NCBI GenBank assembly: GCA_024228115.1
Contig: JAAETT010000700.1
Coordinates: 1-47,284, forward strand
From: a bacterium
GTDB taxonomy: Bacteria; Myxococcota_A; UBA9160; UBA6930
DNA: 47,284 bases
Direction of reading: 5' to 3'
The translations under genes were made by a program, and so were the position numbers. Below the pieces are notes generated by a model that did no database searches, was not told the origin of the DNA, and saw only the letters and a list, made by a program, of their open reading frames with translations. This document shows, one piece after another, positions 1-47,284 of the stretch. Position 1 is the stretch's first letter. Each line of letters opens with the position of its first letter.

Positions 1-1
1 C

Positions 2-64
2 TACCTCGCGGCTCTCGATCGCGAACTCGACACCGATCCGACCGACACCGATTCGCCGTTCTGA
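2..64 (+). CDS. 3' end of an unidentified gene (partial)
   Basis: An open frame enters from the left edge and ends with TGA at 62-64, after about 20 codons ending in an acidic, Thr/Asp-rich tail (DTDPTDTDSPF). Codon use fits the neighbours, with G or C at third positions. Too little is present to name a family. It is convergent with the lipoprotein gene that follows. Confidence 0.4.
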   Translation, partial: YLAALDRELDTDPTDTDSPF

Positions 65-94
65 CGAGAAACCAGCACTCGCGCGCGACCACGG

Positions 95-520
95 CTAGAT
101 GATCAGATTTCTACGGTTTCTCGTGATCGCCAACATCGTGGCCCTTTGGTAGGGTTCGAAGCCCGGAACGAAGCCTTGCTCCGCACCCATACCGCCAACG
201 CCCACAACGTATCGATCGATGCCCGGCACGGTTCGGATCCACCAATCCGGACCTCGATCCATTTGGAGATGCAAGACCCGAACGTGCTGGAGATGCAGCT
301 CGGAAAGATCAATGCCGAGGGAACCGACGACGGGTATTCCTACTGCGCGGGGCACACCGCGCGCTGAGTCGAACCCAAGGTGGTTCTGATCCAGCTGGAG
401 CACGACCCAGTGGTCCACGGGGTCGTCAGGTACCGGTCCCACGCAACCCGCCGCGAAGAACACCCCGAGCGCCGCAGCGCAGACACGCCCAGCATCCCCC
501 CAGAGCACACGCGGGTTCAT
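95..520 (-). CDS. small putative lipoprotein, unknown function
   Basis: The product has 141 residues. The first 26 form a lipoprotein signal: positive start, hydrophobic stretch, then a lipobox-like FAAGC near residues 22-26, so the mature protein is probably anchored by a lipidated Cys26. The rest has no recognised domain and several Trp/His-containing segments. The ATG at 518-520 lies 19 bases downstream of the dapF-like stop on the same strand, so the two may be co-transcribed, although no clear ribosome site is visible. Function is unknown. Confidence 0.6.
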   Translation of the reverse strand: MNPRVLWGDAGRVCAAALGVFFAAGCVGPVPDDPVDHWVVLQLDQNHLGFDSARGVPRAVGIPVVGSLGIDLSELHLQHVRVLHLQMDRGPDWWIRTVPGIDRYVVGVGGMGAEQGFVPGFEPYQRATMLAITRNRRNLII

Positions 521-539
521 GACTCGGGAGTGTAGGGCG

Positions 540-1367
540 TCAGCGACCGGGCCAGATTCCCCTGAAGATCTCCACCGTCGGGCCGTCGAGCCAGGCCTCT
601 TCGCCCTCGCCTCCCCAGGCCACGTTCAGCACGCCACCCGGCAGCGAGATCTCGACCTCGGGCCCGCTTCGGCCCGCCACGCGCGCGGCAACGGCACAAG
701 CCGTACTGCCCGTCCCGGAAGATGGCGTCTCGCCCTCACCCCGTTCGAACACGCGAGCGCGAAGACGCTCTGGCGCGAGGACATTCACGACCTCGAAGTT
801 CACCTGGTTCGGGAACCGCGGGTGGCGCTGAATCTCGGGGCCGAGGGCAGTGAGAGGAAACCCGGCGACTGGACGCTCGGTAAGATGCACGGCGTGGGGG
901 TTGCCGAGGGAGAGGATCGTGACCTTCAGCGGACCGCCCGGTAGCTCGAGGGTCTCCTGGCCATCGATTTCAGGAATCCCCATCGCCACCCGGCCGGCAC
1001 ACATCGCGCCATCCTCATCGAAACGAGGCCACACGATGCGCAATCCTGCCTGGGTTTCGATCCGCAGGCCCCCATCCCCGCCGGGCTCCGCAAGGCCGCG
1101 GTCGAGGACGAACTTCGCGAAGAGGCGGACGCCATTGCCGCTCATCTCCGCTTCGCTGCCATCGGAGTTGAAGATGCGCATGCGGACAGCGGCCTCGGGG
1201 CCGCGGGCGGCCTGCACCAGCACGAGCCCGTCGGAACCCACGCCAGTGTGATGGGAGGCCATGGCGCGGGCCAGGCCCGACCCGTCGAAAGAGGCAGGCT
1301 GGTGCCGCCCGTCCACGGCCAGGTAGGCGTTTCCGGCGCCGTGGAGCTTCGCAAAGGCGATCGACAC
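540..1367 (-). CDS. dapF: diaminopimelate epimerase family protein, both catalytic Cys replaced by Ser
   Basis: The 275-residue length is normal for DapF, which interconverts LL- and meso-diaminopimelate for lysine and peptidoglycan synthesis. Both half-domains are present: NSDGSEAEMSGNGVR around residues 67-81, GNPHAVH around 155-161 and FERGEGETPSSGTGS around 207-221. In characterised DapF the two proton-shuttling residues are cysteines, in CGNGxR and ACGTG. Here both are serine (Ser76 and Ser217), read directly from AGC and TCC codons. Serine forms may be a recurrent subfamily, but classical two-thiol chemistry is not possible. It could be a divergent epimerase, an isomerase with another substrate, or inactive. 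It is divergent from the TraB gene. Confidence 0.8.
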   Translation of the reverse strand: MSIAFAKLHGAGNAYLAVDGRHQPASFDGSGLARAMASHHTGVGSDGLVLVQAARGPEAAVRMRIFNSDGSEAEMSGNGVRLFAKFVLDRGLAEPGGDGGLRIETQAGLRIVWPRFDEDGAMCAGRVAMGIPEIDGQETLELPGGPLKVTILSLGNPHAVHLTERPVAGFPLTALGPEIQRHPRFPNQVNFEVVNVLAPERLRARVFERGEGETPSSGTGSTACAVAARVAGRSGPEVEISLPGGVLNVAWGGEGEEAWLDGPTVEIFRGIWPGR

Positions 1368-1431
1368 GGGAGGAGTCTATCGCCCGGCCGCGGCCGGAGC
1401 CGGCCGACGCGTCTGGTAAGCTCCCCCGACT

Positions 1432-2637
1432 TTGCCGCCGGAGAGCCCCATCGACACGCCCGAGACCAACTCACCCCAGGATGTCCACGTCGTCCAGAGT
1501 GATGGGCGCCAGGTCATCGTCGTCGGCACGGCACACATCTCCCAGGAATCCGTCGAGCAGGTTCGCGAGACGATCGAGCGGGAGCAGCCGGATCAGGTCT
1601 GCATCGAGCTCGACGAACGCCGCTTCGAAGCCCTTTCGAAGCCCCAGCGTTTCGAATCCCTCGATTTGCGGCAGGTCATCCACGACAAGCAGCTGGCCAC
1701 GCTGATGATGAATCTGCTGCTCTCGGCGTATCAACGCACGCTCGGCTTGAAGCTCGGCGTCAAGCCGGGCAGCGAGCTGATGGAAGCAGCAAAGGTCGCG
1801 CAGGCGAATGACATTCCGATCTCGTTGGTCGACCGGGATGTGCGCATCACCCTGCGCCGGGCCTGGCAGGCGCTCAGCTGGTGGCATAAAGCGATGCTGC
1901 TCTCCTCGCTGCTCGGCGGGATGTTCGAGAAGCAGGACCTCGATGAAGACGACCTGCGGGAGTTGCGAAAGGAGGACGTACTCTCGCGCATGATGGCCGA
2001 ACTGGGCGATGCGTTCCCGGGCCTGAAGAGCGTATTGATCGACGAGCGCGATACCTACCTGGCCGAACGCATCCGCCAGACCGAAGGCGACAAGCTCGTT
2101 GCGGTGGTCGGCGCCGGACACGTGCAGGGGATGCTCGAAGCCTTGCGCGCGGACGATCGGCCGGACCTCGGGGTCCTCGAAGACATGCCCGAGAGCTCCG
2201 GCATCTGGAAATGGATCGGCTGGGGGATCCCCGCGGTGATCCTCGGTTCCATCCTGTTCATCGGCTACCGGCAGGGAGCAGCAGCGGCGGGCGAGAACCT
2301 CCTCTTCTGGGTACTGGCCAACGGTATCCCGGCGGCCCTTGGTGCGGTGATTTCCCTGGGCCACCCGGCCACCATCGTATCGGCCTTCTGCGCCGCACCG
2401 GTGACGAGCCTGACGCCGGTGATCGGCGCCGGCTACGTCACCGCCTTCGTGCAGACCTACTTCAAACCGCCCCTCGTCAGGGAGTTCCCGACCCTTTGGG
2501 ACGATCTGGCCAGTCCGAGTGGTTGGTGGCGCAACCGCCTGCTCCGAATCTTCCTCGTCTTCATCCTGACCACCCTCGGCAGCATGATCGGCACCTGGGT
2601 CGGTGGCGCCCAGATCCTCTCCAACCTCTTCCCCTAG
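1432..2637 (+). CDS. TraB/PrgY family membrane protein
   Basis: The 401-residue product has the TraB/PrgY/GumN-type fold in its first ~260 residues, with VIVVGTAHIS near residue 25 and VGAGHVQGM near residue 230 as paired glycine/histidine motifs. The C-terminal third has three or four hydrophobic segments that should be membrane-spanning. PrgY is proposed to act on peptide pheromones in enterococci, and some relatives are thought to be metalloproteases. The substrate of bacterial chromosomal copies is unknown. The start is taken as TTG at 1432, since no in-frame ATG precedes the conserved region; this start is uncertain. Confidence 0.85.
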   Translation: MPPESPIDTPETNSPQDVHVVQSDGRQVIVVGTAHISQESVEQVRETIEREQPDQVCIELDERRFEALSKPQRFESLDLRQVIHDKQLATLMMNLLLSAYQRTLGLKLGVKPGSELMEAAKVAQANDIPISLVDRDVRITLRRAWQALSWWHKAMLLSSLLGGMFEKQDLDEDDLRELRKEDVLSRMMAELGDAFPGLKSVLIDERDTYLAERIRQTEGDKLVAVVGAGHVQGMLEALRADDRPDLGVLEDMPESSGIWKWIGWGIPAVILGSILFIGYRQGAAAAGENLLFWVLANGIPAALGAVISLGHPATIVSAFCAAPVTSLTPVIGAGYVTAFVQTYFKPPLVREFPTLWDDLASPSGWWRNRLLRIFLVFILTTLGSMIGTWVGGAQILSNLFP

Positions 2638-2722
2638 GGGAGCAGGGCGTTCTTTCTGAACCTTCCGGGCAGGTTGCGCGTAGTACGGGACCGCGTGACC
2701 AAGACCCTGGAGGAATGAGGAC

Positions 2723-2977
2723 ATGCCGATCAAGAAGCCCGGACTGCAGCGCTCCCGTGAACAGCGCCTGGTAGCGGGCGTTTGTGGCGGCCTGGCGGAG
2801 TGGCTCGGCTGGAATGCAACCCTGGTACGGGTGCTCTTCTTTCTCGTCTCCGTGGGCTCGGCTGCGTTCCCCGGCATCATCGTCTACGTGGTCATGTGGG
2901 TACTGATGCCCGAGCGGGAAGACGAGAGCTGGGAAACGCTGGGCCAACGCCGCGGGCGCAGCGAAGTGCCGCTCTAG
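2723..2977 (+). CDS. PspC-domain small membrane protein
   Basis: This 84-residue protein is essentially one PspC domain: an N-terminal basic part with GVCGGLAEWLG, then a long hydrophobic segment from about residue 35 to 65 and an acidic tail. PspC proteins are inner-membrane parts of phage-shock envelope-stress responses. The ATG has a good ribosome site (GGAGG about 10 bases upstream). It ends by overlapping the convergent MFS gene by four bases. A PspA-like gene lies 11 kb away rather than adjacent. Confidence 0.85.
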   Translation: MPIKKPGLQRSREQRLVAGVCGGLAEWLGWNATLVRVLFFLVSVGSAAFPGIIVYVVMWVLMPEREDESWETLGQRRGRSEVPL

Positions 2978-4185
2978 GCCTCGCGCGGCTGGCCGCGGAA
3001 GCGCCACAGCGCCGCCAAGTAGGCAAGTGAAGCTGGCAAGCAGGCGATGATCAGCGCCGTGCGCACATCGAAGAATTCGAATAGCGGCCCGACCACCGCG
3101 TAGCCGACAGCAAGGCCCGCACTCGAGAGCGTGGTGCGCAAGCTGAAGACCTTGCCGATCTGATCCGACGGGAAATCACGCTGCACCATCATCAGGATCG
3201 GCACGTCGGTCATCGGGCCCCCGATGGCGGGAAGCAACATCAGCAGGGCCGCCCATTCGAAGCTGGGTGCGCACGCGACGGCGATGAAGCCGGCGTTGAA
3301 GATCAGGCCGCCCACACTCATCACCCAGACGTGCCGCGCGATCGGCCGCCAGGCGAGCACCAGATTCGAGATCACGTTCGACACGCCATACGCCGCGAAC
3401 AGCACACCGTACGAACCCGCATCACGCTCGAAGCCCACATCGACCAGCAAGGCCAGCCCGACGATGGCCGCGGTCCAAGTCACGTTCGAGAGGACCAGCG
3501 CCGCGAGCCCCCAGCGAAGCCCGTCGTGGGCCACGGTCAGCCGCACCGCACCCCGGAGTTCCTCGAGCACGCCGCGCAGGCCACGACCCGCCTCGCTCGA
3601 AACCGGCGGGCCGTTTCGTGCCGCGATCTGCCGACCGATCGCCGCGACAGCCAGCGCGGATGCAACGAAGGTCGCGGCGTTCAGGCTGAAGAACTGACTG
3701 ATCGGAATCAGGCCGAGGAGAAGACCCGTGATGCCCGGCCCGATGATCAAGGACAGACGGCTCGTCACGTTCAGCAGCGCGTTGGCCCGCTGGAGGCGCT
3801 CGGCTTCCGGCGCGAGGGCGGGCAGGCTCGCTTGAAGCGCAGGCTGGAAGAGCGAATCGAGGGCACCGAGAACGGCCGAGACCGCTGCAAGGTGCCAGAG
3901 TGAAATATCGCCAAGCCACGCGGCCAGCGGGAGCGTCGCCACAGCGCCGGCCCGCACCAGATCACTGGCGATCATCGTGCGCCGCCGGTTCCAACGATCG
4001 GCCAGCACTCCGGCCAACAAGCCAAACCCGACCCGAAAGATGGCCCCTACGGAAACCACCCAGGCCGCATAACCACCGACCTCCTGGGTCGCGATCCATA
4101 CCACCGCCACCTGGTGGAGCTGGTCGCCGACTCCGGAAAGCAGCTGGCCGGTCCACAGGTAGGGGAGCCAGGGACGCTTCGTCAC
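2974..4185 (-). CDS. MFS transporter
   Basis: The protein of about 403 residues has around 12 hydrophobic segments and the MFS signature between helices 2 and 3 (GLLAGVLADRWNRRR). It resembles the EntS/MFS_3 group of drug, siderophore or metabolite exporters; the substrate is not predictable. GTG at 4185 is preferred over the ATG at 4221, because GTG has GGAAG upstream and follows the dioxygenase remnant by 13 bases, while the ATG lies inside that remnant. This spacing suggests it was once the downstream partner of the dioxygenase gene. Confidence 0.85.
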   Translation of the reverse strand: MTKRPWLPYLWTGQLLSGVGDQLHQVAVVWIATQEVGGYAAWVVSVGAIFRVGFGLLAGVLADRWNRRRTMIASDLVRAGAVATLPLAAWLGDISLWHLAAVSAVLGALDSLFQPALQASLPALAPEAERLQRANALLNVTSRLSLIIGPGITGLLLGLIPISQFFSLNAATFVASALAVAAIGRQIAARNGPPVSSEAGRGLRGVLEELRGAVRLTVAHDGLRWGLAALVLSNVTWTAAIVGLALLVDVGFERDAGSYGVLFAAYGVSNVISNLVLAWRPIARHVWVMSVGGLIFNAGFIAVACAPSFEWAALLMLLPAIGGPMTDVPILMMVQRDFPSDQIGKVFSLRTTLSSAGLAVGYAVVGPLFEFFDVRTALIIACLPASLAYLAALWRFRGQPREA

Positions 4186-4198
4186 GCGTTCTTCCAGG

Positions 4199-4336
4199 TC
4201 AGCCCTCGAAATAGGGCACATCGCCGAGCAACGTGACCCGATGCATCAGGCGGTGCTCGTCGCCAACATCCGTCACGACCGAGTACCGCGTGCAACGGTT
4301 GTCCCACATGGCGATGGTGATGTGCTGGTACTGCAT
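4199..4336 (-). pseudogene. C-terminal remnant of a TauD/TfdA-type dioxygenase
   Basis: Only the last ~45 codons survive. They match the C-terminus of Fe(II)/2-oxoglutarate dioxygenases of the TauD family: MWDNRCTRY, then [12 protein letters not shown] and a stop. From memory the segment aligns to E. coli TauD (WDNRVTQHYA to MHRATILGD) without gaps. The second iron-ligand histidine of TauD falls on a tyrosine (TAC, one transition from CAC). No catalytic HxD domain is found upstream. The gene is therefore truncated and its iron site is also lost. Confidence 0.75.
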
Positions 4337-4418
4337 GGATCTCGCTCTAGAGGACGCAGGAAGGGTATCCCGGGGAGCGACATCCTGCCCAATGCGGCGT
4401 GCGGAGCTTTCCAATTGA

Positions 4419-4613
4419 CCCGGCGCAGGTGCCAAGGGATTCGACCAGACGCCGGAAGCGTTCGAAGTGATCGCTGAATGGATGGCGAACACTCGAGAGC
4501 ACCCGAGGCGCGGGGTTGCACGAAACCGGCCGGATCGGGCCGTCGATCGTTGCTTCGCGACGGACGGAACGGAGATTGCCGCCGGTAAAGACGTCTGGAA
4601 CGGGATTCTCGAC
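4419..4613 (+). pseudogene. possible remnant of a DUF6351-type esterase, C-terminal part
   Basis: Between the TauD remnant and the next gene, the plus strand has a protein-like frame that opens after a TGA at 4416. It reads [18 protein letters not shown], then [16 protein letters not shown] and DVWNGILDD before losing sense near 4613. This pattern resembles the C-terminal region of DUF6351 (tannase or feruloyl-esterase-like) proteins as I remember them. No start, signal peptide or catalytic serine region is present. The identity is tentative; the claim that this is a decayed coding fragment is stronger than the family name. Confidence 0.4.
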
Positions 4614-4626
4614 GACTCGCTTCGTT

Positions 4627-5358
4627 TCAGGTCGCGGGCGGGGAGGCGACTTCGGGCTTCGCCTCGGCATGCACGAAGAAGGCCCTCCAGATCGCTCCGG
4701 AAGCGATCAACCCGAGCATCACCGTAGGAATGGCGGCGCTCGGTGCCGTGAAATCGACGTGTCCGAGGAACTGGGCGAGACCGTTGCGGAGGAACACCCC
4801 GCACGCGGCGCCCGCGCCGACGCCCCACCACATGCAGCGCTCGCCAACCTCGCGGTCTCCCAGGCCGATCCGCAACTGCCTCCGGACCTGGGTCGAATAC
4901 CGCAAGGACTCGACGGCTGCCCAGCCAAGGCAACCCACGCGGCCCGCGAAGCCGAGCCATGCCCAAGGGCCCCAGAGGCCGATGCGGTCAAAGCCGGGTG
5001 AAAGCCCGTGACCGAGCCATCCGCCGAAGGTGGCCAGCACGAGTCCGATGAAGAGGGCTCTGCCCCGGCCGTCGGGCCTGAACACCTGCCCGGTGAAGAA
5101 TGCGACGCAGACGCAGCCTGAACTCACCGCCAGGAGCGAACCACCCCAGAACCACGGCAATCCGGGTGAGCCGACCTTGGCGGCCCAGCCGGCGGCGGCC
5201 ACCAGGCCGTAGCCCATGCCCCCGATCAGGAGGAAGCCGATCCCCATGGCCGCCTCTGGCAGCGCCCGCGTTTTTCGGGCCAGGGCGAGCAGCCGGAAGC
5301 CCACCGCCAGGCAAACGAGCACGAAGGCTGCCATTGCCAGGACGATGAGGGTAGCCAT
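4627..5358 (-). CDS. multi-pass membrane protein, unknown function
   Basis: The 243-residue protein has about seven hydrophobic helices and ends in a short Pro/Ala-rich cytoplasmic tail. A [12 protein letters not shown] segment lies in the second helix. It resembles seven-helix sensor-input membrane domains in layout, but it has no attached signalling domain. The ATG at 5356-5358 is chosen because GGAGGG sits at the right distance, and upstream in-frame codons look non-coding. It is divergent from rmuC. Function is unknown. Confidence 0.65.
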
Positions 5359-5474
5359 ATCCCTCCATCGACCTGCGGCACTCGCGCCTTGACGCCCCCA
5401 GGGCCCTCGTGACCGGAAGCGACACAGCGGCCAGGCAGACTCCGGCGGGTACCCTGAGACGGGGGAGGTGACTC

Positions 5475-6803
5475 GTGGATCCTGGAGAGCTTGCGACCAG
5501 CCCACTCGAAGCGTCATTCGAGGCCTTCTGGCGCGGCCTGGCCAGCGGGGGCGTGGAAGAAATCGGGCTCGTCGTCGTGGTGGCGCTGCTCGTGATGTGC
5601 GCCGGGATGTTGGCGGTGATGCTCGGGCGCCTGCGCAGGGACCCGACCGAGGCCCTCGCCTCGCGCTTCGATCAGGTGAACACCGCCCAGGAGCGCACGG
5701 AGCGCGTGCTCCGCGACGAACTGGCGCGCAACCGCGAGGAGTTCAGCCAGGGCACGCGGCACTTGCGCGAGGAAGTCGGCGGGGCGATTCGTGTCGTCAG
5801 CGAGACCGTCGAGAAGCGACTCGAAATCGTGCGGGGCGTCATCGATCGCCGCCTCCAGTACATCCAGGCCGAAAACGAGAAAAAGCTCGACGCCATCCGT
5901 GCGACCGTGGACGAGAAACTGCAGGGAACCCTGGAGAAGCGGCTCGGCGATTCCTTCCGGCTGGTGAGCGAGCGGCTCGAGGCCGTACACAAGGGCCTCG
6001 GTGAGATGCAGGGCCTTGCAACGGGAGTGGGCGATCTCAAGAAAGTCCTCACGAACGTGAAGACCCGCGGCGCCTGGGGCGAGGTGCAGCTGGAATCGCT
6101 GCTCGATCAGATGCTGGCACCCGGGCAATGGGAGAAGCAGGTCCAGGTGAAGCGGGCGAGCGCGGAGCGCGTCGACTTCGGCGTCCGTATGCCCGGCCCG
6201 GACGGCGACGAGGGCGATCCCGTGTGGCTCCCGATCGATGCCAAGTTCCCTCAGGAGGACTACCTGCGCTTGATCGAAGCCCACGAGCGCGGCGATGTGA
6301 CGGCCGAGGACGAAGCGGCCAAGGCCCTCGAGGCACGGCTGCGCGCCGAAGCACGCTCGATCCGAGACAAATACATCAGCCCACCCAAGACGACGGATTT
6401 CGCACTGCTCTTCCTCCCCACCGAGGGTCTTTATGCGGAGGTGCTCCGAAGGCCTGGGCTGGTCGAGGCCCTGCAGAACGACATGCGGGTAAACGTTGCG
6501 GGCCCCACCACGTTGGCCGCGCTGCTCAACAGCCTTCAGCTGGGCTTCCGAACCCTCGCAATCCAGAAACGAAGCGCCGATGTGTGGAAATTGCTGGGCG
6601 CCGTGAAGGGGCAGTACGGAAAGTTCGGAGAGCTGTTGGCAAAGGTCGACAAGAAGCTCGCAGAGGCATCGAATACGATCGGGCAGGCAACCGAGCGGTC
6701 CGAGTTGATCCAGAAGCGCCTCGGGAAGGTGGAGGAGCTTCCCGAGCAGGAGGGGAGGATGCTACTTCCGGATGCGGACGAAGGAGAATCGGAGCCCGAG
6801 TGA
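5475..6803 (+). CDS. rmuC: DNA recombination protein RmuC
   Basis: The 442-residue product has one N-terminal membrane helix at about residues 25-48, a long coiled coil at about 60-190, then the RmuC nuclease-like domain with TRGAWGEVQLESLLDQML and LPIDAKFPQEDYLRL. RmuC limits inversion of DNA at short inverted repeats; its domain is related to restriction endonuclease folds. The GTG start at 5475 has GGGAGG just upstream. Length and domain order are normal. Confidence 0.93.
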   Translation: MDPGELATSPLEASFEAFWRGLASGGVEEIGLVVVVALLVMCAGMLAVMLGRLRRDPTEALASRFDQVNTAQERTERVLRDELARNREEFSQGTRHLREEVGGAIRVVSETVEKRLEIVRGVIDRRLQYIQAENEKKLDAIRATVDEKLQGTLEKRLGDSFRLVSERLEAVHKGLGEMQGLATGVGDLKKVLTNVKTRGAWGEVQLESLLDQMLAPGQWEKQVQVKRASAERVDFGVRMPGPDGDEGDPVWLPIDAKFPQEDYLRLIEAHERGDVTAEDEAAKALEARLRAEARSIRDKYISPPKTTDFALLFLPTEGLYAEVLRRPGLVEALQNDMRVNVAGPTTLAALLNSLQLGFRTLAIQKRSADVWKLLGAVKGQYGKFGELLAKVDKKLAEASNTIGQATERSELIQKRLGKVEELPEQEGRMLLPDADEGESEPE

Positions 6804-6815
6804 TCCCACTACGGA

Positions 6816-7193
6816 TCAATCCCTGCGGTCGGGCGGGCGAGCGTCGTCCTGGCGCAACGTCAACTTCGGGGCTGTCCAGGCCACGCAACGATCGGTCGTG
6901 GAAACGGATTCCCAGGTGAAGGCAGGCAGAAGCTCCGCGGGGGTCGTGGGAGCTTCTGTTGGACGAAGACCCGCGGCCGCGGCGAGGAAACCGACGATCT
7001 CCCGGGCACTCATTCCGGAACGGAGCGCTGACGTATCAACGGCAGCATGGAACTTGGCGAGCTTGCCGCCGCGCTCTTCCATCAGCAGGAAATGGTGGCG
7101 GTAGGTCGGCGCGGTCAGGCCGAGCAGCTGTTGGATTCGAACCTGGGTGGTCGTCGTGGTGGCGAGATCTCGGCCACGGACGATTCGAGTGAC
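6816..7193 (-). pseudogene. gluQ: C-terminal remnant of glutamyl-Q tRNA(Asp) synthetase (GluQRS)
   Basis: About 100 codons match the C-terminal half of GluQRS, which glutamylates queuosine in tRNA(Asp). GVTRIVRGRDL begins the conserved part, followed by TQVRIQQLLGL, APTYRHHFLL and a KLAKFHAAV segment in the position of the KLSK-type loop. The N-terminal ATP-binding half with its HIGH motif (about 190 residues) and zinc site are missing. The frame upstream runs antisense into hslO and has no similarity. The piece sits between rmuC and hslO, so it is a 5'-truncated remnant. A short frame from ATG at 7312 (MTDPTPEITAFHHRM) overlaps it and is not identified. Confidence 0.75.
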
Positions 7194-7339
7194 ACCGGCG
7201 GATGCAGATGCCGGCCAGACACCTCGAGGGCATGCAGGCCCGTCAGTGTCGCGGCGCCGACGTCGACCATGCGGTGGTGGAAGGCTGTGATCTCCGGCGT
7301 GGGGTCCGTCATTGGATCCGTAGGGTACTCTACGCCGCG

Positions 7340-8227
7340 ATGGCGACGAACGGGCAGGGAGGCGAGCTGCTACGCACGCTGACGAGTGACGGCGGTGTGG
7401 CGATCCGTACGCTCGAAGCGACCGACCTGGTGGCCGAGGCGGCCCGCCCCCACCAGCTGGGCCCACTCGCCACCCAGGCCCTCGGCCGCGTGCTGATCGG
7501 CGCAATCCTGCTCGGGGCCGGCGGCAAGGACGACGAGACGGTCCAGCTGCGTTTCAACGGAAACGGCCCGCTGGGAACGCTGCTCGCGGTCGCCGACGAG
7601 AACGCCCGCGTGCGCGGCTATGCGTCTCGCCCCTTGGCGGATCTTCCGCTGCGCGGTGGCGAGCTCGATGTCGCGGGGGGCATCGGCCTGGGCGAGCTCT
7701 CGGTCGTGCGTCACCGCCGCGGCTGGCGCCAACCCTATACCGGCATCGTCCCGATCGTGTCAGGTGAAGTTGGCGAAGACCTGGCCTTGTACCTCACCGA
7801 AAGCGAGCAAACGCCTTCGGCGGTGGGCCTGGGCGTTGCACTCGGGCCCAAGGGAGAAATCGTGGGCGCGGGCGGCTTCCTCGCCCAGGCGCTACCAGGC
7901 GCCTCGGACGAAACCGTGGCCCGATTGGAAGACAACGTTGCCGCACTGCCGCCTCCCTCTCGTCTTTGCCGTGGGCATGGCGGTGCCCAGGCCATGGTCG
8001 ACGTTCTCGTGGACGGCCTCGGAGGCCAGGCCCTCATGCGTCAGGCGGCCGCGTTCCGTTGCCATTGCGATGAAGAGCGGGTCATCGCGGCCGTTGCCCT
8101 GCTGGGCCGGGACGAGGCCGAAGCCCTGCGAGTGGCAGGCGGTCCGGTCGAGGTACGCTGCGAATTCTGCGCCGAGGTCTACCACATCGATCCGGACCGG
8201 GTCCGGGCCCTCTTCCCCGATGCGTAG
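7340..8227 (+). CDS. hslO: redox-regulated chaperone Hsp33
   Basis: The 295-residue product has the Hsp33 N-terminal domain and the C-terminal redox zinc site, with CHC (in FRCHCDEERV) and CEFC (in VRCEFCAEVYHI). Oxidation of these four cysteines releases zinc and turns on holdase activity. The ATG at 7340 gives the family's usual length. The gene is followed nine bases later by lutA on the same strand. Confidence 0.95.
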   Translation: MATNGQGGELLRTLTSDGGVAIRTLEATDLVAEAARPHQLGPLATQALGRVLIGAILLGAGGKDDETVQLRFNGNGPLGTLLAVADENARVRGYASRPLADLPLRGGELDVAGGIGLGELSVVRHRRGWRQPYTGIVPIVSGEVGEDLALYLTESEQTPSAVGLGVALGPKGEIVGAGGFLAQALPGASDETVARLEDNVAALPPPSRLCRGHGGAQAMVDVLVDGLGGQALMRQAAAFRCHCDEERVIAAVALLGRDEAEALRVAGGPVEVRCEFCAEVYHIDPDRVRALFPDA

Positions 8228-8236
8228 CACCAACCG

Positions 8237-8992
8237 ATGATCCGGCCCGTCGCGCTCTTCATTCCTTGTTATGTCGACCAGCTGGCACCGGAGGTCGGAA
8301 TGGCCAGCGTCCGTGTTCTGGAACGCGCCGGCTGTGAGGTGAGCTACGAGTCGGAGCAGACATGTTGCGGCCAGCCCTTCTTGAACATGGGCGAAGCGAG
8401 CGCCGCGGCAAACCTCGCGGAGAGGCACCTGCGCCAGTTCGAGGGCCATGAGACCATCGTCTGCCCTTCCGGAAGTTGCGTTGCCACGGTACGCAACCGC
8501 TACGGCGAACTCGGAATCGGCCTCGACGAAGCCGATCGAGTCCAGCGCCGGAACACCTTCGAGCTGGGAGAATTCCTCGTGCGCGAACTGGGCACGACCT
8601 CGCTCGGCGCCCGCTTCGAGCACCGGGTCGCGGTGCTGCCGAGCTGCCATGGCCTGCGGGAGCTCGGCCTTGGCTCGCCGAGTGAGCTGCCGGGGGCGTC
8701 CGAGCCGGCACCGATCGACATCCTCCTCGATGCGGTCGCCGGGCTCGTCCGCGTACCCTCGGACCGCGACGAATGCTGTGGTTTCGGAGGGATGTTTGCC
8801 GTGAAATTCCCAGAAGTCTCAGCACGCATGGGCCGCGCCCGGCTGCGTGAATGGGCCGATGCGGGCGCAGAATACGTGACGAGCACCGACGTCAGCTGCC
8901 TCTTGCACCTGGACGGATTGCGACGCCGGGAGGGCTACGGACCCCAGCCGATCCATCTTGCCGAGATTCTCGCCGCGGGTGACGACGCGTGA
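8237..8992 (+). CDS. lutA: lactate utilization protein A, (Fe-S)-binding
   Basis: The 251-residue protein has two cysteine-rich CCG domains: CYVDQ with TCCGQPFLNMG, and SCHGLREL with DECCGFGGMF. This is the LutA/YkgE pattern, a subunit of the LutABC complex that oxidises L-lactate to pyruvate. It overlaps lutB by four bases (GTGA), so the genes are translationally coupled. Confidence 0.93.
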   Translation: MIRPVALFIPCYVDQLAPEVGMASVRVLERAGCEVSYESEQTCCGQPFLNMGEASAAANLAERHLRQFEGHETIVCPSGSCVATVRNRYGELGIGLDEADRVQRRNTFELGEFLVRELGTTSLGARFEHRVAVLPSCHGLRELGLGSPSELPGASEPAPIDILLDAVAGLVRVPSDRDECCGFGGMFAVKFPEVSARMGRARLREWADAGAEYVTSTDVSCLLHLDGLRRREGYGPQPIHLAEILAAGDDA

Positions 8993-10350
8993 CGAATCCC
9001 CTCGAACTCGGCGCGCGGGGCGGACTCGGAGACCCGGGGCGGCTCACGCGTCATGATGCCGCGGCCTTCGACCTGCGCACGCGACGGGATGCAGCCGCGG
9101 CGGAAGTCCCCGACTGGGAAGCCTTGCGCGAGCGCGCAGCGGCGATCAAGGCCCACAGCCTCGACCACCTCGATGCCTACCTCGAGGAATTCGAGACACA
9201 AGCGACCCGAGCTGGCGCAGTGGTTCACTGGGCCGAGGATGCGACTTCTCTGCAGCGCATCGTGGGTGGCTTGCTCGAAGAGCGCGGCGCGCAACGAGTC
9301 GTCAAGAGCAAATCCATGCTCACCGAAGAATGCGGGCTCAACCCCTACCTCGAAGCGCGGGGGATCCAGGTCGTGGACACCGATCTGGGCGAGCGAATCG
9401 TCCAGCTCTACCGCGAGCCGCCTTCGCATCTCATCGTGCCCGCCATCCACCGATCGCGTGAAGAAATCGGTGAACTCTTTCATCGGCATATGGGAACGCC
9501 ACGCGGCGAGACCTCGCCGGAGCGGCTCACCGGCGCAGCTCGGCGGGATCTTCGCGCGCGCTTCCTTGCGGCCCAGGCGACGATCACCGGTGTGAACTTT
9601 GCGGTGGCTGAAAGCGGATCGATCGTGGTGGTCACCAATGAGGGCAACGCCGATCTCGGCATGAGCCTGCCGCGTCTGCATGTGGCTTGTGTCGGAATCG
9701 AAAAGCTGGTCCCGCGCATGGAGGATCTTCCGGTCTTCCTGCGTCTGCTCGCCCGAAGCGCGACGGGCCAGCCGATTTCAGCCTACACGAGCGTGGTCAC
9801 CGGCCCTCGCCCCGGGGCGGAGTTGCACATCGTGCTCGTGGACAACGGAAGGACCGGGCTTCTCGCCCAGGAGAACCACCGAAGCGCCCTCGCCTGCATT
9901 CGCTGCGGTGCGTGCCTCAACACCTGCCCCGTCTATCGGCGATCCGGCGGTCATGCCTACCCGGGCCCGATTCCCGGCCCCATCGGCTCTGTCCTCGCGC
10001 CAGCCATGCGGGCCGAGGGCGCAGCACTGGTCCACGCATCCTCGTTATGCGGAAGCTGTACGGCGGTTTGTCCCGTTCGCATCGACCTCCATGATCAGCT
10101 GCTCACTTGGCGAACAGAGAGGATTCGACGCTGGACCCCGGCATCCAGCGCCTCCCGTCTGGCGGCGTGGGTCATGGCGCGTCCCGGTTGGTTCCGTTTC
10201 GCCAGCGGGATCGCTCGGAGCATCTGGCCCATCCTGCGTCGGCGCTTCCCCGGCAACCCGGCCCATGGCTGGCTGCGCACCCGGGAGCTTCCGCGCCATC
10301 CGGGGCCGAGTTTCGCGACGCGTTGGCGCCGGGAACGGGAGAAAGGATGA
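8989..10350 (+). CDS. lutB: lactate utilization protein B, iron-sulfur protein
   Basis: The 453-residue protein has the LutB DUF162-like N-terminal part followed by two ferredoxin-type cluster motifs: CIRCGACLNTCPVY near residue 304 and CGSCTAVCPV near residue 355. LutB is the electron-transfer subunit of LutABC. The start is GTG within the lutA stop region, and the end overlaps the lutC ATG (ATGA). The order lutA-lutB-lutC is the standard operon. Confidence 0.93.
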   Translation: MTNPLELGARGGLGDPGRLTRHDAAAFDLRTRRDAAAAEVPDWEALRERAAAIKAHSLDHLDAYLEEFETQATRAGAVVHWAEDATSLQRIVGGLLEERGAQRVVKSKSMLTEECGLNPYLEARGIQVVDTDLGERIVQLYREPPSHLIVPAIHRSREEIGELFHRHMGTPRGETSPERLTGAARRDLRARFLAAQATITGVNFAVAESGSIVVVTNEGNADLGMSLPRLHVACVGIEKLVPRMEDLPVFLRLLARSATGQPISAYTSVVTGPRPGAELHIVLVDNGRTGLLAQENHRSALACIRCGACLNTCPVYRRSGGHAYPGPIPGPIGSVLAPAMRAEGAALVHASSLCGSCTAVCPVRIDLHDQLLTWRTERIRRWTPASSASRLAAWVMARPGWFRFASGIARSIWPILRRRFPGNPAHGWLRTRELPRHPGPSFATRWRREREKG

Positions 10351-10982
10351 GCGACCGCGAAGCCATCCTGGGCCGCGTTCGTGCCGCCACGACCCACACC
10401 GCGAGCCATCCGGGCGCGCATCCCCCGCCGGAGCTACCCGGTGGCTTCGGACCTTTTGCCTCGCGCCTGCGGGCGGTTGGCGGGGAGGCCCATGGGCCGG
10501 TCGCAACCTGGGCGCTCGGAGAGGAAGCGATGCGGGTGGCTGGCCTCCGAGCCCAGGGTGGACGCATCCTCGCGACGGAAGGCGCGAGCGAGCGCCTTGG
10601 ACCTGGTCCGTGGATCGTCGCACCACCCAACACACCTCCCGGCGCCTTCGAGGATGTGGCCGTTGCCATTGTGGAAGGAACGGTGGGCGTCGCCGAGAAC
10701 GCCGCCGTCGCGGTGGAGGGCAAGCACGCGCAACACCGGGCCCTGCCTTTCCTATGCCGCTACTTGATCTTGCTCCTTCCGGTAGCCTGCATCTTCCCCG
10801 ACCAGCACCGGGCGACCGCAGCTCTGCCCGCGGACGCCTACGACGACCACCACCTGACCTGGATCAGTGGCCCGTCCAAGACGGCAGACATCGAGCAGAC
10901 CCTGGTCTACGGCGCCCACGGCCCGCTCTCGCTGGATGTGATCGCCTACGAAGCCCGCTGGTTGCGTTGGTCGAGGTGGTGA
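10347..10982 (+). CDS. lutC: lactate utilization protein C
   Basis: The 211-residue protein is LutC/YkgG (LUD domain), third subunit of the lactate oxidation complex. Family features include GTVGVAENAAVAV, LPFLCRYLILLLP and the C-terminal SGPSKTADIEQTLVYGAHGP. The product continues about 15 residues beyond the usual end (EARWLRWSRW), in the stretch where it overlaps the convergent kinase gene by 119 bases. Confidence 0.92.
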   Translation: MSDREAILGRVRAATTHTASHPGAHPPPELPGGFGPFASRLRAVGGEAHGPVATWALGEEAMRVAGLRAQGGRILATEGASERLGPGPWIVAPPNTPPGAFEDVAVAIVEGTVGVAENAAVAVEGKHAQHRALPFLCRYLILLLPVACIFPDQHRATAALPADAYDDHHLTWISGPSKTADIEQTLVYGAHGPLSLDVIAYEARWLRWSRW

Positions 10983-12978
10983 AGGCCAGGCCTACGCTGA
11001 AGCCGCCGCCTTCGGCGTTGCTGGTGCGTAGGGCGGCACCCATCTGCTCCGCCAGGCCTTTGACGAGGGAGAGGCCGATGCCCGTGCCCTGGGCGCGGCG
11101 GGTGAGTTCGTTCTCCTCCCGGTGGAATGGCTCGAAGATGCGTTTCTGACTTGCCGGCGGCACGCCAGGGCCACGATCTCGGACGGTCAACAGCACGCCG
11201 CCCTCGTCGCGCTCGAGAAGGATGCTCACCTTCTTCTGCCGAGCATCCTTGGCGTATTTCAGTGCATTGTCGACCAGGTTGAACAGGATCTGCAGCACGG
11301 CATCCCGGTCGAATCGCACGCCAGGTAGCTCGGGGGCGATCTCGACATCCAGATCGAAACCCTGCGCTTCGGCATGAGGCCGGAGAACTTCGCTGGCCTC
11401 CCGAACGACGGGGCCGAGATCGCCGACAACCCAACTCATCTCGCGACTACCGCGCTGAAGCCTCGAGAACTCGAGTACGTTGTCGATCAGGCGAGACAGG
11501 CGCTCGGACTCGGCGGTGATCGTACCGTAGTACTCGTGGCGCTTTTCTTCGGTCGGCACCATGCCATCACGCAGCATTTCGCCGTACATGCGGATCGCCG
11601 TAAGCGGCGTTTTCAGCTCGTGGGAAACCGCAGCCACGAAGTTGCTGCGGCGTTCCGCGAAGCCGATCGCAACCGCCACCATCCGGTAGACGGCGACCAA
11701 CCCAAGCGAACCCGCAAGAACCAATGCGAGGCTGAGCCCGTAGATCGTCCGGGCGCCAGAGCCCCCAGCCAACAACGGCAGGCTCAGATCGACGGCGAGC
11801 GCATCGAAGGGCTCTGCGAAACGGTGCCGATAGCTGAACGCCCCTTCGGAAGACGGCGCCGTTTCCACGCCAGGGAAGACCAGACGCGCCTCCACGCTCG
11901 GCAACCCCGCGAGAGCCGTGCTGAGCAGTACCGTCTCGAGGGCTCCTGTATCGAGGATCAGGCCCTGGCGCATCGCCTGGGTACCGCGCCAGATCGTGCG
12001 GTGAAGGACGAGATGCGTCTCGTCGAGGCGGAAACCCTGGATCGGATCGACGATGAGAGCGCCGGGTGCCGAGCTGGCCTTGGCGACCTGTCGTGCGACG
12101 GGCCTTGGTAAGCTGGGTTCGAAGCGTTGTGTCTCCGTTTCCGAAGGTTCCGCAAGGGTCGGAGTATCCTCCTCCACATACCCGTCTGCGAAGGCACCGG
12201 TATCTCCAACCGTGATGCCCAACGTGGATGGCATTGCATCCTGAACCTGCGGGGCAGACGGAGCGGCTGCAAAAGCACCCGTACTTCGACCTCCCATGGG
12301 AACCACGACTTCCTCGCTAGCCGGCGCCGCCTCGGCCACCTCGACCACCTTCTGACTGCGCTTCTGACGCAAGGCTGCGCCTCGATTCAGCGATTGCAAA
12401 GCGTCATAGGCACCCCCTAGCGAGCTGTCCTCATCGACCTCCTTGCGCAGTTCGCGATCCTTCTTCGCCGCAAGGCCTACCGCGACGGTCGTCCCGGGCG
12501 CCTGCTTTTCCTCCGCGCGCTCCGGTGGCGCAGCGTTCGGCCAGGCGCGACGAGCCAGGCCGAGCACTCGCTCGGCGGCGGCTTCCGCAGCGGGCGAAGG
12601 GAGAGGCTCACTTCCGCGGGCGTCTCCCGGGCCCGGGCGAAGAGGCGTATGCACGACGCCCTGGGCATCCACTTCGAAGTGCCCGATCACGAAAGCCTCG
12701 GGTGACGGTGCCGCTAGCGGTGAACGCAACAACACTCCCGGCTGGCTTCCGACCGGAGTCCACACATAGCGGTAGTGGCCGACAGGTCGCTCCTCCTCTA
12801 CCTGGAGGAAGACCGAGAGAGTGCGTTCCATCTCGTCGAAGACGCGCTCTGCCACGGCGCGATGTCTCCCGGCCTGCTCGACAGCGACACCGTCGAGGGC
12901 ACGGCGCACGAGAAGAAAACCGGGAACCGCAAGGCCCAAGGCCAATAGAACGAACACCAGACGGAGACGCGCCAGCAT
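10864..12978 (-). CDS. membrane sensor histidine kinase with large periplasmic domain
   Basis: The 704-residue product has a first helix at 5-25, a ~380-residue periplasmic part rich in Ala/Pro/Glu with no recognised sensor fold, and a second helix near 412-435. The kinase core follows, with phospho-acceptor His453 in SHELKTPL, the N box LVDNALKYA, DRGPGVPP and GTGIGLSLVKGL. No HAMP domain is evident. The ATG overlaps the regulator's stop by one base (TGATG). The last ~35 residues after GGGFSVGLAFT lie antisense to lutC and look non-native, so the original end was probably near 10970. Confidence 0.92.
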   Translation of the reverse strand: MLARLRLVFVLLALGLAVPGFLLVRRALDGVAVEQAGRHRAVAERVFDEMERTLSVFLQVEEERPVGHYRYVWTPVGSQPGVLLRSPLAAPSPEAFVIGHFEVDAQGVVHTPLRPGPGDARGSEPLPSPAAEAAAERVLGLARRAWPNAAPPERAEEKQAPGTTVAVGLAAKKDRELRKEVDEDSSLGGAYDALQSLNRGAALRQKRSQKVVEVAEAAPASEEVVVPMGGRSTGAFAAAPSAPQVQDAMPSTLGITVGDTGAFADGYVEEDTPTLAEPSETETQRFEPSLPRPVARQVAKASSAPGALIVDPIQGFRLDETHLVLHRTIWRGTQAMRQGLILDTGALETVLLSTALAGLPSVEARLVFPGVETAPSSEGAFSYRHRFAEPFDALAVDLSLPLLAGGSGARTIYGLSLALVLAGSLGLVAVYRMVAVAIGFAERRSNFVAAVSHELKTPLTAIRMYGEMLRDGMVPTEEKRHEYYGTITAESERLSRLIDNVLEFSRLQRGSREMSWVVGDLGPVVREASEVLRPHAEAQGFDLDVEIAPELPGVRFDRDAVLQILFNLVDNALKYAKDARQKKVSILLERDEGGVLLTVRDRGPGVPPASQKRIFEPFHREENELTRRAQGTGIGLSLVKGLAEQMGAALRTSNAEGGGFSVGLAFTTSTNATSGLRRRSHPARAGRGRRRPGSARCLPSWTGH

Positions 12979-13682
12979 CAGCCCGCGACCCGATAGCCTT
13001 CACCGCGGACGGTCTCGATCACGTCTCGCGCCTCGCCGAGCTTCTTTCTGAGGTTGGCGATGTGCATATCGACGGTTCGTGTCTCCAACCTCTCCGGGCG
13101 ATCGAAACCCCAGACTTCCTGAAGAAGCGTACGCCTGCTGACGATCCGCCCTCGCTCCTGGGCCAGCAGGGCCATCAGCTCGATCTCGCGTTTGGAAAGC
13201 TCGATCTCGCCTTCTCCAACCATGGCGACGCGACGTTCTGGATCCACCTGGACGCCACCGAGTGAAAACGGTGCAGCTCGCACCGCGACCCTGTTCGAGG
13301 CACGGCGCAGGAGCGCGTCGACCCGGGCCATCAGCTCGGCGATCGAAAAGGGTTTCGTCACGTAGTCATCGCTTCCGCATCGGAAACCGCGAACCACGTC
13401 CTCTTCCGAACCACGAGCCGTCAGCATCAGGATGGGCAAGCGCGGAAGCTCCGCGCGCAACTCCTCGCAGACATCGAAGCCGCTCTTGCCCGGAAGCATG
13501 ATATCGAGAAGGACCAGGTCGTATTGGCCGACCATGCCCTCTCGCAAGCCATCCTCGCCCGTGTCTGCCCCGGTCGGCGCATGGCCATGGAAGGCCAGCA
13601 CGTCGCAGAGGCCGCTCTGGATGGCGGGCTCGTCCTCGATCACCAGGATGCGCGCCTTCGTCTCTTGTTCGGTCGTCTTCAT
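12978..13682 (-). CDS. OmpR/PhoB-family response regulator
   Basis: The 234-residue protein has a receiver domain with Asp60 in DLVLLDIMLPGKSG and Lys110 in YVTKPFS, then an OmpR-type winged helix ending in VDMHIANLRKKLG and VRGEGYRVAG. It is the partner of the adjacent kinase. The ATG at 13682 is preferred, with AAGGA upstream. It is divergent from the PspA-like gene, and the shared intergenic region carries a direct repeat and a dyad that could be its binding sites. Confidence 0.95.
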   Translation of the reverse strand: MKTTEQETKARILVIEDEPAIQSGLCDVLAFHGHAPTGADTGEDGLREGMVGQYDLVLLDIMLPGKSGFDVCEELRAELPRLPILMLTARGSEEDVVRGFRCGSDDYVTKPFSIAELMARVDALLRRASNRVAVRAAPFSLGGVQVDPERRVAMVGEGEIELSKREIELMALLAQERGRIVSRRTLLQEVWGFDRPERLETRTVDMHIANLRKKLGEARDVIETVRGEGYRVAG

Positions 13683-13726
13683 GGAGGGTCCTTGCGGAGA
13701 GTGTAGAGAGCGATCGACCAGCGAAG

Positions 13727-13784
13727 GTAAATCCAACGTAAACGCCGAAGTGCCTGGTTTACCCGGCTTTTTCAGCACTTCGGC
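13727..13784. promoter_or_regulatory. candidate regulator-binding repeats in a divergent intergenic region
   Basis: The 179 bases between the regulator and the PspA-like gene hold GTAAA at 13727-13731 and again at 13738-13742 (11-base period), plus the inverted form GTTTAC at 13757-13762. OmpR/PhoB regulators commonly bind direct repeats with about this period, and the CpxR box is GTAAA-N5-GTAAA. A separate perfect 10-base inverted repeat, GCCGAAGTGC (13744-13753) and GCACTTCGGC (13775-13784), encloses the third site. The repeats are seen directly; the regulatory role is inferred. Confidence 0.45.
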
Positions 13785-13861
13785 ACGACGCCAGGTACAT
13801 CTGGTGAGGGCCCCTTCCTCTCGATCGGCCCCAACGACGACCTGCTTGAAAGGAGATTCCC

Positions 13862-14398
13862 ATGCCCTTGAGACTCATCGACCGCATCGGCGCGCTGTTG
13901 CGCGCGGATGCCCACGGCGTCGTGGACGCCCTGGAAGAGCGCGGCCTGCTGCTTCGCCAGGCGCTGCGCGAAGCAGAGCTGGAGCTGCTCCAGAAACGCG
14001 CTCGTGTGGCGGCACTGACCGAAGAAGAAGCGCGTCTGCGTGACGAGCATGAGCGGAGGCAGACGGCCGTGGCAGCGCTCGACGAAGATGTGGCACTCGC
14101 ACTCGCCGGCGAAAAGGAGGAGCTTGCGCGTTTCGCGGTTCGCCGACTCCTGCCGGAACGCCGGGAGCTCGAGAACCTCGGCACGCAGATCGAGGAAGTC
14201 GCCGCGGCGCGGGAGAAGCTGGAGCTGCGGCTCGAAGAACAGCAAGAGGCTTTCCAGGCGCTTCGCGTCCGGGCGCGAAGCCAGCTTGCACTGGCGTCGC
14301 GGCCCGCAGAGGCCTGCGACCCGCCGGACGTCGCGGACGAGGAGGTCGAACTCGAGCTGCTGCGCCGACGCGATGTGTTGGCGGGAGGTGTTGCGTGA
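13862..14398 (+). CDS. PspA/IM30-like coiled-coil protein
   Basis: The 178-residue protein starts with an amphipathic-type segment (MPLRLIDRIGALLRADAHGV) and then is almost wholly charged coiled coil to about residue 145, as in PspA/IM30/Vipp1 proteins that bind and remodel membranes. It is shorter than typical PspA (about 220), so the assignment is by layout rather than a signature. AAGGAG precedes the ATG. It is coupled (TGATG) to the next gene and divergent from a two-component system, suggesting an envelope-stress module. Confidence 0.6.
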   Translation: MPLRLIDRIGALLRADAHGVVDALEERGLLLRQALREAELELLQKRARVAALTEEEARLRDEHERRQTAVAALDEDVALALAGEKEELARFAVRRLLPERRELENLGTQIEEVAAAREKLELRLEEQQEAFQALRVRARSQLALASRPAEACDPPDVADEEVELELLRRRDVLAGGVA

Positions 14399-14937
14399 TG
14401 GCTTGGCACGGATTCGGACGCACGATCCTGTTTGGCGGGCTCGCCGCAGCCGGTTGGCCCGCGGTGTCCCTGCTGCTCCACCCGATTGCGGCGCCGGGCG
14501 ACGCCCTTGCGATCTACCTGCTCGCGGTGGCGTCGGTCTACGTCGCCGGCCTCGGCGCGAGCCCTCGGCGCGCGCTCGGCGCCGGCATGCTCGCGACCTT
14601 CATGAGCGCCGGCGTACTCGCCCTGGCCCCAGACCTTGGCAGTGCGATCGCCGGCGCGGTGGCCGTGCTCGCCATCGGCCGCGTGCGTCTCTTCCAGACC
14701 GGCGGCCTGGCGCGCAGCCTTGCCATCGAGGGCGTCGCCCTCAGCATCGGCCTACTGCTCGCTCGCGCCATCGCGGGCCCCGATCCGATGCACGTCGCCC
14801 TGGCGCTCTGGGCCTTCTTCCTGCCGCAGAGCCTCTACTTCCTGGTCGGCGGGGTGGTGACGCGCCGTGATCCGATCGATGGCCTCGACCCCTTCGACGC
14901 GGCCTACCACCGCGCTGAAGCCTTGATGGACGCCTGA
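14398..14937 (+). CDS. multi-pass membrane protein coupled to the PspA-like gene
   Basis: The 179-residue protein has five or six hydrophobic helices and a soluble C-terminal tail, DPFDAAYHRAEALMDA. The ATG overlaps the previous stop by one base. I do not recognise the family. A natural hypothesis is a membrane partner or anchor for the PspA-like coiled coil, playing the part of PspB/PspC, but the sequence shows no PspC motif. Confidence 0.65.
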   Translation: MAWHGFGRTILFGGLAAAGWPAVSLLLHPIAAPGDALAIYLLAVASVYVAGLGASPRRALGAGMLATFMSAGVLALAPDLGSAIAGAVAVLAIGRVRLFQTGGLARSLAIEGVALSIGLLLARAIAGPDPMHVALALWAFFLPQSLYFLVGGVVTRRDPIDGLDPFDAAYHRAEALMDA

Positions 14938-14950
14938 TGCGAAAGGCCCC

Positions 14951-15418
14951 TCAGTAGGTGCCGCCGAGCTTGCGGTGATCCCAGTTGACGACGCGGTCGG
15001 GCCGAATGCGGATGCCGGTACGCTTTGGAGCGGTGGCACGAAGCGAAGCTCGAAGTGCGTCGGCATCGACACTCTCGGGAAGGCTCTTCGAATTGATCCG
15101 CATGAGAATCTCGACGACTTCGTCGTCATCCCGCACCAGTTCCGCGGTTCCGTAGATGACGACACCGCGCAGCTCGTTGTACGCCTCGCCATCCTCCACG
15201 AGCAAGCTCACCCGGGGATCTCGTTCGAGGTTCTTGATCTTCTGGCTCTTCGTAAAGGTGCTCATCACGATCGCGCCGTCATCTTCGACACCGAACCACA
15301 TCGGCATCGGGTGAGGCACCCCATCCTTGCCGATCGAGCTGATGATGATCGTGTGACCTTTGGCGAGGAATTCGCGTTGTTCTTCCTCGGTCATGCGGAT
15401 CTGTTCTCGTCGGGACAT
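14951..15418 (-). CDS. pyridoxamine 5'-phosphate oxidase-like (PPOX) split-barrel protein
   Basis: The 155-residue protein has the split-barrel flavin/F420-binding pattern: GHTIIISSIGKDGVPHPMPM, then ERDPRVSLLVEDG and GVVIYGTAEL. Relatives include F420-dependent reductases and heme-utilisation proteins; the substrate is unknown. The ATG at 15418 is chosen because GGAGGG lies just upstream. It follows yjbQ on the same strand after a 17-base gap. Confidence 0.85.
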   Translation of the reverse strand: MSRREQIRMTEEEQREFLAKGHTIIISSIGKDGVPHPMPMWFGVEDDGAIVMSTFTKSQKIKNLERDPRVSLLVEDGEAYNELRGVVIYGTAELVRDDDEVVEILMRINSKSLPESVDADALRASLRATAPKRTGIRIRPDRVVNWDHRKLGGTY

Positions 15419-15435
15419 GGGCCCTCCTCGTCGCG

Positions 15436-15843
15436 CTACGGGCTGAGATGGATCAGGACGTGCCGCTCGGATCGTCCTCGGCGGTGCTCCCACAAGAAGA
15501 CGCCTTGCCAGGTGCCGAGGCCGAGCCGACCGCCGAGGACCGGAATGGCCAGGGAAGTCGCCGTCAGCGCCGCCTTGATATGGGCCGGCATATCGTCCGG
15601 CCCTTCGAGGGTATGTGTGTAGAGCGGATCGGCCTCGGGCACCAGCCGGTCGAGCCAGGCTTCGAGATCCCGCCGGGCGGAGGGGTCCACATTCTCCTGG
15701 ATCAAGAGGCTCGCCGACGTGTGCTGGACGAAGAGCGTGCACAGGCCCTCCTGGACAGCGGAGCCTGAAACGACGCTCTCCACCTGCTCCGTGAACTCAT
15801 GCAGTCCGGCCCCGGAGACGGTGAGAACCAGACGCTCGATCAC
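15436..15843 (-). CDS. yjbQ: YjbQ/UPF0047 family protein
   Basis: The 135-residue length and the motifs QHTSASLLIQEN, HTLEGPDDMPAHIK and LGTWQGVFLWEHR identify the YjbQ family. Members have weak thiamine-phosphate synthase activity and a conserved histidine metal site; their physiological role is unsettled. The start is GTG at 15843, inside the mazG stop (GTGA), so it is coupled to mazG. Confidence 0.92.
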   Translation of the reverse strand: MIERLVLTVSGAGLHEFTEQVESVVSGSAVQEGLCTLFVQHTSASLLIQENVDPSARRDLEAWLDRLVPEADPLYTHTLEGPDDMPAHIKAALTATSLAIPVLGGRLGLGTWQGVFLWEHRRGRSERHVLIHLSP

Positions 15844-16448
15844 TCCTCCGACCTCGGGGCATCCAACGCCCCTTCGAAATCCGCATTGGCCTCGCGCAGC
15901 GCTTGCTCCGGATCCAGCCCCGCCAAGCGGGCCTCCGAGACCATTGCAAAGAGTCGATCTCCGAAGGTCGCAGCTCCGCGAGAGGTCAATAGTTCGGGAC
16001 GACCCATATTCAACGCGCGTCGTTGAAGCTTTGCTGCTCGGGTCAATGCCGGAAGAGCGAGCGGAACCCCCGGATCGCCTTTCTGGCGGCGCTCCTCCGC
16101 CTTGATCTCTTCCCACCGCCGGGTTTGGTGGGTCGCATCTCCGGCCGGAGCCGCGCCGAATACGTGGGGATGTCGTCGCTCCATCTTCTCACAAACCGCA
16201 TCGACGACATCCGAGAACGCGAAGTCCCCCGCCTCTTCCGCCATGCGTGCGTGGAAGACGACCTGAAACAACAAGTCGCCGAGCTCATCGCGAAGCTCCG
16301 ATCGGTCGCCGCGACGGATCGCATCATCGACCTCATAGGCTTCTTCGATCGTGTAGGGCGCAATCGTTTCGAAGCGCTGCTCCAGATCCCAGGGGCAACC
16401 GTTCTCCGGATCCCGCAGCCTCGCCATCAGCGCGAGAAGCCGATCCAT
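15840..16448 (-). CDS. mazG: nucleoside triphosphate pyrophosphohydrolase MazG
   Basis: The 202-residue product has the metal-binding MazG motifs EEAYEVDDAI and ELGDLLFQVVFHARM and the NGCPWDLEQ start of the first repeat. MazG hydrolyses NTPs, including damaged ones, to monophosphates. It is shorter than E. coli MazG (263), having lost part of the C-terminal repeat. The ATG at 16448 has AAGGTGG upstream; GTG at 16469 is an alternative. It follows uvrA closely on the same strand, a DNA-maintenance pairing. Confidence 0.92.
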   Translation of the reverse strand: MDRLLALMARLRDPENGCPWDLEQRFETIAPYTIEEAYEVDDAIRRGDRSELRDELGDLLFQVVFHARMAEEAGDFAFSDVVDAVCEKMERRHPHVFGAAPAGDATHQTRRWEEIKAEERRQKGDPGVPLALPALTRAAKLQRRALNMGRPELLTSRGAATFGDRLFAMVSEARLAGLDPEQALREANADFEGALDAPRSEE

Positions 16449-16474
16449 GGGCGCCACCTTCGAGTCCACGATGG

Positions 16475-19318
16475 TTACAACACCCGCCGAAGGTACTTCC
16501 CGGTGTAGCTCTCCTTGCATTTGGAGACCTCTTCCGGCGTACCGGCCGCCACCACTTCGCCGCCCGCGTCGCCACCTTCCGGCCCGAGATCGATGACCCA
16601 ATCGGCGCATCGGATCACGTCGAGGTTGTGCTCGATCACGAGCACGGTATTGCCGGCCTCGACCAACCGATCGAGAACCTGGAGCAACTTCTTCAGGTCG
16701 TCGAAGTGCAGGCCCGTCGTGGGCTCGTCGAGAACGTAGAGCGTCCTCCCGGTCGCCTTCTTCGAAAGCTCCCGCGCCAACTTGATGCGCTGAGCCTCTC
16801 CACCGGAGAGGGTCGGCGACGGCTGTCCGAGCTTCACATAGCCAAGACCCACTTCAGCGAGTGTACGAATACCGCTCAGCACCCTCGGCTGGTTGGCAAA
16901 GACGTCGAGGGCCTCCTCGATCGAAAGATCGAGCACCTCGGCGATGTTGAGCCCCTTGAAACGCACCCGCAGCGTGGCCTCGTTGAACCGCTTCCCCCGG
17001 CATATCTCACAAGGCACGAATACATCGGCCAGGAAGTGCATTTCGATGCGGCGGACACCATCACCCTCGCAGGCCTCGCAGCGACCACCCTTTACGTTGA
17101 ACGAGAAGCGGCCCGGCTTGTAGCCATAGGTTCGCGCCTCCTGGGTCTGGGCGAAGACCTTTCGGATTTCGTCGAAGACCTTGGTGTAGGTCGCCGGATT
17201 CGATCGGGGCGTACGCCCGATGGGGCGCTGGTCGATCTCGATCACCTTGTCTACGTAATCCACACCCTCCAGCTTCTTGTGCGCGCCCACCGCATCGTTG
17301 CTGTCGAAGAAATGTCGTTTCAGTGCTGGGTAGAGAACGGCGTTCACGAGAGTGCTCTTGCCGGCACCGGAAACCCCCGTAACGGCGGTCATCGTCTCCA
17401 GGGGAAACTCGACGCTCACCTTCTTGAGGTTGTTCGCCTCGGCACCTACCACGCGGATCTTCTTACCGGAGCCCTTGCGCCGGCCGGTCGGCGTGGAAAT
17501 CGATTCCTTCCCGGAGAGGTAGCGGCCGGTCACCGATTTCGAGGAGCGCTGCAACTGTGCGGGTGTGCCGGAAAACACCACCTCGCCACCATGCACGCCG
17601 GCTCCGGGCCCGAAATCGAGCACATGATCCGCCTTTTGGATCGTCTCCTGATCGTGCTCGACCACGATCACCGTGTTGCCCAGATCCCGCAGCTTCGCCA
17701 ACGTCGTGAGGAGCCGCCCGTTGTCCCTCTGATGCAATCCGATGGACGGCTCGTCCAGGATGTAGAGCACGCCGGTCAACTCGCTCCCGATCTGGCTGGC
17801 GAGCCGGATGCGTTGGCTCTCACCACCGGAAAGGGAAGGCCCGGGTCGATCGAGGGTCAAGTAGTTCAGCCCGACATCCATCAGGAATCCGAGCCGACCG
17901 TTGATCTCCTTCAAGACCTCTTCCGCGATCTGTTTCTCGTTGCGCGAGAGCTTCAGGGCGTCGATGAACTCGTGCGTTTCACGAATCGTGCGGGACGCGA
18001 GTTCCGGGAGCGTGGAGCCGCCGAGAAATACGGCCCGCGTCTCTGGGCGCAGACGCTGCCCATCGCAGGTGGAGCATTCCGCTTCGGAGAGGTAACGCAT
18101 GTAGTACTTGCGCATCCCCTCGCTCTTCGTTTGCCGAAACCGCCTGTAGAGTTCGTTCAGGGCACCCTCGAAGCGGCGCTGGAACTCGATCTTGCCCGTC
18201 GCGAATTTCATCGACATGGCGACGCGTTTTTCGCCGGTTCCATACAGGAGGATTTGTCGATGTCTTTTCGAGAGCTTCTGCCACGGACGATCGAAATCGA
18301 TCTTGTAGGTCTTGGCCAGGTTCGCCAGGATCGATCCGGTCCAGCTATCCGAACCGCGCTCGACCACCTTTGCCCAGGGCTCGATGGCGCCCTCGCGCAC
18401 CGTCTTCGTCGGATCCGGAACGACGAGGCTCGGGTCCATCTCGGGCTTCGTTCCGAGCCCATTGCAATCCGGGCACATCCCGAGCGGAGAGTTGAAGGAG
18501 AAACTCTGGGGTGAAAGTTCGGGGAAGCCCATCTCGCATTGGTGACAGAAGAGTTGCTCCGAGTAGAGTCGCTCCTCACCGCCAACGATGCTGCAGAGCA
18601 AGGCCCCATTGCCTTTTTGCAGAGCCGTCTCCACCGAATCCGTCACCCGCGAAGAAAAGCTCCGCGTCTTCTCGGTCGGTACGGAGAGCCGATCGACTAC
18701 GACGTCGATCGTATGCTTGCGTTTCTTGTCGAGGGTCGGCAGTTCATCGTCCCGCACGACCTTCCCGTCGATGCGGAAGCGCCCATAGCCTTCCTTCACC
18801 GCCTCCTGGAGTAGCTCGCGGTATTCACCCTTGCGGTTGTCGACCAACCTCGCCATCAACAAGAAGCGCGTGCCTTTGGGAAGCGAGCGCAATCGGGCGG
18901 AGATTTCCGCGGCAGAGAGCTGCTCGACCGCCTCGCCGCATTGATGACAATGCTGGCGGCCGATCCGCGCAAACAGCACCCGCAGATAGTCGTAGATCTC
19001 GGTGATCGTTCCGACGGTCGAGCGCGGGTTGTTGCTGGCGGCCTTCTGTTCGATCGAAATGGTGGGTGAGAGGCCGCGGATGTGGTCGTAGCGGGGCTTT
19101 TCCATCTGGCCGAGGAATTGCCGGGCGTAGGAAGAGAGCGATTCGACGTAGCGGCGCTGCCCCTCCGCATAGATCGTATCGAAGGCCAGACTCGATTTGC
19201 CCGACCCGGAGGGCCCCGTAAACACGACGAACCTGTGCTTCGGGATCTTCGCGTCGACCCGTTTCAGGTTGTGCTCAGCGGCACCGCGAACGTCGATGAA
19301 CTCTAGGGACTTGGGCAT
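16475..19318 (-). CDS. uvrA: excinuclease ABC subunit A
   Basis: The 947-residue protein is a full-length UvrA, the damage-sensing ATPase of nucleotide excision repair. It has two ABC modules with Walker A GPSGSGKSS near residue 33 and GVSGAGKST in the second half, two LSGGE signatures, and zinc sites including CHQC/CPDCNGLG and CEACEGDG/CEICRGKRF. The ATG at 19318 gives the normal N-terminus (SLEFIDVRGAAEHNLK). No Shine-Dalgarno is visible because the upstream leader is C-rich on this strand. No convincing SOS box was seen in the divergent region. Confidence 0.97.
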   Translation of the reverse strand: MPKSLEFIDVRGAAEHNLKRVDAKIPKHRFVVFTGPSGSGKSSLAFDTIYAEGQRRYVESLSSYARQFLGQMEKPRYDHIRGLSPTISIEQKAASNNPRSTVGTITEIYDYLRVLFARIGRQHCHQCGEAVEQLSAAEISARLRSLPKGTRFLLMARLVDNRKGEYRELLQEAVKEGYGRFRIDGKVVRDDELPTLDKKRKHTIDVVVDRLSVPTEKTRSFSSRVTDSVETALQKGNGALLCSIVGGEERLYSEQLFCHQCEMGFPELSPQSFSFNSPLGMCPDCNGLGTKPEMDPSLVVPDPTKTVREGAIEPWAKVVERGSDSWTGSILANLAKTYKIDFDRPWQKLSKRHRQILLYGTGEKRVAMSMKFATGKIEFQRRFEGALNELYRRFRQTKSEGMRKYYMRYLSEAECSTCDGQRLRPETRAVFLGGSTLPELASRTIRETHEFIDALKLSRNEKQIAEEVLKEINGRLGFLMDVGLNYLTLDRPGPSLSGGESQRIRLASQIGSELTGVLYILDEPSIGLHQRDNGRLLTTLAKLRDLGNTVIVVEHDQETIQKADHVLDFGPGAGVHGGEVVFSGTPAQLQRSSKSVTGRYLSGKESISTPTGRRKGSGKKIRVVGAEANNLKKVSVEFPLETMTAVTGVSGAGKSTLVNAVLYPALKRHFFDSNDAVGAHKKLEGVDYVDKVIEIDQRPIGRTPRSNPATYTKVFDEIRKVFAQTQEARTYGYKPGRFSFNVKGGRCEACEGDGVRRIEMHFLADVFVPCEICRGKRFNEATLRVRFKGLNIAEVLDLSIEEALDVFANQPRVLSGIRTLAEVGLGYVKLGQPSPTLSGGEAQRIKLARELSKKATGRTLYVLDEPTTGLHFDDLKKLLQVLDRLVEAGNTVLVIEHNLDVIRCADWVIDLGPEGGDAGGEVVAAGTPEEVSKCKESYTGKYLRRVL

Positions 19319-19415
19319 GGTGGGGGGGGCGGGCCGGCCGGTGAGCCACGGGCTGGATCCCCGAGTCTCGGAGCTTTGAGCCTCCCCTGCCAGTGCTCTG
19401 CTACTAACTGCTGCC

Positions 19416-20132
19416 ATGCCTGATCTGGCCGTACTGGCGATTCTCACCCTGGCAGCCGCCCTCCAGGGCTTCCTGGGCTTCGGCTTCGGGATCGTGGCGA
19501 TGTCAGGCCTCACCCTCTCCCACGATCTGCTCCATGCAGCGGGCGTCGTGAACCTCTGCGGGCTCGTCACGACGAGCGGACAGCTCTTCAGCTTGCGGAA
19601 GCACGTTCTCTGGCGGCCAGCGCTGCGAATCGCTCCTGCCCTTCTCCTTGGCGTGGTTCTCGGCGTGCTCGCCCTCGGGACCCTCGACCGCACGCTGATG
19701 GTGCAGGTCCTCGGCGCCACGACGGTCGTCATCGCCCTGTGGAGCCTGTGGCGCCCGCGGCTGCAGACGCGGGAGACGCCGATCCTTGATTCCGGAATCG
19801 GCCTGGTGAGCGGATTCCTCGGGGGCGCCTTCAACACCGGAGGGCCTCCCTTGATCGCCCACCTCTACCGCCGATCCGAGTCTCCGGACGCGATTCGCGC
19901 GACCATCCAGTTGCTCTTCCTCACGATCGGAACCAGCCGTGCCCTGACCGCCGCAAGCCAGGGGATGTTCGATCGCAGCATCCTGATCGATGCGGCCGTT
20001 GCCATCCCGGTGGTCATGCTGGGCCTGGTCGGGGGCTTCGCCATCGCCCGCCGAGTGGGCACGGCCCGCTTCAGGACCGCCTCCTGGGTGGCGCTCGGCC
20101 TGCTGGGGATCGTCCTGATCCTGCGGGCCTGA
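19416..20132 (+). CDS. TauE/SafE family anion exporter
   Basis: The 238-residue membrane protein has seven or eight helices and the paired family motifs LQGFLGFGFGIVAM near residue 15 and SGFLGGAFNTGGPPL near residue 130. TauE/SafE proteins are proposed to export sulfite, sulfoacetate or related anions. It is divergent from uvrA. No sulfonate genes are adjacent, so the substrate is open. Confidence 0.88.
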   Translation: MPDLAVLAILTLAAALQGFLGFGFGIVAMSGLTLSHDLLHAAGVVNLCGLVTTSGQLFSLRKHVLWRPALRIAPALLLGVVLGVLALGTLDRTLMVQVLGATTVVIALWSLWRPRLQTRETPILDSGIGLVSGFLGGAFNTGGPPLIAHLYRRSESPDAIRATIQLLFLTIGTSRALTAASQGMFDRSILIDAAVAIPVVMLGLVGGFAIARRVGTARFRTASWVALGLLGIVLILRA

Positions 20133-20177
20133 ATGGCTTCGCTACGTTCCGGTCGATTTTCCGGGGAGGAGAGATCG

Positions 20178-20651
20178 ATGGGGAACCGTACGCTTCGAGG
20201 CCTTTCGCTGGCCATCGCCATTCTTTTCGTTGCGGCCGCGCCGGGCTGGGCCGACACGAAGGTGGCCGCCAAGATCAAGTATCACCCGCAATCCGGATCT
20301 TCGCCGAAGGTGAAGAAGGAGTGTGCCCTCGACACGAAGATCCCGGAGATCTTCGCTGAATCGATCGAGGGCCTCTCGGTCGGCGGGGGCGGTAGCACGC
20401 GCCTCGAACTGCTGATTCGCGACATCCACGCGCCGCCTGGCGGAGTCTTCTCCGGCCCGAAGTGGGTCACCGTCTACGGAACCCTGAAGAAGGGCGGGCG
20501 CGAGATCGGCACCTTCCGTGCCAAGCGCAACACCTTCACTGGCAAAGGCACTTGCGGAATGCTCAACCGATGCGTCGCTGCAATCGCCAACGACGTCGGC
20601 GAGTGGCTCAAGAGCCCCACCAAAGACGCCCGCCTCGGCGATGCCAAGTAG
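20178..20651 (+). CDS. small secreted protein, unknown function
   Basis: The 157-residue product starts with a clear signal peptide (cleavage likely after APGWA, about residue 26). The mature part is a compact domain with three cysteines, in KKECALD, GKGTCGMLNRC. The ATG at 20178 has GGAGGAGAG upstream. It ends nine bases from the convergent phosphoesterase, with a half REP-like repeat in the gap. I do not recognise the family. Confidence 0.7.
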   Translation: MGNRTLRGLSLAIAILFVAAAPGWADTKVAAKIKYHPQSGSSPKVKKECALDTKIPEIFAESIEGLSVGGGGSTRLELLIRDIHAPPGGVFSGPKWVTVYGTLKKGGREIGTFRAKRNTFTGKGTCGMLNRCVAAIANDVGEWLKSPTKDARLGDAK

Positions 20652-20653
20652 CC

Positions 20654-20676
20654 CAACAAGTCAACCAGCGGGGACG
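20654..20676. repeat. half copy of a REP-like element
   Basis: These 23 bases (CAACAAGTCAACC, then GCGGGGACG) match 45927-45949 with one mismatch. That other site is a complete hairpin; here the 3' arm is missing. The element sits at the convergent junction and supplies the TGA of the phosphoesterase gene on the minus strand. Confidence 0.7.
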
Positions 20677-21779
20677 AGCAGGCGCATGGGTGGGCCCCAG
20701 AAGCCGGTGCCGCGGCTCACATAGAGGTGGGATTCGCCCTCCTGGTAGCAGCCGGCGACCCAACGGACGGAGAGGCGCACCAGCCAGCGGAAAGGCCAGA
20801 TCTGGCCGCCATGGGTATGGCCAGAGAGCTGTAGATCGACGCCCTCCCGGCTCGCCTTGCGAAAGGTCGCCGGATCGTGGGCAAGGAGGACCAGCGGCTC
20901 TTCGCGCTCCCAGCCGTCGAGTGCTCGTGCAAGATCCTCTGAGCTGCCCCTGGCCCAATCGCCCCGATGGTCGTCGACACCGGCGCACTCGAAGCCCGAT
21001 CCGTTGGCCTCGACGCGCACGCGCTGGTTGCGGAGGACTCGGATTCCGAGTTCTCGGATGCGGGCGACCCAGGCTTCATCTCCCGAATAGATGTCGTGAT
21101 TTCCGGTGACGAAGAAGACACCGTGGCGGGCCCGCAGCTTTCGGAACGCTTCGACATCGTTGCGGAGCTTCTCGACGTGTCCATCAACGAGATCGCCGGT
21201 AATCACGATCAAGTCCGCATCCAACGCGTTCACTCTTGCGACCAGCGCCTGCGCGAAGGACTCGCCCAGCACGGGCCCGATGTGGACATCGCTGATCTGG
21301 GCGATACGAAAACCATCGAGCGGCTCGGGCCAACGCTGGAGCCGGTGTGTAACGCGGCGAAGCGGCGGCGGACGCAAACCATTCCACAGGCCGACCGCGC
21401 CGAACCCGGCCATCGCCAGCGCAAGAACGATCGCCTTTGCCCCGGCGGCCGGCGCAGGCCACCCGAACCGGGCGCCGAACCACCCGAACAAATCGAGGGC
21501 AAGCGCCGCATTGAGTCCGATCCAGAAGAGCCCCATCCACACCAGGAACGGGAACGAAAGCCGACGCGTCCACAACGCCGGAAGCACGCGCTCGAGTGCG
21601 GGTTGGAGAACGGCACCGACGCCCAGCAACGCGATCACCGTGAGGCCAAACCAACGCAACGGGCCCTGGAACCCGGGATCCACGACGAGGCGTCGAGCCA
21701 GGAGCCAATGGGCGCCGGCAAGGAGCGTCAAGACAATCCCTACGATCAAAATCACGATGAACAGCCGGCGGCGCCCCAT
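20661..21779 (-). CDS. membrane-anchored metallophosphoesterase
   Basis: The 372-residue protein has about five helices in its first ~140 residues, then a calcineurin-type phosphoesterase domain with a full metal set: QISDVHIG, ITGDLVDG, TGNHDIYSG, LLAHDP and LSGHTHGGQ. This is the YaeI/YkuE-like layout; relatives act on lipid or cell-envelope phosphates. The C-terminus ends abruptly at RLLVPAG, with the last codons and stop lying in a REP-like repeat, about eight residues earlier than usual. Confidence 0.9.
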   Translation of the reverse strand: MGRRRLFIVILIVGIVLTLLAGAHWLLARRLVVDPGFQGPLRWFGLTVIALLGVGAVLQPALERVLPALWTRRLSFPFLVWMGLFWIGLNAALALDLFGWFGARFGWPAPAAGAKAIVLALAMAGFGAVGLWNGLRPPPLRRVTHRLQRWPEPLDGFRIAQISDVHIGPVLGESFAQALVARVNALDADLIVITGDLVDGHVEKLRNDVEAFRKLRARHGVFFVTGNHDIYSGDEAWVARIRELGIRVLRNQRVRVEANGSGFECAGVDDHRGDWARGSSEDLARALDGWEREEPLVLLAHDPATFRKASREGVDLQLSGHTHGGQIWPFRWLVRLSVRWVAGCYQEGESHLYVSRGTGFWGPPMRLLVPAG

Positions 21780-21932
21780 GCCGGGGCAGTCTCGCAGATT
21801 CGTTGCAATTCCGGGAGGTTGGAACACCGGCTGCGGCATACGGAGTGGGAGTTGCGGATGAGTGCGCTCTTCAGTTCCTACGAGGGCTGCTCGATACCCC
21901 TCCATGAACAGCAACGGCATGGGGGGATCCAC

Positions 21933-22235
21933 ATGCGCCATCTCGTCCGAAAGTTTCTCGTAACGGCGGCCATCCTGGCCACCTTGTCCGCACCGGCAGC
22001 GACCTTCGCGTTGGAGCGGATGGAAACCGTTGACGCCGGGAAGACGAGTCCGATGTGGGATTTGGCATTCTTGCGGCCCGTTGGATTCGCAGGGCTCGTC
22101 GCCAGCACAGTTGTATGGGTCCCCATGCAAGCCGTCGTGATGGTCACCCGGCCCACGGAATGGAAGATGCCGATCGATATGATGTTGAAGGACCCGTTCG
22201 AATTCGTGTTCGTGGATCCGCTCGGATCCCACTGA
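21933..22235 (+). CDS. small exported protein with membrane segment
   Basis: The 100-residue protein has a signal peptide (cleavage near TFALE, residue 26), then a hydrophobic stretch (VGFAGLVASTVVWVPMQAVV) and a C-terminal DPFEFVFVDPLG. Small proteins with this 'RP(L/V)G - hydrophobic - DP..FvF.rPLG' layout occur in gamma- and deltaproteobacteria without known function. GGGGGAT precedes the ATG. A strong terminator follows 49 bases after the stop. Confidence 0.65.
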   Translation: MRHLVRKFLVTAAILATLSAPAATFALERMETVDAGKTSPMWDLAFLRPVGFAGLVASTVVWVPMQAVVMVTRPTEWKMPIDMMLKDPFEFVFVDPLGSH

Positions 22236-22284
22236 CGCCGGGACGGAAATCACCCGGATGGGGGCTCCCGGAAGGGTCGATTCC

Positions 22285-22322
22285 AGCGGCCGTTCGCTTC
22301 GCGCGAACGGCCGCTTTTTTTT
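22285..22322 (+). terminator. intrinsic terminator
   Basis: A perfect 13-base inverted repeat (AGCGGCCGTTCGC at 22285-22297 with its complement at 22303-22315), a five-base loop and a run of eight T's form a textbook Rho-independent terminator for the small exported-protein gene. The T-run serves the plus strand only, and it abuts the 3' end of the aldolase-like gene on the other strand. Confidence 0.93.
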
Positions 22323-22325
22323 GGC

Positions 22326-23312
22326 CTACCAGCCGCGCAGGTCGATCGGCCAGCTCTCCAACACCTGCTCGTCGTCCACCACGTGCAGCGTTTCATGATA
22401 GGCGGCCGTCGGGTCGACGTGGGCCGGCAAGAGGCGGATGCGGTCGCCCACCTTCGCCGATGCCAGGGGCGCGAACGTGATGTGCTCGTCGGAGCAGAAC
22501 CAGACGTTCCCGCCGCCGACGATCTCCGGGTTTCCATGATCCATGCCGAGGGCCTTGAGGCCGCAATCCGCTACGGCGTACGTCTCGCTCACGGAGATGA
22601 TGGTGGCTTCCAGCTGAAGGGCGCAGCGGAAGGGTAGACCGAGTGCTCCGTACGCAGTGTCCATCAGGGCGTAGGAGCCGGCCTGGATCTCGGTCGCGAC
22701 CTCGTTCAGATCGTAGCTCCCGGTCCCACCGGCCGAGATCACTTCTCCCCCGACATCGGCGTGGGCAGCCGAGAGAAGCGCCATCGCATCCTGCACTCCC
22801 TCCGCCTGTTTCTCGCGATCGGAGACGATCATCAGGTGGCCCTCGTAGCCCATCACACCGCGGACCTCGAGCCCTGCCTCGCGAGCCATCGCAGCCAGGT
22901 CCCCGGCATGCTCGGGGGCACAGCCGCAACGCGGGAGGCCCACGTTGACATCGATCAAGACGTCGCGCACGCCCCCACGAGCTGCGGCGGAGATCGTTTC
23001 GGGCGAATCGACGGCAACCGTCACACGGGCATCCAGCTCGCCCAACCTGCGGGCATCGAGCACTTCGTTGGCGAGCAGCAGATCGTCCCCCAGACCGGCG
23101 GCCGCCATCCCTTCCATCTCGCGAATCGTCGCACACGTAAAGCTGCGATGACCTTGGGCGACTTGCCGCTGCGCCAGCGCCGTGCACTTATGCGCCTTCA
23201 CATGCGGACGCAGGCGCGGGCCCGGTAGCGCCTTGGCCATGCTGCTGAGGTTGTGCTCGAGGTCGACACCATCGACGAGCAGTGCAGGTGTCGGAAGATC
23301 CTGAATCCGCAT
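22326..23312 (-). CDS. D-threonine aldolase / D-serine dehydratase family PLP enzyme
   Basis: The 328-residue protein has the alanine-racemase-type barrel with the PLP lysine in RPHVKAHKC (about residue 39) and the C-terminal metal pair HVD (residues 298-300) in PAHVDPTAAYHETLHVV. In this fold D-threonine aldolases use His and Asp for the metal while D-serine dehydratases use His and Cys, so the HVD pattern favours an aldolase-type enzyme acting on D-3-hydroxy amino acids. The ATG overlaps the previous stop (TGATG); GTG at 23315 is possible. No ribosome site is obvious, so translation is probably coupled. Confidence 0.85.
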   Translation of the reverse strand: MRIQDLPTPALLVDGVDLEHNLSSMAKALPGPRLRPHVKAHKCTALAQRQVAQGHRSFTCATIREMEGMAAAGLGDDLLLANEVLDARRLGELDARVTVAVDSPETISAAARGGVRDVLIDVNVGLPRCGCAPEHAGDLAAMAREAGLEVRGVMGYEGHLMIVSDREKQAEGVQDAMALLSAAHADVGGEVISAGGTGSYDLNEVATEIQAGSYALMDTAYGALGLPFRCALQLEATIISVSETYAVADCGLKALGMDHGNPEIVGGGNVWFCSDEHITFAPLASAKVGDRIRLLPAHVDPTAAYHETLHVVDDEQVLESWPIDLRGW

Positions 23313-24022
23313 CACGAGGAGTGTGACACGGGTACCTCCTTCACGTACACGTTGCTGAACCCGGCGCCACCGATGCCCATGTAGGCGTCCTGGCCGGCCT
23401 GGATCGTCTCACCGCTGGCGGCGCAGGTCTGCGCCGTGTTCAAGACGACGGGCTGCCACGCAACGATGTCGTCGAAGCCGCCCGCGGCCGGCTCCTGAGG
23501 AGACGAGCCTTCGCTCTCCCCTTGCGACGGCCGAGCCGTGCCCGAAGCGGTGTCTTCCCGGGCTGCGGATCGTTCCCGCGCTCTCTGGGCAAGCCGGTCC
23601 ACGGTATCGGCGAATCGTTCGGCCGCGCGGCCCACCTGATCACCAGCGCGTTCCATGGTCTCGCGAAGGCGTTCCTCCCGAGGTGCCTGCTTTTCCCGGA
23701 AACGCTGTACACGCTCGCTGGCACGTTCGGCTTCGCCCAGCACCTCGTCGAGCAGGTCCCCGACGTCGTCCGTCACCCTCTCCGCGGCGCTGAACGCCTC
23801 CTCGAGGACGTTCCGCACCAGGTTGGAGACCGGCACCCGCAGATCATCCGCGATGGCGCGGATGTCCTCGGAAAGCTGCTCCGAGATCCGGGTGTGGAGG
23901 ATTCGCTCCTTGCGGCCACCCGAGCGAGCTTTGCGAGCACGTTCCCACTTCTCGGAATCCTGTTGAGAATCGCGGGTTTGGCCCCTTTCGGGACCGGCCT
24001 TGCCAGCAGGATCATCCACCAT
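23312..24022 (-). CDS. ribbon-helix-helix-like coiled-coil protein with degenerate zinc knuckle
   Basis: The 236-residue protein has a charged N-terminus, then a ribbon-helix-helix-like segment at about 40-75 (ERILHTRISEQLSEDIRA and VPVSNLVRNVLEEAF), a long charged coiled coil to about 155, an acidic linker, and a C-terminal TCAASGETIQAGQDAYMGI that looks like a CxxC zinc knuckle whose second Cys is lost. It is coupled to the aldolase-like gene. A promoter-like TTGACA and two palindromes sit immediately upstream, so it may regulate itself. Assignment is by pattern only. Confidence 0.6.
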   Translation of the reverse strand: MVDDPAGKAGPERGQTRDSQQDSEKWERARKARSGGRKERILHTRISEQLSEDIRAIADDLRVPVSNLVRNVLEEAFSAAERVTDDVGDLLDEVLGEAERASERVQRFREKQAPREERLRETMERAGDQVGRAAERFADTVDRLAQRARERSAAREDTASGTARPSQGESEGSSPQEPAAGGFDDIVAWQPVVLNTAQTCAASGETIQAGQDAYMGIGGAGFSNVYVKEVPVSHSS

Positions 24023-24027
24023 GAAGA

Positions 24028-24056
24028 GAACGTATTACGTTGTCACACAATGTCAA
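24028..24056 (-). promoter_or_regulatory. promoter-like sequence with two palindromes before the RHH-like gene
   Basis: On the minus strand a consensus -35 TTGACA lies at 24056-24051, with a weak -10 (TACGTT) 16 bases on at 24034-24029. A perfect 13-base palindrome, AACGTA-T-TACGTT, covers 24029-24041 and a dyad of type TTGnCA-N5-TGnCAA covers 24040-24056. The -10 ends only six bases before the ATG at 24022, so the transcript would be leaderless or nearly so. Ribbon-helix-helix proteins typically bind such short palindromes. Confidence 0.45.
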
Positions 24057-24066
24057 CGCAGAAGAA

Positions 24067-26319
24067 TCACTGCGCTGCTCGATCGCCGGCCACCGGCCCG
24101 CTGACGATCGCTGGCAACAGCAGGAGATCGGCCGTGAGCGCGCCCATGATGGCGATGGCCGAAAGAAAACCGAAGCTGGCAATGCTCTGCCAGGAAGAGA
24201 ACGTCATCGAGAAGAACCCGAGCGCGAGTGCCAGCGAGGTCGTGATCACCGCGCGGCCGACGAATCGAACCGACCGATTCATGGCGTCAGCGGCGGAAAG
24301 CCCCTGGTCGAGCCCCCGGCGATGCTGATTCAGCAGGTGGAGGGAATCGTCGATCGCAATTCCAATGATCACGGTCGCCACCATCGCCGTACCCATATCC
24401 AGCGGGACGCCCCAGAGTCCCATGGCGCCCAGGGTGAGAACCACGGGAGCCACGGTAGGCAGCATGGCGATGACGCCGAGCCGAATGGAACGCAGAAACA
24501 GCATCGAGAGGAGCGACACGATTCCAGCCGCGATCGCGAAGCTTCGAAGCTGGGTCCCGTGAATCTCCTCGACCATCTGGTAGTAGACGGCCAGCGGTCC
24601 GGTGAGCGTGTAAGCCCAGCTCTCCGGAAGGATTTCGCGCAAGATCCCATTCAGCGCGCCAAGCACCTCGTCCCTCTCCCGTTGGGACATCTTCCTCGCC
24701 TCCGTCGAGATTCGCGCGCGCCGTCGGTCGAGGCTCAACCATGGATCGATGCTGTCACCGCCCGAAACCGAGAGCAGAAACAAGGCCTCGCGGCCAGGCA
24801 GGTCCTCGGCCTCGGAACCCAGGCGGCTTCGAAGGGCCTCGATCGGGCCTAATATGCTGCGAGGGTTCGTCAGCCCCGAAATGCTATCGATACGCTGGCT
24901 GATTCCATCCAGGACCTCGAGGTTTCCGGCCGTTTCGAAGCTGGAGCCGACCGGGGGGCGTACCTCGAGTTCTACCGAATCGGGGCTACGCAATCGTGTT
25001 TCGACGAAACGGGCCCACTGGACCACCTGGCTTCCCGGCCCGTACAGCTCGTAGGGATCCACGTCGACGCGGAGCTGGTGCACTCCGACTGCACCAAACG
25101 CCATGAGAACAGAGGAGAAGGTGAGCACGAGCACCCTCCTACGCTGCGCAAGGTCGACGACCGATGCGAGAACGTCATCCCACGAGGTCCCGACCTGCTC
25201 TCTCTTCTGCTCGCCCGGCAGGAGCAGAAGTAGTGCTGGAAGAAGGGAGAAGCTCAACACGAGGGCAATCAACACTCCCGAGGCAGCGACGATTCCGAAC
25301 CTTGCGAGGCTTTCCACGCCACTCACGCCGAACGAAGCGAGGGCTGCTGCGGTCGTGACACTCGTCATCAGGCAGGGAGACGCCACACTTCGCACAGCCT
25401 CCCCGATTCCTCTGGATGTCCATGCCGATTTCGCGACGACAGCCGTGATGAGATGCACCGCATCTGCGACCCCGATGACCATGATCAACGGGGCCAGGGT
25501 TTGTGTGATGGCGTTCTGCGCCCAACCCAGCCAGCCCATCAGTCCCATCGTCCACAGGAGCGTCACGCCGAGCGTGAGAAGGGTCGCGACCACGGGCAGC
25601 CACGATCGGTAGAGAGCGAAGATGACCAGGGCGATCAGGGCGACCGTCGCCGGAACGAGCCGCGCCGAGTCCGCTGCGAGATCTTCGTCCGTGACCAGCA
25701 GCTCGACCGCCTGACCTACCAGATGGAACTCGAAGCCCCGCTCTTCGAAGGGAGCGAGCTCCCTTTGGAGCGCCCGGACGACCGCGATGGTCGAAGCGCT
25801 CTCCGACGACGCGAGTTCGATGACGATCGCCCCCGTGTTGCCGTCTTCGGAGACCAGGGCTCGCAACCACATCGGATCCGAGAGGACGGCGTTCCGGAGC
25901 AGATCGCGCTCGCCCGGCGATGCAGCGGCGTGAAGCAGGTGAGATTCCAGCCCAGCGGGTGATTCCAGAAGAACGCTGGTCGTAGCTGGGCTATCGACCC
26001 GGCGTACCTCGGACTGTCGCCGCATGGCAGAAGCAACCGCATTGTCCATTTCGATGGAGCGCGGATCGAAGACATCGTCGCAGACGCTCTTGTCCTCACA
26101 GCTCCAGACCGCTGCGATCGGCAGGCCGCCTCCGAATCCGTCTATGAATTGGTCGAACTCACGAACAGCGGCGTGGGAAGATCCGATGTAGGACCGGAAG
26201 CCTGTATCACTACTGAGTCGTAGGACCCCCGCAATCGCCACCCCACTCACGATCCCGACCAACACCAACGCCAGAATGGGATGCGCGAGCGCGGGCCTCG
26301 AGAAGAAGCTCATCGCCAC
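24067..26319 (-). CDS. MMPL/RND-family lipid exporter
   Basis: The 750-residue inner-membrane protein has the duplicated RND layout: a helix at 13-33, a periplasmic domain to about 215, five or six helices, a second periplasmic domain at about 405-555, then the last helix bundle. It belongs with HpnN/MMPL-type exporters that move lipids such as hopanoids or lipid esters, usually with a periplasmic LolA-like partner, which is encoded two genes upstream. It is the last gene of the kinase-LolA-PKS operon, three bases after the polyketide synthase-like gene. Confidence 0.88.
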   Translation of the reverse strand: MAMSFFSRPALAHPILALVLVGIVSGVAIAGVLRLSSDTGFRSYIGSSHAAVREFDQFIDGFGGGLPIAAVWSCEDKSVCDDVFDPRSIEMDNAVASAMRRQSEVRRVDSPATTSVLLESPAGLESHLLHAAASPGERDLLRNAVLSDPMWLRALVSEDGNTGAIVIELASSESASTIAVVRALQRELAPFEERGFEFHLVGQAVELLVTDEDLAADSARLVPATVALIALVIFALYRSWLPVVATLLTLGVTLLWTMGLMGWLGWAQNAITQTLAPLIMVIGVADAVHLITAVVAKSAWTSRGIGEAVRSVASPCLMTSVTTAAALASFGVSGVESLARFGIVAASGVLIALVLSFSLLPALLLLLPGEQKREQVGTSWDDVLASVVDLAQRRRVLVLTFSSVLMAFGAVGVHQLRVDVDPYELYGPGSQVVQWARFVETRLRSPDSVELEVRPPVGSSFETAGNLEVLDGISQRIDSISGLTNPRSILGPIEALRSRLGSEAEDLPGREALFLLSVSGGDSIDPWLSLDRRRARISTEARKMSQRERDEVLGALNGILREILPESWAYTLTGPLAVYYQMVEEIHGTQLRSFAIAAGIVSLLSMLFLRSIRLGVIAMLPTVAPVVLTLGAMGLWGVPLDMGTAMVATVIIGIAIDDSLHLLNQHRRGLDQGLSAADAMNRSVRFVGRAVITTSLALALGFFSMTFSSWQSIASFGFLSAIAIMGALTADLLLLPAIVSGPVAGDRAAQ

Positions 26320-26322
26320 TCG

Positions 26323-27381
26323 CTAGATCCTGGTTGGGACGACATGCGCAGACAGGCCCGGGCGCAGACCGATGATTGCGGCCGGGTCGAGTCTCGCGAT
26401 CATGAGGCGCTTCAGCACGAATACCATGCTGGCGCTGATCGTATTTCCCGTATCTCGCAGTACCGACCTGGCGCACTCCGTTGAAGCGGAATCGGCTTCC
26501 AGCATCCGGCTCAGCAGGGAAATCGTGCGCTCATCCGATGCCTGCAGTGCGAAGCTGCGGCCTGCCCCCTTCTGAATCCCAAGGTCCAACGCCAGCCGTG
26601 CATCCGATGCCAACGTGCAGTCTGGGCTTCCACGTGAGATGCCGAACTCGATACCGTACGTGCCGATTTCCCATTGCGATTCAGGCGCCGTCCATTCGTG
26701 CCGAGCCCACATCTCGCCCACCCCGATGCCTTCGCATCGGTCGTCGGATGAAAGAACGAGGGCACCGGCACCATCTCCAAAGATGGCATTGGCGACTCGC
26801 GTACCAGGAGTGTCATCGAGTCTGAACTGGAGCGAAGGAAGCTCCACGCAGACGATGAGAACGTTTCGGAGCGAACCTCCCAGCATTCGACTTGCCATTC
26901 CGAGGGCGGAGAAAAAGCCCTCACAGCCCATGAAGCCGACCATTCCTCTACCAACGTCCGCGCGCAGGTTGCTGGCCTCGATGATCGCGCGATCGATCCC
27001 AGGAGAGAACAAACAGGTCGAGGACACAGCCAGGACGTGGTCGATATCCGTCGCAGCAAGGCCTGCTGAACGAATGGCCTCGAGCGCTGCAGCGGATGCG
27101 AGACCTGGCGAAAGTTCACTCGTCAGGCGAAAGCGCTCTGTTGCCGTCGTGCCCTTGGCGCCGAAGGGGACGCCTACGAAACCCGACCCGAAATCCGGGA
27201 TGCAGCTATACCGCGTCTCGACACCGGCACGTCGCATGACAGCTCGTGCGCTCCTGGCTTCGTGCGTGCCCGGCCCGTGTAGCCGAGCGATGCGCTCTGC
27301 GAACTCATGTTGTGTGATTCGATACGCGGGGAGTGCAGTACCCACCCCGACAATCTTCGAAACCGTCCGGTGATTCGTCAT
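26323..27381 (-). CDS. type III polyketide synthase-fold protein lacking the catalytic His
   Basis: The 352-residue length and motifs fit bacterial type III polyketide synthases (chalcone synthase superfamily): GTALPAY, STCLFSPGIDR, FMGCEG with the nucleophile Cys153, NAIFGDGAGALVL, VLRDTGNTISASMVFVL with Asn313, and LRPGLSAHVV. In active enzymes His of an HPGG motif pairs with Asn for malonyl decarboxylation. Here the gapless equivalent is LQASDE with Gln280, and the whole HPGG is gone. The region before it also looks about 15 residues short. It may only transfer or condense without decarboxylation, or be a structural partner. Confidence 0.82.
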   Translation of the reverse strand: MTNHRTVSKIVGVGTALPAYRITQHEFAERIARLHGPGTHEARSARAVMRRAGVETRYSCIPDFGSGFVGVPFGAKGTTATERFRLTSELSPGLASAAALEAIRSAGLAATDIDHVLAVSSTCLFSPGIDRAIIEASNLRADVGRGMVGFMGCEGFFSALGMASRMLGGSLRNVLIVCVELPSLQFRLDDTPGTRVANAIFGDGAGALVLSSDDRCEGIGVGEMWARHEWTAPESQWEIGTYGIEFGISRGSPDCTLASDARLALDLGIQKGAGRSFALQASDERTISLLSRMLEADSASTECARSVLRDTGNTISASMVFVLKRLMIARLDPAAIIGLRPGLSAHVVPTRI

Positions 27382-27386
27382 TCCTT

Positions 27387-28220
27387 CTACTCCTTGTTCG
27401 AAATGGGGATGGATCTCCCTGATTCCAGCGCTGCGCTGGAGAAAAGCCCTTCCGCCAGCGACGGATTCAAGGTCAGCCTCTCGATTCGGACGGCCGTTCG
27501 GGTTCCCCGTGCCGGCCTGTAGACGGTCATGAGCGTGGGCACGCGAAACACGCCGTCCACGTGGAGACCTCCACGTGGAATTTCGATGATCTTGAAGGGC
27601 TCTCGGCTGCTCTTGAAATCTTCGATGCGAAGAATCGCGAGGTCGCTCCGAGCGACATGGAATTCCACCCGGGTCCGTGGTGACGGGAGCAGCGGCGTCG
27701 CCTCGATCACGTACACGTCTTCGCCTGCGGTCGACGAGAGTCTCGTGGGCGCGAGTGCGTAGTCCTCCACCCGATGCCGTTCGAAATCTTCGTAAGTCAG
27801 ATCCGTCCCAAGAAACGCATCCCCCCGTTGGGCTCCCGAAATCCGGCGGACCCGTCGGAGCGACGGAAGGAAGATGAACTGCTCGTCCGCACTCCAGAGG
27901 TCTGCTCGCTCGATGATCAAGAGGCCCGTGCCTCGGAGATATTGCGGTTCGGAGAACTGCGCCCGGCTGTGGAGTCGTCCATCGATGTACTTGCTGGCCA
28001 GATCGAGCCTTCGCTCCATTCGCTCACCGGCGACATTGGTGACGAGAAGTTCGACGTGAGCGCTGAGATCACAGCCGTATCTGTGCTCGAAGGCCTCGCG
28101 AAGAATGCGCTCCGACGAGAGTGAACCGACATCCTCACGGGTGGCATCGCCTGCGTTCGCGAACAAGAGCGACGCAAGGAGAGTCAGGGCTCGCAACCAC
28201 CGGCCACTGGAGCGGGTCAC
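27387..28220 (-). CDS. LolA-like outer-membrane lipoprotein-sorting family protein
   Basis: The 277-residue exported protein has a signal peptide in the first ~25 residues (WLRALTLLASLLFANAGDA) and the fold pattern of LolA-like proteins that accompany MMPL exporters: VAGERMERRLDL, LLIIERADLWSADEQFIFLPSLRRVRRI, and TDLTYEDFERH. Such proteins carry lipids across the periplasm. GTG at 28220 is chosen because it overlaps the kinase stop as GTGA; an ATG at 28271 would need a longer overlap. It lies five bases before the polyketide synthase-like gene. Confidence 0.82.
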   Translation of the reverse strand: MTRSSGRWLRALTLLASLLFANAGDATREDVGSLSSERILREAFEHRYGCDLSAHVELLVTNVAGERMERRLDLASKYIDGRLHSRAQFSEPQYLRGTGLLIIERADLWSADEQFIFLPSLRRVRRISGAQRGDAFLGTDLTYEDFERHRVEDYALAPTRLSSTAGEDVYVIEATPLLPSPRTRVEFHVARSDLAILRIEDFKSSREPFKIIEIPRGGLHVDGVFRVPTLMTVYRPARGTRTAVRIERLTLNPSLAEGLFSSAALESGRSIPISNKE

Positions 28221-30625
28221 GGGCTCGTCTCGTTTCTTCGTTTCAAGGGCGTTGCCCTCCGGATCCCGCATGAGCGAACGAGTTCGGCTCTGGGAATCGA
28301 CACGCGCGACATCGTTCCTCTTCCCTCTCCCGACTCGAGCAGGATCCGCCCGCCGAGCCCCTCCACGATCTCCTGGGAGATGGCGAGACCGAGCCCTGTG
28401 CCTCCGGGCCGAAAGGACTCGAACGGCCTCATCGCCATGCGGAGCTGGTCGCAAGTCATGCCGCATCCGGAGTCTTCGATCTCCAGGACGAGGTCGGAAT
28501 TCGTCGCAAACGCTCGGAGTTCGACCGGGTCACCTTCCTTGCTGGCCTCGATCGCGTTGTGCAGGAGGTTGACCAGGACGCGAACGAGTCGGTGTGACCC
28601 GATCGGAAGCCCATGAAGAGCCGGGAATGGATGCACCACGACACGCCCTTCCCCCATCACCTCGGAGATCTCACGAAGCGCCCGCTCCACGATGTCGCCG
28701 AGTTGAACCGGGGCGGCCTCGGATGCAACGGCCGCACCGCCGAGCACGCTGCGGACGATCCCGCGAATTTGCGCTGCCAACCTCTCGATGGACCGTGCGC
28801 TGGCATGGCCTTCCTTCGTCAGGCGGGTCTCCCGGAGCTTCCGCGCCGTGACTTCGAGTGCCCCGAGCGGCTTCCCGATTTCGTGGGCCAGTTCTGCGTG
28901 AATTCGGCCCGAGGCAGCGAGCTGCTCCGCCACGATCAGGGCCTCTGTCAGACGAGACGCCTCGAATGCAGATGCCGCCTGTGCAGCGATCGAAGCGAGG
29001 AAACCGAGATGGCCCGAAGGAACGAACATTCCCCGCTTCGCGGGCGAAATCAGGATCCAGCCTACGACGTCATCTCGAATGACGATTGGACAACTCACCT
29101 CGACGCCGGACTGAAAGAGAAGTTCTCCGGCATCGCCCAGCTCGACGCGATTCAGGTCGGTTGGCCCCCCTGCGAAGAGCGTTGATGCGACGACCGCCAG
29201 ATCGGAATCAGTGCAGGCAGCGGGCCCCGTCGCGGACGCCAGCGAAAACCCTTCACGCTGTTTCCAGAAGACCGCATTCTCTGCTTCCGGGAACCCGATG
29301 CCGAGAACCTTGCTGGCGACGGCTGCGATCGATTCGGGATCCCTGAGCTGTGCGATGCAAGCAAACCCCGGATCGCTCGACAGCCGCTCCCATTCGGGTC
29401 CGCGTGGCCGAAAAGCGGCTTTGACCGACGAGGAAATGGTCGAGCGAAGTAGATCCAGTGGCAAGACAAAGGCGAACACAAGTGCCAACAGGACTGGAGC
29501 GGAGCGTACTTCGGCAGGGAGAACCAGGTTCTCCCGCAGCAATAGCAGTGGAATGAACAGGACCGTGCTGACTGCGAGCAGATAGACGATCTGACCCGCG
29601 GCGCGGCGAAGAGCCATGTCCAGGTCGAATAGGTGGTAGCGAGCGATTGCGTAGCCAGGAGGGAGTGGAGAGAGTGCGGCTCCGACGGCTGCGGCCGACC
29701 ACATTCCACTGGGGCGATCGACCAGCCAGAGAAGGCCAACCACGCCACCGAGTGCCGAGATGCCTTGAAGGAAGACCCTGGCTTGGCTGCGTTCGATCCG
29801 CGAAGGCGACTCTCGAATCGCGAGCGTGCACGAGAGGCAGAGAAGTGCCCAGGCGACCACGCTTCCCGCCATCAAGATGTGCTGAACGAGAAGCATCGTC
29901 GAATGGGAAGATCGAAAGGTCGCGTCGAGTTCAGCGATCCACAGCAGGCCGAAAAAGCAGTAGGGCACGATCCGGATGCCTGGAACCCTGGCCGCGATTC
30001 CTCGTTGACGAGGAAAGACCATCGCCAGGTCTGAGATCGCCGCGGGAAGTACCGCTCGCGCTACGGACTCGACCGGATAGAGGGCCGCTTCCATCCAGCC
30101 CGCAACGGCTGAAGCCATCAACGCACCGATACTCCCGTAGACCAGGGCGAAAGGCATGGCGGCCGGCACTCTGGCTCGCACGGCCGTGAGCAACACGATC
30201 GAAAGAAGGACTCCACAGAGCACGATCGCCGCAGCGAAGCGAGTCCGAGATTCGAGAGGGTTCACGAGGAAAGATCGGACGGCGCCCTCCGGCTCGGCAG
30301 ACGGAGGCAGCCCGAGTGAGATCCGGCCTGGTGGCAGCGTGGCAACCAGGGAGTGCACGTCCCGGGCCGATTGGATGACGGTCGCACCATACGGGGTATC
30401 GATCCGGTCGATGCGGGTGCCGTACGCCAGGGAACATGCCGGGTAGAGCGGTGCCCCCATTCCAACCACCGCATTCGGATACAGAGGGCAGGGAAAAACC
30501 GGGCTCTCGGATCGAAACAAGGAAGGAATCGACAACACGAGAACGAGGACCGGCGGGAGGACCGCGGTCAGACACAACAGGGTCGTGCGAAATCTGGGTG
30601 AGAGCGTCACGGTCGCGATCGCCAC
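28217..30625 (-). CDS. large multi-pass sensor histidine kinase
   Basis: The 802-residue product has a helix at about 13-35, a ~90-residue extracytoplasmic loop (36-127), then eight or more helices to about 395, a GAF-like region near 425-555, and the kinase core. The phospho-acceptor is His581 in ELAHEIGKPLG, followed by NLLHNAIEAS, DSGCGMT and GGTGLGLAISQEIVEGLGG. No response regulator is adjacent. As first gene of a tight operon with a LolA-like protein, a type III PKS-like protein and an MMPL exporter, it probably senses membrane or lipid state, but its target is unknown. Confidence 0.9.
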   Translation of the reverse strand: MAIATVTLSPRFRTTLLCLTAVLPPVLVLVLSIPSLFRSESPVFPCPLYPNAVVGMGAPLYPACSLAYGTRIDRIDTPYGATVIQSARDVHSLVATLPPGRISLGLPPSAEPEGAVRSFLVNPLESRTRFAAAIVLCGVLLSIVLLTAVRARVPAAMPFALVYGSIGALMASAVAGWMEAALYPVESVARAVLPAAISDLAMVFPRQRGIAARVPGIRIVPYCFFGLLWIAELDATFRSSHSTMLLVQHILMAGSVVAWALLCLSCTLAIRESPSRIERSQARVFLQGISALGGVVGLLWLVDRPSGMWSAAAVGAALSPLPPGYAIARYHLFDLDMALRRAAGQIVYLLAVSTVLFIPLLLLRENLVLPAEVRSAPVLLALVFAFVLPLDLLRSTISSSVKAAFRPRGPEWERLSSDPGFACIAQLRDPESIAAVASKVLGIGFPEAENAVFWKQREGFSLASATGPAACTDSDLAVVASTLFAGGPTDLNRVELGDAGELLFQSGVEVSCPIVIRDDVVGWILISPAKRGMFVPSGHLGFLASIAAQAASAFEASRLTEALIVAEQLAASGRIHAELAHEIGKPLGALEVTARKLRETRLTKEGHASARSIERLAAQIRGIVRSVLGGAAVASEAAPVQLGDIVERALREISEVMGEGRVVVHPFPALHGLPIGSHRLVRVLVNLLHNAIEASKEGDPVELRAFATNSDLVLEIEDSGCGMTCDQLRMAMRPFESFRPGGTGLGLAISQEIVEGLGGRILLESGEGRGTMSRVSIPRAELVRSCGIRRATPLKRRNETSP

Positions 30626-30843
30626 CTTCCTTCTGCCACCCTAGAGCCCGGTGAGATGTCAGAAATCGTCAAATCTCGATGGACAAGGGCCGAACTACCC
30701 CCCGGGGAGCGAAGGCCGGTGTATTCCGAACGAGACACGACCGAACGTCCCAGTGCAGAGCCGGCGCGATCTTCTCGGCGGGCTCATTGCAGACGAGGAC
30801 GTCAGCCCTGACGGAGAGCCTGCCCCCGTGTAGCCTCGCTCCG

Positions 30844-31563
30844 ATGCCCGCCCTGGAACTCGACGCCGTTTCGAAACGTTTTGGCGGACGAACCGCGCTC
30901 GAGGGCGTGAGCTTTTCGGTCGAAGCAGGCAGCGCGGTTGGGCTCCTCGGGCCGAACGGGGCCGGCAAGACGACGGCCCTGCGCCTGCTGTTGGGGCTCG
31001 CACGGCCAAGTGGCGGCGAAGTGCGTCTCCGCGATCGGTCCCCGACCGAGGCGAGCGCCCGAACCGGCCTCGGCTACCTGCCCGAGCGGCTGATCCTGCC
31101 CGGGCGCATGAAGGTGCGGACATTTCTCGCCTTGCAGGCCTCCCTCGCCGGGCTCTCGGGAGGCGACCGCGACCAGAACGTAGAAGAAGCCATGCAACGG
31201 GTCGGCGTGGCGGATCGTGCCGAGGATCGTCTCGTCGGGCTCTCCAAAGGGCTGCGCCAGCGGGTCGGGTTTGCTCAGGCCTTTCTCGCCGCGCCCGATC
31301 TACTACTCCTCGATGAACCGACCTCGGGCCTCGACCCCCTGGGCATTCGCGATGCCCGGGATTGGATCAGCCGCGAACGCGAACGGGGTTGCACGGTCCT
31401 CGTGAGCTCACACGTGCTTTCGGAAGTGGAGCAGGTCTGCGATCGGGTGATCATCCTGCACGAAGGAAGGATCGTCGCCAGCGGTTCCACCGCCGAGATC
31501 GTGCACGAGGGCGAAACCCTCGAGGACGCCTTCGTCCGCCTCGTGCGGGGAGACCCATCGTGA
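30844..31563 (+). CDS. ABC transporter ATP-binding protein
   Basis: The 239-residue ATPase has Walker A GPNGAGKTT near residue 40, a signature LSKGLRQRVGFAQAF, Walker B LLLLDEPTSGLDP and the SSHVLSEVEQVCDRV switch region. It is of the CcmA/NosF/DRA type that pairs with an ABC-2-like permease. ATG at 30844 gives the usual N-terminus. It overlaps the permease as GTGA. Confidence 0.94.
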   Translation: MPALELDAVSKRFGGRTALEGVSFSVEAGSAVGLLGPNGAGKTTALRLLLGLARPSGGEVRLRDRSPTEASARTGLGYLPERLILPGRMKVRTFLALQASLAGLSGGDRDQNVEEAMQRVGVADRAEDRLVGLSKGLRQRVGFAQAFLAAPDLLLLDEPTSGLDPLGIRDARDWISRERERGCTVLVSSHVLSEVEQVCDRVIILHEGRIVASGSTAEIVHEGETLEDAFVRLVRGDPS

Positions 31564-32363
31564 ATGTGCTTCACGGGTTCGTCCCGCTCTCCATCGAAGC
31601 GGTACGCGACGCGATCCGGCGGCGAATCGTCGCGGCGATCGCCGTCCTCTCGATTCTCTCCCTGATGGTGGTCGATAGTTGCTCGGGTTGTGCCGCTGGC
31701 GAGGTCATGGTCAACGGCCAGGCCCAGGAACTGGCCCAGTTCGCCGGGTATAGCGCGGCGGTGACGTTCATCATCCTGGGTTTGTGGATCATCACCCTCG
31801 CCGGTGTGCTCGCGGCCGATCACTTGACCCAGACCCTCGAAGACGGAACAGCTCTGCTGAGCCTGACCCGCCCCGTTCGACGCGAAGTCTTCGCCCTCTC
31901 GCGCCTGTTCGGCACGCTTGGAATCGTGGCGCTCACCGGCCTGATCTTGCTAGGCGCCACCGCCTTCTTGTTCGCGAGCCGGAACGCCCTCCCCATGGGC
32001 CCTGCGGCCGTCGCTGGGGCAGCATGCGGGCTGGGTGCGATCGCGATCGCCAGTCTGGCCATGACCGCATCGCTCTTTCTCCCGCGCCTCGCCACCTGGT
32101 TGCTGGTCGTCGGCGTGGTCGGAATCATTGCGATCGCCGGGGGCCTCGGGCTGACCCCGATCGAACACGAGGGTTGGCTTGCCTGGATCGGCAACTACGG
32201 TCCCCCTCTTCTCCATGCCATGGCCGCTCCCCTCGCCGTTTGGATGGAAGAGATCACGCTTCCGATCGGGCCCTTCGACCTATGGCCACGCCTGCTGAGC
32301 TGGGATGCCATCGGTATCGCGGCACTTTGCATTGCCTTCCGCTCCCGCGAAATCTCGACCTGA
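31560..32363 (+). CDS. ABC-2/NosY-type transporter permease
   Basis: The 267-residue membrane protein has six helices and a helix-2 region, LAADHLTQTLEDGTALLSLTRPVRR, typical of permeases that pair with NosF-like ATPases. The GTG start at 31560 overlaps the ATPase stop. The pair is a complete two-gene exporter; the substrate is unknown. Two nearby cysteines (SCSGC) lie in the first periplasmic loop. Confidence 0.87.
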   Translation: MNVLHGFVPLSIEAVRDAIRRRIVAAIAVLSILSLMVVDSCSGCAAGEVMVNGQAQELAQFAGYSAAVTFIILGLWIITLAGVLAADHLTQTLEDGTALLSLTRPVRREVFALSRLFGTLGIVALTGLILLGATAFLFASRNALPMGPAAVAGAACGLGAIAIASLAMTASLFLPRLATWLLVVGVVGIIAIAGGLGLTPIEHEGWLAWIGNYGPPLLHAMAAPLAVWMEEITLPIGPFDLWPRLLSWDAIGIAALCIAFRSREIST

Positions 32364-32476
32364 TCCCGCGCCCGATTGGAGCCGTCCTGACGGCGAGGGC
32401 GTGGTTGCCAAGTGGCGCCTGCTAGGGTCTGGGTCGACGCTCAGCCCGGAACGGGCGCGGCACCCAGGAGGTGGCA

Positions 32477-32869
32477 ATGAAGCGCATCGCGATTGTTCTC
32501 TGTGTGTACGTGGGCCTTGTCGTTGCGTTCGAGTCCCTGATCGGATTCTTCCAACCGGCGGACGAGAAGACGCTCGTCATCTCTACGTTGGATGGGGACG
32601 GAAACGCGAGCGAACGGGTGCTGGCCCGGCTCACGAGTGGTGACCAACTCTACGTTGCCGCAAACCATTGGCCTCGCCGCTGGTACCGGCAGGCCCTCGA
32701 GAATCCGGATGTGCACGTCACACTGGACGGCCCAAAGCAAGCGTACCGTGCCGTCCCGGCGAGCGACGAGGAGCACGACCGGCTGGGGATCGAACATGAC
32801 AATGGAATCATGTTCCGGATTCTGACGGGCTTCCCGCCGAGGAAGTTCATCCGGCTGGATCCGCAGTGA
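32477..32869 (+). CDS. small membrane-anchored split-barrel protein (DUF385/nitroreductase-like)
   Basis: The 130-residue protein has one N-terminal helix (about 3-23), then a short split-barrel-like domain with SGDQLYVAANHWPRRWYRQALENPDV, resembling the ALENPxVxV core of deazaflavin-dependent nitroreductase (DUF385) proteins. A strong AGGAGGT lies before the ATG at 32477. Cofactor binding is not evident from sequence alone. It is convergent with the HIT gene. Confidence 0.65.
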   Translation: MKRIAIVLCVYVGLVVAFESLIGFFQPADEKTLVISTLDGDGNASERVLARLTSGDQLYVAANHWPRRWYRQALENPDVHVTLDGPKQAYRAVPASDEEHDRLGIEHDNGIMFRILTGFPPRKFIRLDPQ

Positions 32870-32896
32870 TGGCTGCGTCCGCGTAGCCGCACGCTC

Positions 32897-32937
32897 GCCT
32901 GACACCAGCGCCGTTTCCCAACGGATCTCCGTCAGGC
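32897..32937. terminator. nested inverted repeat between convergent genes
   Basis: An outer 7-base repeat (GCCTGAC at 32897-32903, GTCAGGC at 32931-32937) encloses a 5-base stem with a TCCC loop (CCGTT at 32911-32915, AACGG at 32920-32924). It sits between two converging genes and could act in both directions, but there is no T-run, so an intrinsic terminator is only a possibility. Confidence 0.3.
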
Positions 32938-33360
32938 AATGCCCTCGAGCGCCGCTCGGATTCGCGCTGCCGTCGCCTTCAACTCCACAGGATCCCCCTC
33001 GGTGCGTCCGTGCAGGGCGACCGGGTCGCCTGTGTTCCGGGGGATCAGATGCATGTGGTAGTGGAAGACGGTCTGGCCCGCTGCGGCACCATTGAGTTGG
33101 TGAACGCCAATGCCATCGGGGGCAAGCGCGGCCTTGAGTGCGTGTGCAATACGCCGCGAGTTCGCCATCACGGCCAGAAGTGAAGTCTCGTCGGCTTCGA
33201 AGATGTTCTCGAAATGCCGCTTCGGTACGACGAGAACGTGCCCCTCACCGACGGGGAAGAGATCCATGAACGTGAGGGTCAGCTCATCTTCGTGGACGCG
33301 GTCGCAAGGCGCATCGCCCTCGACGATCCGACAGAAGATGCAGGACGTAGCCGCGGACAT
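32932..33360 (-). CDS. HIT family nucleotide hydrolase
   Basis: The 142-residue protein carries the histidine-triad motif FHYHMHLIPR near residue 100 and the N-terminal CIFCRIVEG and HVLVVPKRHFENIFE typical of Hint/HIT hydrolases, which act on nucleotide phosphoramidates or dinucleotides. CxxC at the start may bind zinc. The ATG at 33360 follows the ilvE stop by two bases, so the two are co-transcribed. Confidence 0.92.
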   Translation of the reverse strand: MSAATSCIFCRIVEGDAPCDRVHEDELTLTFMDLFPVGEGHVLVVPKRHFENIFEADETSLLAVMANSRRIAHALKAALAPDGIGVHQLNGAAAGQTVFHYHMHLIPRNTGDPVALHGRTEGDPVELKATAARIRAALEGIA

Positions 33361-33362
33361 GG

Positions 33363-34289
33363 CTAGACGAACGTCAACCAATCGGTGTACTTGGGGTTTC
33401 TCCCGGCAACCACATCGAAGAAGGCCTTCTGCAACAGTTTCGCCACGGGTCCGCGGTGGCCCTCACCGATCTGGCGGTGATCGATCTCTCGGATGGGAGT
33501 CACTTCGGCAGCGGTTCCCGTAAGAAAGACCTCGTCCGCAACGTAGAGTTCATCACGAGTGATCGCGGCTTCCACGACCTGGATGCCTTCATCCCTGGCC
33601 AGTCGGATCACCGCGTCCCGGGTGATGCCTTCCAGGATGGTATGCTGCGGTGGCGTATGGAGAACACCCCCACGCACCAGGAAGAGGTTCTCGCCGCTGG
33701 CTTCGGAAACCAGGCCATGGGTATCGAGAAGAATGGCCTCGTCGTAGCCGTCGAGTAGCGCCTCACGCTTGGCGAGGATCGAGTTGACGTAGTCGCCGCA
33801 GGTCTTCCCCTTGGTCATCTTCGAGTTCACGAAGTGGCGACTGAACGTGGAGATCTTCGCGCGGATACCGCGCTCCATGCCGTCTTCGCCCAGGTAGGCA
33901 CCCCACGGCCAGACGACGATCGCGACCCGGATGGGATTGTCCGCCGGGTTCAAGCCCATCGCACCTTCGCCAATGAAGACCAGCGGGCGGATGTAGCCCT
34001 CCGGCAGCTCGTTCACCCGCAGACATTCAAGAACCGCCTCGCTGACCCTGCCCTGGTCGAAAGGCACCTTCATCAAATTGATATGGGCGGACTCGTACAA
34101 GCGCCGCACGTGCTCGGGCAGCCGAAACACCGCAGAACGATCGTCATCCGTGCGATAGCACCGAATGCCCTCGAAGACGCCCAGACCGTAGTGGAGGGTA
34201 TGAGTCAGGATATGGACGTGGGCGTCGTCCCAGTCCACCATCTGGCCGTCGAGCCAGATCTTCTTTCCTTGGATGCGATTGCCAGCCAT
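33363..34289 (-). CDS. ilvE: branched-chain amino acid aminotransferase
   Basis: The 308-residue protein is a fold-type IV PLP aminotransferase with the IlvE pattern: HTLHYGLGVFEGIRCY, RHFVNSKMTKGKTCGDYVNSILAK, EASGENLFLV and the LTGTAAEVTPI end. It makes or degrades Leu, Ile and Val. GAGGG precedes the ATG. It lies 33 bases after the receiver-fusion gene and two bases before hit, in a long minus-strand run. Confidence 0.94.
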   Translation of the reverse strand: MAGNRIQGKKIWLDGQMVDWDDAHVHILTHTLHYGLGVFEGIRCYRTDDDRSAVFRLPEHVRRLYESAHINLMKVPFDQGRVSEAVLECLRVNELPEGYIRPLVFIGEGAMGLNPADNPIRVAIVVWPWGAYLGEDGMERGIRAKISTFSRHFVNSKMTKGKTCGDYVNSILAKREALLDGYDEAILLDTHGLVSEASGENLFLVRGGVLHTPPQHTILEGITRDAVIRLARDEGIQVVEAAITRDELYVADEVFLTGTAAEVTPIREIDHRQIGEGHRGPVAKLLQKAFFDVVAGRNPKYTDWLTFV

Positions 34290-34322
34290 GATCCCTCACG
34301 CGTCTTGCCGAAAGGGAGGATC

Positions 34323-36227
34323 CTAACCCCGCTTGAGGATCCGGCCCAGCACCCCCTTCTTCCGCTGTTTTCGCAGGCTGATCAGCCGAAGTTCCTGGAG
34401 GGCTTCGTCACAATCCGGGTCGAGCTCGACGGCGCGGGTGAAGAAGCGCTCCGCCGTATCCGCCCGGCCGTCCACTTTGCAGAGGCGCCCGAGAATCAAG
34501 AAGGGCACCGCTCGCTGCGGAGCCAGCTTCTTTGCAAGCAGGGCCCGTTTCTTCGCACGACGCAGCGACGCCGGATCCTCTGGGGCAGCCAGGTACTCGG
34601 AATAGCCGTAGTAGGCATGGTACTCGCCCTCTTCAGGGTAGACCTCGACGGCTTCGGCGAAATACTTCACGGCATCGTCGAAACGGCGTCCACGCAGGGC
34701 GCCCATGCCCCTTTGGAAGAGCCGCTCAGCATGCAAGGCCTTCTGACCCTCACCCAGAACGCGTTCCTCTTCCTGGCGCTGAGCTGTCTGCTTCCGCGCC
34801 TCTGCCGTAGAGATGTCCTTGTAGGCCCGATTGACCTGGTCGAAGACCTGCTCGGCCAGCCCGCGCACGGCTTCACCTTCCGCGCTGAATCGATCCGGGT
34901 GGGTGCGCAGTGCAAGCTCGGCGAAGGCCTTTCGAATCGTGGCGTCATCGGAGCCCTTTGGAACCCCGAACATCTCGTACTCGCTCTTTCCCTCGAAACG
35001 CTCCGCGAGCTCTGCCAACTCCTTGCGTGCGCGCTGGGCCCTGCGGCCCTCTGCACGATCGTCGACGACATGCACCTTTTCCTTGGCAACGCGGCCGGCG
35101 CGCGGCAGGGAACAAATCGTTCGGCCCTGGGCGGAGGCCACCTCGAGATCGACGTGCCCGACCACGATCAATCCGTACAAGATGCGGCGCTCTGCCTCCG
35201 CGAGGCCTGAGAGTTCCGCGAGATTGCGCTTGCCATCCAGGTCATCGAGCAGGGCTTCGATTGCCGGCTCAGTCCCGATGTCTTGATAGGCGTGAAACGG
35301 TGCCGAACTCGGCACTGGATGCAGGTGGGCGCGCTCGGCCAGGAAAGCGTCGATCTGCTCGAGGGAAGCCCGCTCACGAACACCTTCGAGGATCAATGAT
35401 GCCGCCGAGCGTTTCAAACCGACCGTCTCACCCTTGAGCTTGGCACCCTGCTGGAAACGAAAGCTCCCGGCGCTCCAGGAGAAGACCTCGAGCAAGCGCT
35501 GTTCGGATTGCTTGTAGAGCGCGAGAGCCAGGTCTGCATCGTCAAGCATGTACATGGCTTTCAAGATCTGACCTTGAAGACCTTCGCCGCGTTTCACACG
35601 CCGGACGGACTCATGCAATACATCCCAGCCGATGGTGCCGCTTGCAACCAACAGATGGCCGAGCGTCTCCTTCACCATGTTGGAACGCACGGATACCGGC
35701 CGTCCACCGCGCAGCTGGACCAGCTTCTTCTTCGCGCCCTCCTGGAGCCGCAATACGCCGCTGGCGCGAAGGCCGTGGAGGTGGTGAAGCAACGCCGGGA
35801 ACGGCAGATCGGAAAACGTACCCGACAGATCGAGGGGACGATTCTGGCTTGCAGCCTTTCCATCGGGCACCAGCCGGCCGACCACGCCGAGCAGCGTCTT
35901 CAAGGGAACGGGTTTCGTCAGCACCACGTCGGCTTCCAGATCGCGCGCGCGGGCTTCGTAGTCGGGCGTGAAACGGCAACCCGAGAGCATCACCACGGGC
36001 AGCCGACAGGCCTCGTCCCGACGGATCTCTTCGAGCACGCTGAAGCCATCCTTCCGGGGCAGCATCACATCCAGGGTCACGAGATCGGGGCGCATCGTGC
36101 GCATGCGCTCGAGTGCAGTCTCGCCGTCACCGGCCGTCTCGACCTGGTAGCCCTGTTCGCGGAACGCTCGTGAAAGGATGCGCCGAAAGTTGGGGTCGTC
36201 ATCGACACATAGGATCGTCGCGGTCAC
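34323..36227 (-). CDS. receiver-PATAN(DUF4388)-J-domain-TPR fusion protein
   Basis: The 634-residue protein joins four parts: a receiver (1-120) with Asp53 in VTLDVMLPRKDG and Lys105 in VVLTKPVP; a PATAN/DUF4388 region starting near 132 (DLSGTFSDLPFPALLHHL) and running to about 370; a J domain at about 415-475 with HPD at 443-445; and TPR-like repeats from about 500. The J domain would recruit a DnaK to a phosphorylation-controlled scaffold. PATAN-receiver proteins are common in deltaproteobacteria and cyanobacteria. No kinase is adjacent. Confidence 0.88.
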   Translation of the reverse strand: MTATILCVDDDPNFRRILSRAFREQGYQVETAGDGETALERMRTMRPDLVTLDVMLPRKDGFSVLEEIRRDEACRLPVVMLSGCRFTPDYEARARDLEADVVLTKPVPLKTLLGVVGRLVPDGKAASQNRPLDLSGTFSDLPFPALLHHLHGLRASGVLRLQEGAKKKLVQLRGGRPVSVRSNMVKETLGHLLVASGTIGWDVLHESVRRVKRGEGLQGQILKAMYMLDDADLALALYKQSEQRLLEVFSWSAGSFRFQQGAKLKGETVGLKRSAASLILEGVRERASLEQIDAFLAERAHLHPVPSSAPFHAYQDIGTEPAIEALLDDLDGKRNLAELSGLAEAERRILYGLIVVGHVDLEVASAQGRTICSLPRAGRVAKEKVHVVDDRAEGRRAQRARKELAELAERFEGKSEYEMFGVPKGSDDATIRKAFAELALRTHPDRFSAEGEAVRGLAEQVFDQVNRAYKDISTAEARKQTAQRQEEERVLGEGQKALHAERLFQRGMGALRGRRFDDAVKYFAEAVEVYPEEGEYHAYYGYSEYLAAPEDPASLRRAKKRALLAKKLAPQRAVPFLILGRLCKVDGRADTAERFFTRAVELDPDCDEALQELRLISLRKQRKKGVLGRILKRG

Positions 36228-36293
36228 CGGAAGCCTCCGGCCCCATGTATCGTCCGACTCGATCTCCGAGCTGAGGGGAGATCGCTACGAAGT

Positions 36294-37373
36294 TCAGGAA
36301 GCGGCAGCAGGAGTGCAGGCCGCACGCAGCAAAGCGGCAAGTGACGCGTCAAACGGCGCCCTTGCGATCCCCTGTTCGGTGACGATGGCGCTGACGAGCC
36401 GGGCAGGCGTCACATCGAAAGCTGGATGCCGGACTCCGACGCCCTCCGGCACGACGGGCCGCGCGCCGAATTCAGCGACTTCTTCACGACCGCGTTCTTC
36501 GATCGGGATCGCCTCTCCGTTGGGAGTGTTCGGATCGATCGTCGAACACGGCGCTGCCACGTAGAAGGGCAGATCGTGGGCGTGGGCCAGGAGTGCCAGG
36601 CCATAGGTGCCGATCTTGTTGGCCACGTCACCGTTTGCCGCGACCCGATCCGCTCCGACGATCACCAGATCGACTTCGCCTGCGCCCATGAAGTACGCCG
36701 CCATGTTGTCAGTGATCACCTCGACGGGAATCCGGTCACGATCGAGTTCCCAGGCGGTGAGCCGCGCACCTTGAAGGAAGGGACGTGTCTCGTCCGCTAG
36801 AACGCTGACCCGCCTGCCGGCCTCGACCGCGCCCCGGACGACACCCAGGGCAGTCCCGTAGCCACCCGTCGCCAACGCTCCCGCATTGCAATGGGTCAAG
36901 ATACGCGCGCCGTCAGGCACCAAGGAGGCGCCCGCGGCGCCCAACGATCGACAGATCTCGATGTCTTCATCGACCAACGCCCGTGCCTCGGCCAGCATGT
37001 CGCGCCGCAGGGTATCTGCGTTCGCGCCCGTAGCAGCGGCTTCGACGAGCCAGCCGCGCATGCGATCCAGGGCCCAGAAGAGGTTCACGGCCGTCGGGCG
37101 GGTTCGGGCGAGACGCTCGGCTGCGCAGTCGACATCGGCCACCAATGCCTCGGGCGTTTCGGCCGCGCTGAGCTGGGCCGCGAGTGCCAGCCCGAGAGCT
37201 GCCGTGCAACCGATCGCCGGCGCGCCTCGCACGACGAGATCTTCGATCGCCACCGCGACGGCCTCGACATCGCGAAGATGGAGGTAGCGCTCTTCAACGG
37301 GGAGAAGCCGCTGGTCGAGCAAGGCCACTGCGTCGTCTTCCCAACGGACGGTAAACCAATCCGCCGTTGTCAC
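36294..37373 (-). CDS. mtnA: methylthioribose-1-phosphate isomerase
   Basis: The 359-residue protein has the eIF2B-related MtnA fold with [39 protein letters not shown] and [21 protein letters not shown]. It converts methylthioribose 1-phosphate to methylthioribulose 1-phosphate in methionine salvage. No other salvage gene is nearby. The ATG overlaps the asmA-like stop by four bases. Confidence 0.94.
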
Positions 37374-39532
37374 GGAGCCACCTGGCCCTCGGGTTCCTCG
37401 GGAAGAGGCTCATCATTCAGGATCGAATCCAATAGCTTCAACACGTCCTCCCCCGATCCCTCGCCGAGCCGCTCGTCGATCTTGCGTTCCCACTTCTTCC
37501 GGCGCCGATCGTCCGCGACGTAGGCCGCACCGAAAGCACGAGTCGCCTCGGCGGTGACGGTCACCTTCGGATCGTCGATCGTCCCTTTCACCGCGGCCAG
37601 AGGGATCACCCTCTCGCGTGGCGCCTTGGGCTCCTCCCCTTCGGTCGGAGCCAGGGCTTCATCGAGTTCTTCGAAGATCGTGAGTTTGCCCGTGAGATCG
37701 AGCTTGCGGCTCACGACACCGACGTTCCCCCGCAGATCGACACGATAGTCCAGGTAGTCGAGACGCAGATCTCGCGTACTTGCGATGCCCTTCTGGATGT
37801 CCAGGGTGCCACCGAGCCGCTTGAACTCGTCGCCGTAGTACTTGTCCGCCTTCTCGCCCGCGGCCAGCCGACCGATGGCGACCACCGCACCTCCCGTTTC
37901 ACGCAGCCCCTTGAAGGTCTTCTCCAGAAAGGACACTCCCTTCATCCGACCCGGTGCGATATCGAAGCGCAGCTTGCCCTTCACCCTCTCGAGCAACTCG
38001 TCCTCACCCGTGAGCGCGCCTGACCACTCGCTGCGCAGCCGAAGCGGTCCGGACAAGGTGTCCTCCTTGCCGGCGAGCGCAGCCAGCAACAGCTGGCTAT
38101 CTGCATCATCGGCATCCAGGCGTCCTGCGAACATCGGCTCTCCAGCGAGATCATGAATGCGGAGCGCCAGCTGGAAGGGCTGCTCGGCCACGCGTAGATC
38201 GAGTCCCTCGCCTTCGATCGCGTCGCCGGTGCCGCGGAAACGACCGTTCAGGGTGAGCAGTTGGCCATCTTCGAGCGGATACTCGAAACCCGCGACGAGG
38301 AAGCTTCCCTGCACGGAGAGCGGGCCCAGGCCGAGTTCGAGGCCGTCGAGTTGCAGCGTTCCCGGTAGCGGTTGATCGCCCAGCGCCGGAAGCAGCTCCT
38401 CCCAACCGGCCAGGCTGAAGGCTTCTGCATCCAGCTTGATCTCCCTGCGCTCTCCCAGACTCGCTCTTCCGGTCGCTTTCAGATTGTGGAGTTCGATCAC
38501 GAGCTCTTGGAGCGTGCGTGCATCGCCCTCCTGGATGAGCCGGCCGGCCAGGCGGCCAGGCATGCCACGAGGCTTGCGAAACGTTTCGTCGATGGAGAGC
38601 TCGACATCGGCGAGATCCAGATCCACGGGCCCCGCCAGGCGATCCGCCGGTCCCGCAAGACTCGCCACCACCGGCAGGACTCCCGTCACGACCACATCTC
38701 CAAACTCGAGTGTCGCGTCCGTGAGCCGCGCCTTCACATCGAGGCTGTCGAAGACATCGCGTTGCATCTCAGCCGTCACGTCGAGTTCGAGATTGCCAAC
38801 GAGATCGTCATCGCCGATCCACGGCTCCAAGGAGGCGAGCGAGAGAGCGGCCAACTGGAGACTCAGCTGTAGATCGCCGCCAGAGGCCCGATGCCCCTGG
38901 ATGGCCAGACGCCCGGTCTCGGCCAATTTGGCGGCCAGGTCGAAATCCACAGCGGTGCTCAACGAGGCTCCCTGGAGCGTGGCGGACAGATCGTGAACGA
39001 CCAGGCTCGCGGCAGGCTCGAGCATTCGATCCTCGATCGTGAGCGTGGCGTCGGAAATCCGAATGCCACGCAACAACAGGTCGAACCCCTCGCTCTCCGG
39101 TTCTTCTTCCCGCGGGCCACGCGGCTCGGGAGCTTCCTCTTCTTCTTCGGGAGGCGAGAAGGGAAGTACGAAGCCATCCGCGGTGCGCAGCAGGATGAGC
39201 GTCGGGCCTTCGACGTCGACGCTTTCGATCACGAGCTTCCGGGCGAGTAGTGGAAGCCATGCGATACGAAGTCCGATCCGGTCCGCCGAGATCGGCGCGT
39301 CGCCTTCTTCTCCCGCGAGAACCGGCGCGCGCATCTCTAGACGCGGGGGCAGGAGACCAACCCCGATGCCCTCGTAGGAAAGCTCTCGTCCGGTTGCCGC
39401 GCGGGCTTCACTGACGATTCGCTCACGTACCTCCGGACGGTCCGCAATTCGGGGAAGAAAGATGGCGACGGCCCCGAGGGCAACCACGAAAAGGGCAACC
39501 AGGGCAATCAACACGATTCGGAGTACACGCAT
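37370..39532 (-). CDS. AsmA family protein
   Basis: The 720-residue protein has one N-terminal helix (about 3-27) followed by a long repetitive beta-rich region with the AsmA pattern: [47 protein letters not shown] and, near the C-terminus, [23 protein letters not shown]. AsmA-like proteins are thought to bridge the periplasm and carry phospholipids. A very acidic Glu-rich insertion lies near residues 130-150. ATG at 39532 overlaps the gatB stop (TGATG); GTG at 39535 is possible. Confidence 0.88.
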
Positions 39533-41022
39533 CACAGGGCCTCGAGCTTGGCGATGAGGATTTGTCGGATCTGGGCCGGGTCGGCCTTGCCCTGGCTCTG
39601 TTTCATCACCTGGCCCATCAGGAAGTTGACCGCCTTCTTGTCCCCCTCCTTGAAGGAGGCAATCGCCTTCGGTTGCGAGGCAAGCACGTCATCCGCCAGC
39701 GCCTCGAGAGCGCCCGAATCGGAGACCGCTTCCAGACCGCGCTCCTGCATCAGCCGCTCGGGGTCCCCTCCTTCGGCGAGCAGATCCGGCAGCAGATCAC
39801 GGGCGCTCTTGGTCGTGAGCCGACCCGCGTCGACGAGGCCGAGCAAGCCCGCGAAGCCCTCTGCATTGAAACTGGGGCCCTCCGGATCAAGACGGAAGCC
39901 CTCCGGGCCAGGAACCGCGTCCCCTGGTTCGCGCTCCTGCTCATTCAGCCACGCCAGCACATCCCGCGTGAGCCAGTTCGCGGCGGCCTTGGGCTCCGCA
40001 CCCGCCGCGACGGCCGCCTCGAAGAAGTCCGCCAGGGCGCCAGCGCCTACCAGCTTGGCAGCATCGGCCGCGGCCAACCCGTGCGCTTCCTCGAAGCGGT
40101 GCCGGCGAGCATCGGGAAGCTCCGGAAGCGCCGCGCGAATCGCATCGATGCGCTCTTGCGAGATCACCAGCGGAATCAGATCCGGATCCGGGAAGTAGCG
40201 GTAGTCGTCCGCGTTCTCCTTCAACCGCATCAAGAAGAGTCGATCACTCTCCGCGTCGTAGCCCACAGTGGCCTGCCGCACCTCGCCGCCTGCATCGATG
40301 AGATCAGCTTGATAGTCGACCTCGGCCTCGATCGCTGCCTCCACGAAGCGGAAGGAGTTCACGTTCTTGATCTCCCGGCGGGTGCCGAGTTCAGCCTCTC
40401 CATGCTTGCGGAGCGAAACGTTCGCGTCGCAACGAAATTGTCCCTTCTCCATATCCGCGTCCGAAACACCGGTCGTGCGGAGGATCGCGTGGAGCTTCCT
40501 CAGATAGGCGGTCGCTTCTTCCGCCGAACGCAAGTCGGGTTCGGAAACGATCTCGACCAACGGCACCCCGGCCCGGTTCAGATCGATTCGGCTCCGATCG
40601 GTGGGGCCATCGTGGAGGGATTTCCCGGCGTCCTCTTCCATGTGGATCCGGGTCAGCTGGATTCGTTTCGGGCCACCCGAGTCCGTCTCGATCTCGAGCC
40701 ACCCGTCGGTGCAAAGAGGCTCCTCGAATTGCGAGATCTGGTAGCCCTTGGGCAGGTCCGGGTAGAAGTAGTTCTTGCGCGCGAAGATCGAGGTCGGGTG
40801 GATCGTGCAATTCGTGGCGACCCCAGCCCGGATGGCCAGCTCGACCGCTTCGGCATTGAGGACAGGAAGGGCTCCCGGGAGCGCAAGACAGACGGGCGTC
40901 GTGTGCTGGTTGGGCTCATCGCCATAGGAGACCCCGGCGGTGGAGAAGAGCTTGCTGCGCGTGCGCAGCTGCACATGAACCTCGAGACCGATCACCACCT
41001 CGTAGTCGGGATGTGCGCTCAC
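39532..41022 (-). CDS. gatB: Asp/Glu-tRNA amidotransferase subunit B
   Basis: The 496-residue GatB has the family start YEVVIGLEVHVQLRTRSKLFS, the PDLPKGYQISQFEEPLC segment and a C-terminal YqeY-like tail. It binds the misacylated tRNA and, with GatA and GatC, makes Gln-tRNA(Gln) or Asn-tRNA(Asn). It overlaps gatA by four bases. Confidence 0.97.
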   Translation of the reverse strand: MSAHPDYEVVIGLEVHVQLRTRSKLFSTAGVSYGDEPNQHTTPVCLALPGALPVLNAEAVELAIRAGVATNCTIHPTSIFARKNYFYPDLPKGYQISQFEEPLCTDGWLEIETDSGGPKRIQLTRIHMEEDAGKSLHDGPTDRSRIDLNRAGVPLVEIVSEPDLRSAEEATAYLRKLHAILRTTGVSDADMEKGQFRCDANVSLRKHGEAELGTRREIKNVNSFRFVEAAIEAEVDYQADLIDAGGEVRQATVGYDAESDRLFLMRLKENADDYRYFPDPDLIPLVISQERIDAIRAALPELPDARRHRFEEAHGLAAADAAKLVGAGALADFFEAAVAAGAEPKAAANWLTRDVLAWLNEQEREPGDAVPGPEGFRLDPEGPSFNAEGFAGLLGLVDAGRLTTKSARDLLPDLLAEGGDPERLMQERGLEAVSDSGALEALADDVLASQPKAIASFKEGDKKAVNFLMGQVMKQSQGKADPAQIRQILIAKLEAL

Positions 41023-42485
41023 GCCAGATCCTCAGGCCGCGCCAGATGGTGGTCCGTCAGGCGTTGGTAGGCATCTGCGACCCGCAGCACAGCCGCGTCC
41101 TCCATGGGGCGCCCCAGCACCTGAAGCCCCACTGGGAGCCCCTCCACCAGACCGCACGGAAGAGAGACGCCAGGCAGACCCGCCAGGTTCGCCGAAACCG
41201 TGTAGATATCCGAGAGATACATCGTGAGCGGATCCTCGGTCTTGTCACCGAGCCGGAAGGCCGTTTCCGGGGTCGTCGGCGTCAGCAACACGTCGCAGCC
41301 GGCGAACGCCGCATCGAAATCCTGGCGCAGAAGCGTGCGGATCTTCTGGGCCTTCCGATAGTAGGCCTCGTAGTAGCCGGCAGAGAGCACGTAGGTTCCG
41401 AGCAGGATCCGGCGTTTCACCTCGGCGCCGAAGCCTTCGGAGCGAGTGCGCTCGTAGAGCTCCTTCAGGTTGGCGGCCCCTTCAGCTCGGCGGCCGTAGC
41501 GAACACCGTCGAAGCGAGCGAGATTGCTCGAAGCCTCGGCTGTCGCGATCAGATAGTAGGCAGCCACGGCATAGCGGGCGTGCGGGAGATCGACCTCCAC
41601 GAGCTTGGCGCCCTGGGCCTCGAGCATCCCGGCAGCCACGCGCACCTTTTCGAGCAGAGCCGGGTCGGCCCCCTCGGTTTCGAAATATTCCCGTGGGAGG
41701 CCGATCGTCAATCCGGACACGTCGCCCGTGAGCGCCGACGCCGTCGTCAGTGCGGGCTCCGGGAGCGATGTCGAATCCTTGGGATCGTGGCCGCTGATTA
41801 CATCGAGCAACGTCGCGCAATCCGCCGCGCTGCGTCCGAGCGGGCCGATCTGGTCGAGAGAGGAAGCGAAGGCCACCAACCCGTAGCGGGAGACCCTTCC
41901 GTAGGTGGGTTTCATGCCGACGACCCCGCAGAAAGCCGCGGGTTGGCGGATCGAGCCACCGGTATCGCTGCCGAGCGCAAGCGGCACGATGTCTGCCGCC
42001 ACGGCCGCAGTCGAGCCGCCGGACGAACCGCCAGGCGAGCGCTCCAGATCCCAGGGGTTGCGGCTCGGACCGTAGGCGGAGTTCTCCGTGGAAGAACCCA
42101 TGGCGAACTCGTCCATGTTGGCTCGTCCGATCACCACGGCGCCGGCCGCACGCAGCTTCGCCACGACGGTGGAATCGAAGGGCGAGACGTAGCCCTCGAG
42201 AATGCGCGAAGCGCAACCGGCCCGTTCGCCCTGCTGAACGATGTTGTCCTTGATCACGAGCGGGATGCCGTCCAGTGGGGAACGGGTCTCGCCAGCAGCT
42301 CGTCGGGCGTCCGCAGCATCGGCTGCTGCGACGGCCTGATCGTTCTGGAGATCGACGAAGACCGAGAGGCGCTCACCCACCCCGGACGCACGCTGGAGGG
42401 AGCGCTCGATGAGTTCGCGGCTACTCGTCTGCTCGGCGTCCAGTGCGGATCGCAGTTCGCTGACACTCCCAAAGCGTTCCGTCAT
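41019..42485 (-). CDS. gatA: Asp/Glu-tRNA amidotransferase subunit A
   Basis: The 488-residue amidase-signature enzyme has the Ser-cisSer-Lys triad context: IPLVIKDNI for the lysine, and SPGGSSGGSTAAVAA with GSDTGGSIRQPA for the two serines. It releases ammonia from glutamine. It starts two bases after the gatC stop and overlaps gatB. Confidence 0.97.
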   Translation of the reverse strand: MTERFGSVSELRSALDAEQTSSRELIERSLQRASGVGERLSVFVDLQNDQAVAAADAADARRAAGETRSPLDGIPLVIKDNIVQQGERAGCASRILEGYVSPFDSTVVAKLRAAGAVVIGRANMDEFAMGSSTENSAYGPSRNPWDLERSPGGSSGGSTAAVAADIVPLALGSDTGGSIRQPAAFCGVVGMKPTYGRVSRYGLVAFASSLDQIGPLGRSAADCATLLDVISGHDPKDSTSLPEPALTTASALTGDVSGLTIGLPREYFETEGADPALLEKVRVAAGMLEAQGAKLVEVDLPHARYAVAAYYLIATAEASSNLARFDGVRYGRRAEGAANLKELYERTRSEGFGAEVKRRILLGTYVLSAGYYEAYYRKAQKIRTLLRQDFDAAFAGCDVLLTPTTPETAFRLGDKTEDPLTMYLSDIYTVSANLAGLPGVSLPCGLVEGLPVGLQVLGRPMEDAAVLRVADAYQRLTDHHLARPEDLA

Positions 42486-42487
42486 GC

Positions 42488-42793
42488 TCAGCTCGCCGCC
42501 TCGTCGTCGAGCACCTTCGGGACGCAGAACGCCGTGCCGTCCGCGTCCGGCGCATTCGCGACTGCCTGCTCGGGTGTGAACTCCCCGGCGGGTTCGTCGC
42601 TTCGGGTAGGCGTCGCGAGGGGAATCGCGTGGGCCGTGGGTTCGATCCCGTCGGTTTCGACCTCCATGAGCAGATCCACGTACTCGAGGATCCGCTCGAG
42701 ATGAGCGGTCATGGCCGGAAGCTCGGCATCGTCCAGGCGCAGGCGCGCCAGTTCGGCGACCCGCTTGGCGTCTTCAGGGGCGATTCGGGACAT
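42488..42793 (-). CDS. gatC: Asp/Glu-tRNA amidotransferase subunit C
   Basis: The 101-residue GatC has the family pattern VAELARLRLDDAELPAMTAHL, then LMEVETDGIEPTAHAIPL. It is the small belt subunit that holds GatA and GatB together. It is the first gene of a run of eight minus-strand genes and is divergent from the helicase. Confidence 0.94.
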   Translation of the reverse strand: MSRIAPEDAKRVAELARLRLDDAELPAMTAHLERILEYVDLLMEVETDGIEPTAHAIPLATPTRSDEPAGEFTPEQAVANAPDADGTAFCVPKVLDDEAAS

Positions 42794-42830
42794 GGAGAGG
42801 AGATTCTAACGACCTCCGGGTGGCCCGCAG

Positions 42831-44384
42831 ATGAAGCTGAACCGGCCCTTCGGGGCGTCTCGGGGGGGAATCCGGTACCGTGCTGCGATCTTGACTGACA
42901 CCGAAGAAAACGACGACCTCTTCAACGACCTGCCCGAGGACATCCGCCGGGGCATTGCCGACCTGGGCTGGAAGGATCCCATGCCGGTCCAGGCCCAGTC
43001 CATTCCGGTGATGCGGCGCGGAGGCGATCTGATCGTCCAGGCCCGCACCGGCAGCGGGAAGACTGGCGCCTTCGGCATCCCGATCGCCGCGGATGTGGAT
43101 CCGGAGCTGGCCGCGCCCCAGGCCCTCGTGCTGGCGCCCACGCGGGAGCTGGCAAGCCAGATCAGCAAGGAGCTGATCGCGCTCGGCGAGCACCGCGGCT
43201 TGCGCTGCCTGCCCGTCTACGGCGGAACGGCCTACGGGCCCCAGGTCGAGGCGCTGGAAGAAGGCGTCCATGTGATCGTGGGAACGCCGGGCCGCATCCT
43301 GGATCACCTTGGCGCGGGTCGGATGTCGTTCGACAACGTCAAGATGGTCGTTTTCGACGAAGCAGACGAGCTGCTCTCCCTGGGCTTCTGGCCCGACATG
43401 AAAGAGATCCGCAGCTACCTGCCCGAGAAACGCCAATCGTGTCTCTTCTCCGCGACGATGCCCGAGAAGGTGCTCGCCCTCTCGCGGGCCTTCCTTCATG
43501 AGCCCGAGTTCATCTCGCTCGTCGAAGGTCACAGCAGTCCGTCGGAGATCGACCACTTCTTCTACCTGACGACGGCCCAAGAGAAGGAAGCGAACCTGCG
43601 GCGCATCCTCGAATACGAAGATCCGGATAGCGCCATCATCTTCTGCAACACCAAGGATGATGTCCGGTTCGTGACCTCCTACCTGCAGCGCCATGGTTTC
43701 GACGCCGACCAGATCTCAGGCGATCTCACCCAGGTGGCTCGCGAAAAGGCCATGGCCCGCATCAAGGCGGGCACCCTGCGATTCCTCGTCGCTACCGATG
43801 TAGCGGCCCGGGGGATCGATATCAGCGATCTCTCCCACGTGATCAGCTACACGGCACCCGACTCCGCGGAAGTCTACGTCCACCGGACGGGGCGGACCGG
43901 GCGCGCTGGCAAGGCCGGAACCGCCCTGTCCCTGATTTCTGGCCTTGATGTGGGCAGCTTCCGGAATCTCCAGAAGGTGAATCGCATCGAGGTGCTGGAA
44001 CGGCCCCTGCCGACCGAGGCCGATCTGCTCGAGCGGGTTCGCGAGCGCCTGGCGAACAAGGTGGAACACGAGATCCGTCACCTCTCGCCTCGCGATCGAG
44101 CGTTCCACATCGAGCGTCTGGTGCCGTTGGTCAAGAGCATGACCAGCACCGAGGAGGGCCTGCGGGAGCTTGCAGCGATCTGTGGATCCTATCTGCAGGA
44201 GCACAAGCCGGACACGGGCGTCCACGACGACCCTCCGGAGGCGGCCGACGCATCCGCCGGCGAACCGCCGGCCGACGATCGCCCGCGGGGCCGACGCCGC
44301 AGCGGCGGCGGCGGCGGCGGCGGACGAGGTCGCGGGGGCGGTGGTGGTGGCGGCGGACGCCGCGGAGGCGGCCGACGCCGCTGA
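42831..44384 (+). CDS. DEAD-box RNA helicase with RGG-rich tail
   Basis: The protein has all DEAD-box motifs: ARTGSGKTGAFG, PTRELA, VGTPGRILDHL, VFDEADELL, FSATMPEK, ATDVAARGIDI and HRTGRTGRAG, so it unwinds RNA using ATP. The C-terminus is a glycine-arginine tract of about 40 residues that probably binds RNA without specificity. The ATG at 42831 gives 517 residues; TTG at 42891, which would remove 20 poorly conserved residues, is an alternative. Neither has a strong ribosome site. Confidence 0.93.
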   Translation: MKLNRPFGASRGGIRYRAAILTDTEENDDLFNDLPEDIRRGIADLGWKDPMPVQAQSIPVMRRGGDLIVQARTGSGKTGAFGIPIAADVDPELAAPQALVLAPTRELASQISKELIALGEHRGLRCLPVYGGTAYGPQVEALEEGVHVIVGTPGRILDHLGAGRMSFDNVKMVVFDEADELLSLGFWPDMKEIRSYLPEKRQSCLFSATMPEKVLALSRAFLHEPEFISLVEGHSSPSEIDHFFYLTTAQEKEANLRRILEYEDPDSAIIFCNTKDDVRFVTSYLQRHGFDADQISGDLTQVAREKAMARIKAGTLRFLVATDVAARGIDISDLSHVISYTAPDSAEVYVHRTGRTGRAGKAGTALSLISGLDVGSFRNLQKVNRIEVLERPLPTEADLLERVRERLANKVEHEIRHLSPRDRAFHIERLVPLVKSMTSTEEGLRELAAICGSYLQEHKPDTGVHDDPPEAADASAGEPPADDRPRGRRRSGGGGGGGRGRGGGGGGGGRRGGGRRR

Positions 44385-44395
44385 GTGGGCGACGG

Positions 44396-46003
44396 GTGAA
44401 GCGATCTGAACGCCCACTCGTGCGTTGGATTCCGCGCGCGTTGCTTCTCCTCGCGGTCGCGGTTGGCGCGAACGCAGCGGAATGGCGTGGCGTCGTCTTC
44501 GAAGACCTCGACCGCGATGGTCGACAAGGGCCCGGGGAGCCCGGCATCGCCGGGATGGGTGTCAGCAACGGGCGCGACGTGGTCCAGACCGATACGACCG
44601 GTCGCTACTCCCTCCCCGCCAGAGGTCAGTTCGTTGCCCTGACGCGGCGGGAATCGTTCTCGACCGAGACCTGGTACCGCGAGGGCGGAGGCGACTTCGC
44701 TCTCCAGCCCAGCACGGAAACAGAAGACGAGTTCTTCTTCATCCAGATCTCCGATGCCCACGTCTACGAGAATGCCGAGGATCTGCTGACCTGGTCGATC
44801 CCGGAACCACCGTGGTGGATGCCGGATCGCGTCGGCTATGGACTCGGGCGGTGGCTGCTCGGGCGATTCTTCCCGGGCCTCGCCGAGGATGAAGTCGACG
44901 CGGAGCTGCGCGCGGCACTTCCGGGCGGTGACTCGACCCTTTCAGGAGGTGCCCTGCTTCAGGCGTTCTTGAAGGAGTTTGGTCGACCCGATAGTTCGTT
45001 GGGGGCGGTTGCCGATCCGATCCGTTCTGCCTTCGACGAAGTCTTCGCCCTCGACCCGAGCTTCGTCATCAACACCGGCGATCTCCTGCTCGAAAGCAAC
45101 AATGCAACACCGGAAGCAGCCGCCCGGTGGTTCGCCTACTACCACTCGCTCACCCGCGACCGCGGTGTCCCGGTCTTCGATACGATCGGAAACAACGAGA
45201 TCGTCGGAAGCCAGAACGATGACGTTTCGCCGACCCACCCGGACTTCGGAACCGGGCTTTGGCGGTGCCTCAAAGGACCTACCCAATTCAGCTGGGATTG
45301 GGGCGGCTTTCACTTCGTGGCGCTCGACACGCATCGCCCCGAGGCCACCTTCCTGAACGACCAGGCCTGGGCGTTCGGAAGCATGCGCGACGAAGTGCGA
45401 AGCTGGCTCGACGACGATCTCGCTCTCCACTCCGGGCGAACCCAGGTCGTCCTCAACCACGAGCCCTTCCTGCTCGACCCTGAGTGGCCATTCGACGACG
45501 AAGACCAACTCGCGTCCGACGAGGGCCTGTTCGCCAAACACGATGTGGCCTACGTGCTGAGCGGTCACACCCACTTCAACGGCCGCGCAAGGGCTGGCGC
45601 TACCGAGCACATCACCACCGGCGCACTCTCGGGCTTCCGCTGGCTCCTTCCGAGCAGCCTCCACCCTCGCGGCTACCGCCTCTGGTACGCCCGAAGCGGC
45701 CGGCTACATAGCGCCTGGAAGCCGACCGGCGAGTCCGTTCTCGTGCTCACCGAGCCCGCCCAAAGCGGCGAACGTCCAATCATCGCAGCCGCTGACCGAA
45801 ACGCCCCCTTCGCAAGCCTCGCCGCCACCCAGGCCGGCAAGTCCGTCCCCATCGAAAGATGGGGCGCCTACTTCGCCCGCATCGATGCCGACCCCGCCAA
45901 CGGCCCCATCCACATCGAGGCTGTCTCAACAAGTCAACCTGCGGGGACGGAGTTCACAGTTGACTTGTCAGCCTATCCGATCGAGTCGTCAGTCGGTCGG
46001 TGA
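44396..46003 (+). CDS. exported metallophosphoesterase with GNNE in place of GNH[DE]
   Basis: The 535-residue protein has a signal peptide (about 1-28), a short SdrD/Cna-B-like beta domain at about 29-105 (VFEDLDRDGRQGPGEPGIAG) and a calcineurin-type phosphoesterase domain: QISDAHV (Asp120, His122), INTGDLLLE (Asp229), IGNNEIVG, LNHEPF and SGHTHFNGR. The catalytic His of the usual GNH[DE] is Asn267, while the metal-binding Asn266 is kept. The last ~20 residues (STSQPAGTEFTVDLSA) are encoded by a REP-like element. A decayed duplicate lies downstream. Confidence 0.85.
   Translation: MKRSERPLVRWIPRALLLLAVAVGANAAEWRGVVFEDLDRDGRQGPGEPGIAGMGVSNGRDVVQTDTTGRYSLPARGQFVALTRRESFSTETWYREGGGDFALQPSTETEDEFFFIQISDAHVYENAEDLLTWSIPEPPWWMPDRVGYGLGRWLLGRFFPGLAEDEVDAELRAALPGGDSTLSGGALLQAFLKEFGRPDSSLGAVADPIRSAFDEVFALDPSFVINTGDLLLESNNATPEAAARWFAYYHSLTRDRGVPVFDTIGNNEIVGSQNDDVSPTHPDFGTGLWRCLKGPTQFSWDWGGFHFVALDTHRPEATFLNDQAWAFGSMRDEVRSWLDDDLALHSGRTQVVLNHEPFLLDPEWPFDDEDQLASDEGLFAKHDVAYVLSGHTHFNGRARAGATEHITTGALSGFRWLLPSSLHPRGYRLWYARSGRLHSAWKPTGESVLVLTEPAQSGERPIIAAADRNAPFASLAATQAGKSVPIERWGAYFARIDADPANGPIHIEAVSTSQPAGTEFTVDLSAYPIESSVGR
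45929..45968. repeat. REP-like hairpin element
   Basis: A perfect 10-base inverted repeat, ACAAGTCAAC at 45929-45938 and GTTGACTTGT at 45959-45968, flanks a 20-base centre containing GCGGGGACGGAG. The 5' 23 bases match a second site at 20654-20676. The layout is that of a REP-type element. The copy lies within the coding frame of the phosphoesterase and encodes most of its last residues. Confidence 0.7.
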
Positions 46004-46177
46004 CAAGAAACAGCCCCCTTCGAAGGTTCGGCGGAGTCGTTCGATCCGTCGCCTTCCTCCAAATGTTATGCGATCGTGACCGCAGTCAAGCATTGGGCCT
46101 GTAGTTGGAAAGAAAGGCGTGACTGCTGAGCATCGAGGGTCGCATCCCCGACTGCGATTTCGGTACGATCTGGGCAA

Positions 46178-46625
46178 CTGCTGACCTGGTCGACCCCAGA
46201 ACCGCCCTGTTGGGGGTCGGAACAGGTCGGCTACGGGCTCGCCAGTTGGCTGCTCGGGCGGGTCTTCCCGAACCTCACTGAGGAAGGAGTCGACGCGAAA
46301 TTGCAGGCACCCCTTCCAGCAGACGGAATGACGCTCTCCGGAGGCGCCCTTCTCAATGCATCCCTGAAGGAGTTCGGCCACTCCGGTAGCTCACTAGGCG
46401 CCGTTTCCGAACCGATCCTGGAGGCCTTCGACGAAGTCTTCTCCCTCGACGCGTACGTCGTCATCAACACATGCGACATCCGGCTCGAACTAAGGACCAC
46501 GACGCCAGAAGCAGCGACCAGGTGACTCGCCTACTACCGTTCTCTCACCCGCCACCGCGGCGCCCCGGTCTTCGACACGATCGCAAACAACGAAAACATC
46601 GAAAGCGAGAACGATGGCCTAACTC
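46178..46625 (+). pseudogene. decayed duplicate of the GNNE phosphoesterase
   Basis: Bases 46178-46615 align with 44783-45220 of the upstream phosphoesterase with a constant offset of 1395 and no net indel, covering its residues 130-275. Substitutions include a TGG to TGA stop at 46523-46525 (Trp245), NTGD changed to NTCD, and GNNE changed to ANNE. The 5' and 3' parts of the gene are missing. It is therefore a partial duplicate now decaying by point mutation. Bases 46004-46177 hold no recognisable gene. Confidence 0.88.
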
Positions 46626-46766
46626 CCCAGGGGACCTCCGGCCGTAGGCGGACCTGGTGCACCCGAGGTAGCCTATCCGCGGGTCGGGCCCGTGCTGTAT
46701 CGCATCGCACCATTGTGCCGAGTGCGCTCGGATCCCGTTAGAGGAATTCCAAGTACAAGTAGAACG

Positions 46767-47177
46767 ATGGCCAGTCTTCGAACTCTCCGATCTTCAAGGC
46801 CTATCCCTTTCTCGGTCGCCGTTGTGCTGGTCGTTGGGTTGCTGCCTTGGCTTGGCGCTGCATCCCCTGTCTCCATCACGGATCGCTGTCTCTATGTAGT
46901 CGGAATCTTCTTCCTGTTCTTCGTTCCAGGCGCTGCAATCATCAGATTGATCGGCTGGCGCCTCCACGCTCTCGAGTTGGCCACCGCCGGCTTGGTGTTG
47001 GGCATTTGCTCGAGCAACTCGGTCTATCTGGCGTTGTCTTTGGCTGGCGTGCCGGAGGCGTACCTTGGCCTTCCCATCCTGGCCGCAGCTTATTGGATAC
47101 GTGTCGCGTATCTCCAGCGGGGTGTTGAATCGCATGCTCGGGTTTCTCTAGGAGTCTGCGCGGCAGAGGGCCATTGA
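46767..47177 (+). CDS. truncated N-terminal part of a multi-pass membrane protein
   Basis: The 136-residue frame from ATG at 46767 has four hydrophobic segments (about 13-32, 43-62, 70-90, 95-112), resembling the start of large membrane glycosyltransferase-like proteins. The last ~20 residues (ARVSLGVCAAEGH) look unlike membrane protein sequence and end 25 bases before a transposase start. The likely reading is a gene cut by an insertion sequence. The family is not recognised. Confidence 0.45.
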   Translation: MASLRTLRSSRPIPFSVAVVLVVGLLPWLGAASPVSITDRCLYVVGIFFLFFVPGAAIIRLIGWRLHALELATAGLVLGICSSNSVYLALSLAGVPEAYLGLPILAAAYWIRVAYLQRGVESHARVSLGVCAAEGH

Positions 47178-47202
47178 GGGGTGAGTCTCGCTAGAGTGAG
47201 CC

Positions 47203-47284
47203 ATGCCGCGAGACTTTCGACGCTACGAGCCGGACCAGTCGCTTCTCCTGCCGCCCTCGCTTCGGGATTGGCTTCCCGAGGATC
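47203..47284 (+). CDS. IS1182-like transposase, N-terminus (cut by window end)
   Basis: From ATG at 47203 the frame reads RRYEPDQSLLLPPSLRDWLPED up to the window edge. The 'yxPDQ-LLLPPSLRDWLPEDH' start is characteristic of IS1182/IS5-type DDE transposases. The inverted terminal repeat should lie between about 47150 and 47200 but cannot be confirmed without the other end. The membrane-protein frame next to it stops within this interval. Confidence 0.75.
   Translation, partial: MPRDFRRYEPDQSLLLPPSLRDWLPED

Follow-up and report, generated by a model that had tools for sequence, protein, structure and literature searches.

An operon of a sensor kinase, a LolA-like carrier, a type III polyketide synthase homologue and an MMPL transporter suggests an envelope lipid transport system that reports its own traffic

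Introduction

How Gram-negative cells sense the arrival of lipids at the outer membrane is poorly understood. In the window, by which we mean the whole 47,284-nucleotide stretch of DNA analyzed here, a sensor histidine kinase gene is followed by genes for a LolA-like periplasmic carrier, a protein resembling type III polyketide synthases (PKSs) and an MMPL/RND transporter. An earlier note on this locus had read the four genes as a single regulated system that makes or modifies a polyketide-type lipid and exports it, with its own sensor in the same transcript. The locus thus raises the question of what a kinase, a pump, a carrier and a PKS homologue do together. The analysis below suggests that they constitute a system for lipid transport in the cell envelope, one that keeps account of its own traffic. 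Where a kinase is joined to an RND lipid pump and a carrier, by fusion or within an operon, the idea of a pump self-reporting its lipid traffic becomes directly testable.

Results and Discussion

The four genes form a maintained operon

Direct reading of the sequence placed the kinase, LolA-like, PKS-like and MMPL genes, in this order, on the minus strand (Table 1), and the Pfam matches of all four proteins exceeded the curated cut-offs. Behind the overlap of the first two genes, the stop of the LolA-like gene (27387) is separated from the PKS-like start (27381) by 5 nt, and the PKS-like end (26323) from the MMPL start (26319) by 3 nt. Coordinates and Pfam therefore confirm the layout and junctions that had been described for this operon.

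Table 1. Coordinates of the operon, its key residues and the candidate response regulator (window positions unless a locus is named)
Feature	Position	Strand	Basis or remark
Sensor histidine kinase, 802 aa	28217..30625	-	HATPase_c (PF02518), 73.7 bits
Predicted phospho-acceptor His581 codon	28883..28885	-	H-box AELAHEIGKPLG; direct reading; His retained in fused relatives
GTGA overlap	28217..28220	-	GTG start of LolA-like gene on TGA stop of kinase gene; junction also in L030
LolA_like (PF17131) periplasmic carrier, 277 aa, N-terminal signal-like segment	27387..28220	-	102.5 bits, gathering cut-off 30
Type III PKS-like protein, 352 aa, Cys-Gln-Asn for Cys-His-Asn	26323..27381	-	Chal_sti_synt_N, 57.4 bits
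Catalytic Cys153 codon, GFMGC	26923..26925	-	Conserved in alignment
Gln280 codon at the catalytic His position, HPGG replaced by QASD	26542..26544	-	Alignment
Catalytic Asn313 codon, DTGNTIS	26443..26445	-	Conserved in alignment
MMPL/RND (HAE-3-like) transporter, 750 aa	24067..26319	-	PF03176, 117.9 bits, two stretches
NtrC-like response regulator, contig C73	L113:9227-10444		Family comparison with relatives

A search of about 85,000 species genomes found a single close relative, MAG Bpl_16 (locus L030 in genome G004, same genus), in which the four genes, their order and their tight junctions are as in the window. The two genes directly downstream of the operon are also common to both loci, and on another contig of G004 the first part of the kinase gene lies divergent from an ABC gene, as it does upstream of the window kinase. 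The four proteins are 71-76% identical between the two species, with dS of about 1.0-1.4 and dN/dS of 0.13-0.20, the PKS-like gene having the lowest ratio (0.13); purifying selection acts on each of the four. Because the operon has been kept in L030 at this identity and with these ratios, we consider it real and maintained. No promoter-like sites above chance expectation were found inside it, and the region upstream of the kinase gene showed no alignable conservation, and hence no common motif, past the start of the ABC gene. Gene order and junctions support the claim of a single unit, conserved and transcription-like, in the window and L030.

Nearly all genomes compared are fragmented assemblies. 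The lack of the operon in the nearest genome, G003, was not taken as evidence of a true absence, since the contig breaks off in the downstream gene's position and does not reach the ABC neighbour, which the assembly also lacks; the whole operon region is missing from the G003 assembly.

A kinase-MMPL-LolA core occurs mostly without a PKS

Relatives were searched with the LolA-like protein and then with the kinase sensor region, and the neighbourhoods of the matches were read. Within this bacterial class, a kinase, an MMPL and a LolA_like gene occur together at more than 30 loci, mostly without a PKS and usually beside a gene for an NtrC-like response regulator (RR). The order RR-MMPL-kinase-LolA on one strand was found at 12 loci, and in G002, a sister genome of the same genus (L066/L117), the genes run LolA-kinase-MMPL-RR and a PKS is lacking. 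The expected conservation of the four-gene order thus held in L030 and broke down in most core loci, from which the PKS is absent.

Only three loci combine a module of the kinase-MMPL-LolA type with a PKS, namely the window, L030 and L032 (RR-PKS-MMPL.kinase, with a canonical PKS). Type III PKS genes lie near an MMPL gene at five of seven loci in this class (window, L030, L032, L033 and L035) and at 8/60 elsewhere in the phylum, so the association is recurrent but optional. No MMPL, LolA, YceI or kinase was found within about 6 kb of 46 of the 60 sampled phylum PKSs. The PKS was therefore rejected as a defining part of the module: the majority of core modules have no PKS, and the majority of type III PKSs in the phylum stand apart from the module. 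The picture of the PKS as an integral, canonical component falls with these counts and with the replacement of its catalytic His by Gln. The earlier note had named PKS-like homologues occurring usually without the other three genes as evidence that would speak against it; this is the situation of the PKS, but not of the kinase-LolA-MMPL core.

The kinase is repeatedly fused to MMPL in relatives

MMPL runs into the kinase in a single frame at nine loci, distributed over seven genomes and three families. The fused gene is a stop-free ORF of about 1,550-1,700 aa at L069, L072, L077, L080, L082, L093 and L132, and at L074 and L032 it is interrupted by contig ends or a frame break. Pfam detected MMPL and HATPase_c within one protein in the fused relatives. 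The intramembrane Asp motifs are present in the MMPL of the window, L077 and L069, and the H-box His in the fused proteins of L077 and L069; judged from these residues, both halves of the fusion look competent. In a quick kinase tree, the window, L030 and L066 formed a fully supported group, and the tree required the fused and split states to have interchanged at least five times, a number that is approximate because some branches are weak. The survey was made within one phylum.

Because the fusion has arisen repeatedly, it is strong evidence that kinase and MMPL work together, and it bears out the claim that the sensor kinase belongs to the system. In the window itself, the two are separate genes rather than one polypeptide, in an order opposite to that of the fusions, and we therefore infer their coupling from the relatives. 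That the four genes came to lie side by side by chance, or share a transcript without being related in function, is barely credible: most homologous modules do lack the PKS, but order and overlaps have been kept in two species at a dS of about 1, and kinase and MMPL are fused in relatives.

No description of an RND/MMPL-kinase fusion was found in the open-licence literature searched. Transporter and histidine kinase are joined in one polypeptide in the transceptors CbrA (SLC5-kinase; PMC13022988) and KsAmt5 (Amt-kinase; PMC8534201), as they are in the relatives of this operon; these relatives differ in using the RND/MMPL superfamily, with a presumably lipid-type cargo, and in the window the genes are split. 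In the BceS-BceAB flux sensor, a kinase monitors how active a transporter is that has genes of its own (PMC8534201), but that transporter is of the ABC type and its kinase is a small, intramembrane-sensing one. We put forward tentatively, at somewhat less than an even chance, that the fusions and their split counterparts represent an undescribed signalling class, a lipid-flux transceptor in which an RND/MMPL lipid transporter would be the sensory half of a histidine kinase, and whose split versions could take on enzymes specific to the cargo, in the window a type III PKS homologue that is naturally Cys-Gln-Asn. If true, the transceptors known from SLC5 and Amt would extend to the RND superfamily, which includes Patched and NPC1.

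The sensor kinase and a candidate response regulator

The window kinase has the H-box His and the HATPase_c domain of a two-component histidine kinase. From its N-terminus, it consists of a single TM helix, a small beta-rich domain in the periplasm that contains two conserved Cys, about 7-8 TM helices, and GAF, DHp and HATPase_c domains. Isolated segments of the periplasmic sensor domain gave no convincing match in Pfam, and Foldseek matches to a model of the whole sensor were dominated by the GAF domain; our impression is that the periplasmic domain is PDZ-like. Among 379 genomes of the phylum, strong matches to the sensor family were confined to this class. The combination of a GAF-kinase and an NtrC-like regulator resembles PrsK/PrsR of the XrtA/PEP-CTERM system. 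However, the window kinase scored 99.8 bits against TIGR02916 (PrsK), far under the cut-off of 300, and the NtrC-like regulator 122.4 bits against TIGR02915 (PrsR), far under 502.6, which places neither in these families; moreover, unlike PrsK/PrsR, the present system is linked to MMPL and LolA and its regulator has no GAFTGA motif.

No response regulator lies next to the kinase in the window operon. A kinase-first arrangement with no adjacent regulator, singled out in the earlier note, is thus correct for the window, but it is not the basic design; it is a rearranged form of a module that normally carries a regulator. The distant regulator that the earlier note proposed to look for has a candidate on contig C73 of the same genome (G000). 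This RR is 52% identical to, and an orthologue of, the RR that follows LolA-kinase-MMPL in the sister genome G002, and it overlaps by 4 nt a second kinase gene, here called kinase'. Over its catalytic half, kinase' shares 54% identity with the window kinase, against about 30% for every other kinase of the genome. The kinase'-RR pair is also present in G004 and G003. Because the C73 RR is orthologous to the module RR of G002 and stands beside the closest paralogue of the window kinase, orthology makes it the best candidate partner of the window kinase. Against this pairing, the C73 regulator already has an adjacent kinase of its own. Kinase' (L113:8355-9230; also L114 and L115) is short, lacks the 7TM/GAF sensor and overlaps the orphan regulator, and the pair looks like a module that has lost its transporter and sensor.

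In the module RR, a receiver domain is combined with the remnant of an NtrC-like AAA domain and with a Fis HTH. All 11 regulators of the family examined (11/11) lacked both GAFTGA and the Walker A Lys, so these proteins are probably not sigma-54 activators. By eye, the Lys typical of receiver domains likewise seems absent from this family. The C73 regulator is followed by a second NtrC-like/Fis protein without a receiver (L113:10622-11548).

The pump, the carrier and the direction of transport

The window MMPL has two repeats with intramembrane acidic residues, in the motifs GVADAVH (residue 286) and GIAIDDSLH (657-658). By profile it shares an RND subgroup with the HpnN/HAE-3 hopanoid transporters (TIGR00921, 203 bits), but its score against the HpnN profile itself, 121.7 bits against a cut-off of 751.85, excludes it from that family, and unlike HpnN/HAE-3 it is partnered with a LolA_like protein and a kinase. 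Precedent for the pairing of LolA_like and MMPL is provided by TOL_3187 of Thalassolituus, an MMPL-LolA fusion linked to alkane growth and induced 42-fold on C28 alkane (PMC6304351). Aryl polyene export relies on ApeL (LolA-like), ApeM (RND) and ApeN (LolB-like) (PMC8253772); as in the window, a LolA-like carrier gene lies beside a gene for an RND/MMPL-type pump, there for a polyketide-like outer-membrane lipid. The aryl polyene system differs in having type II KS/ACP enzymes, a LolB-like partner and no kinase, and no type II ketosynthases or ACPs were found in the window operon or the immediate flanking genes scanned. Lipid trafficking of the MMPL/LolA type, as had been proposed, is thus supported.

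The alkane link of the Thalassolituus fusion could, by analogy, point to uptake. The operon might then import or recycle a hydrophobic compound, such as an alkane, a wax or a sterol-like lipid, with the kinase sensing its arrival, and acyl-CoA dehydrogenase-like ORFs, recognized by eye, follow the C73 regulator locus. We regard import as unlikely, since the characterized MmpL and HpnN transporters move lipids outward and a PKS homologue in the operon better suits biosynthesis; outward transport appears the more likely direction.

The PKS-like protein lacks the catalytic His

Chal_sti_synt_N is the only CHS domain matched in the PKS-like protein, with no Pfam match to the C-terminal one. Its predicted structure (pLDDT 78) nevertheless has the CHS-like thiolase fold: the top Foldseek matches were all type III PKSs (TM 0.83), and the alkylpyrone synthase Pks11 was the best match (Z 40.1). 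It resembles Pks11, Pks18 and CHS in fold, Cys and Asn, and differs from them in the Gln and QASD that replace the catalytic His and HPGG. When 60 further type III PKS loci were sampled from the phylum, Cys-Gln-Asn was found in the window and L030 only, and 62/62 other aligned homologues were Cys-His-Asn. The position of the window PKS in a type III PKS tree was weakly supported.

Its dN/dS of 0.13 led us to reject the view that the gene is a dead remnant, and selection of this strength indicates that the protein is probably functional, with altered chemistry. We also dropped the assumption that a missing His abolishes decarboxylation: according to a review, H303Q alone among the CHS His303 mutants retains malonyl-CoA decarboxylation (PMC6274091), so catalysis by the PKS-like protein is possible and altered chemistry likely. 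A natural Cys-Gln-Asn homologue is a case for asking whether the chemistry of the H303Q mutant occurs in nature.

It is possible, but doubtful, that this protein is a working type III PKS making an alkylresorcinol- or pyrone-type lipid that MMPL and LolA export under kinase control. The fold, the match to Pks11 and the tolerance of CHS for Gln at His303 agree with such a role, as do parallel clusters with a canonical PKS (L032, L033 and L035) and an MMPL-LolA_like-PKS-FAD monooxygenase cluster (L197). Nevertheless, the catalytic His and HPGG have been lost in both the window and L030, and the window operon has no tailoring enzyme (methyltransferase or FAD monooxygenase), unlike L031, L034 and L197. 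A non-enzymatic role, as an acyl-CoA- or acyl-binding adaptor that informs the kinase or MMPL of the supply of precursor, would fit the loss of the His with retention of fold and selection, and the recruitment of the protein into a sensor-transporter module; it is quite improbable, as the nucleophilic Cys and the oxyanion Asn have both been kept, which points to catalysis.

Among the parallel clusters, L033 and L035 have the order YceI, type III PKS (Cys-His-Asn), FAD-binding or AMP-ligase enzyme and MMPL, which combines a periplasmic lipid binder (YceI) with a PKS and an MMPL. L197, from a distant family of the phylum (G190), has the order MMPL, LolA_like, a signal-peptide-like protein of unknown family (547 aa), type III PKS and FAD_binding_3 monooxygenase.

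A proposed transport-coupled two-component system

On balance, we favour the reading that the operon encodes a two-component system coupled to the transport of an envelope lipid, and that a modified type III PKS homologue joined it later. The proton-driven MMPL in the inner membrane would pass lipid to, or receive it from, the periplasmic LolA-like carrier, and the 7TM-GAF kinase beside it would respond either to the lipid itself or to the occupancy or turnover of MMPL, and signal to the NtrC-like response regulator encoded elsewhere, on contig C73. The PKS-like protein, as the later recruit, may act on a portion of the cargo that derives from acyl-CoA, with a chemistry altered because its catalytic His is Gln. 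Lipid as the cargo, the sensing of flux and the reaction of the PKS-like protein are predictions from sequence and gene context.

Genes flanking the operon

Downstream of the operon, on the minus strand, a 236-aa protein with no Pfam match (23312-24022) resembles, by eye, a ribbon-helix-helix followed by a coiled coil. Its gene overlaps a 3-hydroxyaspartate aldolase-like gene (22326-23315) by 4 nt, and the pair is kept without the operon in G002 and in G008, a genome of another genus, where a radical-SAM gene (L097:8597-9511) occupies the operon site between the 236-aa gene and the ABC gene. A receiver-domain protein with J-domain and TPR-like segments, as judged by eye, is encoded near the operon (34323-36227, minus strand) and is unlikely to be its regulator. 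A metallophosphoesterase-like protein with a GNHD motif, also seen by eye, is encoded at 20661-22253 (minus strand), in a block with the aldolase gene that is conserved in this genus.
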